In this document: positions 1-64,000 of the stretch, in pieces | How the letters are laid out: each line of letters begins with the position of its first letter | Position numbering within the stretch: position 1 is the first letter of the stretch | Source: Chondrosia reniformis | Lineage: Eukaryota > Porifera > Demospongiae > Chondrillida > Chondrillidae | Direction of reading: 5' to 3' | Length of the DNA stretch: 64,000 bases | NCBI GenBank assembly: GCA_947172415.1 | Contig: OX359193.1 | Coordinates: forward strand, 4,520,501-4,584,500 | The notes under the pieces: model-generated | What the model was told of the DNA's origin: nothing | What the model saw: only the letters and a program-made list of their open reading frames with translations | Database searches by the model: none | Position numbers and translations under genes: made by a program

Positions 1-866
1 GCATACCTTTTGTATTTTCTTCGCTTTTCACCTGATATGTTACCACTCTCCCTAAAGTATTCCTTATTCCATCTTCTAAGAGAACTGCTTCCAACTCCAA
101 ATGCTGTAGATACACTTTTACTTGCTACAGCCTTGGTGAAACCATGATGGTGTTGTAAGTGATTATATAAAAGTATAGTTACATCCTTTCTCTCTATTAG
201 GGGTACAAGTTGGAATGACTCCTTGAGCAATGGATGTGCCTCCAAGAAACTAAAAGAAGGGTGTTCATCAACATCTTCATCATCACTGTCCTACAAGTGT
301 AAAAATTAGATTTAATATAATCATTAATAAGATTTTCTTTTATCTCTTGAAATAACCTTTTTATAATGGTTTAATTTTAGCATGCATTATATTCACCTCT
401 TCAGAAGATGAAGATACAGGATCAGCTAATGAACTTAGGAGTTGGGGATGATCATCTTCCAGAGAAGGTAAGACAAAGGAAACCTCCGTGGAATAAGACT
501 CTTCCACTGAGCTTGTAGACACATCTACTGGTGCTGGGGAAGTTTGCAATAGCACTTGTTCAGCCTCTGCATGATTGTTTAATGTATTATGGCTTAGAGA
601 AAGGTATACATTTTACAGTGAGCGGTTTACATATTTTCTTTTAACTATATACTTTCATTGGATGATTCATTTATTAAAGGAGGTGAGGAACTTTGAAGTC
701 TGCTAGAAGCTATGCCTCTAGCAGTTTGCAGATGCCTCCTCCTCCTGTTCAGTGGACCTGGCTTATTATTAGGGGACTTTCTCTTTGGTCTTGGGGTCTC
801 TTCTCTTCTTTTCTCCGATTGATTTTCGCCCTGAAAAGTTGCTGACTTTTTACTGTTTTTGGACAT
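1..866 (-). CDS. Spliced HTH transposase-like gene, 5' part, open to the window edge
   Basis: Three exons fit one uninterrupted frame: 866-653 (start MSKNSKKS, Lys/Arg- and Ser-rich), 566-397 (acidic and serine-rich, ending SSSSEE) and 290-1. Splice borders are GTATAT/AG and GTGAAT/AG, and phases match at both joins (phase 1, then 0). Exon 3 reads DSDDEDVDEHPSF, then a helix-turn-helix-like stretch (KSVSTAFGVGSSSLRRWNKE) and GEKRRKYKR. The same architecture occurs at 48082-50278 and in broken form at 55520-57110, where a DDE core follows, so the missing 3' part probably encodes the nuclease. It could be an active element or a domesticated copy; no stop or frameshift is visible in about 220 codons. 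The catalytic part lies outside the window. Confidence 0.6.
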
Positions 867-1267
867 ACTTGCTCTTCAAAAAGGGCCAAAATGATTCAAA
901 AATTATCGTTTAACTTTGAACTTAAATTTTGGTATCGAGAAATGACTTTAATATATAGGAATCGCCTAGAATATTCTAAATTTATATTTGGTTACTTAGT
1001 GGCAACCATTTTGTGTTTATAGATAAACGCTTTTGTATTGCTTGTAATCCCGTTGCTATCTTATTATATATTCATGCGTGACTAAATACCGTAATCTGAT
1101 TGGTTAAAATGGGTACCCTCATTTAAACAGTAATAATTCCTTAATAAAAAAAGATATTGAAATTCCGAAAGAAGTTCTAGATTCTGCATACCCTCTTCAA
1201 TTTGATACCATCTACAGAAATAAGATAGAAATAAGTAATTTATGGCTTTGTAAAAAATTGCTCACTT
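867..1267. other. No gene recognised
   Basis: A+T-rich sequence between the start of the left-edge gene and the RecQ-like exon. Any promoter of the 866 gene should lie at about 870-1060, but no clear TATA or initiator signal stands out. Confidence 0.5.
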
Positions 1268-2389
1268 ATGGTGATTTGCACTATAATCACTTTTCTGGTG
1301 ACATGTGTAGCAGTGGCTGTCAATGCCATTACATTCAATCTTGGCATTACTACATGTATTTCTCCAATGTTTGAGAATTCTCTACGAAAGTCACTCCCCC
1401 TAGAAAGAGTGCAAGATGCAATAATTCCACACCTCACAAACACACATCAATCACTAGAACACTAGCACACTCATACCCTCACACCACACGAACATTCATG
1501 CATTATTAGTCTATTGTCGTTCCTACCTTGATATAATTACTGTCTTCTAAGAATTGGCTGTTAACTTTGAACTTGGGAAATTCGCTGGTAATCAAGGACA
1601 AGGATGGTCATGTCCTTGGAAGGCTTGCTGAGAAGTATGATGCACGCATGCCTGCACACACACATCACTAGATTATTCATACACCACTAGCCAAATTCTA
1701 TTATACAGTAGCTTACATACACGCACAGGAACTAAACACTAAACATACTATTCAGCTGTGACTCACCATTCCTTGATACAGTGTGCTACATCCACGGCAA
1801 GTCCTATCAAATACTCTTGGTAAACCTCTGACCTCAACATGTCTTGATTGCGTAAGTCCAAAAGAGCCTCTAGGCTCATGAATATCAGCTGATATTCACC
1901 ACGATGCACGCTTTCCAAGTTGCCACGTCCCTTTGTAGCAATACTTGGTATTCCTATTGCGGAAAAACGGGCTACTTGGTCTTCCATTAGACTGATAAGA
2001 GGAGAGATGACAAGAGGTATGCTTGGACGCTGGTATTTTACTCCAACAGCAGCTTTCAACGCATCCACTACCTTGGGAAGCAGGACAAAACAAAGGGATT
2101 TCCCGCTGCTGGTCGGCAAGCAAACGAGCACGTTCCTTCCACAGAAAAAAACGGTTATGGCGTCAGTTTGCTCGGTGGTAAGTGATTCGTATCCCAGGTC
2201 TCTAGCGACATCAGCGATGACTCTCTGTATGCGCAGTGGCTCGACCGTTTGCTTCAACAAAGGTAACTCCATCTCCGCTGTTCGCACCAATGCACACGAA
2301 TGTGACCGACACGTTATTTGCTCATTATTATTCACGTATCTGCAATCTGATTGGATACTTAGATACCAGTAAGCTGTCACTTCAGACAC
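1268..2389 (-). pseudogene. RecQ-like DEAH-box helicase fragment, two exons
   Basis: Exon 2389-1767 carries the helicase N-terminus: a Q-motif-like TEQTDAI, Walker A in LPTSSGKSLCF, motif Ia VISPLISLMEDQ, and a motif II that reads DVAHC where RecQ proteins have DEAHC. A GTGAGT donor at 1766-1761 joins an AG acceptor at 1401-1400, restoring KEW-GSDFRREFSNIGE and motif III ALTATAT. A possible donor at 1267 ends exon 2; no further exon was found. Starts at 2389 and 2272 (MELPLLKQ) are both possible. The loss of the catalytic Glu of motif II and the missing second RecA lobe argue for a dead fragment. RecQ-like fragments of this kind occur as multicopy families in TE-rich invertebrate genomes (general knowledge). 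Confidence 0.75.
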
Positions 2390-2964
2390 TGCTTTTGGTA
2401 AGTGCTCAGGAAGATTAACCCTGTGACCCCACCTATATAAAAATGGCCACCGGAAATTTTGGCATTGTCTCGATTTAGCAGTTTATAACAAGGGAATAAA
2501 GCAACTTATTCTTTTTTGAATATTTAATAGATATATCTAGGTATCATTAGCTAATGGTTGCCAAGAAATTGACTTTGTTGATTTTCAGAAGTTAGACTAA
2601 ATACGGCTCTAATATGGACGCCATTTTATTTCGTCACACTTTATAATATTTTCTTAAGTCGACATATAAGCTAGAAGCCTGAAACTTTGTCAGTTTGTTT
2701 GGTAAATGTCATACTAAAATCAAAAAGCAGGAGATTTGATAACATGAAAAAATGTAGGAGTAGGATAACAAAATGTTGCCATCTATTAAAATAACTGCTT
2801 TTATGAGGTTACTGGAAGTTATTTAGTTAGTTAACCAAACTCTAGTTACAAATTAAACATGATATATATATACTTGCAGTTACTGATGTAGTTTGGCATC
2901 ATTTCAGGGTTACTTAGGCTGAAAACGTTTGTTCCATCTTTTCTTTTTGCTTCCCTTTTGTCTA
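2390..2964. other. No gene recognised
   Basis: A+T-rich sequence with no open frame of convincing composition on either strand. Confidence 0.5.
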
Positions 2965-3160
2965 TCACTGGGACAGTGGTCGATGGGATCTTTTTGTACT
3001 AAGGATTTTGTATCTTGTGTTGTCAAACATGGAGGAATGAAATAATGAATGACAACCCTTACTTAATGTCTGACAAAAATGTGGTTGATTAGGGCAATAT
3101 GGGCATCTTCTTTGGGTTTTCTGACCACAATTAATGCAGCGTTCTCTAGGACTAACATCT
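2965..3160 (-). pseudogene. Cysteine-rich C-terminal tail, possibly piggyBac-like
   Basis: The reading RERCINCGQKTQRRCPYC followed by FCQTLSKGCHSLFH has a Cx2C...Cx2C...C...H layout like the zinc-binding C-terminal domain of piggyBac-type transposases, followed by a short tail and a stop. No DDE core of the same element is adjacent; the sequence beyond about 3150 is an RT fragment on the other strand, so the piggyBac-like piece appears cut there. Assignment rests on Cys/His spacing alone, and another zinc-ribbon protein is possible. Confidence 0.4.
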
Positions 3161-3918
3161 TCATAGACCGGATAGTGACAGAAGCAAGGAAGCAATTTTA
3201 TGGCAATGTGCAGTTAACCACTGGGCAGTTGGAGGTGTTATTGTTTGCTGATGACCTGGTGATGCTGGCTGAAACTGTAGAAGCATTACAGCACAAGCTG
3301 CAAGAGCTGAATGATAAGTTGGAAGAATGGGGAATGAAGGCGAATTGGCCGAAGACAAGAGCCATGAGGATTGGAAGGAAAGAAGAGGTATGCAGTGTCG
3401 AAGTGAATGGCGAGAGGGTGGAGCAAGTGAAGGAGATGCAGTACCTTGGTGTAATGATTAGTGGTGATGGGTATATGGATAGGGAAGTGGAGCAAAGAAT
3501 AGGAAAGGCATCAAAAATGATTGGGGCAATTGGAAATACAGTGCTGGGAAGGAAGGAACTGATGAAGGGCACGAAATTAAAAGTGGTAAATGCTATGGTG
3601 ATACCCACCTTGACCTATGGATGTGAAGTGTGGGCTCTACAGGCAAGGCATAAGGGACGAATACAGGCTGTACAGATGAGGGTGTTAAGACGGATAGAGG
3701 GGGTGTCGAGATTGGATAGAATAAGAAACGTGGATCTTAGGGACAGATTAAAACAGGAGGGAGTTTTGGATTATGTGAAAAGACGGCAGCAGAACTGGAA
3801 GCAAAGGTTAGAAGAGATGAGTAGCAGTAGAGTGACAAAGAAAGTGCTCAACTGTGAGATCCCAGAAAAACGCCCTAGTGGAAGACCCAGAAGGAGATGG
3901 ATAAATAACTTTGAATAA
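3150..3918 (+). pseudogene. RTE-like non-LTR retrotransposon, 3' part of reverse transcriptase
   Basis: The frame is open from about 3150 to the TAA at 3916-3918. It starts inside an RT domain (FIDRIVTEA), carries the catalytic motif LLFADDLVML, then YLGVMISGDG, LTYGCEVWAL and the basic tail RPSGRPRRRW typical of RTE-type elements. The AP endonuclease and the RT fingers are absent, as expected for 5'-truncated LINE insertion. The first 70 nt of the nominal ORF do not look like RT and probably belong to older flanking sequence. The open frame over about 255 codons suggests a fairly recent insertion. Confidence 0.8.
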
Positions 3919-4086
3919 TTATTAATGTTGTACATTGATACAGGAAATTTTTCCACGCTAGTATAGTTATAAATATTAAACTTTGTCTGTAGAAAACTCT
4001 ATAGTTTGTTTGTTTGTAATCAGGGCGACCTCCCACTTGGGAGATAAAACCCTTCATCTTGTTTTAATTTGATTTGATCTCTAGGA

Positions 4087-4455
4087 CTATTTGGAAAAGG
4101 CTTGCTGCCATGAATAATACGACAGGATTCTGGAGGAAGATGAAATGGTTGAATAATATTGCAGGATCGTGTAGGAACTGTAGGTAGGAAGTAAGCGTAT
4201 TGGCCTAACAACGCTGCATGATGGAGGAGTAGTAATTGTAGGTTGGGTGATGGGAGAAGGTAAATGAATTGGCCCAACAACATTGCAGGATGGCGGAGTA
4301 GTAACTGTATATTGGGTGATGGGAGGAGCTAAATGAATTGGTCCAGCAATATTGTAGTATGGCAGAGAATTAGTACACAAGACCAAATCACAAGTCTCAC
4401 ATGGTGTGAAACCAATGTGATATCCAATGAAATGCCTAGTTTCAATGGGTTTCAT
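4087..4455 (-). repeat. 69-bp tandem repeat, in frame on the minus strand
   Basis: Between about 4130 and 4370 a unit recurs every 69 bp (for example starting near 4198, 4267 and 4336). On the minus strand each unit is exactly 23 codons and translates as variants of PPSCNVVGPIHLPSPITQ, inside an open frame of 122 codons (4455-4087). The multiple-of-three period could reflect coding constraint or chance. No family was recognised. Confidence 0.6.
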
Positions 4456-4750
4456 GCTCTATGATTTATTCTTCCTTCTATGTTGAGCATTCATATGCAT
4501 CATTTGTTGGGTCTAGTACTTACAGCAATATATACTTATCTCCATTAACCTAATGTTGTAAACACTTGATCCTGTAATATACAATCCATGATGTTCACCT
4601 CTTGTTGCAGTCATGTAGTGCTAAACATTAACATTTTCTCCTCCTCTGTCTGATCTGACCTAGATGGGACCCCATATTCCTGACATGCCTCAACAAAAGC
4701 TGTAAATACAGAAGCGGACTTATTGTTATTACTGCATTGCAATTATGTAA
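4456..4750. other. No gene recognised
   Basis: Spacer between the 69-bp repeat and palindromic copy A; nothing recognisable. Confidence 0.5.
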
Positions 4751-5474
4751 CTAGAAATATTAAAAATTTTCTACAAAAATAGTGGAGATGTAGGGATGGC
4801 ACAAAAAGTAGAGAAACAAGAAAGGGATGTTACACAGTGAAGTATTAGCTATGCATGAATCATACAACACCCTTGCTTGTAGGATTCATGTATAGCTAAT
4901 GCTTCACTGTGTAACATCCCTTTCTTGTTTCTCTAATTTTTGTGCCATCCCTACATCTCCACTATTTTTGTAGAAATTTTTTATTATTTCTAGTTTCTGT
5001 ACTTTTTATGGAGTATGGGCTAGGAATTATAATTGTGTACCATTTTGGTTTCGCAATCTTCGACTGATTATGACGTCATTAAAATGGCGAAATTATTGAG
5101 GCCTTGACTCTGGGGCCATGAAAACCGTCATACTCAATAATAGCGTTATCGCTCTCGCTTCTACAAAAGAATATAGCTCGGAAATTTGCAATAATTTCGT
5201 TTAACAATTAGTCCAAAAGCTTGTATAGTTTTTTAGTTATGGCTGACAAAGAAGAAGAATAAGAAGAATATGAAGAAGACGAAAATGGGAATTTTTATTT
5301 CGCCAGCGGGACATATTCGCTTGCCTTTAAGGTCTATTTAGAGTATGTATATTGTATATTTAGCTATACATAGCCTTGTTTTGTCGATTTTCGGCCTATT
5401 TTGGAATTTTGCTCCTATACGGACGAAAAAAACCGCGTCATCCCTACATAGGGAGTACTACCGTACTCCCTGAT
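4751..5474 (+). mobile_element. Palindromic repeat family, copy A
   Basis: A unit of about 720 bp seen four times in the window. Its first third (4751-4993) is a near-perfect hairpin with arms of roughly 105-120 bp and a loop of a few bases. Then follows a conserved unique part with a TGACGTCA site at 5071-5078 next to AAAATGGCG, a short acidic frame starting ATGGCTGAC at 5239 and closed by a stop after seven codons (MADKEEE), and a right end with the short palindrome AGGGAGTAC/GTACTCCCT. The right end abuts the integrase fragment at 5475. No transposase is encoded, so it is non-autonomous. Confidence 0.8.
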
Positions 5475-5915
5475 TAACCATGAAAACCCATCAATTCCAC
5501 CTTGTATCACTAGTCTTCAACGGATCATTTTGTGGTTGCCATCTATGTGCCACAGGCTGCTTGGTCCACGAACATTATATACACGTCTTTGAATAGCTGG
5601 TTGCTTTAGTTGCAAACCGCGTATATGGTGGATGGCCATACTTATACGACTTCTCTGTACTCGCAAACCAAGTCCAACTATATGGCCTTTGATTAACTTT
5701 TATCCTAAATGTGGTGACAGCTTTGTCTATACTCCTTAATTAAATCAATTAGATCTTCATCTGAAATTGCAGAGTATCGATTCTTTCCATATCATTTCCT
5801 CTTGCTCTTCTTAATGAATTACTTATTGAGACACCTAAGAGTGCAGACATTTTATCCCAACTAAAATTAAGAAACTCACTCAGTCAATATCAATGTCAAG
5901 CTTAGGTCTGCCAGA
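5475..5915 (-). pseudogene. Integrase-core (rve-like) transposase fragment
   Basis: Read from 5915 down: WDKMSALLGVSISNSLRRAR (HTH-like), then after a frame slip RYSAISDEDLIDLIKEYRQ, a second slip, then GHIVGLGLRVQRSRISM and RRVYNVRGPSSLWHIDGNHK with GGIDGFSWLI. The HIDGNHK/GGIDGFS block is the first catalytic-Asp region of a class of rve-type integrase proteins found in animal mobile elements. One in-frame stop (MIR*RLV) and at least two frameshifts are visible. The frame ends exactly where palindromic copy A begins, so that repeat probably cut it. The other catalytic residues are missing. Confidence 0.65.
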
Positions 5916-6256
5916 ATTTGCCATATTGGTCACATGACAGAAAACTGAGATTTAGAATATTCTAGACTAGAGGCTATAATTCAATTTCCCACTTACAAGT
6001 TTTCATGTCCCACTTAATAAGTGTACCTAAAGTTAGCTTTCATATTTTGACCCGATTGGCACCCCATAATTTTTCACGTAATTGGGAACTCAAGATAGCC
6101 AGAAGATAAAGTTAACTGTGTAAACTGTGTAATTAGTATCGAATTCGATATTAGGCCAAAACGGATAGTAGGTCAAACTTTTCCAACACAAATTGTGGCC
6201 TATTAAGTGGGTGGCACTGTAATAATAATAAGTAAAATAATTATATACATACATAC

Positions 6257-6537
6257 TTACAAACATGTAGCATACATACATACGTATACATAGTTTATAT
6301 CCAAAGGTATGTTCTTTTTGGCACATGTTGGGTCTACGCTTTGCACTGAAAAAATGAGGTTTGCTGTAGCGATTAATTGTCCTACACCACTCGTTGATAG
6401 TGTCCTTACTAGACTGTCATGCAGCAGTGTGGGTCTTTCTATTGACAAGAGGAAAATGTAAGAAGCATTTTCTCTCTGTGGCTTGTAGTAAGGTCTTGTC
6501 AATTTGAAGCTTGCCCTAACTACCATTTCAGTTTCTT
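6257..6537 (-). CDS. Hypothetical exon-like open frame
   Basis: An open frame with more balanced base composition than its surroundings, reading VVRASFKLTRPYYKPQREN then FLLSIERPTLLHDSLVRTL and SGVGQLIATANLIF. No family recognised. It has no clear start codon of its own, so it may be an internal exon or a TE fragment. Confidence 0.25.
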
Positions 6538-8890
6538 CTCAGATGATCAAAATACACCAAATTATACAAATCTATTAAAGTTTTATAATAAACCATTACT
6601 ATACACACTCGATTTTTATATTACTTTACATTTCTGTCTATAATTACTACAATAATCGTTATTTACATACAATATTAAAACTGCAGTAATTACTGAATTA
6701 AAAACCGCAGCAGTTTCTCCCTCCTCGTGCACACCAGGCACGCAATCTTCTTACAGAATCATACTGCACACAAATAAAATCCAATAAAAACTGCAACTTG
6801 TGTTCTATTTTACATTATTCCCTACAACACTTACAATTGGCCGAGGGCCGAAATGGTCTTCACTACATGCAAGACAGCTAGAACGTTCCCTCTTTTCATT
6901 GTTGTATATTCTATACAATATGCCCCCTTTCTGCTAGCACTATATATTTACACCCTACATAGCGTCATTACAACATGGCTGTATTTCCGGAAAAATGGCT
7001 GACGTTGCATTTTTGTTATGCGTATTGACATGTTTTTATAACGTTGTGTGATTATGGTTTATATATCGCTGTGGAATATTTCAATTTGTATAGGGAGTAC
7101 TGATATGTGGTTTGATAACCAACTGAGCAAATATGTAACATTTGACTAAAGGTAAACATGGTCACATCTACATTTCACAATGCTTACCTTTAGTCTAACG
7201 TTATCAATGCCATTCCTTGCTTCATACCACTCCCTACTTCCTAACCACCAGCAGTACTACTACAGGTGAAAGAAGGTAGGGTCTAGCACAATATCCAAAT
7301 AGTGCTAATATGACCTTAGACTAGTGCTTGCTTTACACCTAAAAATGTTTCGTGCTCCTTTCAAGACAACAATAGCCATTGCCTACTTGTCAGGAATCAC
7401 TTTTATATCATACAATATCACTTTAACATGACTTTACTATAACAGTACTACCCCTTTCCAGTTAGCCCATTCTAACTGAACTACCCTACTCTAGTTACCC
7501 TATTACTATGCCTCACCTTAATTGAATGAACTCAATCACCAACTTCACTCTATTTTATTATATAATTCTCTCTCATTTTTGTACATACTATATATATCCT
7601 ACCATTTATAATACTACTGAATTGATGATCACTCTAAAACAGTTGTAATTATACTACACACAACTTCTACATTGAACATATGTATTTCAACAACTGAACA
7701 ACTTACTAGACCTCCCCAAAACCATTAATTATTACTAAATTGTGGCAACTACTTACACTAGGTTATCCTATCAAAACTTAAGAATATCACACCATCTCAT
7801 TATTAACACCTTTTTCGTTTATTCATATAAGTCATTCATATTTTATCATTTTCAGACTAAATCTACTATAATCGTCTCAATAGCATTAACCTATACCCAA
7901 TATACTTTAATATTTTTGTTTAATATCACCCTTTATATCAATTACACATTATCTTCCAACTTAACATTACTCCTGTTTAGAAACTATCCCTTAGACCACT
8001 CTTACATCATTACAAACAGTCACTTCATCCTAGCTGTACACCCTTAGTGTTGCGTAACACTAGTCTTTATTTAAAAAATTATCGTGTGAATTCAATAAAC
8101 ATCTCAATTACTCTTCGCAATATTAAAACAAACAGTCTCTCCTACCAATGGTCATGCTTTCTAGAATTATATAACAAACCACATACATTCCAATAAACAA
8201 TACTATCACCTTGATACACACAAGATACAATTTCTAATATTTTCAACATCTTCATCAATGAATCTCTACATTTTGTAACATACGTATGTTTATTATGGTT
8301 ACATTTAGTTAAAAGCTACACACACGTAGATACTATATAGCTGCTATAAATGGTAGGAATTTTACTGTACAAACACACAAACAGCTGCGTTGGCTTCGTA
8401 TGAGGGAATAATATTAATACAAAGACTTACCTTTTAACAATTTCAATCATATCCAGGCAAATCAGTAGGAAACACACATATACATTACAACAATACTAGC
8501 ATCATCATACATTCTTATTTGTATAAAGCTCAAACTGCAATGATACACATTAATAATTTATATTGTATAGGACGCCTACGAATTGCATAACGGAACGTAG
8601 CGTTATGATTAAAATGTTGATAGGCATTCTAGAAGTTTTGTGACCTAAGCGTTTCGAACAGGAAAAGACCCGTTACCATCATAACTATTATTGGTTGTTA
8701 TCAAAATTGTAATTCCCATGGGAATAGTGACGTCACCTCATCATTTCTTCCTAAGATTCTGAGAGGAATAGGAAGACTCTGTACGCCAATAGATACAAAT
8801 CAAGCGCCCACTTTGCAGCAAAGCTAGCTTAAACTAAACACATATAAACTACATATCAACAACTCTCAGTGACATATGTACGCATGTTAG
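6538..8890. other. Gene-poor tract with strong G depletion on the + strand
   Basis: No convincing gene. From about 7440 to 8045 the + strand has very few G residues (often 2-6 per 60 bases) while C remains common. The 101-codon frame at 7742-8047 (hydrophobic, Tyr/Leu/Ile-rich) is most easily explained by this composition. A short palindrome (TAGTGTTGCGTAACACTA) sits near 8044-8061, and an inverted repeat built on ACTAAAGGTAA lies at about 7144-7197. Confidence 0.55.
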
Positions 8891-8892
8891 CT

Positions 8893-8957
8893 CCACTTCC
8901 TAGGACAGGCAGGTTTTACCTGTTTCGCCCAATGCCAGGGCTCATCAGCTAGGATGG
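8893..8957 (-). ncRNA. Type I hammerhead self-cleaving ribozyme motif
   Basis: Read on the minus strand, every core element is present in order: stem I 5' strand UCCUAG (8954-8949); CUGAUGA (8948-8942); stem II GCCC/GGGC (8941-8938 with 8930-8927) closed by a 7-nt loop; GAAA (8926-8923); stem III CAGG/CCUG plus the A-U pair at 8923/8905; the unpaired C at 8904 as cleavage residue; then CUAGGA (8903-8898), the exact complement of stem I. A further CCA/UGG pairing extends stem I past a 2-nt bulge. Open-stem-I hammerheads occur in Penelope-like elements and animal retrozymes (established knowledge). No associated ORF or second ribozyme copy was found nearby. Confidence 0.8.
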
Positions 8958-9898
8958 GATGTACTGGCATCATATTATCAGCGAATTGTAACCTTACATG
9001 TGGATAATGATTTGAAATGCATCATGTAGTGAACAATGATTGTAAAACACCCGCTTTAAACTCACCATTAGTAGGTTTAATGAACGATATACATAACCCC
9101 CAAATTGCTAAATTATATACACCAGTGTTTTAACAATCTGTATCATCAGTCTGCAATTATACCTTCTCCTGGCATCTTTACTTTACACTGATGTGATATA
9201 CAAACTCCACTTCATTGCAATACAATTAATCCAAACTACAACTTTCCTAACTTCAATAGATTGCTTAATTTTCAATAATCTAAACTCAAACACCACCATT
9301 TGTTCAAATCAGATCAAATATTTTCCAATATACACCAACATTCCATTTCTACAAGTGCAGGAATCATACCTGACAACTCCATATAATCAATGATCAAATT
9401 ACCATCACTCCACGTGTTGCATATACATATATTCCAAACTTCGTAGTCTTTAAATACACCCATTCCACCTGAAAACAACACTAACCCTTTTACTCCGTAA
9501 ACCCTAACCTATCTAATACAGAAATAGCTACATTATATGCACACACTCACACATCTATTTATACAGACATTCTTCCTAACATACGAATATTACCTAAATT
9601 ATCTAAATCATCTATCATCACAAAACTGCGCTTTCTTCTAAAAAACCTTTATAACAAAACACTATTCCTTTCAATTAACGTTCGCATTGCTTACAGACAC
9701 ACAAAATAACCAACAAACTAATCACTTCCTGCTTCTATCTACTCTTTACCTACCCAGACAAGTATAAACGTACATGCCCTGCAATCCATCCGTTAAATTG
9801 TACAAAGCGAACTGACTCTATTTTAAAATAACCTTCCATTATCTTGCTGATTTCATTCCATACGTAACGCTTTGATTAACATACTCTCGTTCGATTAC
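8958..9898. other. Gene-poor, G-depleted tract
   Basis: Second G-poor block, about 9060-9895, compositionally like 7440-8045. The frame at 9193-9393 is low-complexity and not convincing. It ends at the T run that marks a LINE 3' end on the minus strand. Confidence 0.5.
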
Positions 9899-9923
9899 TT
9901 TTTTTTTTTTTTTTTTTTTTTTT
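9899..9923 (-). repeat. 25-nt T run = poly(A) tail of the minus-strand LINE
   Basis: An unbroken run of 25 T. On the minus strand it follows the endonuclease-like reading frame (stop near 10207) and about 280 bp of untranslated-looking sequence, the expected place for the poly(A) tail of a non-LTR retrotransposon. Confidence 0.7.
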
Positions 9924-10620
9924 CACCTGCACATATCCCATTATTCAAATTTTTTACAAAAACGTATTATGCATATGTGATATGAGAAAATCCCTAGTAG
10001 TAAGTGTAAAAATATAATGTGTACACTGAAATTAAGGAAAAATGATTACAAGGAAGACATAAAAAAAAAACATGAGACATGTGAGGGCTAAGGTTACCCA
10101 GTCCCTGCTTAAATGTTAAACGAAAACATTACACAGTTATAAAGACTGGCCTTAGCTATGGTTAATGCTGCTTAGATAAAGTTTACTATGGTAGATAAAT
10201 TGGAGTTTATTGCCCATTTTCAGTTACAGGATCTCTCCAGTTCCTCTTAGTCCAGATGTCATAGGATCCTAAGATTGCTTTGCGAGATAGCTCTTCTTCA
10301 AAACTTCTTTTCTCTGATGCTGTTACCTTGCAATTGTTGTTAGACAACTCCTGGTATAGTTCCTTGATACTCTGTTCATCAAGGATGCCTCTGGAACCCA
10401 CTTGAAAGGCCAAAAAATTGGTCTTTCGTGACTTGGAGCATTCTTCCAGTAGATGATGATATCTTGCTTGCTTCCGGTTCCTGGCTTCTTCAAAATTTGT
10501 TTCAAAAGCAACTGTCAATTCGACAAGGGAAATACTGCTGTTATTCCAAAACACAATGTCTGGTCTGCTGTCAGTGTTGGCAATCTCTTGAGGGAATTGG
10601 TAGCTCTCATCTCTCAGTCA
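9924..10620 (-). pseudogene. Non-LTR retrotransposon 3' end with PD-(D/E)XK endonuclease-like domain
   Basis: The minus-strand frame from about 10620 to 10207 reads TDSRPDIVFWNNSSISLVELTV, then ETNFEEARNRKQARYHHLLEE and a short tail ending in a stop. PDI...VELT followed by a basic helix fits the PD-(D/E)XK core of restriction-like endonuclease domains at the C-terminus of some LINE proteins. Downstream lie about 280 bp of 3' UTR-like sequence and the T run at 9899-9923. Only the last about 140 codons remain; the 5' edge meets a + strand fragment at about 10612. Confidence 0.6.
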
Positions 10621-10846
10621 AAAGACAACTTAGGCAACTAAGGAAGTATGGAAATGAAGAGGATATCAGGAAATTAGCACATGAATTCCATACTCTGGTC
10701 AAAAGGCTAAGCAAAGTCTCCAAGGAAGGCAGGAAACTTGAAAGAAACAAAAGACAACTACAACAAAGAAAAGCATGTCTCTCGCTATTTCAAAATGGGT
10801 CTCACGTCTCTCAGACGATCTTCTCGATTAAAAACGTTCCAAATTA
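10612..10846 (+). pseudogene. Coiled-coil/basic segment, probable LINE fragment in inverted orientation
   Basis: The + strand reads SVKRQLRQLRKYGNEEDIRK then HEFHTLVKRLSKVSK and KLERNKRQLQQRKAC, a strongly charged helical stretch like the linker upstream of RT in long LINE ORFs. It abuts the minus-strand endonuclease fragment head to head, suggesting a rearranged or twin-primed (5'-inverted) insertion. There is no recognisable catalytic motif, so the family call is inference. Confidence 0.35.
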
Positions 10847-11506
10847 ATTAGTGGTTGTCACCTTCCTTATTTACACAATGTTATGCTAACTCAAAACTGA
10901 TAATATTTAATGGCGGTCGAATAATACACACCACTACTATTAAACAACTGATTTCAATTACTCACCACTTCCACTTACCGTAAAGGTGACCGTAAATTAC
11001 ATCTTTAAGTGTTACCGTAAATGTACCGTAAAGATGCCTATACGGTGCCTTTCCAGTACCTTTCCGGGCATGTAAAGGCAACTAAAAATTATAGTCCTTC
11101 ATCAGCTAATAAACTAAAGAATAAATACAATAAAATAGAAACCATACTTTAGCCTGCAGGCATGTAAGACAAACTTACAAATTCATCGCCCATCCTTGCT
11201 TTACTGAGACTTTTGTTGTTATAGCGACCATATAAATGATTCATAATCTATAACAGCTGAGCAAGGCTATAAAATCGAGCCATGCGATCGACTCCAATCT
11301 TGTGCTGGACTTCAATCTGTGATGACTAATGGGTATCATCGCAATCCTCATGCAAATGTAAATTAATTGTGTAGAAGTAATTGCTTTCAGCATGTATTGT
11401 CCTTCAGTTTATAAAAAAGTTTCTTTTTCTACATTATCTTTACACAACGGCTCACTAAATGAGTAAGCTTTGGTAACAACCTACACATTTGTAATTGACT
11501 GAAAAG
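10847..11506. other. No gene recognised
   Basis: Contains four spaced copies of CCGTAAA between 10977 and 11035, just upstream of CCTTTCCAGTACCTTTCC; otherwise unremarkable A+T-rich DNA. Confidence 0.5.
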
Positions 11507-11820
11507 ATGAATATTTGCTTCAACTACTTCGTAATAGCCTTCGGACTGTTTCTTACAACAGTCTTTTTCAACGCTACATCTCTCTATGGAACTTTCTTTG
11601 AGGAACCCCTAAATTTCTCTATTGTGAGTTTATTTATACTGTAGACTAAGTAAATTCGTGAGAAAGATGGGTAAATAAGATGTTTCCTAAACTTTAATTA
11701 TCTTTGTAGACATTACATCTAAGGTGAAACCTATCCTAACTTAAATACACTGCTTTTGTGTTGCAGTACAGCTCTCAATTAAACCTCACACCTATGATTA
11801 AGATATCATTACATCTATAG
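11507..11820 (+). CDS. Possible two-exon gene for a small secreted or membrane peptide
   Basis: Exon 1 (11507-11623) starts at an ATG and encodes 39 residues with a long hydrophobic run (YFVIAFGLFLTTVFF) typical of a signal peptide or membrane anchor, followed directly by a GTGAGT donor. A GCAG acceptor before 11767 opens an exon in the same phase reading YSSQLNLTPMIKISLHL and a stop, giving 56 residues. No homolog was recognised. The case rests on start, hydrophobic stretch, good splice sites and matching phase, any of which could be chance in A+T-rich DNA. Confidence 0.3.
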
Positions 11821-12484
11821 TTAAATAAATGATCAGTAACTTCATAATCATACACCCTTTTGATTTACACTTACAAAAACACTCATGCTAACTTAAATAC
11901 GCTACTTTTGATCTATACACAAATTAAAGGTTGTAGTAATTAATATTACCTTTTGATCTACACTTATGAAAAGCTAAGGACTTAGTTTATTGTATATGCC
12001 ATGTTTATTGCTCTTATGCATGGCTCTTTCTTGTTATACATATTCCACCCTGCATGTATGTGTGAACTTTAAGTAAAAGGGTGCAATAACATCCCTAAGG
12101 TCATAATAATAATAATGATGTTACCAATAATAATGAAAGAGTGAGTCAGTCCTGTGTCCTATATACGGCCACCGTATTGAGTGTATATATATGTCTTTGT
12201 AATGTTGACATGTATATTAACAACATTGCCTGAATATATATGCTTTCCCAGTATAATATTCATGAGTGTACACCTTCCTTATTTAGTGTAACGCTGGGTT
12301 ACCGCTCAACTGAAGAACAGCAACCGCAAAAAATTCCATAAGTAAACCTTCTGTCAGGGCAAATCGTGATGGTATGCATGGACACAGTCTAATAGTAATG
12401 TTTAATTATTTAAATGTTATCTGATGTTTTATTAATGTTGATTATATAAGATGTTATGAAATTCAGGCCAAGAAATATGGAAAT
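11821..12484. other. No gene recognised
   Basis: A+T-rich DNA with scattered ATA/ATAA runs. The left boundary of the Helitron-like element probably lies here or just downstream; no TC-type 5' terminus could be fixed by eye. Confidence 0.4.
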
Positions 12485-12800
12485 ATGAAGATAAGAGAAA
12501 GGAAACCTACCATACATATGGATCAAAGTTCAGATATGCTGTTTGAAATTCATACACATGGTTTTGATGGATGTTTGTTGTGGTTACTAGCATGTCTGTT
12601 AGCTACACTTCTGTCTTGTGATCAGGGTTACAGTTATCTGAAGCAGCCAGTGTCAATGCCCATTTTCTGCTGGTATCCACCTGCTGAATGGGAATAGAAC
12701 ATGACAGAGTAGTTCCTACTCATAGAGTTGAAGAAATGACACTATATATACTTTATATAGTTAATTGTGACTATTTCATTGATGAATTATTGAATTTGAA

Positions 12801-12895
12801 TCGGTCCTGCAGCTGGGACAGTTGGTCCTGCAGCTGGGACAGTTGGTCCTGCAGCTGGGACTGGCCCTGTGGCTGGGGCAATTGGTCCTATTGTT
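12801..12895 (+). repeat. 21-bp GC-rich tandem repeat
   Basis: Three close copies of a 21-bp unit containing CCTGCAGCTGGGACAGTTGG, followed by two diverged units. The repeat is open in several frames; one + frame reads PAAGTVG repeats. It lies in a stretch of otherwise unrecognised sequence upstream of the Helitron coding region. Confidence 0.7.
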
Positions 12896-13179
12896 GGGAC
12901 TGTACATGGGATCTTAGGGAATGTGGTCATAAGGCCCATAGATGCAGTGCTTGTAATATTCTTGGAGATATACCAGAGTGTGTTGCAGCAGTGCAGAATG
13001 ATTATGTTAGCATTGCTGTGACTGCTGCATATAGAACTAGTCATAGCCATTATACTGCTATATTTTAGCACTTTGATGGTAGGACATTGAAGAATTATGC
13101 ATTTCTTTTAAGTACCATTGATACTGGTGTGCGTACATTCACTTGCTAGAGGCAGCACTGGTTTAGATGTACACTGCAG

Positions 13180-13419
13180 TTGCTACTACACAGAAGACGT
13201 TATTGTAAGCATAACTACACTTTAGCTAAAGTGTTTAGTTTGTTATTGCACCTTGGAGAAGACATAGAATCAAGCTCAGGTCCTTCAAAGGAATGGCTTA
13301 GGAAACACGCCAAAAAAACAAAATTATTTGTTGCAAAGCGACAAAATATTAGAAAAGCAAAAGCTGGATTATGCAGAGAATCCAGAACCAAAATGACTAG
13401 CATCCAAAGCAAGCTATGA
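13180..13419 (+). pseudogene. Helitron N-terminal segment with a degraded 2A-like motif
   Basis: The frame reads FSLLLHLGEDIESSSGP at 13234-13284. 2A-like ribosome-skipping peptides in animal mobile elements end in D(V/I)ExNPGP after a Leu-rich stretch. Here the Leu-rich run, GxDIE and terminal GP are kept but Asn-Pro is replaced by Ser-Ser, so skipping should be lost. A basic segment follows (KKTKLFVAKRQNIRKAK). The frame stops at 13419 and resumes in the peptide-repeat segment. Confidence 0.5.
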
Positions 13420-13429
13420 AAATGATACA

Positions 13430-13921
13430 GATGCCAAGAAGGCTGCTGCTAGAGTGCATTACTCTGCCAATCCAGATGCCAAGTGGGCTGCCTCTAGAGC
13501 AAAGCATTCTGTAAATCCTGAACCCAAGAAGGCTGCTGCTGCTAAAATGAGGTACTCTGCAAATCCAGAAGCCAAGCGGGCTGCTTCTATGGCAAAATAC
13601 AATAATAATACTGAATCCATGAAAGCTGCCTTTAGATTGAGCTATAAATGTAAATCAAGTGTGGCAAAAGCAGCCTCAAGAGCAAACTACATAAAAAGAC
13701 AATGGGTGAAAATAGCTGCATCAAAGGAAAATTGTGAACAGAAAAAGGAACATGTGAACCTTTATCACAGAGGTAAATATGCTCTAAATGAACCAAAGGC
13801 ATATACTAGACATCAGTATGCAGTGAAGTTAAAGAAAAAGCTATTTTCAAAGCCCTCCTTGAGACTGCTTTTACGAAAAGGCTTTAAAGAAAGTCATGAA
13901 AGCATTGCAAAGAAAGAGTGA
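13430..13921 (+). pseudogene. Helitron protein N-terminal tandem peptide repeat
   Basis: At least four imperfect repeats of about 15-16 residues, such as YSANPDAKWAASRAK, HSVNPEPKKAAAAK and YSANPEAKRAASMAK, followed by a Lys-rich stretch with predicted helices (KENCEQKKEH). Such repeats of N-x-E-x-K-K-A-A type precede the DUF6570 region in many animal Helitron ORFs. The nucleotide repeat is clear at 13450-13630 with a period near 48 bp. Likely disordered and basic; a binding role is inference. The frame ends at a stop at 13919. Confidence 0.6.
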
Positions 13922-13989
13922 AAAGGTGTCTTGACAAAAACAGTATGCAGAATTACTGCACGAAGATTACTTGACAGGGTCTTCAAGAA

Positions 13990-15619
13990 GCACAGAGAGA
14001 GAGAGTGGGACAGTTGCTCAAATGTGTTCAGATGGTAAGTTCCTTTGAACTGTCAATATTAAATTTGGGAGAAAGGCGGCATACTGCTTTGTCTGAGCCA
14101 TTCGTTTTTGACTTAACCTACATACCAACCAAGCGAGACACTGCCATACCAGTGGATGAGTATGGAAGGTGTTGCATTGCTGAGGAAGTTGGTGACTGAG
14201 ACAAGAATACAGTGCTCCCCAAAAAGTGGAAGTGCACAAAAGAGCGCAAGCTACCTACAGATGAAGAATTCCATTGTTGCAGTAAAGGAACTGTTCAAGA
14301 CACCCATGCAAGAGCTCAGAAAAACACTCGAGTTCATTTACAAGGGCTGTCAGCATGGACACCACACAGATTGGTCCTATGTAAATAAATTTGACAGTAA
14401 AGCAGATGAGCAAGAGCCGTTCAGTGAGCTGCTAGGTCACCCACTTCCATGTGCTATTGGAATGTGCAATAGTCTGCTTAAAACACTTAGAGCTGCTGCC
14501 ACTCACTACCCACAGTTGCGAAGGTTTCTGGTCTTGTTATATTCTTCAAGAAACCACCATCATCAAATTTATACCATTGATGTGGCACTCCATTTAGTTG
14601 ATGTCGATCAACTAATGGAGGCTGCTGGCATCAGTCACTGTGAGGAGCTATGTCAGAGAGTGTGAATCATGTCAAGAAAATTTGTCAGCAGGTCTTCCAA
14701 ATCTGGAACCCTTGCTTCAAGTTAAGCATGATACCCTGATTACTAAACTTGACAAGGAGGTGAGTGATGACCCAGAGTATGCATGCTGTTGTTGTGAATG
14801 TTTGCACCAGAGAAAGAGTGTCACAAGCATGAAGAATAGTGACTCAAAATGTTTAACAAAAGTCTGGCAACAATTAAAGCAGCATGTATGCGAGCAAGAC
14901 AGCGAAGCTGACATTTACTCTATGTACGTGCGCCAATACTGCAGGCCAATTCTTATGACAATAAGATATCTTCACGCTGTATTTTGAATGGTTTGATAAT
15001 TGAGCCTTAAGCTTTGCCTGCAGAACTATCAAACTTGGATGCTTTGAGCAGACAGCTTAAACAACAAGCAAAAGCATTTCAGACAATTGTACGATTAGGC
15101 ATATACACAGCTAAAGTGCTTCTTTACAATTCGCTAAAGGCTTGTAAGGGAACCATGTTCTTTCTTCCCCTACCTTTGAAAAACACTTTGGAAACATTAG
15201 GAGATGTAAACCCAGGTAATTATTCACCTGCACAGAGAGGTGACATAGACCTACACGTGCCATTACCTGACCCTGAATTGTACATCATGGTCAATGGAAT
15301 ATCTTCAGAAAAGAAGGTTATTTGGCGCAGCATAGTTGATGTGAGTACTGTCAAGGCTGCCATTCAGAAGCTAAGAGAAATTAATTGGCTTTACAAAGAT
15401 GTTGATGACACAAGCATTGATAATGTTGCAAAACAAGTCATTGAATCTGCAGCAGACAGTGCGACTAGTACCATGTTGGTGAAGGCTAGCAAGGAAGATG
15501 TTTCCAGCTTTCAGTCGTATACAATTTGTACACTAAATCAAAAGCAGTCTACTATTTCTGATATTGAACAATACAAACAGCTTAATATAAAGGAGGATGC
15601 ACTGGACAATCGTCAGTAA
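13990..15619 (+). pseudogene. Helitron DUF6570-like region, several frameshifts
   Basis: Pieces in three frames: IPVDEYGRCCIAEE at about 14145; RRFLVLLYSSRNHHHQIYTI with DVDQLMEAAG at 14156-14665; CESCQENLSAG and a Cys-rich stretch EYACCCCECL at 14640-14987; then 15014-15619, LPAELSNLDALSRQLKQQ, VRLGIYTAKVLLYNSLKA and MFFLPLPLKNTLETLGD. The last block is the best-preserved part and matches the DUF6570 pattern found before Helitron_like_N domains. A function is not established for this domain; position suggests a role with the Rep-helicase. Confidence 0.65.
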
Positions 15620-15631
15620 TTCCTGGATGTC

Positions 15632-15950
15632 ATGTGCTTTCCTCATCTATTTCCAAGTGGTAGGTTTGGTGAGTTTCACACATATGATATGAAAATCTCC
15701 TCCAGTGAGTATGCCAAACCTAGCCTGCTTAATAAGGATTCTAGGTTCCGAAAAGACCCCCAGTATGTATTTTTTTCTGCTATGGCAGAAAGAATTATGG
15801 TAGCTCTCTGCAGGGGTATACAATTTGATGAAAAGAACTGAACTGCAAAGGATGTTTGTTCAGCTGTTCCTAGACAAGGTGTCACACTCTGATGAATCTG
15901 TTGAAGCAAATGTGTCAACAATATTCTAGTCGATCATAAAAGTGTTGTTG
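15632..15950 (+). pseudogene. Helitron_like_N domain, truncated
   Basis: Reads MCFPHLFPSGRFGEFHTYDM, then LLNKDSRFRKDPQYVFF and, after a frame slip near 15775, WQKE followed by GVYNLMKRTELQRMF and HSDESVEANVSTIF. This is the start of the conserved N-terminal domain of Helitron proteins. Instead of continuing to the Rep HUH motif the sequence jumps near 15930-15955 to IKVLLLFVPFRNESTLL, which normally lies several hundred residues later. An internal deletion removed the whole nuclease. Confidence 0.75.
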
Positions 15951-15954
15951 TTGT

Positions 15955-17692
15955 TTGTGCCTTTCAGGAATGAAAGCACTCTGCTTGCAGGAAATGAAAC
16001 TGCTGAAGAAGCCTTTAATCGCTTGTTAGAGGCCAACTATGGCATGTACAAGCACCATGACAGATTGCAGCAAATGTTGAAACACATGCCAAAGTGAAGG
16101 AGATAAATGAAGCTAGACAAGATGAGGCAAAGGTCATCAATGAGAAAGAAGACTGCAGCAATGGACCCCAAATTGTGGGGGAAGCAACAGCAACTATGAA
16201 TGATGTGCAGGAGTTGCAAGCAAATTGTGCTGATGAACTCAGCCTTGAAAAGCGAATTTAAATGTTGAACGTAGACCAAGCACATGTCTTTAAACGCATT
16301 TCTGAACACCTTCTTCACCAAGAGCAGCATGAGTCTGGAGTGTGTGAATGCTCACAATTGCAACCACTACATATCTTTGTTAGTGGAGTTGGAGGGACTG
16401 GAAAGTATTTCCCCATTGAAGCCATCAGAGCTCAAGTGGCTGCAATATGGAAAGACAAGCATGAAGCACTTCTCTGTGCTGTAGCTACACCAACAGGGCT
16501 CGCAGCCTTTAATGTTGGTGGTGTCACTGTACATTGTTTATTTCAGTTACACATTGAGCATGAAGGGAAAGAAGCTGGCTATTGGGGACTGCCACGAGAT
16601 TCATTGAAGATCATGAGAACAACACTTCAAGATGTGAAACTTTTCGTTATTGACGAAGTGTCCATGCTCTCCGTTCTCAACCTGGCCTACCGTTATTTGC
16701 GCCTGGAAGAAGTTTTTGGGACTGACAACTGGTTTGGGACAATAAGTATTCTCTTTGTGGGTTATCTTTTGCAACTGCCTCCTGTCAATGGTGCACCTGT
16801 GTTTGATAAACTGAATACCAAAGCAGTTTTATCAAAGCTAGGTTGCATGACTTCTATTAACATATGGAAGGAAACTATAGTATATGATGAGCTGACCATC
16901 AATGAGTGTCAGAAAAAAGATCCCCAGTTCTGTGTACTTATGGACGAAGTCCGACGTGGTTGTGTGTCTGAAGAATGTATTAGGATTCTGGAAGAGAGAG
17001 TTATCCAGGGTCCCATAGCAAATAGGTTTGAGGAACTGATGCAGTCTTGTCAGTCACCTGTGTGCCTATTTTCTACACGAAAGGCATGAGAGGAATTCAA
17101 TAATAAAATGCTCAGCAAGTTACACTGTTGAAATTTGCTGCAGTGACAAAGTGGACGAAACTAAGGGCATGCATAAATGGAGCAAAAAAGAAGCAGAAGA
17201 GCTAAAGAGGCTGAACAAAGACTGTAACCTAACTGCTGGTTTAGAAGCTGTTCTTCATATTGGTGTTGGAGCACGAGTCCTGTTGCACAGAAATACTAAT
17301 ACCAGCTGGGGATTAGTTAATGGTGCACTTGGTACTGTTGTGCCCATTGGCGCACACAAAGTTACAGTGAAGTTAGATCATACGAGTACAGAGTATAAAG
17401 TTGAAAAGGTAAAGAGTAGATTTATTGTCATGAGAAGAGTGTACGTTTACAGGGTACAGTTTCCACTGATTTTGGCTTATGCTGTTACCATTGATAAGTG
17501 TCAAGGCTTTTCACTCGACTGTGCCATGATGGACCTCTCAGATCAGGTTTTCAGTTCTGGCATGGCATATGTGTAAGAACAGTTGATGGGGTGCACCTGG
17601 TTGCCTTTGAACAAAAGTCAATTATGGTTAGTTCCAAGTCTCTACTGGAAATCAATCGGCTATACGACAGTTGCATAGACCAGACTTGATGG
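15955..17692 (+). pseudogene. Helitron Pif1/RecD-type helicase, catalytically degraded
   Basis: After the linker FRNESTLLAGNETAEEAFNR the frame slips twice and enters NVDQAHVFKRISEHLL. Walker A reads GVGGTGKY (normally GKS/T), Walker B is FVIDEVSMLS, motif III is FVGYLLQLPPV (normally GD), then 17151-17576 has HIGVGARVLLHRNTNTSWGL with LVNGALGTV and the C-terminal AYAVTIDKCQGFSL and, in another frame, RVRTVDGVHLVAF. Superfamily 1B helicase of rolling-circle transposons; it would unwind DNA 5' to 3'. The substituted P-loop Ser/Thr and motif III Asp plus frameshifts make activity unlikely. Confidence 0.85.
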
Positions 17693-17859
17693 TCTACGTT
17701 TTGCCACATGAACAAAGTGCCAATAGAAAGCGAAACCTCCATGGCACTTGTATGATTTTAGCTGACCCAAGAAACAAAAGGAGAATTTTAAAGAAACAAA
17801 TACGAGCAGTAAACATGCTCAAAAGAGGCCACTTTGCCTAACAAAGCAAGACGAAGGGC

Positions 17860-18475
17860 AACTTGCAAAGAAACCACATGCACATAAGGCAAACAAAAAA
17901 CAATAACAGAGGTAGGAATCAATTGGAGCAATCTTCCTTTCGTCTCTATCCAGCTGCCTCTAAGTGGCAAAATGAAGCAAGTAGTAAGGTTGGTGTCCAA
18001 TACCAACGTCCCTGTCGATTTGGGCATGGCAGTCCAGACTGCCTTCTGACAGGGCCCAATTTTCAGACAGTGAGACGGATACTTGTAGATGGCAATTGCC
18101 TTTTCCGTTCTTTCTCAATGATAATTGCAGGGTCACAAGATGGCCATCTTGCAGTTTGAAGAGCAATCTTGAACCACATGCAAAATATTGCACCTCTTCT
18201 ATTAGGAGCACATGTGACTCAGGATAGCATTGCTGAGTACATTCAAGACACTCACATGGACATGAATGGAGCGTGGGGTATAGATGTGGAAATCCTCACT
18301 TTGGCTCATTTACTGCAGACTAATATTTATGTGTTTGACACAATTGGTGGCAATTGTTTAGCCCTTACCACTTGGATCATAGTCTGCCAGTTGACAGCAG
18401 TGCCATTGTACATTTTCCTCAGCATTTCAAGGTAGTGTCATCTATTGCCAAGGAGACAACTTGAGGCTACATAAA
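17860..18475 (+). pseudogene. OTU-like cysteine protease domain at the Helitron 3' side
   Basis: Reads RRILVDGNCLFRSFSMIIAG, with DGNCLFR as the catalytic Asp/Cys motif of OTU proteases, one stop near 18157, then AILNHMQNIAPLLLG, YIQDTHMDMNGAWGIDVEIL, LAHLLQTNIYVFDT and, after a slip, a HFKVVSS tail that should carry the catalytic His. OTU domains fused to Helitron and other TE proteins are known in invertebrates. It follows the helicase in the same orientation after about 170 bp of broken linker, so it is most simply the C-terminus of the same polyprotein. Confidence 0.75.
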
Positions 18476-18479
18476 ATCA

Positions 18480-19264
18480 GCGATGTACATAGAGTCGTAT
18501 TTGTAAAATTGGTGGCTTTGTTGCATGGTTTGCTCGCTGGCTGCAAGGGGAAATTAAAGTTTAACTAATTAGGTGCTATATTTAAGATGCCTCGGTGCTT
18601 AAAGAAGAGACATGGTAGAAATTTAAAGTTGTCTATAGTCAATGCTTGGTCTAGCTGACATTTGTGTTAATGTTTGGATATCAATGCTACTTTTTGTATT
18701 CATTATCTTAATTTTACAAAATTTGTTATTTCTTTACGTTGCAAAGAATGTTCAGCCTATTTAAAGAGGTGAGAACTCATAATTAGTTTCTATATATTAA
18801 TCACCATCATCATAATCATAAATATTTAGCTGGCACAAAATAATGACAAGTTGAAACACTATTTCTTTCTTCTTCCTGCAGAATTCCCACTGAAGCTTTT
18901 CAAGAAGGATAAAACTCATTTATATACAAGAGCTGCAGGAAGGATAAAACATCCAAAAAAGTATTCTACATGTAAAGACTGAGCCAAAAACCACTGTGTG
19001 AACTCTTCTCAATACATGTATAGACTCAGTCTACCATCACTTTCCTCTATTACTGTCAAACTGCACTTTTCAATGGGTATATATATATATATTCATCCTC
19101 TTTTGTCAAGTTATGGTATTATACAATTTCATGTCATTATCAGTTATATTGTACATGTGGTTTTACTTTGGATCATTTAGAAACTGTAGAAATTTAAGAT
19201 GTATTTTAAAGAAGTTATCCAAGGGAGGTAACTCCCAGCTGATGCTCCATAAAAAGTGCAGAAA
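18480..19264. other. No gene recognised
   Basis: A+T-rich DNA between the OTU remnant and the foldback element. The right Helitron end should be here but was not fixed. Confidence 0.45.
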
Positions 19265-20110
19265 CTAGAAACAAAAAAATTTTCTACAAAAATAGTGAAG
19301 ATGCAGGGATGGCCCAAAAAAGAACAGAAACAAGAAAGAATGTTACACATTGAAGTATTATATAGCCATGCATAAACTATACAAGAAAGGATGTTGCACC
19401 ATATCCCTACATATGGCAGCATTTTGGATGTTGTGCCTCCCACTAGAAACTGTTGTCTACTTCCCATGTACATAGGTATACAGGTAGCCTTGGTCCTTCC
19501 ATTCTTATAGCTACATAGTACAAACAAATATTTTATTCCTTTGAATCACTTAAATTTTACACATAACCTGTAACAAAATCTTCTTTCCTCTACTCAAGAG
19601 AAATCGTGACTCTCTCCTAGTTGCCCCATATATACTTATTTGCAGAAAACACCATTTGCGATGGTTTCATTCCTGAATGGTTATATCCAAGTATATGTGA
19701 AAAATCTAAGATACAATTTTCCTACATGCTATGCCTATTCTTTAAAGGAGCCTATAGGGAACTAAACCTGAAGAGAGCTTTGGATGAAGACACAGGAGTC
19801 TTTTCTTCCTTCTCTTCCTTTTTTTCATCTTCTTCTCCACTGGGTCAGACTGCCGTTTCTGGGAATTTCACCCTTCATCAGTGATCCTGAGAGTCTTTGT
19901 CTGTGAATTCTGTTAGGGTACGGCTGCTTCATTTTCCCCAGTTCCTATGCCAATGCTGCCATATGTAGGGATATGGTGCAACTTCCTTACTTGTATAGTT
20001 TATGCATGGCTATATAATACTTCAATGTGTAACATTCTTTCTTGTTTCTGTGCTTTTTTGTGCCATCCCTATATCTTCACTATTTTTGTAGAAATTTTAA
20101 TTGTTTCTAG
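19265..20110. mobile_element. Large foldback element related to the palindromic repeat family
   Basis: Two inverted arms of about 165 bp (19265-19432 and 19952-20110) enclose a 519-bp centre. The outer half of each arm (CTACAAAAATAGTGAAGAT, AGGGATGG, ACAGAAACAAGAAAG) matches the hairpin of copies A-D; the inner half, including TTGCACCATATCCCTACATA, is specific to this copy. The centre holds an 87-codon frame (19621-19884) with a Ser/Phe-rich run that is probably not a gene. It looks like a sister subfamily in which the hairpin loop was enlarged. Confidence 0.75.
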
Positions 20111-20162
20111 TACAGTATAGGGTAACACAAGTTTTGTATTGGTCGGCTGTTAAATACACATC

Positions 20163-20580
20163 CTAGAAGAGGACACCAACATAAAGACCAGTGTCAAGTG
20201 CCCTATACCAATCATTTGTAGTCCGTAGTAGGGTAGTAGCGGTGGAGTGCCTCTGTCTAAAGCCTGATTGAAGGGGGTGTATGAGCTTGTTCTCTTCAAG
20301 ATGGGTAGTAGTAAGCTGAGAACTGACTACCTGTGCACTCATTATGAGAGAGAGCAGTCTCAACCTCAGAGAAGAAGTGATCAACAGAGATGGGTGGACT
20401 ACTAGGAGGACGATAGCCACAGCCTAGGAGAAGGATGAAAGGGAAGGTCTTGTAGGACACCTCTAACCAGATGGATTCAGTAGAGTTGTTAAGCCCATGG
20501 GAGGTGGAGAAGAGTTTAGTACATAGAAAATCACGTGCAAAGATAGCAACACCACCACCCTGATAATGATGTTTTCGATA
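20163..20580 (-). pseudogene. CR1/L2-like LINE: endonuclease piece joined to an RT piece
   Basis: The minus strand from about 20580 reads GGGVAIFARDFLCTKLF, ESIWLEVSYKTFPFILL and GCGYRPPSSPPISVDHFF, the middle of an APE-type endonuclease. Near 20335 it jumps to LEENKLIHPLQSGFRQRHS and LRTTNDWYRALDTGL, an RT fingers/palm segment. Several hundred intervening codons are deleted. The right part abuts a + strand piece of the same kind of element at about 20590. Confidence 0.7.
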
Positions 20581-20589
20581 TTTCCAAAA

Positions 20590-21035
20590 AAGGAGTCTGC
20601 AATCGTATCCAAAAGACTGTTGATAGAATCGAAGTTTCCCAAGACATTGGATGAATTCCTCGCTAAGTTGAAAGTAGTTTCTCTGGTAGAAGAGAAGTCC
20701 ATTCCTGCTAGTTGGATCAGGGAACAGCTTGGCTGGCCTACCTTGAAAGAATGGAGAAAGGTACATCTGGCAACAACAGTCTTCAAGTGCCTTAACCACC
20801 TGATCCTGGCTACCTAGCACCACTTCTGACTCCTTCCTCAGTGCACCATCATGACACTCGTGCCTCAGCAAGTGGCAACCTCCACCTACCTCGACCATTA
20901 ACAGACTTTGGTAAAAGGCTCTTGCTTTTCAAGGAACTGAGCTATGGAACTCCCAACCTGAAGAGCTGAAGCAGATCAATTCCCTATCTTCATTAACCTC
21001 CCGTGAATGCACTCACTTCTATTTTGTATAATACC
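20590..21035 (+). pseudogene. CR1/L2-like LINE: RT C-terminus
   Basis: The + strand reads LGWPTLKEWRKVHLATTVFK with CLNHL, then YLAPLLTPSSVHHHDTRA, NLHLPRPLTDFGKRLLLFKG and ELWNSQPEELKQINSL, the conserved C-terminal region of CR1/L2-type reverse transcriptases. A frame slip occurs near 20810. After the frame ends the sequence becomes A+T-rich with an ATAATAATAAAC run near 21085, a plausible LINE 3' terminus. It lies head to head with the endonuclease/RT fragment on the other strand. Confidence 0.7.
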
Positions 21036-21468
21036 ACTCTCAATTATTGTATATAAGCAAACAATTGTACTTTTTATTTATTATAATAATAAACAGTTTT
21101 AAACTTCTAATTTAACTTATTTGATATTTTTCTTTGTGTATTCTAATCGTACTTGCTTTCACTGGGTGCCTTAATAGTAGCCCATTTTGGCTAGTGGCCA
21201 TCCCCTGTTTAAATAAGATACCCATACCCATACCATCACTCCATACTTACTTCACCATGTGCTTCGCAGACCCCAGGAAATGTTTGTGCATCGGGTCTAT
21301 TAGGAGCATTCTAACAGGGTTGAGGTTCAGCAAAACATGGTTTTGACAGCCATACTTGGACTCAAGCTCTCTGTCTTTATTTTAGCCTCTTTTATTTTCT
21401 TCATTGATGAACAATGCTCAGAGTTCATTTTGGACTTTCAGGTTTGTCTATTGAATCATGAGTAATCT
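21036..21468. other. No gene recognised
   Basis: Includes a CCCATACCCATACCAT run near 21220; nothing else recognised. Confidence 0.45.
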
Positions 21469-22035
21469 TTACAGCCAACATAACCAGGAAAGTTTTAAGA
21501 ACCTTGTACACCCTAGGGTAGCAGAGTGGCCAAAAAAACCGCAAGCCTTTCTCCAAGCAGGCAAATTGCAAGCATTGCCAAAAAGAACAAAACGCACCAT
21601 CTGTTGATCTTTCTGTCCATGCACTTTCATTTCAACATCAGTGTAAAAAAGCAATAACTCTTTCACTAGTGGTCTCAGATACTGGTTGATGTCTCTTTCT
21701 GGTTCAGGGGGCCAGGAATAATCCCTAGCAGGGTTACATTGTCCCTTTTGAATTGTTCTTCATAGGGTAAGTTCATAATGGTTATGGTCTCCAACCGAAG
21801 ACTGCGTTAACTTGAATGGTTGAAACCAATCGACCTTTAGCATAACCACATAAACATATGGAGCTGCCAAGCACAGCTTTCCTGCTACAATCTGAAAATC
21901 CTTCCAAAGTTGTCCATCATAAATATCTTGCAGCAATGCATGTCTTCTTGTCCTACTGCGCCAATGTTCACACTTATCATTAACACCAGGATGATTGAGT
22001 ACCCGTTGAAGTGAACACTGCACACCTCTGCACAA
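21469..22035 (-). pseudogene. CACTA/EnSpm-type tnp2 transposase fragment
   Basis: The minus strand from 22035 reads CSLQRVLNHPGVNDKCEHWR, LLQDIYDGQLWKDFQIVAGK and DWFQPFKLTQSSVGD; after a frame slip at about 21760 it continues INQYLRPLVKELLLFYTDVE, MKVHGQKDQQMVRFVLFGN and GFFGHSATLGCTRFL. This is the tnp2-family transposase pattern, including the conserved DWFQPF block and the GHSATLGCTRC-like site (final Cys replaced by Phe here). Both ends are truncated and no CACTA termini were seen. Confidence 0.75.
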
Positions 22036-22804
22036 ACTTCAGACTATAGGTTCATTTTAAAGAAGGATAATAGATCTTTGTTCTGATAGTCTATTTGTAA
22101 GCGCTGCCTTTAATAAGAAAGAGATATGAACGTTTTTACGGCGCCCAAATTTGACGATCTATAAAAGTTAACAAAAGTGTTTTCAAAACATATTTTGGGA
22201 CTTACTGGCAGGAGTCTTTAAAACGCGAAATACAGAATACTGAATATGGAATAGTGGAATTGCAAAACGCGGCGGAATAATGGAATAACGAAAATGGCAG
22301 CCAACTAGAATGGCCTAATGGAAATTCAGCTTAACAATCAATCAACGTCGCCTTTGCTTTACAAAACGTAGACAACGAATGAATCATGATTAAAATACAC
22401 GCTATTAAACATTAAATAATAAGGAAGAGAATCAACGAATTTTGACCAAAATACGCGTTATTAAAGATAAAATAATATGAAAAGGTGTTTAAACTGCTAC
22501 AGAAAGGTGCATCCAGTAAGAGACCACCTATGTGTAAGACATGTTTAGGAATAAACACTAATTACTTCAGACTTTCTGTAAGATAGAAACAATTGTGTAA
22601 AGGGTAGAGACAGAGGGAGGCTCTTCCATTAACTAGCTGGTTTACTAACACCTACATTCACCTTAGGTGAATTTAGTGTCACTCAAATTGTGTATCAACA
22701 CTTGCTGATCAAAGGCAGGAAGACAGGGAACAGTCCATGGATGCTAGGGCCTATATTAGTTCACTACTGCAAAGAATTTCACAACTAAAAACTTCTTTTT
22801 TCCA
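22036..22804. other. No gene recognised
   Basis: A+T-rich DNA; nothing recognisable on either strand. Confidence 0.45.
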
Positions 22805-23724
22805 GTCGCATTGGACTGAGGCGTGGATTGGCCAACATTACCCATCAACCAGGTCTTGTTGACTAAAGATGAAGAGGAATTTCTGGCCAAATTGGAAAGC
22901 CTAAAGTCTATTTGGGATCTGAGAGAAAGATGTGTTTTTGGTTTGGACCATCAGCCATCTTTTCATTCATGGTTCATTCGCAACAAGTCTAAAGACTTTT
23001 GTGAAGGATGTCTCAGAGAGGCCAGGGAGCCTGCTGGACAAGGAGGTCCACTATTACCATACTACAGAAACTTGAATTAATCAATCAACAGTACCCTGAA
23101 GAAAAAGGTTAACTTCACGAAGCAACAATGGCCAACTTTTAATGATACCATGAAAGACTTTGTGGTACAACAGCTGGGTGAAGTAGAAAAAGCAATCGTC
23201 AGTGGTGGAAAATATGAGATCTGTGAACCATATAAGTCTTAGGAAATCACAGATGGTAAAGGGTGGAATATGTCTTAGGAACACTGAAGATTCATCTCCA
23301 GAAATTTCACTGTTGCACTATTTCACTTCCTGCAGCAGCTGCAGCATGTACTGTAAACAAGAAAGGGAAGGCTAAGGCCAAGGTTGCTGCTCTAACAGTG
23401 TCAGCTCAGCAGGCAGTGCAGATGCTTAACCTTCCCCAGGAAACAGTAGAGGGTATTTGGCAAAAGTCAGGACAATTGATCAGCGACCCTCAAGCACTCT
23501 CTAGTATTCCTGGTGGCAGTATACTAGATAGATTTGTACTCTCAACATCTACTTCTCAGCCCCATACTGTGAAGTGCAGATCACTTCCTGACTCTGCTGA
23601 ATGCCATTGTGATGATCGCTGCCTGCACTTTAAATTAATTGGAATATGCTCACACACAGTGGCAGCTGCTCATATCAGTGGAGACCTGGAGAGGTTTCTT
23701 AAGAACATCACAAAGTCCCAATGA
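22805..23724 (+). pseudogene. SWIM zinc-finger protein fragment, probably MULE-transposase derived
   Basis: First frame (22823-23080): EEEFLAKLESLKSIWDLRER, PSFHSWFIRNKSKDFCEGCL, REAREPAGQGGP. After slips comes VNFTKQQWPTFNDTMKDFVV with QQLGEVEKAI, then 23263-23724 with an Ala/Lys-rich segment and CHCDDRCLHFKLIGICSHTV, a CxCx(n)CxH SWIM finger. A FHxWF..KS..F block upstream of SWIM resembles the C-terminal half of MULE-like transposase proteins found in sponge and cnidarian genomes. Two in-frame stops and at least one frameshift make it a pseudogene. The MULE link is inference; the SWIM call is firm. Confidence 0.6.
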
Positions 23725-24090
23725 GCCCCAAACCTCTTCCAGATGGCAAAGCATGGAATGCTTCCTGGTGCATGGATGTCTTTCACGAAGTAAGTCAAAG
23801 TACACAACAATTCCTGTGACTACCACTACCTCACTGGACAAAACAACACAACCAGTACCTATACCGGCAAGCATCCAGCAACAGCCCACCACTACACCAT
23901 CCTCCTTTCCTCAAATTCTATCTCCTCACCTCTTTTCTATCAACTCCTGCATCTGTTTTATACATAAACAGGCACCATATGACTGATCTGCGTGTTTTTA
24001 TGTATTTTCTAATACTTAAGTGAGATTAAACAACCAATATATTGAAGATAAAAAGTGTTAAAAAGGGCCAAATTTAAAACTCTCAGACAC
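23725..24090. other. No gene recognised
   Basis: A short Pro/Thr-rich frame continues to about 23986, probably the degraded tail of the SWIM gene; otherwise nothing. Confidence 0.4.
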
Positions 24091-24285
24091 TACGGTACGT
24101 GCTAAAAGAAACACCTGCACTCGCGAGATTTTAGAGCGCAACACTTGGCGAAAAGAGTGAAATCTCAGAGCACAACTCGGCAACATCTCGCAGACAAACG
24201 AGCGGTACGAAGGGCGAAAGTAATGACAAAAATCGTCACTTTTTAGGTGTTATTGTCAATGCCTTATTACAATTTATAGTAATTT

Positions 24286-25111
24286 GTGGAAAAGAAATTA
24301 TGTCTAGACTTTCTGGCAATCGTAGCGATTCGAAGTGAAAAAGCCTATATGTATGGCCAAATCAAAGAAGCATTGGCTAAAGAATCGATGGAAGCATCGA
24401 TTTCGGCAATTTCTCGATTCCTAAAGAAAAATCAAGAAACGAAATCGTTCAAGGATAGACAAAGGAGTGGAAGACCCAAGTTGCTTATTGCTAAAGAGCG
24501 GCAAATGATAGACCAATGGCTTGCACAGAATGATGAATTATCCACAACAGAATTGCTGAAGTTATTTTAGAAAGCTAGTAAAAAAGTAGATCTACTATTC
24601 AAAGGACAGTAAGAACTGAATTACAGTGGGTATGTTCCAGGCCTAGGTACTGCCAAATGATTACGGATGCCAATAAGCAGAAGAGACTGGAATTTTGTGA
24701 AGATGCTTTAGCCTAAGGAGATACATTTGAAGATGTTGTTTTCACAGATGAAAGCACCATTCAACTATCAAGATACCATACAAAGTGCAGATACAAGAAA
24801 GGTTCTGAACGTCCTCTAAAGCCTTAACCAAAACATCCCTTTAAGGTACATGTGTGGGCAGGGATTTCAAAGGAAGGACCCCCTGAAAGTCCTGATCTGA
24901 ACCCAATCAAAAAGCTTGGGGCCCAATTAAAGGGACATTTATGCAGACAGGTGAAGCCTATGAATCAAGCCGAACTTGTCCAAGGAATAGAAGAATTTTG
25001 GGCAAACAAAATGACACCAGACTTATGCACTAGATACATTAATCACATACATACAGTTATACCTAAAGTCATAGATTGCAAAGGTGGACCACCTGGTGAA
25101 TATTTTTTTGT
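24286..25111 (+). pseudogene. Tc1/mariner transposase, internally deleted
   Basis: The HTH part (24286-24570) reads QIKEALAKESMEASISAISR, KDRQRSGRPKLLIAKERQM. After slips come DANKQKRLEFCEDAL and DVVFTDESTIQL, the first catalytic Asp, then KVHVWAGISKEGP. That runs directly at about 24890 into ESPDLNPIKKLGAQLKGHL, the third catalytic region (Asp in PDLNP), and VIDCKGGPPGEY. The stretch with the second catalytic Asp (about 100 residues) is deleted exactly between the GISKEGP and PESPDLNP blocks. Several stops confirm it is inactive. Confidence 0.85.
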
Positions 25112-25277
25112 ATTTTTATTCACTGTATTAAAGTCATTATTCACTGTATTTAAGTCATTATTAATTAAAATATATCACAGTATCATGGTGTAACAATAAC
25201 TACGTACATGAAATAGTATGCATAATAAATGCATATGTACATGGTATAATCTTAGACTATAAGTTCGAACAGAAAAG

Positions 25278-25919
25278 TTAAAAATACATAGCTCTTCCAT
25301 CTGTGTGCTGCAGTTTGGTGTACCTATTGATTCTGTGACACCACCCATTAATTATATCTTTGCATATCTGCCAAGCAGATGTACGATTTTCACCAAGTGC
25401 AAGGAAGAGGGAAAAACATTTGCTTTCTATAGCATGTAGGAGGTGTGGGTCAATCTGTGCTTTTTTCCTTGAGTTCCACTGCAATTTGAGACTCCTCTCA
25501 AATAATTTGGTAGTTTTAGCCGGATCAATTCTCCTGCTAGCCTAGGCCTGATGGCGTTTGGCTGGATAGCATTCATTGCAATGAGGACTTCTTCATCAGT
25601 GAACACGAAAGAACCAGGTTGGGTATTGCTGGAATTCAGGGATTGATTAAGATGTGTCTAAGGGAACATCTTCAGCAGTTTGTTTTAGTTTCAGTTGATT
25701 CTCTAAAATGGCCACCTTTTATGAAGTCTTTGCATTTCCTCCTGGTATGCTATTCTCTGCACTCTTCAGCTCCACAATTTGGCCAAGTTTGAAAGGGGGC
25801 TTAGCGTTGATGTTGCGCCTGTTTATATCGTACATGACTCTGTCAAACTTTCCCCCAATCCATTTTACAGTGATCCAGTTCTCTATTCTCTTTGCCATAT
25901 TAAGTCTTGTTTTCTCTTG
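25278..25919 (-). pseudogene. Degraded second open frame inside the Tc1 element
   Basis: The minus strand from 25900 reads MAKRIENWITVKWIGGKFDR, VMYDINRRNINAKPPFKLGQ, then after stops and a slip VFTDEEVLIAMNAIQPNAIR and a frame 25484-25278 with KKAQIDPHLLHAIESKCFSL, ENRTSAWQICKDIINGWCHR. It is amino-acid-like in composition over about 600 bp and sits between the transposase and the right TIR in the opposite direction. No family was recognised. It may be an accessory gene, a captured exon set or an older nested element. Confidence 0.35.
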
Positions 25920-26126
25920 ATTCTATAACGTAATACTTCTCGAACGAATGCGCGATAAATATTTTACACCTATTTTTAGCTGTTAGCACTTTTAAAAGCC
26001 TGTCAGGCACTCGCAACTATCCCTCTTTAACTTCACGTTTCGATTACCACTCGTTGCCACTCTTTTCGTCAAGTGCCACACTCTAAAATCTCGCAAGTGC
26101 AGGCGTTTCTTTTGGCGTGTACAGTA

Positions 26127-27240
26127 CGTGTTTAGTCTAGTAGAACTACATTGTATACTTCATTTAAAAGATTACAAAGTATACTATCAAAATTAAAAAG
26201 TCCATTTCGATTCATCCATCTCTTGAGAAGAAAACTGTGAAAATACACTTTCAATACATTGATAAATGCCAATTATTCTTTCATATCTGGGGAAATAAAG
26301 CTCAGATGCCAACAGACTTCTTACTTCTTACTAAATGAGACTCACTGAATTCATTGAAGCTGTATGAGGATCTTCTAACCTAAGGTAGTAGGAGGGGCTA
26401 CCATGTCGAAATCAAAATGACACGAATTTTAGTTCATAGCTGGATTTTTAAACCCGTCTGTACTTCTAAACTTGAATTATTAAAGGAATAAGAAAATCTT
26501 GGGAATTGGAGGCTGTGGTTCCAATTTGACAAGAGGATGGGTATTGTCCAGTTCAACCTCTGACGGAGCAGGGTGCTTAGCCTTCGTGTGGCATCCTGTG
26601 GCTAAATCAGCCTTTCTACGAGCATGGGCTAACCCCCCTGTCTGGTAATTTCACTGCATTACGTCGCACTCTGAGAATATAAATTTACAAGATAGGCTGT
26701 GGCCTAGGTGCACCAGTGGTGCAGAAAACCCTGGGTGGACAAGAATAGGCAATTCCACTGGTGCCTCACAGGTAGATGTACCTGAATGTAATAGACCTTC
26801 TTCGGTCCCTGTGTCGTGCCAACCAAGCTCCTAGACCGAGGAAATGGTTAGGGCCCTAATTGATTGCTACGAGGGACATCGTATGACATACGTATAATAA
26901 AGGCCTTGTATGGCCTTTTATGTCCTTGCGTACAAGTTACAAAATGGTCTCTAACTGATGATTATGCAAATGCATGCATGCAACTGACCGTCAGTATTCT
27001 TAGCTCCCTCACAATGCAAATCAATTCTGCTGTGGTCATTAGCTGAGACCCCTTTAAGACTGGAACCTTTGTTGATATATGGCATGCAGATGCATCATCT
27101 TCAGTCTATAGTAAGGTGTGAAAAGGTAATTGGTAGGCCATGTGTTCTAGCTTGCAACTGAATGATCTGTATCAACTACTACTCTCTTTGCAGTAGTTGA
27201 GTATTTCAAAGCCTGCAACTATATGTACTATTTAAAATAC
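26127..27240. other. No gene recognised
   Basis: From 26380 to 27060 the base composition is more balanced, with GC-richer, unrepeated-looking DNA, but no frame of interest. It could be an ancient non-coding repeat or untranslated sequence. Confidence 0.4.
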
Positions 27241-27249
27241 TGATTATCC

Positions 27250-27385
27250 TAGGGGTCACCTGGATTTCTAACTTGCACTGTGTAGCTAGTACTTGATTGT
27301 AACTTTAATATTACATAGTCACTTGGATCTCTTATAATTGTAACTTGTACTGTGTAGTAGTTGATTGTAATTTTAATATTTTATA
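27250..27385. repeat. Tandem pair of a dispersed repeat unit
   Basis: Two units each contain ACTTG(C/T)ACTGTGTAG followed by TTGATTGTAA and TTTAATATT, about 75 bp apart. The same core (CTTGCACTGTGTAGTACTTG) recurs at 43016-43040, showing an interspersed family. Confidence 0.6.
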
Positions 27386-27989
27386 TATTTGCTAGTATAA
27401 CTTGCACTATACATATAAATATATGTATATATCCATAACATGAAACCATACATGAATCTTGTTATGAAAACAATATAGCAGCCCTAAAAAAGCCTCATAT
27501 TTAACCAATGCAATGCACCTTGTACTCACGGAAAAGCCACTGGACTCGTGTAGCTGTATAAACACACATAAACACATGTATATTATATAATCATGTAACA
27601 TATGAACAATTCTTTCATCTGGCATTTGGATCTGCTGTGCTTCTAAATCTGAAGTTTTCATCGATTGAAGTTGACCCATAGTGGGGATGAGGGTGGAGTC
27701 AATGTGACTTGACTCCATGCATCCTCTTAGTCTATCATGATTAACAGCTGTACATGTATTATATCATAGAAAATATATATTGAAATGCATAACAATCATT
27801 CTACAGAATATTTATCAAGTGTATAGTGATGTCGCCACATTCTTAAACTTGACAGCTTCATACATGATAATTAACACTGAGTTTGTGAAATGACTATGTG
27901 TATAACTAGTATGCAATGAAGCTTAACTGACCTCCTTCAAAAAACACAGAGCAGTGCACATTGCACCGCATGGCATATCCAGGCAATAT

Positions 27990-29192
27990 TCTCAGGTATA
28001 CTTCTATCCTGCAATTAATGCGAATCAAACGTTCATCTATACCATTTTGTATGAGAAGTCCCTGCTTTACTGCTTGCATTCCTTCCTCCTTATATTTCTT
28101 GCCCAAAGCTATAATCCCTTCAATGGCAGAGGATGCTTCTTCAAAGGCCTTGATGGTTTTGGAATAGCCTCTCACACTGATTTACCTTGAGGTGATTTTG
28201 TTAAACTTGACAAATACACATCTGGATGCATACCTGTAGAATACACCTTATACTACTAAAATCATCACATTATGTACATAAAACTCATATAAATAACATA
28301 AATAAAATAATAAAATATACATCTATGCTAATGATTAATGCTTAATTTGCTAATCTGCTATATCACTGTGCACAGATGTAGGCATACCTTTCATTCCTTC
28401 CAATACTGAAATTTGCTGCCAAAAGAATGGTAGAACGTGGCGTCTTGCTCCTATGCCTCAATGTACCACTAGCGGCCTTATTGTACAAATCAATGGTGAG
28501 CTGCTGCACCAGAGCCTGGGAAGTTGGATCATCAATTGCAAGGGGACAGTTGTACTTTGTGCATTCAGCTAATATGTGCTCCCTTGTACATTTACATAAG
28601 AATCGGTTTTTGTGAACCCCCAGGATAGCCAATGCTGATTTGAGAGCTGTGGTCTTATAGCTTCCAAAGGGTCCAAACCCCATGATGACTGGGCAATAAC
28701 CATTCAGGTCACTTAACAGCTGATGATGAAGTGACATGGCTGCTACTCCTAAGAACATTAATGCAGGAGGGAAGTTTTCCCCCATTAATGCCTCCATGTT
28801 CTTTAGCAGACTACACATTCCCAATCGACCAAGTTAGTCTGTTATTTGGCATGCAATGTCTGTTGGGGCTACAGAGCTACCTGAATATATACATATCATG
28901 CATGCATATATATGTATGTATATATAATTAGTCAGATTGAAATAAATCTATACACTTCCATTCAGTTAATTAACAGATCTAAATTTAAAGAGAACTATGT
29001 ATACTACATGTCACAAGTTACTTGAATTTTTTCAGCCGAATTCCGCATTAATCCATCTTGGGTATCCTTGAATAGCAGCGCTGCTTGCCACGGCAGACAT
29101 GGACCAAATCTGCAGAGTGCCCGCGGAGTGTTATGTGGATTCCGGGGGTCTTTTTCCACAGAGAACAGAGACTGTCCAAGTGAAAGGTACAA
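27990..29192 (-). pseudogene. Multi-exon P-loop NTPase gene, two in-frame stops
   Basis: Three exons on the minus strand. 29192-29022 reads GQSLFSVEKDPRNPHNTPRA and LPWQAALLFKDTQDGLMRNS, ending at a GTAACT donor. 28880-28388 has one stop near 28836 and then LLKNMEALMGENFPPALMFL, a Walker A-like MGFGPFGSYKTTALKSAL, LAECTKYNCPLAIDDPTSQ and TPRSTILLAANFSIGRNE. A GTATGC donor joins 28236-27990, RYASRCVFVKFNKIT, a second stop, then GYSKTIKAFEEASSAIEGII and GMQAVKQGLLIQNGIDERL. P-loop Lys-Thr-Thr and the IDDP acidic site fit an ATPase. The family is not identified. More C-terminal exons may lie at 27718-27590. Confidence 0.55.
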
Positions 29193-29199
29193 ACGAATG

Positions 29200-29876
29200 A
29201 AATTCAGAATGAATTCTTTCGAAATGCTTTACAGATTGGCTATAAGACTGTCGGAGTGAAGTGTATGTACGAAATGTTTTGATTGGGACGCTTTTCACAG
29301 AAGGCTATGTACGTAGTTACATAGGTATTTCAGTACAAGTAAACATCAATGAAACACATGCGCCAGTAAAAGTAAAAGTTGTTACATATACCACATGCAA
29401 AGTTAGGAGTTCTCAGTTCCAGTCGAGATCATTGTGCTGTTAAATAAACATTGCACTGTTAAACTAACATTGCGCTGTAAAATAAACATTGCGGTTAACG
29501 ATAAATGAGTGGCTCCTCAATATCTCCAGAACTATGCGGAAGTCTGCGTGTGCATTTTTTCTGCCGCAGGTGCTAGGCGAACGATCCGCAGGAGGCTTAG
29601 CGTTGATCGCAACTTGCTGTTCTGCTATTGGCAGATAACCTACACTGTAAGCTTGTTGAAAAATTCAAGTAACTTCTAACATGTACCGTATATACAGTCA
29701 ACTCCTGATATAACGAACATTAACATCCCGGCATAATTGTTCTATATAAAAGAAGTTCTTTATAACGAAATGTACTTAATTTGTATATAAATATACAAAT
29801 AAACTACTCATCAGTGCAGGATGAATACAGAAAACAGGTGTAGAATGCTTGCAAAATTAAAATTACGTAAAATAGT
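29200..29876. other. No gene recognised
   Basis: Upstream of the P-loop pseudogene; includes three near-repeats of ACATTGC(A/G)CTGTTAAA at 29430-29490. Nothing else identified. Confidence 0.4.
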
Positions 29877-30603
29877 ATCAGGGAGAACTACCTATGTAGG
29901 GATGACATGTTTTTTTCGTTTTCCCCATACATCGGTATAGGAGCAAAATCCCAAAACAGACAGAAAATCGACAAAACAAGGCTATGTATAGACTCTAAAT
30001 AGACCTTAAAGGCAAGCGAATATGTCCTGCTGGCAAGATTGCCATTTTCGTCATCTTCATATTCTTCCTATTCTACTTATTCTTATTCTTCTTTTTCTCC
30101 TTCGCCAGCCATAACTAAAGAACTATATAAGCTTTTGGACTAATTGTTAAACGAAACTATTGCAAATTTTCCGAACTGTATTCTTTTGTAGAAGCAAGAG
30201 CGATAACGCTATTATTGAGTAGGACGATTTTCATTGCCCCAGAGTCAAAGCCTCAATAAATTCGCCATTTTAATGACGTCATAATCAGTTAGATTGCAAA
30301 ACCAAAGTGGTTTAAAATACGAATTCCTAGCTAATGCTCCATAAAAAGTACTGAAACTAGAGAATAATAAAAAAATTCTACAAAAATAGTGAGGATGTAG
30401 GGATGGCACAAAAAGCACAGAAACAAGAAATGGATGTTACACAGTGAACCATTAGCTATACATGAATCCTACTAGTAAGGGTGTTGCATGATTCATGCAT
30501 ATATAGCTAATGCTTCACTGTGTAACATCCCTTTCTTCTTTCTGTGCTTTTTGTGCCATCCCTACATCTTCACTATTTTTGTAGAAAATTTTTAATATTT
30601 CTT
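29877..30603 (-). mobile_element. Palindromic repeat family, copy B
   Basis: Same unit as copy A in reverse orientation: hairpin at 30356-30603, TGACGTCA at 30274-30281 with the adjoining GGCGAA motif, a start ATGGCTGGCGAAGG near 30105 followed by a stop-interrupted acidic frame, and a worn right end (AGGTAGTTCTCCCTGAT). Internal differences show independent decay from copies A, C and D. Confidence 0.8.
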
Positions 30604-30664
30604 GTATTAATGGTAGTTATAATTATAAAAATGGCGGGCGAACCGTGACTGGCGCCTTTTATAA

Positions 30665-32260
30665 AGTTTACCTTTCTTCGTCCCAACCTTCGCACTGAAC
30701 GAGACAAGCGTAACTGCACGCTCTCCCTAGCCACGTGGAATGTTCGAGGGCTGACTTCAACTGAGAAACGACAACAGCTGGGCAGGGACTGTGCTAAATA
30801 TCATCTCGACTTAATATGCCTCCAAGAGACGAAAGTTGCCGTGAATGACGTTATCGAGCTGGCGTCTGGACACAAATTGGTACTCATACAACAGCAGACA
30901 GCCAAGTACAGAGGCCTTGGCTTCGTAATTGCCCCCCCGACTCAAGCCATTTGTCCGCCGATGGTGGTACGTGAGTGATCGCGTAGCTGTCTTATACCTA
31001 GCCATTCCTTGTAGAGACGGTACCTTGTGCCAGTACCGAGTTGTGAATGCTTATGGACCAACGTCTCTGCGAGTCAGAGAGAATCCATCGGTGAGTGATC
31101 AATTCTATGCTGAACTGAATTCTGCCATCAAAGCCCCAGCCCGTTTTCTTGTCTTTGTCTGTGGCGACTTCAATTCGAAGTTGGGCAAGCGTACAACAAG
31201 AGATATCGATGCAGGGTTGGATTCCTGCATGGGAGCACATGGTATGGGGACCCGCAATGATAATGGTGAAGCTCTGGTCAGCTTTATGGCAGTGAACGGG
31301 TTTTTCGCCTGCAACACAGCATTTCAACATGCAAGTCGCCATAAGACAACATGGACAGGCTGGCTCAAAGATCAGAATGCACCACCAGGCTCATCCAAGA
31401 CAATTGCTATCTACACCCAAATTGACTTCGTGCTCTGCAAACAGAATGCTAAGCTAATGCTACAAGATGCCCGAGCATATGGTGGATCTAAAACATGCTC
31501 TGATCATAAGCCAGTGGTGGCACGTCTACGGTTAGACCGTAGATGCCTGGTGTTCAAACAACCCAAGAAGCAACCCTCTAAAATGGCATACGACACCCCT
31601 AAGCTTGTGTCTGACGAGGGTACACGCCTTGCATATCTACTATCTCTCAACGAGCGGATTGGTAGTCTACCCACTTCAAATGACCCTAATGCCAGACTGG
31701 AAAGTGTGCTGAGGTGTGTCAAAGAAGCAGCGTCGGAGACTATTGGAATGACAACCCCCCATCACAGACGATACACCCAAGACCCAGTGGTGGCTAAATT
31801 ATCAACCCAGCAACGTGCACTGCGACTTCAAATTGAAGCTACGGGTGACAGCAAAGATAGAACTAATTGGCGGAGTGAAAGGCGTCGCATCTTGAGGCAG
31901 ATCAACCAAAGACTTCAACATCTAGCTTGCTGTAGAGCAGACACACTGGCATCAGAGATTACATCAACTGATGACTCCCGCAAGATGTTCAGGGCAGTAA
32001 AAGCAGTGAAATCTACACCAAAATCACCACCTTTGTGTATCCACGATCCAGAAGGCAAATTCATTGCGACTGACAAAGCGAAAGCAGACACCATCTGTAA
32101 GTGGTTTGAACAGCAGCCAACCTCCTAGACACCCTAAAAGCTGACATCAAGCACAGAAACCTGAACCTGCGTAACACTATTGACTTAGAAATTCTTAGAA
32201 GGACAGCAGATGACAGAGCAAGGTGGAGGGAAATGAAGAAAGACTGATTACAGCAATAAT
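30665..32260 (+). pseudogene. RTE-like retrotransposon: AP endonuclease, RT deleted
   Basis: The first frame reads LSLATWNVRGLTSTEKRQQL and DLICLQETKVA with the catalytic Glu. A one-base shift in the C run near 30937 moves to the frame 30929-32128, with VVNAYGPTSLRVRENPS, FVCGDFNSKLGKR, TQIDFVLC and SDHKPVVARLRL, the APE-type Asp/Asn and SDH catalytic sites. It continues through the linker (KMFRAVKAVKSTPKSPPLCI) and stops at 32128. Then RTADDRARWREMKKD, a typical RTE C-terminal end, appears at about 32200. The whole reverse transcriptase has been lost between about 32110 and 32140. Confidence 0.8.
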
Positions 32261-32615
32261 AACAATCATTTATGATTTTCTTATTTCTGCTGTAGAAACC
32301 AGTTTAATAATAATAATTAATGGTAGTCAGGGTGGACTTTTCAACTGAAAATTCGTCACAAATACCCTTCTCCTTCCTCCCTTAATCAACTTCGTTCAGT
32401 AACTTTGGTTTAAGATTGATAAATAACGCCGTTTTGGTTTCACACATATATAATTATAAGTTAACACATTTGTTATAATAGAAGTTTGTTTGTTATAAAC
32501 AGAAGGAATTAAATGGACAGGAAACTGTTATCTGACAATCGTTCATTATAACCCAAAAATTCGTTATGAGTGAGTTAGTTATAAGTGGAGTCGACTGTAC
32601 CTCTAAATAGATGCC

Positions 32616-33416
32616 CTATTCAAATATAGTTTGAGGTTGACTGATCCAACTTTTTCCATCCTCATCAAAAATGCAATCTTTACGTAAGACCCATGACCCA
32701 TCCTCTTGTAATCCTACTGTTTGCACTGCAAATTGCATCTTCAATGGGCCATGAATTCTCTTTCGGTTCTGAAAATAACAAGTCAATTTTTATCTGGAAA
32801 TCCATAGGTCAGGGTACCTATTCTACACGATTGATTGATTTCATGCAGAACGTCTTTGGTCCTGATTGGGATTCACTTGTTACACAGCATGATTTACATG
32901 TAAAAAGATACCTTGAAGGAATACAGACACTATGGCACACTATGCCTATATATATTTCATGAGAGACACTATGGTACACTAAACCTATGAGAGACACTTA
33001 TGGTACACTATACCTAAGAGAAACACTATGGTACACTAGTATACCTATATATGAGAGACACAGTACCTTTCATAATTTTCCCTTGTTAGTCCTCCTTCAT
33101 ATCTTTCTGGATGCACTGAGATTACAAAACCATTCTCACTAGGGTTACTACAAATTACCCTGCTAACTAAGTGGAAAGAAAAATCACTGACAGAGCGATA
33201 TTTTTTTGATAATTAGCCCAAAGGTATTCTTTGTTCGACTGTCATGAAAGTGTCCTATACAAATGTCAAAATAAGAAAGAATACTTCCAAGAAACAAATG
33301 AAGGGAATTTTCGAAACAGAGCTGAACTATATAATGTACCTGTATCTACAATTCGTTCCACTTTATCTTCTTCTTGTCCCTCAACTGCAGACATATTGTG
33401 TTCAGCTGTATCCATT
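32616..33416 (-). CDS. Candidate small spliced gene of unknown function
   Basis: Exon 1 starts at the ATG at 33416 (MDTAEHNMSAVEGQEEDKVE) and ends in ERIVDT plus G at a GTACAT donor near 33341. A TTAG acceptor opens an exon in matching phase at about 33170: VSRVICSNPSENGFVISVH, PERYEGGLTRENYE, ending at a GTACTG donor near 33066. A last exon (32768-32616) reads NRKRIHGPLKMQFAVQTVGL, EDGSWVLRKDCIFDEDGKSW, stop. Exons 1 and 2 join in phase; 2 and 3 do not join directly, so an exon may be missing. No family recognised. Confidence 0.45.
32925..33070. repeat. About 30-bp imperfect tandem repeat
   Basis: Four to five copies of a unit containing GAGAGACACTATGGTACACT and ACCTAT, with small indels. 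It lies in an intron of the candidate minus-strand gene. Confidence 0.75.
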
Positions 33417-33539
33417 TTAAGTCATGTTGTACAAAGAACCACTTTCAACAGAGGTATCCATTCTAGGTTCTAGGCTTTCTGAGTAACTTGAAAGTATTTT
33501 GAACAAACTTTTGCAAAACTAACACTGTTTATAGCTAAT

Positions 33540-36060
33540 AATTTTTATTCAGCTGCATATAGGACGACATTTTTCCTAGCCTTGGCTGCCTTGGAGTGCT
33601 TCATCTTCTTGACCTTTTTGTCAGCCAATGTGCCTTTGCCCGTGCCATGTGGATCTTCATTCCATGCGCTGTGGGGAACTCTCTACCACAGTTGGGGCAT
33701 GGGTGTTGGAAGTTCATTTCCTTCACATCTTGCGTGGTAGTGGTTGTTACTCTCTCCTTTTTCATGATGTGCATAGCTTTGGTTTTTCCCACATTAATCT
33801 CCATTCCTGCAGACATGGATTGTTGGTTAAGAGACTGAAGCTTCGCTGTTGCATTTTCGACTGTGTTCTCCAGCATACCAAGGTCATCTGCATATCCCAG
33901 GTCTTCAAGGGATATCTTTCCCATCATAATGCCATTGCCTTCACATCTTTGGAGAACACTATCCAGTATGGTAATGAAGCATATTGGGGACAGGCAATCA
34001 CCTTGTAAGACTTCTCGATTTATGGGTACATCTCTGGAATGTCCAGTCCTTCCCCTGACACAGGCCTTGGCTTGTCGGTAGATGGCATTCACAATATTCA
34101 CCAATTTGGTGGGTACATTGTGTTCACGAAGACTGTTCAGCATGTAGCCATGGTCTACTGAATCAAATGCTGCATGAAAGTCAACAAACACACATATGGC
34201 TGTCCGTCCGGTGTTGATAATGTCATCTAGTACGACTCTGAGGATGTAGAGGTTATCACAGCAGCCTCTCTGTGGACGGAATCCATTCTGGCTGTCTCGG
34301 ATTGTAGCTTCTGTAACCTTCTGAATTCTTTGGACTAGGATCACTGCAAAGATTTTATACGAATGGGAGAGTAGGCAGATCATTCTGTAGTTAGCTGGAT
34401 CATCTCTGGCACCTTTGTGTTTATAGATGGGGCAGATAATTCCCCTCGTCCACTCATTCGGGAGCTCTTCTGTCATCTAAATCCGGTTGACCAGCCTTAG
34501 AAGATACTCTCTGGCAGTGACAGAGGCCTTGTAGTATTCAGCAATCACTTCATCACCTCCCGAAGCCTTGTAACTACTCATGCATCCCACAGCCTCTTCA
34601 AGCTCGTCTGCCAGGATCATCCCTACTGGCGGACCATATTCATGCTCAGTTTCCACTTTTGGCAGTACTGGAAGTTCTGGTCCTTTGAACTTTTCTTCTA
34701 CAAACTTCGCCCATTCATTCAATACCTCCTCCTCCGAGGTCATCAACTCCCCAGCATTATTACGTGTGATGTTAATGTTCTTGTCCACTTTCCCCTCTCC
34801 CAGTAACTTAGCCAAATTGTGTACCTTTCTAGCATCTCCTTTGTTGTCTGCTAGTTCCATCTCTGTCACTATTTTCTCTATGTTTCTGCGCCAGTCATTT
34901 CGTGTTGCTCGATTGATTTTCTTCTGCATTTCAGTCCTTTCCTGTTCGTTCATCTTTGGGTACCTAGATTGGCGCTCAGCAATAAGAGCTCTGGTCTCTA
35001 GGGAAAGCTTTTGCTGTCTGTGATTGGTTTTGGACTTTTGGAACTACTGCTTGGGCTGCAGCTGTCAGAGCCTCTTTCAGCTCCAACCATTGCTCATCAA
35101 TTGTCATGTTGTCCTTATTGGAATCTGCTACTGTGAATTTTTGTGCCAGTGTGATCTCAAATTGTTCTTAGATGTCTCCATCTTTCAACAATAGGTCTGT
35201 ATCCATCTTAGGCATTCTCTTGTCACATCTCAGTCTGGCTTTCCATGTCAGCTTCAGCAGTCCATGGTCATACTTACGACCCCATCTGTCCATGGAGATG
35301 CCCCATTTCACAAGGCAGTTGGACACCCCCGATGACCATCTTCTCGACATCAAAATGTAGTCGATTTGAAAGGGAGCTTTATCAGGCTCAACATTCAGGT
35401 AGGTTGCGCTGTTGTGGCGAGCTTTAGGTTGGAACATTGTGGATACAGCTATCAGACCAAATTCTCTCATGACCTGCAATAATATTTCACCACCACTGTC
35501 AACCTTCTTATGGATGCACCACTTACCAGTGAGGCCTTGTTAGTTTCGGCAGAGTCGGCTGTTGAAGTCGCCCATGCAGATGATGTTGTCTCTTCTTAGT
35601 ATGTTATCCAGCAGCTCCCTAAGTTGCTTGTACACATCTGCTTGATTGGGTGATTTTTTGGATTTTGTTGGGATGTATATCACCACTACTGAGATATTGA
35701 CAGGTTTACATCTGAATCTTGCGTACAAGATCCTAGCTCCGTTGCTTGAAGAGTAAATCAGGGACTTTGACATTCTAGGGGACAGGCACATAGCTACTCC
35801 CGAATAGCGATCGTCAGCTGGTGCAGCACTGGCAGTTAGGAAGGATCTACTTGACGATGGAGTGACTAGGTGTGGCTCAGTCAGTCCCCACATGTCGAAT
35901 TGCAGTTCCTCACACATTCTATGGGTTGTCGTTGACAGACCGCCACAGTTCCAGCACGCAATGTTCACCTTCCCGTTTACTGGATCTCTTTGTACCTTAC
36001 TCCAGACGCCAGTCTTCAAACATTGTCGCGTGACTTGTTGGAACTGTCACGCCATCATTT
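33540..36060 (-). pseudogene. Nearly full-length LINE: APE endonuclease, RT and C-terminal zinc finger
   Basis: From about 36054 the minus strand gives VNIACWNCGGLSTTTHRMCE, CMGDFNSRLCRN, one stop, then QIDYILMSRRW and KYDHGLLKLTW, an APE-type endonuclease in one frame to 35168. After one frameshift follow a linker (NDWRRNIEKIVTEMELADN), one TAG near 34478, and the RT: ELPNEWTRGIICPIYKHKG, NGFRPQRGCCDNLYILR, FVDFHAAFDSVDHGYM, LQGDCLSPICF and the catalytic LGYADDLGML. The protein ends CPNCGREFPTAHGMKIH...H, a C2H2-like finger. An AATAAA follows near 33548. Only two stops and one frameshift in about 2.4 kb: a young, recently dead copy. RTE/craTA-like affinity is inferred from GFRPxRGC. Confidence 0.85.
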
Positions 36061-38014
36061 CCATATATTACATATGTATATTTTCTTAGCTATATATTTG
36101 GACAGTTGCACCAATATTATATTCACATTGTATATAATAATAATTGTAATAAAATTTATTGGAGTGACACGTGCAAATTTAACAAGCTGGGGTCACTAAA
36201 AAAAGAAAAAAACTAATACAGATTCATTCATGACAAATTAAGTTGCACATGTGAGTGAAAAGGCATAATGCAAAGGATTAAACGTTCTTCAATTCTAAAT
36301 ACAGCATTGAGCATTAATTAATATAAGCATTGAGCATCTTCATGTCAGAACAGCTCCTCTCTCCATATATATTAGCTAAATATATATAAAAAAGATAAAT
36401 ATATATATTAAACTCATATACGGTACACTACACGGAAACTTTCTGCAGACGTTCCGCGTTGGTTTTCTGAAATTAGCCATGCGGCAATGTGCAGACTATC
36501 TGCACAGATGTATAATGTTGGAAGAACTTGGGCGTCAGCTGCCAAATCAGTCACAGCCACGGAGCGGGTATCGACTTATACTTATATTGAATGCAAAGCT
36601 AACATGAGCCATCCTTGGCCAGGTGTGCATTGCTGTGAAATGTGTTTAGTTTGTTCATTCAGGATTAAGCCTACAAGTATGTAAGAGTCGAATTCGCTAG
36701 CAAACGCGTACACAAGTACTACATTCCATCACTTTCCATACGGATTTGTACGGAATATCCGCGGCTGACCATGCCACTGTCTGCGGACGTCCGCAATGGA
36801 TATACGCAGAATTCTATGGATCCGAGTAATTTTACGTGTCATGTACAGTAGTTGTATATGTATACAATGTTTTGCGCATTAATGTGTCTTATTTCAAAAA
36901 GTATATACATGCATCCCAAGTAAACACTATAATTGTTTTATTTTATCAACACAAACAATATGTATAGCACAAGAACTCTATCACATAGGTGGATAAATAA
37001 ATAATTGGGGATGTAGAAAGATTCCATTCTATCAGGGCAAAGTGCTGTTTGCAAAGTACAAGTTATGCAAATTAACAGGAGGAAGTGGTAATCCATTTCA
37101 CATTAACAGAATATTGAGAAAATAACTCTTACTGGTATATAACCAAATGCTGTTAATGTGATATACCTTTATAGGTGGGTGTACCTCATCAGAGCCTCAT
37201 CTTCAATTTATCCAGAAGACAAACTCTTTTTAATCTTATTCCAAAAGTATACAAGCTCAATTAAATTTCATTCAACACTATGTACATAACTTCATTCTAT
37301 GTATTTTGAAGTATACCTATAGGTATTTGAACTTTTATGATATTTACATATTTGGAGCATGCATGAATGGCTTGTCTATATTAGAGTAACAAATAGTTCA
37401 TAGGTCTCAAAGCCAATCTGCTTGAAAGCCAGAGGAATTATATATATATACAACAATCACAGCAGAGTCATGACTTATCTACATTCTTATATGTATATAT
37501 GTGTGTATGTATGTGTGTACTTGGATAAACAAATCAATGATGGGTAGCCTACAAACAAGTCTATTTCTATGCTACATTTACTTACAGTCAGATTTATGAT
37601 TTAACTTTCCCAACCATTAATTGGCCCTTCATTCATGGCTCTCCTACCTAACATGCATATTCTACATACCATAAAAGTTCAAATTCCAAATTAAGACTAG
37701 CTTCCTGTACTCTTCTACTGCCAAATAATCTTATTAGAATCATCCTTTAGCATCTTTGTCGGTGGAGAATCTTTATAAATCAACAAATCAATGTGCATAA
37801 CCTAAAGGGAATAAGAGCAATACATAAATAAAAATGAGGACAATGCTATTATTCATTCATTCAATTCAAAGAATGATTTTACAATTAGCAAGGGTACAGT
37901 GTGGTTAATTTTCACCCTTACCATAACTCCTTCAAGTGTGAGGTGTACATTATAAGACTGCCAAATGTATATATACAGCTCCTACCTACTGAATAAGCAA
38001 CAAAGACCCAGGAA
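36061..38014. other. No gene recognised
   Basis: About 2 kb of A+T-rich DNA with TA runs (36360-36410, 37440, 37480-37520), a GC-richer patch with repeated TCTGC(A/G)GA-like words at 36430-36800, and an inverted 11-mer CACATTAACAG/CTGTTAATGTG at 37098 and 37150. No convincing ORF. Confidence 0.45.
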
Positions 38015-38610
38015 ATGCTAGCTAAGTGGTATGAAAGACTCCAGGAGGAATGCAAGCTTTTTGAAAGAAAAGTATCAATACCACGAGTAGTAGAACCTTG
38101 TTATGCTCTGGAACTTTCTGTGACAGAACGTCCTGAGCTTTCATTAATGCTTTCTTTCATTTTGTGGTCGCCATTGGAGCAGTTTGGGGAGTCATATGGC
38201 ATAACTTTTACCTGCCCAAAGTGTGATGTAACTTCCTCTGAATTAAAGGCAGTTCGATGGCAATGTGGTCTAGGAGGCTCCTCTACCAACCCTAGAGTGA
38301 TCCATTCAATCAACAATGCAGTTCTTGTGGTAGGAAGAACTTATAGGTTCACACACTGTCCTTGCATACCACCCACATTTGATGCAGAAACTTCCTAAAA
38401 GTCTGGTACCATTCCAACTTTGGCACCGAACAGGATTCACTGTTAAATTAATAAACTGGATACAGTCTTTGGTATTGGCTGGTGTGAGCCTTAATGCAAT
38501 AACTTCAACCTTGAACTCAAGACGACATGAATGCTATTACCGTAGAAGGGAAACATATTACCCTGACTTCTGCTTCCCTCACTAAATGAATATGAAACTA
38601 CACCAGAGCC
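38015..38610 (+). pseudogene. DUF6729-like N-terminal domain
   Basis: The first frame (38015-38398) reads WYERLQEECKLFERKVSIPR, ESYGITFTCPKCDVTSSEL and VVGRTYRFTHCPCIPP. A one-base slip near 38380 leads to MQKLPKSLVPFQLWHRTGFT and SLNAITSTLNSRRHECYYRR. Paired CPxC...C cysteines followed by a LP..L...F....G block resemble the DUF6729 zinc-binding domain of TE-related animal genes. The matching C-terminal type of region, from a different copy, is at 59395-62000. Function unknown. Confidence 0.5.
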
Positions 38611-39149
38611 AGGTTAGTAAACACACATTTCAGGTCTTATATATATTGTAACTTGTATACATGTATATACATAAATGAATACAGACACGTACATACATGG
38701 GTGTCTTACTAGATAACCTCAGAAATTTTGAAGTGCACTGGTCAACCAGAGAATCCATGAGTGGTGATGGAGTATTAAATGCAGCAGCTCTCAAAGATAT
38801 TTCTAAGTTAAGGAAGCACACAACACAAGGCTGCTTGTCAGGTAATCAATGCATGCAGAAATTAAACATTTTTATACAAATATGAATCCATTTTTAACTC
38901 CCGTCCCATGATGGCTTTCTTTAGGAATACAGCCAGGAAGAGGGACCAATCGCAATGAATCACTACACAAGAATATAAATGCTATAATGAAACCCTTTAG
39001 GTAGGTTTTTAATATATACATATTTTGTAGCATATTTACATTATAGTGGAAATTATTAGACATGCTGGTTTGTTATTAAATTTGGTAAATTATTAGGACT
39101 TTTAACACACGTCTTTGAACATTTGTCATCTGGAACAAAGGAGAAGAAG

Positions 39150-39345
39150 CACTGGAGAACTTCCACCAACACCTCAACAACCAGAGATCTTCCATCAAGT
39201 TCACGAGGGAAATGGAAGAGGAACACTTACTAGCCTTCCTGGATGTCCCCATAAAGAAAGAAGGAGGAAAACTGACAACAATGGTCTACAGAAAGAAGAC
39301 ACACACAGACAGGTACATCAATTATAGTTCCCACCACCATTTGAA
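39150..39345 (+). pseudogene. Penelope-like element RT fragment
   Basis: One frame reads ENFHQHLNNQRSSIKFTREM, EEEHLLAFLDVPIKKEGGKL and TTMVYRKKTHTDRYINYSSH. The FHQHLN...I.FT.E.E...FLD...K..G.L.T.VYRK.THTD.Y pattern is the conserved region after the catalytic YVDD in Penelope-like reverse transcriptases. About 65 codons only, both ends cut, in the gap between the DUF6729-like and OTU/CXC pieces. Confidence 0.75.
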
Positions 39346-39706
39346 TACATATGCTGTATTATACTTCATATGTATACTTTCCATGCACAGGTATGGAGTG
39401 GAGTTGGCATATGCTTTACTGACCACATGTTTCTTTGTTATAATATGAAACGAACTGGAGGAGACCCTACTTCCCTATTATTTGACAACAGGGACACTTC
39501 TACATCGTGCCCAGAAACCTTTGGTCTCTCTTTCCAAGCTCATACATGTCAATTGCAACATGAAAAGGATCCAATGCAGAGACAACCAGTTGACATTCAA
39601 AAGAAGTCATTTGAAGACATACTGGCATGCCTTGAGGTTAGTTTCAAGAAATTAAACAAATCAAAGGTTCAAAGCATTATTAGAATATATACATACAGAA
39701 TACAAA

Positions 39707-39762
39707 AGTATTCTAACATAAAGTGAGAGATATATATATCACTCACTTTATGTTAGAATACT
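39707..39762. repeat. Perfect 21-bp inverted repeat (hairpin)
   Basis: Arms 39707-39727 and 39742-39762 are exact reverse complements (AGTATTCTAACATAAAGTGAG), separated by 14 bp containing a TATATATAT palindrome. Confidence 0.9.
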
Positions 39763-40059
39763 TTCATACATGTCACTTAATCAGCATGCATTTGAAAGCT
39801 TTTATCAGTTTCTTTATAGGCCCCTTCAAACTTTGCAATATCACAATCAGACATGTCTGAAGAGGACAGCAACCCTGCCATTCCATCAGAAGTAAGCTTG
39901 TACACATACATTCTTGCTATATACGTATGTGGTTAAATTAATAACACAGCTTTTTACAGCATGAATGTAAACAATATTTATTAAGTATATTATACATATA
40001 TACAATAATTACAAAATACCATATTACAAGTTACAAAATACCATATTAATCTAATATTT

Positions 40060-41410
40060 GTATAGGTACTGGACACTGAAGAAGCCAAAGCAATGCAGAT
40101 TGACAACTCAACTTTTGAAGGATTGGATATCACTGTAGTGAAGGGAATCCTTTAAAAGGCCATTGCTTCTTTTAAGATGCATCAACAACTGCACAAGCAA
40201 AGTCCAACTGCCCAGATAGCTCTAATAAACTTTCCCTTCATACAAAAGAATTTGGGCAACCTGTTAATGTTCCTTGTTGACTCACCAGTGACAGAAAAAT
40301 AAATCAGGTTGTATGAACAGGCTTTGGATAACACTGTTGAATCTTGGAACTGTACCATAGTAAGGGCAAAAGAGATGGTGATAGCCTTTTCTATGCCACA
40401 GCGCAGAGCATACTGGAGTGGGCAAGGAAGGATTGTCATTTTTATCAGCTTATATTATTGGAGCTGCCAAAGTATTCTTTGACTGATGCTACTGCTGTTG
40501 ACAACCTTGAGCCAGCTGACTTAATCCCTGCTTTGAAAATATTTGTAGCCACTGAATGGACTGTGTCTGCCCACGAGTATACCAGTTTCCTTTCAGAAAG
40601 TCCGTTGAAGTAGGAAGCAGAATGTTTGCAGAGCTAGCTAGGGATGGCATATTTGATGAAAGATTAGGACATTTGGTACTTACTGGTATATCCAATGCCT
40701 GGAGAGGTCCCATCATTCTCTTCACATCTAAGCTAAGACTCCCCATCACTGTTTTCATGCCCACCTAGCTTCTATCCATTGTGTCTACATGGGATTCCTG
40801 CATCTTGGCCCAGGGCATAATGAAGTAGTGATACCACAGGGCACTGAAAGAGAATCTACATGTGGAACAGGTTCAGACACTGAAACAGCTACCAGCAGCA
40901 CTTCCTTGAAAGGGTACTCCCGTGGCAGAAAGGCCAAGTCCAAAAACCCAGCATGCTATTCTGATGAATACAGCAGCTACAAATCCAAGTGTCCATGTTT
41001 CACAAGGCAAATACAATGCAACAAGCTATGCATATGCAGAGGATGCAGAAATCCTTAGGGGAAAGAAGAGGCCCCTGGAGTGATGAAAAAAGAAAACAAG
41101 CATCATATCCACTGCAGAAACATCCATTGAAAGGAGTAGGGGGAATGTATTTTATGGAAGGCTTGGCAGAATCAATAAACCTTGGCAGTCTTACCAATTT
41201 TGAGTTCATACTGTTAGTAGAAATTGTTCACGAACTCATTCTAGAAGATAAAAAAGTTTTAGTTTGTCAGATGAGGATGTCCTCTTTAATTTTTATCAGG
41301 CATGTATCCCTACCTCTTCTGCCTGTAACCTCAGTCTCCTAATCCATGAGAAATCTAAAGGGGAAGCTGTCAAGGCAGCCAGGAGTGCTCAACGAAGAGG
41401 AGAACTGACT
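40060..41410 (+). pseudogene. OTU-like protease plus CXC zinc-binding domain, broken
   Basis: Order on the + strand: VLDTEEAKAMQIDNSTFEGL, a helical stretch ending in YEQALDNTVESW; then KGKRDGDSLFYATAQSILEW (OTU Asp/Cys site, catalytic Cys replaced by Ser); then RMFAELARDGIFDERLGHLV and TGISNAWRGPIILFTS; then MGFLHLGPGHNEVVIPQG (OTU His site). It ends with GYSRGRKAKSKNP and YKSKCPCFTRQIQCNKLCIC-RGC, a Cys cluster of CXC type, and MYFMEGLAESINLGSLTNFE. At least four frameshifts and stops. OTU plus CXC occurs in multicopy genes of early-branching animals; the role is unknown. Confidence 0.6.
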
Positions 41411-41669
41411 AAAACACTCATGGAGTAGCATATTTTACATTTTCATTACAGTTAATTCTACATATCTTTTAATTCTATATATATTTGCAACTATACACTT
41501 ACTATATAATGATTTGGCTGCTTAGTAATTTAAAGTTTAATTCATATTGTGTATATGTATATATAATCTATTAATGGTAATACATTCAGTGTGCAAGGCT
41601 ACATTTAGGATGACTTGATTCATTTTTCATTTATACAATGTACATAAATTACAGTTTTATAGATGTATA

Positions 41670-41694
41670 TCTATATATATATATATATATATAT
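41670..41694. repeat. (TA)n microsatellite
   Basis: About 12 uninterrupted TA units. Confidence 0.9.
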
Positions 41695-41774
41695 CCATGC
41701 CATTAATGTGCATATCCTTCCATTATCTAGGACATTTATTAATTTCTTGGAGTGGATATACAGATATGTCAAAA

Positions 41775-42080
41775 GTTGAAAATTAAGATGCTGGATATGT
41801 AGGAGATGCTGAAGATACAGAAGACACAGGTGATGAGGAAGATACAGGAGATGAGGAAGATGCAGGAGATAAGGAAGATGAGGAAGATGCCGGAGATGAG
41901 GAGATGCTGGAGAGGAGGAAGATGCAGGAGATGGGGAAGATGCAGGAGATGAGGAAGATAAGGAAGATGCAGGAGATGGGGAAGATGTAGGATAGGAGTA
42001 AGATGAGGGAGATGCAGGAGATGAGGAAGATGCAGGATATGAGGAAGATATAGGAGATGAGAGAGATGTAGGAGATATCT
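41775..42080. repeat. Purine-rich minisatellite, 18-bp basic unit
   Basis: About 16 imperfect units of GATGAGGAAGATGCAGGA on the + strand. In one + frame the first third reads DEEDTG/DEEDAG acidic repeats before a shift; the minus strand gives Ser/Pro repeats. It could be the worn acidic tail of a gene or a simple satellite. Confidence 0.85.
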
Positions 42081-42129
42081 TAGTTATCATCATTTTACTT
42101 ATAATATTATTAGTGTTTAATTATATATC

Positions 42130-42640
42130 GTCATTTGTCATCCTCACCATTCAGCTATTCACGACATCCCCAAGAGAGACCTTGCTTCCACAGGAATTCC
42201 TTCAATTCTGAAGCCCCCAGGCCTTTCTAAGTGTGATGGAAAAAGACCAGACAGTGTTACTGTAGCACCCTGGAAGACAGGCCTAAACCTCATCTGCATG
42301 GGATGCCACATCTGTGGATACCTTTACCACCTTCCATATCATACATGCTACAACGGAGGTTAGAGCAGTTGCCAACCAAGCTGAGCTCAGGAAAATGTCC
42401 AAATATAGCCTTCTCTCCAGATCAAACATCTTCCTCCCATTCATACTTGAGACATCTGGAGCTTTTTGACAAGAGGCTCTTCTATTTTGCTCCGACTTAG
42501 CCAGAAGAATACCATCCAGGAGCCAAGAAAACAAATCTTATATGTTCCTGATACATATTAAACGCTGCAAGACTTTAGCCACACTGAAATTCTCAACTGC
42601 TGCATACAGAGTAGTAGTCTCTACAGATCATATAAGGTTA
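42130..42640 (+). pseudogene. PD-(D/E)XK nuclease-like C-terminal region of a retroelement protein
   Basis: Reads IPSILKPPGLSKCDGKRPDS, VTVAPWKTGLNLI, then after a one-base slip WDATSVDTFTTFHIIHATTE, VRAVANQAELRKMSKYSLL and NIFLPFILETSGAF. The K-R-P-D...W..G..L.WD.T..DT pattern is a PD-(D/E)XK arrangement typical of the C-terminus of certain invertebrate non-LTR element proteins. No RT is attached here. The retroelement assignment is from memory of such proteins and is inference; the nuclease-like motif is what the sequence shows. Confidence 0.5.
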
Positions 42641-42914
42641 AACACATGGCCTTCAAAGACTAAAGATGATGCATCTGCATGCCATTATCATGCAGCAAAA
42701 TTCCAGTCTCACCCAGGGTGTCTCAGCCAATAATCACCGCAGATTTGACTTGCCTTGAGTGTGAGCTAGGAGTACCGTTGGTTGCTTGAATGCATTCACA
42801 TAAACAGCAGGGTTAGAGACAATTTGGTAGCTTGCACACAAGGGACATTGCTCATGAAATAAATTAAAGGCCCTAGCCTTTATGTCCCTGTGGCTAAAGT
42901 CTTGTAGCGTTCAA

Positions 42915-43050
42915 TATACCTGATTGTGATTATTTTGTGAGTCATTTGCAGCCGTATTATATTATACACCTCAGTGTGATTATCTTGGGAGTCACTTGCA
43001 TCCGTGTATAAATTTGTACCTTGCACTGTGTAGTACTTGATTGTATTTAA
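42915..43050. repeat. Dispersed/tandem repeat unit related to 27250-27385
   Basis: Two 52-bp-spaced copies of GTGATTAT(T/C)TTG with GAGTCA(T/C)TTGCA, followed by the CTTGCACTGTGTAGTACTTG core shared with 27.3 kb. Confidence 0.6.
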
Positions 43051-43156
43051 ACATGCATAATATATAACACTCTTTATTCCCACACATGGACAATTGCAAG
43101 TAAAAATATGAACAAAAAACATAAGAAGAGACGACAGAGCTTAAATTATATATACA

Positions 43157-43879
43157 CTAGAAAACAATAAAAATTTTCTACAAAAATAGTGAAGATGTAG
43201 GGATGGCATAAAAAGCACAGAAACAAGAAAGGGATGTTACAAAGTGAAGCATTAGCTATATATGCATGAATCATACAACAGCCTTGCTTGTAGGATTCAT
43301 GCATAGCTAATGCTTCACTGTGTAACATCCCTTTCTTGTTTCTGTGCTTTTTCCTACATCTTCACTATTTTTGCAGAAAATTTTTATTGTTCTCTAGTTT
43401 CTGTACTTTTTATGGAACATTAGCTAGGAATTCGTTTTATTTTAAACCACTTTGGTTTTGCAATCTTTGACTAAATATGACGTCATTAAAATGGCGAATT
43501 TATTGAGGCCTTTGACTCTTGCACCACGAAAACCGTCATGCTCAATAATAAAGTAATCGCTCTCACTTCTACAAAAGAATACAGCGCAGAAAATTTAGAG
43601 TATTTTCGCTTTAGAAGTAGTCCGAAAGCTTGTTTCCTTTTTTAGTTATAGAGAGCAAAGAAGATGAAGAAGATTCAGATGAAAATGGAAATTTTTAAAG
43701 TATATTCACTTGCCTTAAAGGTCTATTTAGAGTATGTATATGGTATATTTAGCTATATATACATAACCTTGTTTTGTCGATTTTCGGCCTATTTGGGGAT
43801 TTTGCTCCTATACCGATGTATGGGGAAAACGGAAAAAACGCGTCATCCCTAAATAGGGAGTACTACCGTACTCCCTGAT
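43157..43879 (+). mobile_element. Palindromic repeat family, copy C
   Basis: Hairpin at about 43157-43400, TGACGTCA at 43478-43485 followed by AAAATGGCG, the shared unique region, and the terminal AGGGAGTAC/GTACTCCCT palindrome ending CCCTGAT at 43879. Same orientation as copy D, which starts 140 bp downstream. The start codon of the acidic frame is mutated here (ATAGAGAGC). Confidence 0.8.
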
Positions 43880-44019
43880 ATATATAAATATGTAGAGTGA
43901 GAGAGAGAGTTATACCTAAATTTAAATTAAAATGAGTTTTATACCCTAAACTTTACGATAATATGCCCATTCTGTTGCTAGGACTTTCCTAGAGCCATAT
44001 GAATTATTTATATTAATTA

Positions 44020-44785
44020 CTAGAAATATTAAAGATTTTCTACAAAAATAGTGGAGATGTAGGGATGGCACAAAAAGTAGAGAAACAAGAAAAGGATGTT
44101 ACACAGTGAAGTATTAGCTATGCATGAATCATACAACATCCTTGCTTGTAGGATTCATTTATAGCTAATACTTCACTGTGACATCCCTTTCTTGTTTCTC
44201 TACTTTTTGTGCCATCCTTACATCTTCACTATTTTTGTAGAAATTTTTAATATTTTTAGTTTCTGTACTTTTTATGGAGTATGGGCTAGGAATTATAATT
44301 TTTACCATTTTGGTGTTGCAATCTTCGACTGATTATGATGTCATTAAAATGGTGAAATTATTGAGGCCTTGATTCTGGGGCCATGAAAACCGTCATACTC
44401 AATAATAGCGTTATCGCTCTCGCTTCTACAAAAGAATACAGCTCGGAAAATTTGCAAAAATTTAGTTTAACAATTAGTCCAAAAGCTTGTATAGTTTTTT
44501 AGTTATGGCTGACGAAGAAGAAGAATAAGAATAAGAAGAATATGAATACATTAATAAGAATATGAAGAAGACGAAAATGGGAATTTTTAAAGTTTATTAT
44601 TTTGCCAGAGGGACATATTCGCTTGCCTTTAAGGTCTATTTAGAGTATGTATATTATATATTTAGCTATACATAGCCTTGTTTTGTCGATTTTCGGCCTA
44701 TTTCAGGATTTTGCTCCTATACCGATGTATGGGGAAAACAAATAAGTGTCATCCCTACATAGGGAGTACTACCGTACTCCCTGAT
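44020..44785 (+). mobile_element. Palindromic repeat family, copy D
   Basis: Hairpin about 44020-44260. The CRE-like site has decayed to TGATGTCA. The ATGGCTGACGAAGAAG start is retained near 44506 but a TAA follows after seven codons, with a small expansion of the GAATAA/GAATATGAA run beyond it. Ends with the AGGGAGTAC/GTACTCCCT palindrome at 44785. Closer to copy A than to C by eye. Confidence 0.8.
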
Positions 44786-45352
44786 ATATGTATATATAAT
44801 ACGAGTTCATACGCAATTATTGTAACACTTAATTAATACGTCAATACATGGTTTGGGAAATGGCTGCGTTCAGGAAGCTTTACTTAACGAAGCTTTTCTG
44901 TCGCTATTCATAATGTTCAGGACACTTAAGCGTCCTCAATCATTAGGATTAAGAATATATATATTAAAGCCCAACGATGCGAGTTAATTTAGGGGGCGGC
45001 GGCCCACGAGTTTTTAAACTCGAAATACTTGTTTTACACCTCTTTAACGAATCAGTTTTTCCAGTACTGATGCAGGGAGATCTTGCTACCAAATGAGGTA
45101 TCAGTAATATTTGATATATTATTCGTCCTTTACTTAATTGCTTGACTCCAAATAAATGATTTTATTCGTTACATATTCCTAATGCTGTATAACTTTATTG
45201 TAGTTTTTCTTATAGGGACATGTACCGAGAATCTGTTCTATTATTTGTTCTAATTCTACATAGATACATACACTACATGCAACATATGAATAATTGATGT
45301 GATAATCCAACCACAAGTAATAAGCAATAAAACATCAAAAAGAGGGAAAAAC
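44786..45352. other. No gene recognised
   Basis: A+T-rich spacer with no open frame of note. Confidence 0.45.
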
Positions 45353-45424
45353 ACAATTGCTAGGAATCGAACCCAGCACAGCTGGTTATGACCACCAGTC
45401 GTTCTGTCACTGAGCTACAACTGC
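45353..45424 (-). tRNA. tRNA-like sequence (tRNA pseudogene or SINE head; CAT or TCA loop)
   Basis: On the minus strand a 72-nt cloverleaf can be drawn: acceptor GCAGTTG/CAATTGT (7 pairs, two G-U), A-box-like TAGCTCAGTGACAGAAC, anticodon stem CTGGT/ACCAG with loop GGTCATA, T-arm CTGGG-TTCGATT-CCTAG with a perfect B box GGTTCGATTCC. The loop has G where tRNAs have U33 and the D stem has a mismatch, so it is probably a pseudogene or tRNA-derived repeat rather than a working tRNA. CAT in the loop hints at Met origin. Confidence 0.55.
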
Positions 45425-45479
45425 CTAAGCAATGTCTCTCCCATGCTCTCCCTCTTAAACTATGGTAGGCACAGAAAAT

Positions 45480-45610
45480 ATGTTACCCTGCGAAGTTCGA
45501 TTGAACTTCGAGGGATGTTGGGGTGAACTTTGAGTGGAGTTGGGCTTGTAGTTAAGCTTGAAGTTGGGCTCAAAGTTGGGCCGAACTTTGAGTGAAGTTT
45601 GATCTGTGTT
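45480..45610. repeat. Short degenerate repeats of GAACTTTGAGTG / AGTTGGGCT
   Basis: Four to five related words recur in 130 bp just upstream of the SWIM-YqaJ exon; probably an eroded minisatellite. Confidence 0.5.
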
Positions 45611-45634
45611 GCTAAGGAACTGAACGTGTAAAGC

Positions 45635-47109
45635 CTTAAAGCGTTTAAGTCTCTCAAGGCAAATAAATATTTAGCTGATGGCTTTGTTACAAAGGTTTCT
45701 TTGGCCAGCCTTTCAGATAACAGCCTTACTGTCACCAGATGTTATTGTAATTCCTCGCTGAAGGCCAAAACCACTTACATGGTGTTTCTGCTAATGGAGA
45801 GAACTGGAAATGTGGTAAGAGCCAAGCGTACATGTGCTGCTGGTAAAGGTGCTGCTTGTAGTCATTCTGCTGCTTTAATGTTCTACCTTGAAGACATGAA
45901 AAAGTATAACAGAAAATGTATTCCCTATGACAAGACAGTTACAGAACACTTGTACATGTGGCATGTTCCAAGCAAGCGTGTAGTAGCTCCCCAGCCAGTT
46001 AAACAAATAAAGTTTGTTAAAAGTGAATATGGCAAATGTAAATTAGCTACAAACACTAAAAAGATAGAATTTGACCCACATCACTTCTCTGATCGGACCA
46101 TTGACAAAGACTCACTGCAGGGACTGTTTTCTGACATTCTAGTTGCTTGTCCAAGGAGCGGAGTAAAGGGCATTAGCACTCACAATTATGACCAGCCAAT
46201 TAATAGCAGTGGTGATGAACCCAGCAATATTAATACAACACCTGCTAACTTCACAGAATCTGAATACTCATGCCTGGACTATCTTAATGTATATCAAGCC
46301 TCAAAACCATCCATTCTACCTGATACAGCAATTGAATTGGCTGATATTGATCCCAATTGTGAAGTCTTTAAAGGTTTAACCCAGTGTTATGCAGAGCAGC
46401 AAACACTTTCAGAGAAACAGTCGATTGCTATTGAAAAACACAGTTAGCCAATTGCAGTTACCTCTATGGATGGATTTGCATAATGGAAGGATAACAACCT
46501 TTAATTTTGGGAAGATATAGCATAGAAGAGAAACAACAGACACCACTAGCATCATAAAGGAACTCATGGGGTATTCCACAGGACCAGGCACTTTTCCACA
46601 GCTGAATTGGGGAATTGAGAAGGAATCTGTAGCGTTGAAATGTTACAGTGAATATCAGAAAGACAAGTAACTGTCTTTCCAACTGGATTAACATTAATGC
46701 CAAGACACAGCTATCTAGGAGCAACTTCTGAGGGACTTATATTACCTTCTGAAACACCTAATAATTAAATGTCCCTACTCCATCCAGGGCATTTCAGGGA
46801 GTAGCATGCCACCTCTTGACATTGCTGCCAAGTTTTTCTACTGAGTTTTACATGACAAATGAGGGTCATCTCAAAGTGGATCATAACTATTATTACCATG
46901 TGCAAGGCGAGATGGCCATTAAAGGCTGTAAGTGGGCACACTTGGTAACCTGGACAAATGCTCCTGAGAACAATTTGCACATGCAGAAAATTGAATTCAA
47001 CCAAGAGCTATGGGATAGTGTTATCCTACCTAATCTTGAGAAATTCTACATAGATGTTCTAGTGCCAGAGATATTATTAAGGAGAATACAACTATCAATT
47101 AATATATAA
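45635..47109 (+). pseudogene. SWIM zinc finger plus YqaJ-type exonuclease gene, 3' half broken
   Basis: An AG acceptor near 45634 opens ALKRFKSL-like sequence in frame with DGFVTKVSLASLSDNSLTVT and the SWIM finger CYC...RTCAAGKGAACSHSAAL. The frame is open to 46445. Then, in changing frames: LWMDLHNGRITTFNFGK, SIIKELMGYSTGPGTFPQL, NWGIEKESVALKCYSEYQ, KCPYSIQGISGSSMPPLDI, YYYHVQGEMAIKGCKWAHLV and ENNLHMQKIEFNQELWDSVI. The GRITxxxFG, WGxEKE and VKCPYS/QGEM blocks are the YqaJ (lambda-exonuclease-like) fold, with the E...E.K positions partly lost. Multicopy genes of this kind are common in sponge genomes; the role is unknown, possibly TE-derived. The N-terminal 250 codons are intact. Confidence 0.7.
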
Positions 47110-48081
47110 CTCTACAGTATGCAAGAATTTTGCACAGTTCTTATATAATATCTTCAATTTAATCATCATTATAATAATAGCATTAAAATTAATAATAATA
47201 ATACAACTGAGAATTAAAAAGTATTTATATAACTGTAACTATGGCCTGGAACGTATGTTAAGTTATTCAGTATGGTGGCACTATTTTGTTTCCACAAGAA
47301 AGAAGAAAGTTAGTTAGATAAGCGCAAACATAAAAGATATCATTTGCTACACTTGGAAGTGATACAGGTATGACACCTTGAAAGATTCAGTAAGTCTTTA
47401 TTCTTCCTATGGCTCTCTCTACATAGTTTAACTGTGCCTGTTGTAAGTTGTTAAGTTAAACAACACCTAAGCTGTTGATGTAGCAAGTGAATGCTTGTTA
47501 TGAATTAGGGTTTGCATGGTTTACATATAGTTTATTTCAGCATAAAGTTACCAAATTTCTTTAAAGCTAATCTAGGTAAAGTTAGCAATAGTTGGTACCA
47601 TATAATATACCATTTGATAGAGAATTTATTCAGCTTTCAGATGATGTTTTCGGATTTGAAGTATCTCATTCCGTTCGAGAGAAAGGAATCAAAACATAGG
47701 TGTAACTATATCGGCGAATCAGATTTGAGAAGTTCGTCACGTTTGCATATATAATGAGGCATAACACTAGTGATAACGCATTGATAACGCACACAGCGTT
47801 AAGCAGGATAATACTTTTGTATTATGTACGGCTTTAAATGCTAAGAAGGAGCCTTAAATTCAGCGTTTTCTTTTAGTTACCCTCCGGAAGAAGATGTAAA
47901 CATTCAGATAAAAGCAGCCTGCGATTGTGGGAGGCGCTTTGAAGCTTTTTCTACTAAGGCGCCTGACGATCTTTAAGTACGTAAGCTTTTTCATCTTCAG
48001 AAAAGCTTGCGAAGCAAATATCAACTATCACAATAGCGTAACAACTCTAATAAGGATCCTTAAGGTGTTTAAAAGCTCACC
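47110..48081. other. No gene recognised; contains the putative promoter of the next gene
   Basis: A+T-rich to about 47800, then more balanced DNA before the ATG at 48082. The frame at 47512-47754 has no recognisable features. Confidence 0.4.
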
Positions 48082-50278
48082 ATGTCTGATAATACGGAAG
48101 AAAGAAACAATATTGACAGCCATCATGATAATTCGGTTTTGCGAAGCAATCTGCAATCGACTCCAGGACCTAGCAGTTGTCATCCAATTAATTTAAAATT
48201 GAGTTCACCTCAAGCACCATGGAAAGGCAAAAGAAAGCGTTCTTCCAGAGGATATAAAGCCATAAATAAACGCTGGAATCCACAACCAACAGTCCTATTC
48301 CATGCTAGTACTAGTCCCATTGCAAACCAGCATCCCATATGGCAAAACACTCCAGATGACTTACCTAGCAGCTTAAGTGGGGAGGCAGAAGAGAGTTTTT
48401 TACTTCAACATGGTCCCTTCTCAACTTCAGATCTTGATTCAGAAGTTAGTTTATATGCCACATGCATCCATATACAATAAAATTCTTTATTAACTTGCCT
48501 GTGTATGTTCAGTATATAGCACACATGAACATGCAATGCATATTATATATAAATTTACAAATTACATAATTTACAATAGGTTTATAAAGTTACAAATGAA
48601 AATGTCAGTTGAATCTTGTATGCTGAGCTTGCTTGTCCTATAGGATGGAACAATATTAAAAAGATTTCTGTGTGGCTAGGTATTGACATGGTGAAATCTC
48701 TGATACTACATAAGCCAGGCAATTGGATTTGTTAATAAACCAAACGTTTTGACCCCAATCTAGGGGTACCAAAGAGTGCTTGCCTTGTACTCAGATCATT
48801 ACAACTGATGAAGACCCCTGGATTGGGGTGAAAGCGTTTTGTTTATTAACAAATCCAACAGCCCAATTTCAGGCTGGCTAGTACAGTACTAGAGATTTCA
48901 CCACAAGTAGTAATTGTAAATGTAAAATGTATTTTTTTAATATATATACAGGAAGTTGAAAGTGGAGAGAGCAGTAGCAATGATGAGGATGATTTCAACT
49001 TAGATGATTCAGTGCCTCATTTAACTGATTGGATGAAGACAATGCCATCAAGGGATCGTAAGAAAATAGCAGTTCTGCTATATCACCATTTGCACAAGAT
49101 GTATGAACCAGACAAGACCAAGGCAGCTCAGAGTGCTGGTTTAGCATTGGGATATTCCAGAAAGACCATCTACAAATGGGTACGGCAATACTGTAGAAAT
49201 GGAGGTGAATTTGCAACTTCTGAAAGGGGTAAGTACAAAAGAGATACTGTACTAGATCAAGAAGATGTCACCAGAAAAGCTGTCAGATGGCAGAAAGTTC
49301 ATGACAGAAAATTCAACCTGACTCACAAGAGATTTCAGACATGGTTAAATGAATATCTTCAAAAGCTGGAGTTCCCAGATACCATTAAAAAGAATGTTTC
49401 AGAAGCTACTGCCTTTAGGTATATGAAAAGGTTAGGATTTACTCACAGATGATACAAGCAGGGCTACGCAGATGGCCATGAGAGGGAAGACGTGGTAGAA
49501 TACAGAAAGCTGTATTTAAAGAAGGTAAGAATTTTGGAGGCATCCCATTTACCTCCACCCACATGTGAAGACAACATACCATCATGGAACAGTGGCAGCA
49601 ATTCAAAGGCAAAAAATGTGGTATTCATCTATCATGATGAGACAACTTTTAATGCCTATGATGCCAACCATCAGTTTGGGTGGATCCATGTGGCAGTAGT
49701 GAGGTTCGACCAAAAGGCAAAGGGCAAGGTATTATGGTAAGCGACTTCATTGATGAGTTTTCTGGCTATCTCCGCCTTACTGATGAAGAGCAAAGAGCTG
49801 TGCAACGAGAATATCCCTTTTGCCCAAAGGAAGCCAGAAGGATTACCGAACATCAGAGAGATGGCTATTGGGACAATGCTAAGTTCATGAATCAAATTAA
49901 AGCAGCAGCAATGATAGCCCAATTCAAGTATCCAAGAGAAATGTATGATCTTGTATGGATCTTTGACCACAGCAGTGGTCACCAGGCATATAATGACAAC
50001 GCATTAGTAGCCACACGAATGAATGTGAAGCCAGGTGGGAATCAGCCAGTGATGCTGGATGGGAAATTACCTAATGGCAATTTACAGGAGATGTGTCTAC
50101 CAAATGGCACTCCTAAGGGGTTGGAGCTGGTTTTGCGAGAGAGGGGTGTGGACACCACTGGTATGGTGAAGATTGATATGGTTCGTAGGCTTCAGAAATT
50201 CGAGGATTTTAAGAATGAAGTCAGCAGTGTTGAAGCGTACTTGAAATCAAAAAATCATCCATGTCTATTTTCTCCCAA
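48082..50278 (+). pseudogene. HTH-DDE transposase-like gene, second copy (one stop, one frameshift)
   Basis: Exon 1 (48082-48444, MSDNTEERNNIDSHHDNS, ending DLDSE) joins by GTTAGT/AG to an exon from 48952 (EVESGESSSNDEDD) in phase. It continues with the HTH region SAGLALGYSRKTIYKWVRQY, WQKVHDRKFNLTHKRFQTWL and DGHEREDVVEYRKLYLKK, the first catalytic region VFIYHDETTFNAYDANHQFG, then IMVSDFIDEFSGYLRLTDEE, the second catalytic region VWIFDHSSGHQAY and VKPGGNQPVM. A TGA at 49450 and a frameshift near 49700 break it. It ends at FSPK/GTACAA; the third catalytic block (expected ELNPIE-like) is absent because Merlin sequence follows. D...DHSSGH order fits an IS630/Tc1-related DDE fold (inference). 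Confidence 0.7.
48688..48905. mobile_element. Foldback element within an intron
   Basis: Arms of about 85 bp in inverted orientation: left GGTGAAATCTCTGATACTAC..GGATTTGTTAATAAACC and AACGTTTTGACCCCAATCTA; right the complement, TAGATT-like CTGGATTGGGGTGAAAGCG, TTATTAACAAATCC and TAGAGATTTCACC. It lies wholly inside the intron 48445-48951. The CTGATGAAGACCCC...GGGGT core resembles Penelope-type termini. Confidence 0.75.
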
Positions 50279-50317
50279 GGTACAAGAATATACATTACAC
50301 AAATATATACAACCTAC

Positions 50318-50880
50318 AACATACAATGGCTGAGAGGTGTGTTCGACTAAGCTGATCAACACGCCCATTGTTCTTGGAGGCTCGAATGTGACCGTCCAAA
50401 TCGATGAATCTCTTTCGGCACAAGCCGAAGTACCACAGAGGAAGAGCTCCAAGAAATGAACAGTGGGTTTTTGGCTTGGTTGACACATCACAACAACCAG
50501 CATTAGGGCACATGGAAGTGGTACCTCGTAGAAATGCTCAGACACTCCTCCCTATCATGCAAGGCCATACAGCACAAGGAACAACAATATATTCGGATGA
50601 ATGGCGAGCTTACAGTACGGTACACTAGCTCCCCAATATATCCAGTCACTCTACTGTTAACCATAGCTTCACTTTGTAGATCCATCCACAGGAGTTCACA
50701 CCCAACATGTGGAAAGCTACTGGGCTAGAGTCAAGTGGCGATTCAAGTCTATAAAAGGTGTTAGCTCCAACCAGCTTCCTAGCTACTTAGATGAATTTAT
50801 GTGGCGGGAAAGGTGGGGAGAGACCAAACAGCGGGCATTCACCCAAATAATGGCTGAAATTGCCATACAATATCTTGTTT
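50318..50880 (+). pseudogene. Merlin (IS1016/ISXO2-like) transposase, 5'-truncated copy
   Basis: Reads TGGLRGV-like WLRGV, then CSTKLINTPIVLGGSNVTVQ with VQIDES (first Asp), a one-base slip, RHKPKYHRGRAPRNEQWVFG, PRRNAQTLLPIMQGHTAQGT and TIYSDEWRAY (second Asp). After an intron-like gap with in-frame stops it gives VESYWARVKWRFKSIKG and SYLDEFMWRERWG (Glu). The order D-D-E and the YLDEFMWRE end are diagnostic of Merlin/ISXO2 transposases. The N-terminal zinc ribbon is missing; the left edge is at the 3' truncation of the HTH-DDE gene. Confidence 0.85.
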
Positions 50881-51645
50881 AATAAATTTGATACTTTACA
50901 AACTTCCTGATTTTAATCCTATTAGTCCTTGTTTTTCACACTGATTTCCATTAAACTATGGCGAAAAGAAATAGTCGGTTTCTAACCAGCGTACATCGCC
51001 TGCATTCGATAGAACGGCTTCTGACTTTGTCCACTTAGTCCGCTTGTAGTACGCGAAGGAGCCTGCAGCTTCTCGTTTCACCGTGAGCCGTAAAACAATG
51101 ACGCAATAGTCACGTGATATTGTGGAATGTAATATTTGAGGTGTTGGGATGACGTAATGTGACGTCATGATTCAACAATGGCCGCTGCACGGATATTATA
51201 GGTGATCCGAATAAAGCACTAAATCGGCAATAATATAACTTCTTACTAAAGAAATTTCTCACTAAAAAAATCGCAGCTTAGCACATGTAGGTCAATAACT
51301 TCTCTTTCCTTCCTTTGAATCGCTTAAGCATACTTGCGATTTTAAAGGACTGCCTAATATATAAATTGATACTTTATTCAACTTACAAATGTGTCCCAAA
51401 AGCTTTAAATTTCTACAAATTGAAAGAAAAGACATTTTCTTCTTCCTTTACGAAATGTGATTGCGTAATCGATGCGTCGTTATGGAAACGCAACTCGCAT
51501 AAAAAATATAAGCCTAAACACCTTCTCGACAATTTTATGATTTAAAAGTGCTTCATTAACAGTGTTTTGGTCACTTTTTTCGCCTGTCATCACTTATTGG
51601 TCCAATATCGGCATTTGGTAACTTTATGGTGAAATGAACTATAGT
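50881..51645. other. No gene; promoter-like patch with CRE sites near 51150
   Basis: At about 51149-51190 TGACGTAA and TGACGTCA lie 11 bp apart, followed by AACAATGGCCGC (YY1-like). The rest is A+T-rich; the frame at 51315-51545 is not convincing. Confidence 0.45.
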
Positions 51646-51664
51646 TGGGTTAGGGTTAGGGTTA
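51646..51664 (+). repeat. Short telomere-like GGTTAG run
   Basis: Three consecutive GGTTAG units, an interstitial telomere-type hexamer run immediately before the 51668 tandem duplication. Confidence 0.8.
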
Positions 51665-52005
51665 GCAATGTATGGTGAGATAATGGTAATGGTGAGATAT
51701 AGGGCAAATTTCATATTTCATCAAATTTTCTAAAACTCATAAGATATACTTTAGGGGTGTCTGTGAGTGTTGACACTAAGTTTTAACTTATGTCTCCATA
51801 TGCTAGAGTTACAACACCAAATGTATATTTTAGCAAATTGAAGCAATGTATGGTGAGGGATAGGGCAAATTTTTAAAAAAAATCATTTTTTCTAAAACTC
51901 AATGGTTATACTTTATGGATGTCTGCGAGTGTTGATACCAAGTTACAGCTTCATATCTCTCCATTTTCTAGAGTTACAGCACCAAACTTATTGTATATTG
52001 TACTT
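51665..52005 (+). repeat. Tandem duplication of an approximately 175-bp unit
   Basis: Two copies start with GCAATGTATGGTGAG (51666 and about 51843) and share AGGGCAAATTT, TTTTCTAAAACTCA, ATACTTTA(G/T)GG, TGTCTG(T/C)GAGTGTTGA and TAGAGTTACA(A/G)CACCAAA. Confidence 0.8.
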
Positions 52006-52389
52006 TAACTTAGGTTTAAGGTTAGGATTGGTGAGTTTAGTTACTATATAATTACCTTTCTTTCTTTCTACAGATCGAAAAAGAAAGAGAAGAGACATCA
52101 AAATAACCTATTTAGTATTTATTTTTGTTAAACAATGATAATATTAATTAACCTGTAATAGCGATATTGTGGCTACTTTCAGTTACGAAGCTATGAATGA
52201 TGTAATCCAACTTTTGCAACCGGTATATACGAGTATTATGCAATTGTTGTATGAGCTGTAATTAAGTCCATAAGTATGCATAAACATTACCAGCGACCTT
52301 TCCAAGATTTTTTGTGCATTTAATAGCATTCATGTGACTAATTAAATTCATTCGCAATATTTAGGCGGTTTATTACGGCGGTTTTGAAA

Positions 52390-53396
52390 ATGTCATTTAT
52401 GGAAATTGGGAAGGTTGCTTTTTGACCACAAGATGATCTACTTGATTGGTTTCAATCAAAAGGCCTGCTGGCAAGTAGCAGGACCTGTTCCTATGGCACA
52501 GCTATGACCATGGTGCCACGCCAAGATATCTCGGATAAATTCAGGTACATATAAAATTAATATAAATTATTTACAATAATAATACAATAAAAATAGGATA
52601 AAAATATAATTATAATTATGTAATTATCACATAGATGGAGGTGTCCTGCATGTCACAAGGGTGCCACACTCAGGGACTGCACTGGTGGGCTTTCGACATA
52701 GCTGTGACAACTGCTGCTGCCCAAATAGAGATCACTGAGAATATGGCATGTGCAGCATTCCAGTGGTTTCGGAAGGTGTGCCCCACCAAGCTGTGTTCTC
52801 TGCAGATTCTCCTTGGAGGTCAAGGGTGGTGGTGCAAATAGATGAGTCACTGTTTTCCCACAAATCTAAGGTATATAAAATTACAAAGAAATGATGATTG
52901 AAAAAGAAATTACCATTTAAATTCAATTAACATACCAAATGTACTTATGTATACACAGAATCACAGGGACAGACTTCCAAGGCAGGAATGACGGGTGTTT
53001 GGGTTACGTGACACTTCCTTCGACCCAGCCCTTGGGTACATGGAGCTGGTGCCTGACCGAAGGGCTGGTACTCTGCTGCCAATCATTCAAGCTCACGTTA
53101 AGCCAGGCACCATCATCGCCTCAGATGAATGGAGGGTGTACAGTAATGTTGGGCAGCTACTCAATGTAGCTGCCCACAGAACTGTAAATCACAGCCTTAA
53201 CTTTGTGGGTCCTACTGGGAAAACATAGAAAGTTACAGGAATAGAACGAAAGTTAAATTTAAAAACATGAGAAGGGTTTCGGAAGAACAATTACCGTCCT
53301 ACCTGGATGAGTTCATGTGGCGGGAGCAGTATGGGGTATCAAAAGGGAAGCTTTTCAAAACCTAATTGCACACATCAAACAACAATTACCTGTTTA
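52390..53396 (+). pseudogene. Merlin transposase, second copy with intron-exon structure
   Basis: Exon 1 from the ATG at 52390 (MSFMEIGKVAF, one stop, then DDLLDWFQSKGLLASSRTCS, MTMVPRQDISDKFR) ends at an AG/GTACAT donor near 52545. An AG acceptor at about 52634 opens WRCPACHKGATLRDCTGG, the zinc-ribbon. Frame shifts lead to TENMACAAFQWFRKVC, VVVQIDESLFSHKSK, a GTATAT donor, then HRDRLPRQE, VFGLRDTSFDPALGYMELVP, RAGTLLPIIQAHVKPGTIIA, SDEWRVYSNVGQLLNVAAHR and LPSYLDEFMWREQYG. All three acidic residues (IDES, SDEW, LDEF) are present, but stops and shifts show it is dead. Downstream of copy 1 by about 1.5 kb in the same orientation. Confidence 0.85.
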
Positions 53397-54395
53397 AATA
53401 GTTACTTTATCTTTTACATTTTCACTATTTATATCCGTTTTTGTAATCATAGATAGTAATGATTGGATTGACAAAATACAAAATAAATCGAGGGTGTAAA
53501 TAATTTTAACTTAATGATATGATTGTTTACAAACAAACAATGAGTCAACAAACACCAACAGTTGAGAATACATACCTAATGTGACAACAAAAACGGGTGA
53601 TCCTATGTCAATCTTTAATTAAACAGGAATTGTAGTATAGCACTTAGTTAGGATTCCCTAAGCGGGCCAAATTACAGAACGCCTGAACCAAAGGCGCTCT
53701 GAAATTTCATGGACACAACCAATGATCCCAGTTAACAACTTACAGGCGCATCAGATTTGAGGCGTACGGTGATCCTTCCTTCCATTCATCAATCCCTAAG
53801 AACAAACTAAGAAGTATAGACAGTAAATGCCCAGCAATACTTGAAAGTGCCTCTTGAAGTGAAGCATAAGTGATTGGTTACGTCATAATTGCAAATGGCA
53901 GTCGTTTCCGTATATTACAGGTGATCCAAGGAACGTAGTCGATATCATTGGAATCCTTAGATGGACATCCCTTAACGAAATGTTCTCCACAAAGTCGATC
54001 GTGATTTTTCGGTTTATCATCGTTAATTCTCGCAATTGAAGTAGACTATTTATCCTCGGAAGAACTCGATTGTTCTCTATCTTCGTTAGAATACGTTGGT
54101 TCGAACCGGTAGGAACGAACAATGGCTATCGTGAAAACTACCAATGACATTTTAACCGCAAAAACATGGCGGGTGGGAGGCGGATTTTATGGTTCTGGTA
54201 TTTCTCAAGTATAAAGTTGAATCAAATTTAAAACCCGAAAATATGAGTAAGACATTCGTATATTTCCATATTTGCAATAAAATTGAACTTGAAAATTTAG
54301 GTGTCAGTTCCACTTTAACGAAAAATGTTTGTACTTCATTAACGCTGTGTTTTTAGGAGATTTAGCATGTAGAATAAATTAAATCTCTTTTCATA
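53397..54395. other. No gene recognised
   Basis: Includes at 53878-53935 a segment resembling 51163-51210 (CGTCAT, CAAATGGCAG, TATTACAGGTGATCC versus CAACAATGGCCG, TATTATAGGTGATCC), so the two Merlin copies are bracketed by a related sequence in direct orientation. Confidence 0.45.
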
Positions 54396-54565
54396 TATAG
54401 GAAGAAGAACTTACCGATTTTGAAGACGAACTTCAACCGGCCAAACAACAACCCCCACCTCCACCAAATTCACAACCCCCACCTTAACCCCACCCCAAAA
54501 CCCTTACCCAGCCCCAACCCCAGCCTGAAGAGAGGTCTAGAGGCTGGACATGTAGCAAGTAAGGG
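54396..54565 (+). CDS. Proline/glutamine-rich exon-like fragment
   Basis: After a TTTCATATATAG acceptor the frame reads EELTDFEDELQPAKQQPPPP, one stop, then PKTLTQPQPQPEERSRGWT. An acidic-then-proline-rich segment like this is common near the N-terminus of piggyBac proteins, and a piggyBac core lies at 57.1 kb, but linkage over that distance is not shown. Confidence 0.25.
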
Positions 54566-55519
54566 AATATATCTGATAAAGTACTGTAAAGTTTATATCA
54601 TTTTCTCTGTGTAGCTACCAATTCTACAATTTCAGCTTATAAAAGGAATGCCGAAATTTGAAGATAGGGAAGGCTTCCCCTGAATGAGGGAGTGGCCGGA
54701 GGCGAGGCCTTATGGGTGGCAGGCGTGGGAGGAGGGGACCGTATCCATGTAATGTGAGTTTATACATTTCATTTATATATTAACCTGACACTTGTTTTTT
54801 CTTTTCTGCAGACATACAATAACGTATTTAACACCGGTTCCAAAATAACTTTTAATTAAATAGTAGCAACACTAATAAGTTTTCTTAATTGTATTTAGGT
54901 TTTAATGAATTAGATTCTCCAATGTCAAGCATGTTTCGTGGTGATATATGCCAAAGCCTAAAGGCGTCTTGATGCCTAGGGGTGATAGTTGAGGGCGAGA
55001 TTGCTACAATGAAATTGAGGTTGACAATTATTATATATATTATACTTTTTATTTCAATTGGCTTTTTTAAAAGTCACAACCAATCTAAAAGATTAGTCCA
55101 CTGTAACTATACCCTCGTACAACTTTAGACACACATAGAACGCCTCTGCTAAGCTACACTTTTACAACCTTAGAGACACGTAGAACACTTCTGTCAAGCT
55201 ACACTCATATAACGCTGACCCTTCTCATGCAATAAAACACACCTTTAGCATTCACAACCATATGCCAGAAGACAAACATGCTATACTCAATACACCGTTC
55301 AATGTCAGTATTGAAAAATACAACTTCACTCTTTGCCTCTAACTTTTGTCTTATCACAAAACCACGAAACAACGCAAAAGTTTAGTATATATTGCAAAAA
55401 TTACAATATCGGAATGTTTAGCAATTCATATCTTCTCTTAACTTAACATACCTTAGGGATCTGCAGCCTGTTTATAAGGTACACTTAATTTCGCAGACTT
55501 TTTCTGTAAAACTACGATT
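54566..55519. other. No gene recognised
   Basis: A GC-richer patch at 54640-54760 follows the proline-rich fragment; the remainder is A+T-rich with two near-repeats of TTAGA(C)ACACATAGAAC / TTAGAGACACGTAGAAC at 55120-55180. Confidence 0.4.
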
Positions 55520-57110
55520 TTGTCCCGTGATAGTTCAACAAAATGGCTACTCGACGAATTTATTTACACGGCGGACATCGTAAGCTACTTCAGTAAAGAT
55601 GAATTTGAAAACAAATTTGAAGAACCGCTAGAGGAGACATTTGGCAACTTTATTGGAGTGGATTTATCAGAGGGAGAAACTGAAAGTCAAGATGACGACA
55701 GTTTTCAAGCAAATAATGATACCCTTTGTCTAGATAACACTGCAGAGTCTGAAGAATTGTCCAGTGGCAGTGATAATGATAGGTACTACTTGCAGGAGGA
55801 AATAATGGTGGGACAACAGACATCCACAAAGTCAGCTGAAGAAAATCACAGTGGGAAGAATGTGAGTCCTTAGATGTCCTTGAGCTATGAATCCCAGGAG
55901 TCATATCTGACAGATTTAACCTCAAGAGGCAGCTGCTATAGTGCGAATTAGCATAACTTCCCAAGAAAATGGTCTTAACTGGACATATCTTAATAGAATT
56001 CCATGGTCATAGCGGTTTTTAGGAGTAAAAAGGTATAACAATTCATTTTTGAGATTTCCGTCACCATACGAGGCTTCCAAACATACTTACTAAATCGGCC
56101 AATGAAATCTATTTATTACCATGACGATTTATGACACCTGGTCGCATTCCAATAAGATTACACAATTATACGGATATTTTGCGGCTCCCCATTTTAAGTA
56201 AGAATTTATCGTAAGTTGTAACCATTTCTATTTTGTCACTTATTCCACAGTAATTAGTAGCAAAGGCTTAAAATCGACTTGAACTTGAAAGCAAAGTAAG
56301 TATGAATGTGCAGCAGTTGCTAAACAGGCCAAAATTCCTACTGTAAGGTCTGAAGAGTTGCCTTTAGTAGACACTTCGATCGAGGAACTTCCCGCTGTTT
56401 CTGAGACTCCTGAATATGACCAGCAGCAAAGTTTTGATGATGAAACAGACCAAGATATTAGCGAACAACGAGGATAGAGTTGATTATTACCAGGCTTGGA
56501 TTGAAACCTTGGATAGGGAGGATAGGAGAATGCTTTCAATGATGCTAACTGATTTTCTGCTTAACAAAGGATTTTATAGGCTTGTAAACAGGCATCTAAC
56601 TGTGTTAGTGAGTTTGTGGGGGTTAGTGAAAGGACCATTCAAGAATGGAGGGTTGATTTCCACAGCAAAGGAGGGGAATTCAGTCCTTACAGAAGAGGAT
56701 TCAACCAAAGGTATCAGGTGCTTGAAGACAAACTTGCTAGGAAGAAAGCATTTAAATACCATTAGAGTTAATTTGAGCAAAATGCTAAATTTTTAGTTTG
56801 TTAATCAAGATCTCGTATGTCAATTGGTGCACCTACTAGAGAGGCACCAACAGGGTATCAGTTTTCCAACAGCAAGGAAGTGGTTGCACCAATTGGGGTT
56901 TTCCCCCATATATCTCGCAAAAGGGAACTTATTTTGATGGCCATGAGAGGAAGGATGTGCAGGAACATAGAAAGACATATATAGGAAAGATTAGACTTCT
57001 TGAGGCAACACACAAACCACCTTCATTGTGCAAAGATGCTACTTAAGCTTTTTCTACTGGAAATCCCCAGGCTGAAAAGACCTTAGTCCTTATCTACCAT
57101 GATGAGAGTA
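55520..57110 (+). pseudogene. HTH-DDE transposase-like gene, third copy, truncated after the first catalytic block
   Basis: The N-terminal acidic exon (55520-55873) reads YFSKDEFENKFEEPLEETFG, EGETESQDDDSFQANND. Later pieces in several frames: WIETLDREDRRMLSMMLTDF, KQASNCVSEFVGVSERTIQE with WRVDFHSKGGEFSPYRRGF (HTH), RKWLHQLGFSP, DGHERKDVQEHRKTYIGKIR, LLEATHKPPSLCKDA and LVLIYHDESIFYSNE, the first catalytic Asp. It stops there and piggyBac sequence begins. Layout and motifs match the 48 kb copy and the left-edge gene; frame changes and stops make it dead. Confidence 0.65.
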
Positions 57111-57480
57111 TCTTCTACTCAAATGAGCTGAAAAGACCCTTTTAGTCTCAAGGTTACCTTCTCTTCTTTGATAATTTCTACACTAGCCCTGCTCTCTTGC
57201 ATTCACTAAAGGAAAATAGGCGACACAGGGACTCCGAGAACAAACCGAAGAGGCATTCCACCATGCATACTGGAACTAAAGAAGATAATGAATCGGCCAG
57301 ATGTCCCACGTGGTACTGGATTCTATTATCGTGAAGGTCATGATGTTTATGTTTGCTGGAGGGACAACAAATGTGTAACTGTCTTATCCAATTGTTACCC
57401 AGGGCATGCTGAAGACACCATTCAAAGAAGTAGAGACCGGACAGGAAGCTATGAATCTGTAGGTGTTACTCTTTTTAGGC
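57111..57480 (+). pseudogene. piggyBac-type transposase fragment
   Basis: Reads LLFFDNFYTSPALLHSLKEN then, after shifts, RPDVPRGTGFYYREGHDVYV and CWRDNKCVTVLSNCYPGH, followed by VGVTLFRP and a stop. The DNFYTSPxLL block (containing a catalytic Asp) and W.DNK.V..LSN are hallmarks of the DDE_Tnp_1_7 domain. It directly follows the YHDESIFYSNE of the HTH-DDE gene, so two unrelated transposase genes are fused head to tail by insertion or deletion. Confidence 0.75.
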
Positions 57481-59394
57481 CCTAGCCACAATCTGGAAGA
57501 AACATCCAATCACAAAGAAGCATGGAAGGCCTATAGGTGTAAAGAACAGGAAAAAGACAATTGTTTACTTATATTCTTTCGTTTTAAAAGAGAAACAGCT
57601 TCACTCTTAGACAAAACAATTGCTCATGACATAAACGTCGGCCCATAACTTACTGAAACATTGTCGATTCCTGGTTCATTGTAAAGAGGAAACTGTAAGC
57701 TTTCCAAAGGTATCAATTATTACAGAATTCGATTTCTCAGAAAGGCTACGAAAATTCCCGAATATAACAGCCATATTTTTGTTACGTAACTTCCAATTTA
57801 ATAGTCGATTACGCAATCGTTGACGTTGTGAGAATATGGTTCATTTCTCTGTGAGAATATTGATACGAAAAGTAAACTATCTAAAGCAATCCGTCAGCTA
57901 TAGGCTTTGGAAAAAAATGTTAGTTTTTCTAAAACATATGGGAGGGTTAATGTTGAAATACGAATAAATTGGCTTCCGCATTAAATTATACTGTAAATCC
58001 CATTAATATGGAGTCCCTTTTATTTAGCGATTGTAATTGTATCAATAGAATAGTGGCCTTTAAATATAGCAATCAGGCTTTACAAGTATTTATCCACAGC
58101 AGCTTTGTTGCTAGATAAAGTGGTAAACTTGCTAATCTTTGTGCAAAGGTCAGGATGGTGTGAGATTGGTCTCTTCCTTCACAACTCTACCAGTACCTTA
58201 TTATTTACTTCTCGGACGTCTACTTCAAGTCTCCTGTGACTCTTTACATCTGGATCTGGTAGCGAACAACCGATACAACCACATCTTGACAGTGACATGA
58301 CGTCATTGTCACATGGACAAAATGACTTACGTACCATTAATTTCATGATTCCACTGGTTAGGTGGTGACTGCGTGCGATGCTATGACACTTGCTTTAGTA
58401 AGTTTAAAAAGTTACATTTCCATGTTATGCTGACTTAATACTGTAAAATCGAATTGTTATGCAACTTACTCTTCCTTCATGGTATCGATAAAAATGAAAA
58501 TGCTTAAAAGAAAGTGTTGCTGTACAGAAGAAAACAGTTCTTTTTTAATATTGAAAAACTGCCTAAAAATCTCAAGTTGCTAGTGAAAGTGAAAAACGCA
58601 AACTGCAAAGAGTTAATCTATATCTCTCAACAAGATGACGGACACTCGGCTGACTTTCCTTTCCTTTGCGTCGGTCACGGAAAACAAAACATTTTTGAAA
58701 CCATGTTTACTAGAACAATGCCATATAAAGTCTGTTCAAAGAGGTTTTCCGGACATTTAATGACAAACTAATTTGTAACCCTTCATCTTGTACGCGACAA
58801 TATATTGTTAATAAGGGCTATCTTGCACAATTACATAACTTTGGTTGATCTACATATAGATGTTTATTGTAGGAAATTATACAACATAAGAAATTGCAAC
58901 AAAATGGCTACCTTTTTTGACTAAAAGTGTTTGCCTAAATGCTTTGAATAGTAGCGAGAAGTGGTAATTTTTCGTACTCATCTTTGCTGTTACATCATGT
59001 TTCATGCCAGAAATGGTAGCAGGGACCAATATACAAAGATATACAGGAGTTTCAGGAGAACACACATACAAAATTCTCTTTGGTTTGCCACCTACAGAAT
59101 AATCATGTGGTGACTACATCCTGGTCACTGGTGAGGATTTCAGCTTCCTTGAAATACTTACAAATTGTTTCTACATTAGCCATTGACCGAGTCTTGGCCA
59201 CCCACCTAATTGCCATCAGTAGGCAAAGAAAGAAAGAAAAAAAGAAAGACGGGTCTAATTTTACACCAACCCAAGCATTTATAAGTATAGTTCTGCAATA
59301 TACTTATAAATGTACAGTACATATAGTAAGAACTGACAAATATAACGAAAAAATGAAGTATTTTTGGAAAGGGTCATCTTTTAAATTAACTATG
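57481..59394. other. No gene recognised
   Basis: Almost 2 kb without a convincing frame. A 21-bp near-palindrome at 58286-58306 is centred on TGACGTCA. A purine run (AAAGAAAGAAAGAAAAAAAG) lies at about 59225-59245. The 85-codon frame at 58514-58771 has no recognisable motif. Confidence 0.45.
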
Positions 59395-62000
59395 TTGCTT
59401 CTTCATCCTCTTGGCTTCATTTGCTCTCTGCCATGCCGCCTGAATCCTTCTCAAATGCCTCCAAAATCGCCCTATTGTCTGCATATGGACACAAGATCTG
59501 GTTGGAGTGTCTCAAAATACGATGGATCTGGCCATCCGGTGTTTTGTCACTGGCTGTGCGTAGCCGGTGACAAACGGGGCAGCGACACTTCCCATAAAGA
59601 GCCTGTAATCATTAAAAGAATGTCAATTTTAAGACACTGCAGAGGAAAGTCTAGTATGCATACAATCAACCAGGTCAACGAACTAGAAAGTAATTACATA
59701 CATGACAGGTCCTTATGGGACATATCACAGGAAGCAGGAAATGAATACTTGCCTGTAGTGGAGGGATGCCCAACTCCAGCATGTGAGCTGATGCTCTTTG
59801 TTGTCGTTCCTCCAGCTATGGTGGAATGGCCTTCTTGTTGCCTTCTGCCGATACACACGTGGCTCTTCAGTCTGTCGCTGAGCTCGTTTCTCTGCACGCT
59901 CTTCTGCCCTCACACAATCAGTCACTGGCTCAGGACCAAGGACATGACTGGTGGGGGAACAACTGGTGAAACCAGGCGAGCTGCCTGCTCCAGTAGTGCA
60001 GTTGTTGAGGCTGGCTACTCAGCCAGAGAGCGGCTAAGGTCAGCAACCACCTCCAGTGAGTCCTCGTTGACTGCACCAGTCAGGAGGACTTCGGACTGGC
60101 CTTTTGCTGCCTAAGCAGCTAATCCTTGGCCAGTGCAAATGAAACTGGCAGAAGGGCTGGAGGACTTGCAGACGAGTGTCATGGTTGCTTCTTCTGGGCT
60201 TGGCAACGCTCCTTGTAGCGCTGCAGCAGGCTGTTCACAGTGACACCAATCTTGCTACTCTGGGGCATTGAGTGCCACAGCTCCTCCCAGATCGCTAGCG
60301 TGCTGCTGTTAAAAGCAGGAGGAACACACGTGGGGCCTCCTCCCATTGTGCGGAGGCGTGACACATTGCAGCGATGTCCAGGTGAACTGTCTGGGATAGG
60401 AACGCTTCCCCAAGCAGGAACAGAGTTGTCGATGCAGCATCAGGAGTCATTGAATCTTGGGAAAAAAGAAGAGAACACAAATCACTACATCACGCAATTG
60501 TAAAAAGAAATATTAGTTGTGGTTGTCTACGAAAAATGAGGAAAACTCACCAGGTATGGCCATCTCCTCATCATGACTTGATAAATGAAGGTGCTTCATC
60601 GACCAAATTGCCCGCATCAAGGCCAAGCTCCTCTAGTGCCTGAAGAGACACAAAATAAATCAGATGTTGACTCGATAAATGAAGGTGCTTCATTGAACAA
60701 GTTGCCTGCATCAAGGCCAAGCTCCTGAAGTGCCTTAAGAGACGCAAAATAAATCATAACATCAAAACAAGAAAAAGTTCATTAAATAAACTATGCTATT
60801 TGGACAAAAAAAGTATATACCTCAGCAGATGTTGCCACCATTGACCTTTCCTCCAGAGGGTCGGGCACTACCTGATAGTCATCAGTATGCGCTGCTTCCA
60901 TGTTAAAATCAGGCTCAACCCACTGTTCTTAGACAGTCACCAAGCATCCATAGTCATAGTCAATTTTGACATTGGCCTCAGAGCCTGCTGCAGCTATTGA
61001 CCAGCTGGGGAAGTCAGTGCACAGTCCACGTGCAACGTATTGCTCGCACACCTACAGTATACAAAAGCAGAATGAAGGCAGCATATATACGTGTACCTAA
61101 TTCAAGAGAGTGACAAGAATATAACAATTTTACATACCTTTGGTGGCATGGTGTCTGGTGAAACCTTCTTTCCAAGAGCACGCAGGCGGCAACGATTGTA
61201 TACCAGAATCCACCATCCCAAACGTGCATTAAATACTTCTTCCCCAATGCCGCGCTGGGAGTAGAAGGTTTGGTCGAGTACTGAATGGACAGCTTCCACC
61301 TTGCTTGTGCCGCAAAGTGACTGGTAGTGCTCCAGATGATGGCTGGTCGAGTGGTAGTTTACTGTGCCCACTTTCACATATGGCAGGTGATCTGGATTAT
61401 CGAAAATGCATCCATTGCGGACATGGACAAGCTGCTGCTGAAACACACTCATCACCCTCCTTGTGACAAGGGGATATGCAACATCAGCGACTGTAAGGTT
61501 GTCCACCTCCATGCCAGCTGCTTCTGCTTGAGAGCGGGCACTGGTAATCCAACTCCTGGTGGGCCTTTAGCACTAAAACCATCCGTTCTGCAACACTCTC
61601 TGGCTCACCAAGCACTTGGCGGATGAATTTCACCCTCACAGTGTGCATAGGCAGTTTTTCAAGTCCAGCAGCTTCCCTAGCCTTCATCAACTGCTGCTGA
61701 TCGCCCTCATGTTGCATGAAGATTGCATGGCTCCGGTCAACAAGGAACGTCTTATGACGGGGGTGCTCGGTATTCATTTCCCGCCCAATGCGTAGCATGA
61801 GATGCATAGCATCGAGCTTGACAGAAAAGGATGACCGCCATAAGGCTGCCAACACTTGTGCCTGTGTTGCTCAAGGTGGAGTGAGGAGTGCCACTGCAGC
61901 ATCCACAGTCCATGTACAAGGACCGGGCACCTCCACTCCTGCTGACTGATGTCGGTCGACTACTTCATCCATGGCCTTCTTCACTCACTGCTGTGTCGGG
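59395..62000 (-). pseudogene. DUF6729-type multi-exon gene, degraded
   Basis: Minus strand from about 61980: AMDEVVDRHQSAGVEVPGPC, one stop, then SVKLDAMHLMLRIGREMNTE, RSHAIFMQHEGDQQQLMKAR and VKFIRQVLGEPESVAERMVL; 61512-61140: FQQQLVHVRNGCIFDNPDHL, GTSKVEAVHSVLDQTFYSQR, ARLGWWILVYNRCR. Further exons: two tandem copies of LQELGLDAGNLFNEAPSFIE (60.7 and 60.6 kb), SMTPDAASTTLFLLGEAFLS, a slip, then FNSSTLAIWEELWHSMPQSS, KIGVTVNSLLQRYKERCQAQ and a stop at 60182. Downstream RTASDKTPDGQIHRILRHSN and CPYADNRAILEAFERDSGGM (59605-59395) may be a separate Cys-containing exon. TE-associated multicopy gene family; function unknown. Confidence 0.55.
60575..60756 (-). repeat. 88-bp tandem exon duplication
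   Basis: 60575-60662 and 60669-60756 are clearly homologous, each containing an AG acceptor and an exon for L(Q/E)ELGLDAGNL(F/V)(N/D)EAPSFI. Spacing is 94 bp. Confidence 0.85.
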
Positions 62001-62066
62001 CACTACCTAATATATCAGAAATATAGATATATATAAAAGAGGTGGTCATGGTCAGAAGTGCTTTAA

Positions 62067-62517
62067 CCCTTTACCGATCGCGTTACGATTTTTCACCATA
62101 CCGTTTCCGGTCGTGAGCCACTTTAGTGGCTCAATGTTGAAAGTCACTTTATTTGAGATAAAACACTATCATTTTACTAGGAAAGGTTTATTAACACTTC
62201 ATTTCTAAAGTTACAGTCGATTTTCATCTCAAATATTGACAAAATTTCGAGTTACATATTACCGTAAAGATGCCACCATTTTATTTGTCATGATATGGAA
62301 ACGATTTTGTAAAAATATACGTATTACTACCGTATTTCTACGGCATACTAAATATTTGAAAGGCCTATATTCCCCTGAATATTGAGTTTGAAACTTTAAA
62401 ATTTGACTTTATGATAAATATTTAATCGATAAGCCAAAAATGGACTGAAAAAACGATTTTTCATGTACACGACACAGAGGCTTTAGAGCCAGTGAGTGGT
62501 TTGCAACCAGGAAAGGG
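62067..62517. mobile_element. piggyBac-type MITE (451 bp) with TTAA target duplication
   Basis: TTAA at 62063-62066 and again at 62518-62521 flank a non-coding unit whose ends are CCCTTTACCG and, inverted, CCCTTTCCTGG. Subterminal inverted motifs (GAGCCACTTTAGTGGCTC at about 62134 and GGCTTTAGAGCCAGTGAG near 62480) add support. TTAA-CCC termini are the signature of the piggyBac superfamily. A piggyBac core at 57.1 kb shows such enzymes have existed in this genome. Confidence 0.75.
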
Positions 62518-62521
62518 TTAA

Positions 62522-62918
62522 AAGCTGGAAGCTTTAGGTAATTGAATTAAGTGCATCGTGCAACACCCAGGATTTCAGTCCGTATGCCTCTTGGGACTGC
62601 CAACCCTGCACTCGAACTACTTGGCTGCGTTGTTTGGCTTTAATATAAAATTCATAATCTCAATGTTTGAGGATGTCGGAACATTATAAATAATGATAGA
62701 AAAACGTTAATTATAGCTTCCTGAACCCCGCCATTTGCAAAAACAATGTATTGACGTATAAATTAAGTGCTATAATTATAGTTGCATATGAACCCATAAT
62801 ATATATATGTCTTTCGCTAACATGTAGCCATACACTGAAATCGGCAAATGCAGCCCCTAATAATAATAATACTTGTATGAAATGTAAGTTAGTGTATTGC
62901 AATAGTCTAATAGTCTTT
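62522..62918. other. No gene recognised
   Basis: Spacer downstream of the last exon of the minus-strand gene; nothing recognisable. Confidence 0.45.
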
Positions 62919-63290
62919 CTAATGGTAGTTATAGTTACGTGCAATAAGATGTAGCAACAGCCTGCTTGGTGAGGGTGGTGGTACAGGCTGTGGTATCAAT
63001 GCTGTTGATGGAGCAGGGGCTTCTACTTTGGCTGCTTCCACTTTAGCCTTCTCTTTTTTCCTCATTCTTCTTTCATTCCGCAATATCTCCCTCTAAACAA
63101 TGTATATAATACAGACTTTGTATCATTATATACACTTACCACTTTTTCTTCATTTTTTGTTTCTCATTTATCTACATGAAAGAATAACGAAAAACATTAA
63201 TCAACAGGAATACAATGTCATATGCTGTACCTCCTCCATATGCCGTACCTCTTCCATATGCCGTACCTGGACTTCTTTCAGCTGAAACAT
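62919..63290 (-). CDS. Last exons of a basic coiled-coil protein gene
   Basis: An exon after a TTTCAG acceptor (about 63290-63233) reads LKEVQVRHMEEVRHMEE and ends at GAG/GTACAG. The next, 63092-62919 (58 codons including stop), reads REILRNERRMRKKEKAKVEA, AKVEAPAPSTALIPQPVPPP, ending in LLLHLIARNYNYH and a stop. The 18-bp repeated HMEEVR unit and Lys/Glu spacing suggest a coiled coil, as at the C-terminus of Myb/SANT-type TE accessory proteins (inference). A possible upstream exon lies at about 63530-63350. Confidence 0.45.
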
Positions 63291-63811
63291 TGATTACATA
63301 GAAGAACAGCTGAACATTCCACATTTTTATTATTATTAACATTGCAGTTACTTACATTTCGATTATTCTGCCAGCACAGCAGTGCCACAACTATCATTAG
63401 TTGTGTGATGGCCTATGTACATAGTGGAGGTATTGATAGTAACTTGCACTGTACCATGTGCACTTTTACACATATAGCAAACAGTATATTTCATGCACTC
63501 ACTATTCTTGCCATCCATTCGCCTGTAAAAAAGGAGCACCAAAGCCCCTATTATCACCTCTGTGCAGTGTGGATGTATACCAAATAGATTGTAGATTTGG
63601 CGAATTACATACAGTCTAACTCACAAAGTAACCCGACACTAGGAATATGGCTGTCGTGTTCACTGCACTAAGCACCTCTACTCTCAATGCCATTTCTTTC
63701 GTTGGTAAATGTTGGTAAAAACCATGGAAACGATGGTAAGCAGTTGCGCGCGTTGTATGCGGTCATTATTGCTATGGAAATCGTTAATCGTTCCGAGCTC
63801 AAAGATCGGCA

Positions 63812-64000
63812 ATGAGTGTTCTCTTTACGAATCTGACGCTGTTCATGAATTCTCCTAGTCTGAAGCTTTCCTCGAGCTTTCAGGAATTCATCCTATTTAC
63901 ACTGTGTGCGATACTTAGCTGCCATACAGCGAAAAGAGTGCTTTTCAGCACTAAATCGGTGACGGGAGACGGCGCTGAGGTAAGTAATTTATTTTCTCTA
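63812..64000 (+). CDS. First exon of a probable secreted or membrane protein gene
   Basis: The ATG at 63812 opens 56 codons with no stop to a strong GTAAGT donor at 63980. The product starts MSVLFTNLTLFMNSP, then SSFQEFILFTLCAILSCHTA, a hydrophobic core with small residues before a plausible signal-peptidase site, then KRVLFSTKSVTGDGAE. The exon ends in phase 0. This region lacks TE features and has more balanced composition than its neighbours, so it may be the window's only host-gene start. The rest lies beyond 64000. No family is identifiable from the signal region. Confidence 0.45.
   Translation, partial: MSVLFTNLTLFMNSPSLKLSSSFQEFILFTLCAILSCHTAKRVLFSTKSVTGDGAEVSNLFSL

Follow-up and report, generated by a model that had tools for sequence, protein, structure and literature searches.

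The stretch of DNA analysed here, referred to as the window, comprises 64,000 nucleotides of the genome of the sponge Chondrosia reniformis (G000:C5:4520501-4584500; the genome searched amounts to 117.38 Mb in 15 contigs). Its minus strand carries a type I hammerhead ribozyme, which very probably lies in the remains of a CACTA/EnSpm-like DNA transposon (Table 1). Read from 8954 to 8898, the order of elements is UCCUAG-CUGAUGA-GCCC/UGGCAUU/GGGC-GAAAC-stem III-UC, followed after the predicted cut by CUAGGA. The CUGAUGA and GAAA boxes, U16.1-H17 and three helices in the proper order, with stem I open, are those of a type I hammerhead, and the full set of core positions claimed in a first-pass annotation of this DNA is indeed present. 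Stem I (UCCUAG/CUAGGA) has 6 bp, and beyond an internal loop UCC/GGA contributes the further 3 bp that had been described. In RNAfold, the three-way hammerhead junction was found to be both the minimum-free-energy (MFE) and the centroid structure of the window copy, and stem III was drawn with 7 bp (ACAGGUA/UGCCUGU, including one G-U). A rival hairpin that had been pointed out, CAGGU-AAA-ACCUG, does exist in the sequence, but it is absent from the MFE fold. The cut had been predicted between 8904 and 8903, a position that agrees with C17 at 8904. By sequence and predicted fold, the feature is confirmed as a real, catalytically complete type I hammerhead.

Table 1. Features at the ribozyme locus, in window positions
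Feature	Position	Strand	Basis or remark
Type I hammerhead ribozyme with outer stem I	8888..8966	(-)	sequence, Rfam alignment, RNAfold, family model R1
Stem I, 5' strand UCCUAG	8949..8954	(-)	sequence, Rfam alignment
Stem I, 3' strand CUAGGA	8898..8903	(-)	sequence, Rfam alignment
Predicted self-cleavage site, C17 (8904) / 8903	8903..8904	(-)	sequence and fold
Terminal remnant (very probable) of CACTA/EnSpm-like DNA transposon, family 1, about 335 bp	8804..9138	(-)	alignment to relatives
Decayed transposon end GATTGTTAAAACACTGGTG	9120..9138	(-)	commonest form in other family 1 copies: CACTGTTAAAACACTGGTG

Against the Rfam model Hammerhead_1 (RF00163), the window copy scored 24.8 bits (E 0.00094 for 501 bases), with all 45 positions aligned over 8954-8898. 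The gathering score of 34 bits, which is a curator's threshold and describes no structural feature, was not reached, and for this reason the Rfam scan of the window at the gathering threshold missed the hammerhead and reported a tRNA alone. The family model R1, trained on 16 of the 32 loci compared below, gave the window ribozyme 92.7 bits, a value that is high partly by construction because the window copy is among the training rows. In the rest of the window, R1 returned a single weak match (13.4 bits, E 0.32) and no tandem partner; the weak match (48787-48854, plus strand) has CTGATGA and GAAA boxes and is probably due to chance. The folding energy of the window copy was observed to be ordinary (z = -0.75; 46 of 200 shuffles at least as stable in RNAfold), so that the case for a hammerhead is independent of folding energy.

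At least 31 relatives of the window ribozyme were found in the C. reniformis genome. A DNA search with window positions 8700-9100 gave 34 matches including itself, five of which lie outside the ribozyme, and a search starting from another ribozyme family added further copies. Across the 117-Mb genome, a 32-base core pattern allowing up to three mismatches was found 28 times and the reversed pattern 0 times, in keeping with the earlier view that such a combination is unlikely to arise by chance. The same annotation had named two findings that would jointly tell against the feature: the first, a covariance score below threshold, holds (24.8 < 34), but the second, an absence of further copies, fails. 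In a comparison set of 32 loci, window included, the exact CUGAUGA and GAAA are kept in 24 and absent in 8, and 20 of the 24 also have the closing CTAG/CTAG of stem I intact. Grouped by shared flanks, the loci form seven families and two singles: family 1 (the window and 8 other loci), family 2 (8 loci), family 3 (2 loci), family 4 (L029, L032, L033 and, via shared downstream pieces, L068), family 5 (L044b, L070), family 6 (L069, L071, L072) and family 7 (L035, L067). Most families can be aligned to one another over about 62-81 nt, corresponding to the ribozyme with outer stem I; the exceptions are 111 nt shared by L029/L032 with L036 and a separate 132-nt repeat common to L035 and L037. Stem III varies in both length and sequence among families. 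The hammerhead junction is the MFE structure in 8 of 19 folded copies (window, L023, L026, L029, L035, L036, L040 and L046); L045 and L067 come near it, and the other nine fold without it.

The near-exact ribozyme core had 0 matches in IMG/VR. In the genome, RF00163 gave at least 65 matches at E <= 0.001 and at least 51 over the cut-off, counts that are lower bounds because 73 of 11,921 candidates were scored; none of the 28 core-pattern places was seen among the 65 matches listed. Hammerheads of another class are also common here, and the eight best copies of that class read ACTGAYGAG..CGAAACAGCTGTC. Some places of this class lie 352-355 bp apart (for example C3:1599837/1600191 and C6:3921765/3922119), the spacing expected of animal retrozymes.

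What carries the ribozyme in the window? The first-pass annotation had placed it outside any recognised element, which does not stand, and had added that the host element might be undescribed or that its terminus alone might survive, which anticipated the terminal remnant found here. The window copy has GATTGTTAAAACACTGGTG at 9138 and can be aligned to its relatives as far as 8804, with 75-82% identity to the eight other ribozyme-bearing copies. Taken alone, the match of the window end is weak (2 mismatches; shuffle p 0.063 by per-locus permutation). Apart from the window copy, seven members of family 1 have a sharp start at CACTGTTAAAACACTGGTG, L040 showing the variant CACTTTT. The start motif of the family, CACTGTTAAAACACTGG (CACTTTTAAAACACTGG in one copy), adjoins unrelated flanks, and the DNA before the starts differs between copies, except in L046 and L047, which are alike there. 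L045 has lost its start end, and L048, about 450 bp long, is a deletion derivative belonging to family 1 in which both ends persist in decayed form and the ribozyme is missing. Judged from these sequences, the ribozyme is very probably a conserved resident part of CACTA/EnSpm-like transposons near one end, and what remains in the window is an old fragment from the end of one such low-copy element.

Several other repeats were noted around these copies. Right next to the remnant, on the minus strand at 8782-8290, lies another repeat with about 79% identity to four copies, L018-L021, clustered within 26 kb (C6:3241037-3266953). Window stretches 44788-45035 and 62610-62850 match an internal piece of the L040/L041 elements at 74-83% and may represent a small nested repeat; about 320 bp separate the former from a tRNA match (45352-45424). 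In L046, positions 1-4758 consist of tandem repeats with a period of about 250 bp that reach the base just before CACTG, and L040 has an array upstream as well (1-2916).

Complete elements with such ends were found elsewhere in the genome. L041 runs on into L066, and the two constitute one element of 7788 bp that starts with CACTG, ends with CAGTG and has GGTG/CACC repeats near the ends; its far terminus resembles those of L040 and L048. CACTG is a usual start of CACTA elements. The genome contains 33 ends of the pattern CACTGTTAAAA(N)GGTG, against 5 for the reversed control, and facing pairs of them delimit two whole elements, L060 (1772 bp) and L061 (9.96 kb). CACTG...CAGTG terminal inverted repeats accompanied by subterminal repeats are present in L041/L066, L060 and L061. 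The target duplication is exact in L060 (3 bp, TAT) and imperfect, with 2 of 3 bases matching, in L041 (TTT/TTG) and L061 (GTT/TTT); none was seen at L040 and L048. L060 and L061 are 96.7-100% identical over five stretches, which therefore suggests recent movement of such elements. The genome has 30 transposase matches; three transposase matches share 99-100% identity, and two of these lie no more than 27 kb from the start of a contig (C11:14934 and C2:5780268 were noted). Both near-identities are signs, at the level of sequence, that CACTA-like elements have recently been active. The ribozyme is absent from L060, L061 and a 2 kb read of L064, indicating that transposition can proceed without it.

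L041 and L061 contain putative transposase pieces, which are exon-like fragments, together with more open frames facing the opposite way. The pieces of the two elements are 47-61% identical to each other, and those of L061 are 36-45% identical to L074. A Pfam scan of the L041 and L061 pieces recognised no transposase family. The 621-aa open frame of L074 was found to match Pfam Transposase_21 (tnp2) with 27.0 bits (E 3.2e-6), under the cut-off of 28.6, and DUF4218 with 21.3 bits (E 2.5e-4), under the cut-off of 27; a PDB sequence search with this frame gave 0 matches. The string DIMHDVLEG is presumably a hallmark of animal EnSpm transposases. The longest open frames at ten loci were read, and none of ten pieces scanned with Pfam was a reverse transcriptase. 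At about 6450-8390, L043 contains a long tandem array that is open in several frames, with repeats like RERGRGRETVVSERG, and appears minisatellite-like.

The position of the ribozyme relative to the ends was compared across loci. In L041, of which both ends were read, the ribozyme core begins 166 nt inside the end and points inward; it lies past the transposase 3' end, in antisense orientation to the transposase. L042, read at its near end, resembles L041: 8.4 kb in, the opposite strand has a transposase match. Behind CACTG-type ends in three more families, ribozymes lie 75-133 nt inside, and the flanks are otherwise unalignable. At 18 of the 32 loci, a CACTGTTAAAA-like end with at most one mismatch lies up to 250 nt upstream in the same sense; the controls gave 0/32 (upstream reversed), 0/32 (downstream forward) and 2/32 (downstream reversed). 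These 18 loci, which represent about four or five independent cases, comprise seven from family 1, seven from family 2, two from family 3, L044b from family 5 and L072 from family 6; in L072 the end is 28 nt from the ribozyme. The 14 loci without such an end at that distance and stringency include the window copy, with its 2 mismatches. CACTG was rejected as a proven boundary for family 2, where a conserved repeat continues upstream past the motif. For family 4, the boundaries sought from L058 and L059 were uninformative, both being alike over most of 9.5 kb.

In L044b of family 5, the ribozyme directly follows the subterminal repeats; the 2 kb read of L064 has the same repeats yet no ribozyme. 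L073 carries its ribozyme in the same sense as the transposase, about 310 nt past the last transposase-like open frame, and in L029 the ribozyme follows the stop of a zinc-knuckle open frame by about 80 nt, also in the same sense. Orientation is thus non-uniform (antisense in L041, same sense in L073), and a single role for all copies is not secured. Downstream of the ribozyme, L029 (C13:3425763 region) and L073 (C1:3940779 region) have a histidine-phosphatase-like open frame (His_Phos_1, E 1.8e-7 and 0.18, respectively), perhaps a captured piece of a host gene.

The ribozyme was observed to be far less diverged than the DNA around it. In all pairwise comparisons among the nine copies of family 1, the pairs not being independent, ribozyme divergence was 3.0% (71 of 2380 sites) and flank divergence 16.1% (1565 of 9736). 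Between the window copy and L041, 1 of 69 ribozyme positions and 63 of 268 flanking positions are changed (Fisher p 3e-6), and all eight comparisons of the window copy with other family 1 copies are significant (p 3e-6 to 0.0018). Sliding 40-nt comparisons between the window copy and the other copies showed a divergence of 2-5% in the five sections between 8962 and 8883, 7-13% in the bordering sections, mostly 12-26% elsewhere and 41% at the far edge, so that the conserved trough coincides with the limits of the ribozyme. Families 2 and 3 show the same trend, mostly without significance (p 0.16 in family 3; one of seven comparisons below 0.05 in family 2). Among 15 distinct rows, covarying double substitutions were found in outer stem I (U-A/C-G) and in stem III (G-C/A-U). 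Three measures are above all 500 shuffles: the proportion of paired cells (97.8%), the number of cells with changes on both sides (8) and the covariation score. Two others are no better than shuffles: for the pairs with changes on both sides (2), 309 of 500 shuffles reach as high a value, and for further pair types (4), 500 of 500 do. When the partner was shifted by one column, paired cells fell to 55% or less. Given the low divergence, the coincidence of the trough with the ribozyme limits and the two covarying pairs, the ribozyme itself seems to have been retained. Gene conversion confined to 70 nt is a conceivable cause of the low divergence; selection on the ribozyme is the simpler account.

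As a whole, the data are best explained, with somewhat better than even probability, by a conserved hammerhead resident near the end of a CACTA/EnSpm-like transposon; its role may be to cut transcripts crossing this end. Because DNA transposons move without an RNA intermediate, self-cleaving RNA conserved close to the end of one would most likely act on such transcripts. Minus-strand RNA running through 8966-8888 would fold and then cut itself at 8904/8903. Transcripts that cross the end, whether by read-through from the neighbourhood or, as in L041, antisense to the transposase, would be severed soon after entering the element, which would spare the element antisense RNA and the host read-through. 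In the orientation of L073, the cut would instead remove the tail of the transposase mRNA. The cutting of end-crossing transcripts as the role of the ribozyme is put forward tentatively, at less than even probability.

The L073 arrangement leads to another possible role, in which the ribozyme, as a 3'-UTR module, would remove the poly(A) tail of transposase transcripts and thereby limit transposition; copies pointing inward and antisense would then be rearranged derivatives. Both L073, where transposase-like frames are followed by a ribozyme in the same sense, and L029, with its zinc-knuckle frame, are consistent with this. However, L041 and likewise L042 have the ribozyme antisense to the transposase, and three L061 transposase pieces have no significant match in the L029 region (L058). 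A 3'-UTR module is considered unlikely. The same low probability is assigned to the proposal that the ribozyme is simply carried as a passenger, having arrived in transposon ends with an RNA-derived insertion of retrozyme- or Penelope-like kind. Other hammerheads are numerous in the genome, as the RF00163 matches attest, and the subterminal region of family 5 exists with the ribozyme in L044b and without it in L064, as a passenger would predict. Most families, however, align over the ribozyme only, so that no larger shared insertion is seen, and passenger DNA should diverge like its flanks, contrary to the 3.0% against 16.1% in family 1.

A chance match or a meaningless inactive relic would account for the score under the Rfam cut-off, the ordinary folding energy and the eight copies without exact CUGAUGA...GAAA, but this reading is very improbable in view of the 28 core-pattern matches against 0 in the control and of the excess conservation of the ribozyme over its flanks. 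The least probable origin, again very improbable, is a remnant of a retrozyme or Penelope-like element, the carrier that the first-pass annotation had expected: most classical animal type I hammerheads do sit in retrozymes, according to the available part of one survey (PMC7229834), but a retrozyme carrier was rejected for want of tandem 150-450-bp units with a hammerhead each, no tandem partner being found in the window or beside the other family 1 copies, every family 1 locus except L044 having one hammerhead (the second of L044 sits behind another transposon end about 4.3 kb away), and DNA-transposon ends and a transposase being present instead.

The preferred reading, a hammerhead resident near a CACTA/EnSpm-like end, can be set beside known systems as these are described in the accessible parts of the cited papers. 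Animal non-LTR retrozymes are short tandem repeats that give linear and circular RNAs of about 170-400 nt, and they resemble the present case in having a type I hammerhead in an animal repeat (PMC7229834); here, single copies lie within elements that have DNA-transposon ends and a transposase. Penelope-like elements and Terminons are likewise mobile elements with a ribozyme close to one end, but they are retroelements with minimal hammerhead variants (PMC7229834, PMC6431247), whereas stem III here has at least 5 bp and the proteins read are a putative DNA transposase. Plant CACTA elements have tnp2/DUF4218-type domains and two frames, together with subterminal repeats and a duplication of 3 bp (PMC8978399). 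The elements described here resemble them in having inverted ends, two open frames and subterminal repeats in direct and inverted orientation; the L074 frame matches tnp2/DUF4218 at scores below the Pfam cut-offs, and one copy has the 3-bp target duplication. The self-cleaving ribozyme inside one end is a feature of the present elements, and the part of PMC8978399 available makes no mention of it for plant CACTA/EnSpm.

The 5' ribozyme of the R2 retrotransposon is also an end ribozyme separating an element from flanking RNA, as is proposed here, but it is HDV-like, belonging to a class other than the hammerhead, and resides in a retrotransposon (PMC3774820). Schistosoma W-elements have hammerheads in repeats suggested to be mobile, and one copy contains a 317-bp piece of the DNA transposon Curupira-1; they are nevertheless satellite-like, and no hammerhead built into a transposase-bearing DNA transposon appears in the portion of that paper available (PMC8490949). 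Bacterial hammerheads near integrase genes similarly adjoin DNA-integration genes, but their context is prophage and the proteins are unrelated to those here, as far as the part available describes them (PMC3088659). In animal genomes, hammerheads have so far been tied to retrozymes, Penelope-like elements, satellites and a few host introns (PMC7229834, in the part available). Literature searches, in which papers were judged mostly by title and the start of the abstract and few subscription papers were covered, found no earlier case of hammerheads with CACTA, EnSpm or other DNA transposons, and within the same partial texts no such case for hammerhead ribozymes in sponges, Porifera or Amphimedon or for self-cleaving ribozymes with terminal inverted repeats and a transposase. 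The separate parts are known, and the combination of a hammerhead with a CACTA-type transposon end seems to be new.

The broader proposal is that hammerheads are a selected working part of a superfamily of class II DNA transposons, common to CACTA families: an RNA-level device near one end that would cut crossing transcripts and would have been kept while the surrounding DNA diverged. We hold this to be possible at just under even odds. A conserved hammerhead in a DNA transposon without an RNA stage calls for a job other than the one it has in RNA-based elements. With copies that have and lack the ribozyme, in known orientation and within one small genome, the function of genomic hammerheads becomes testable.
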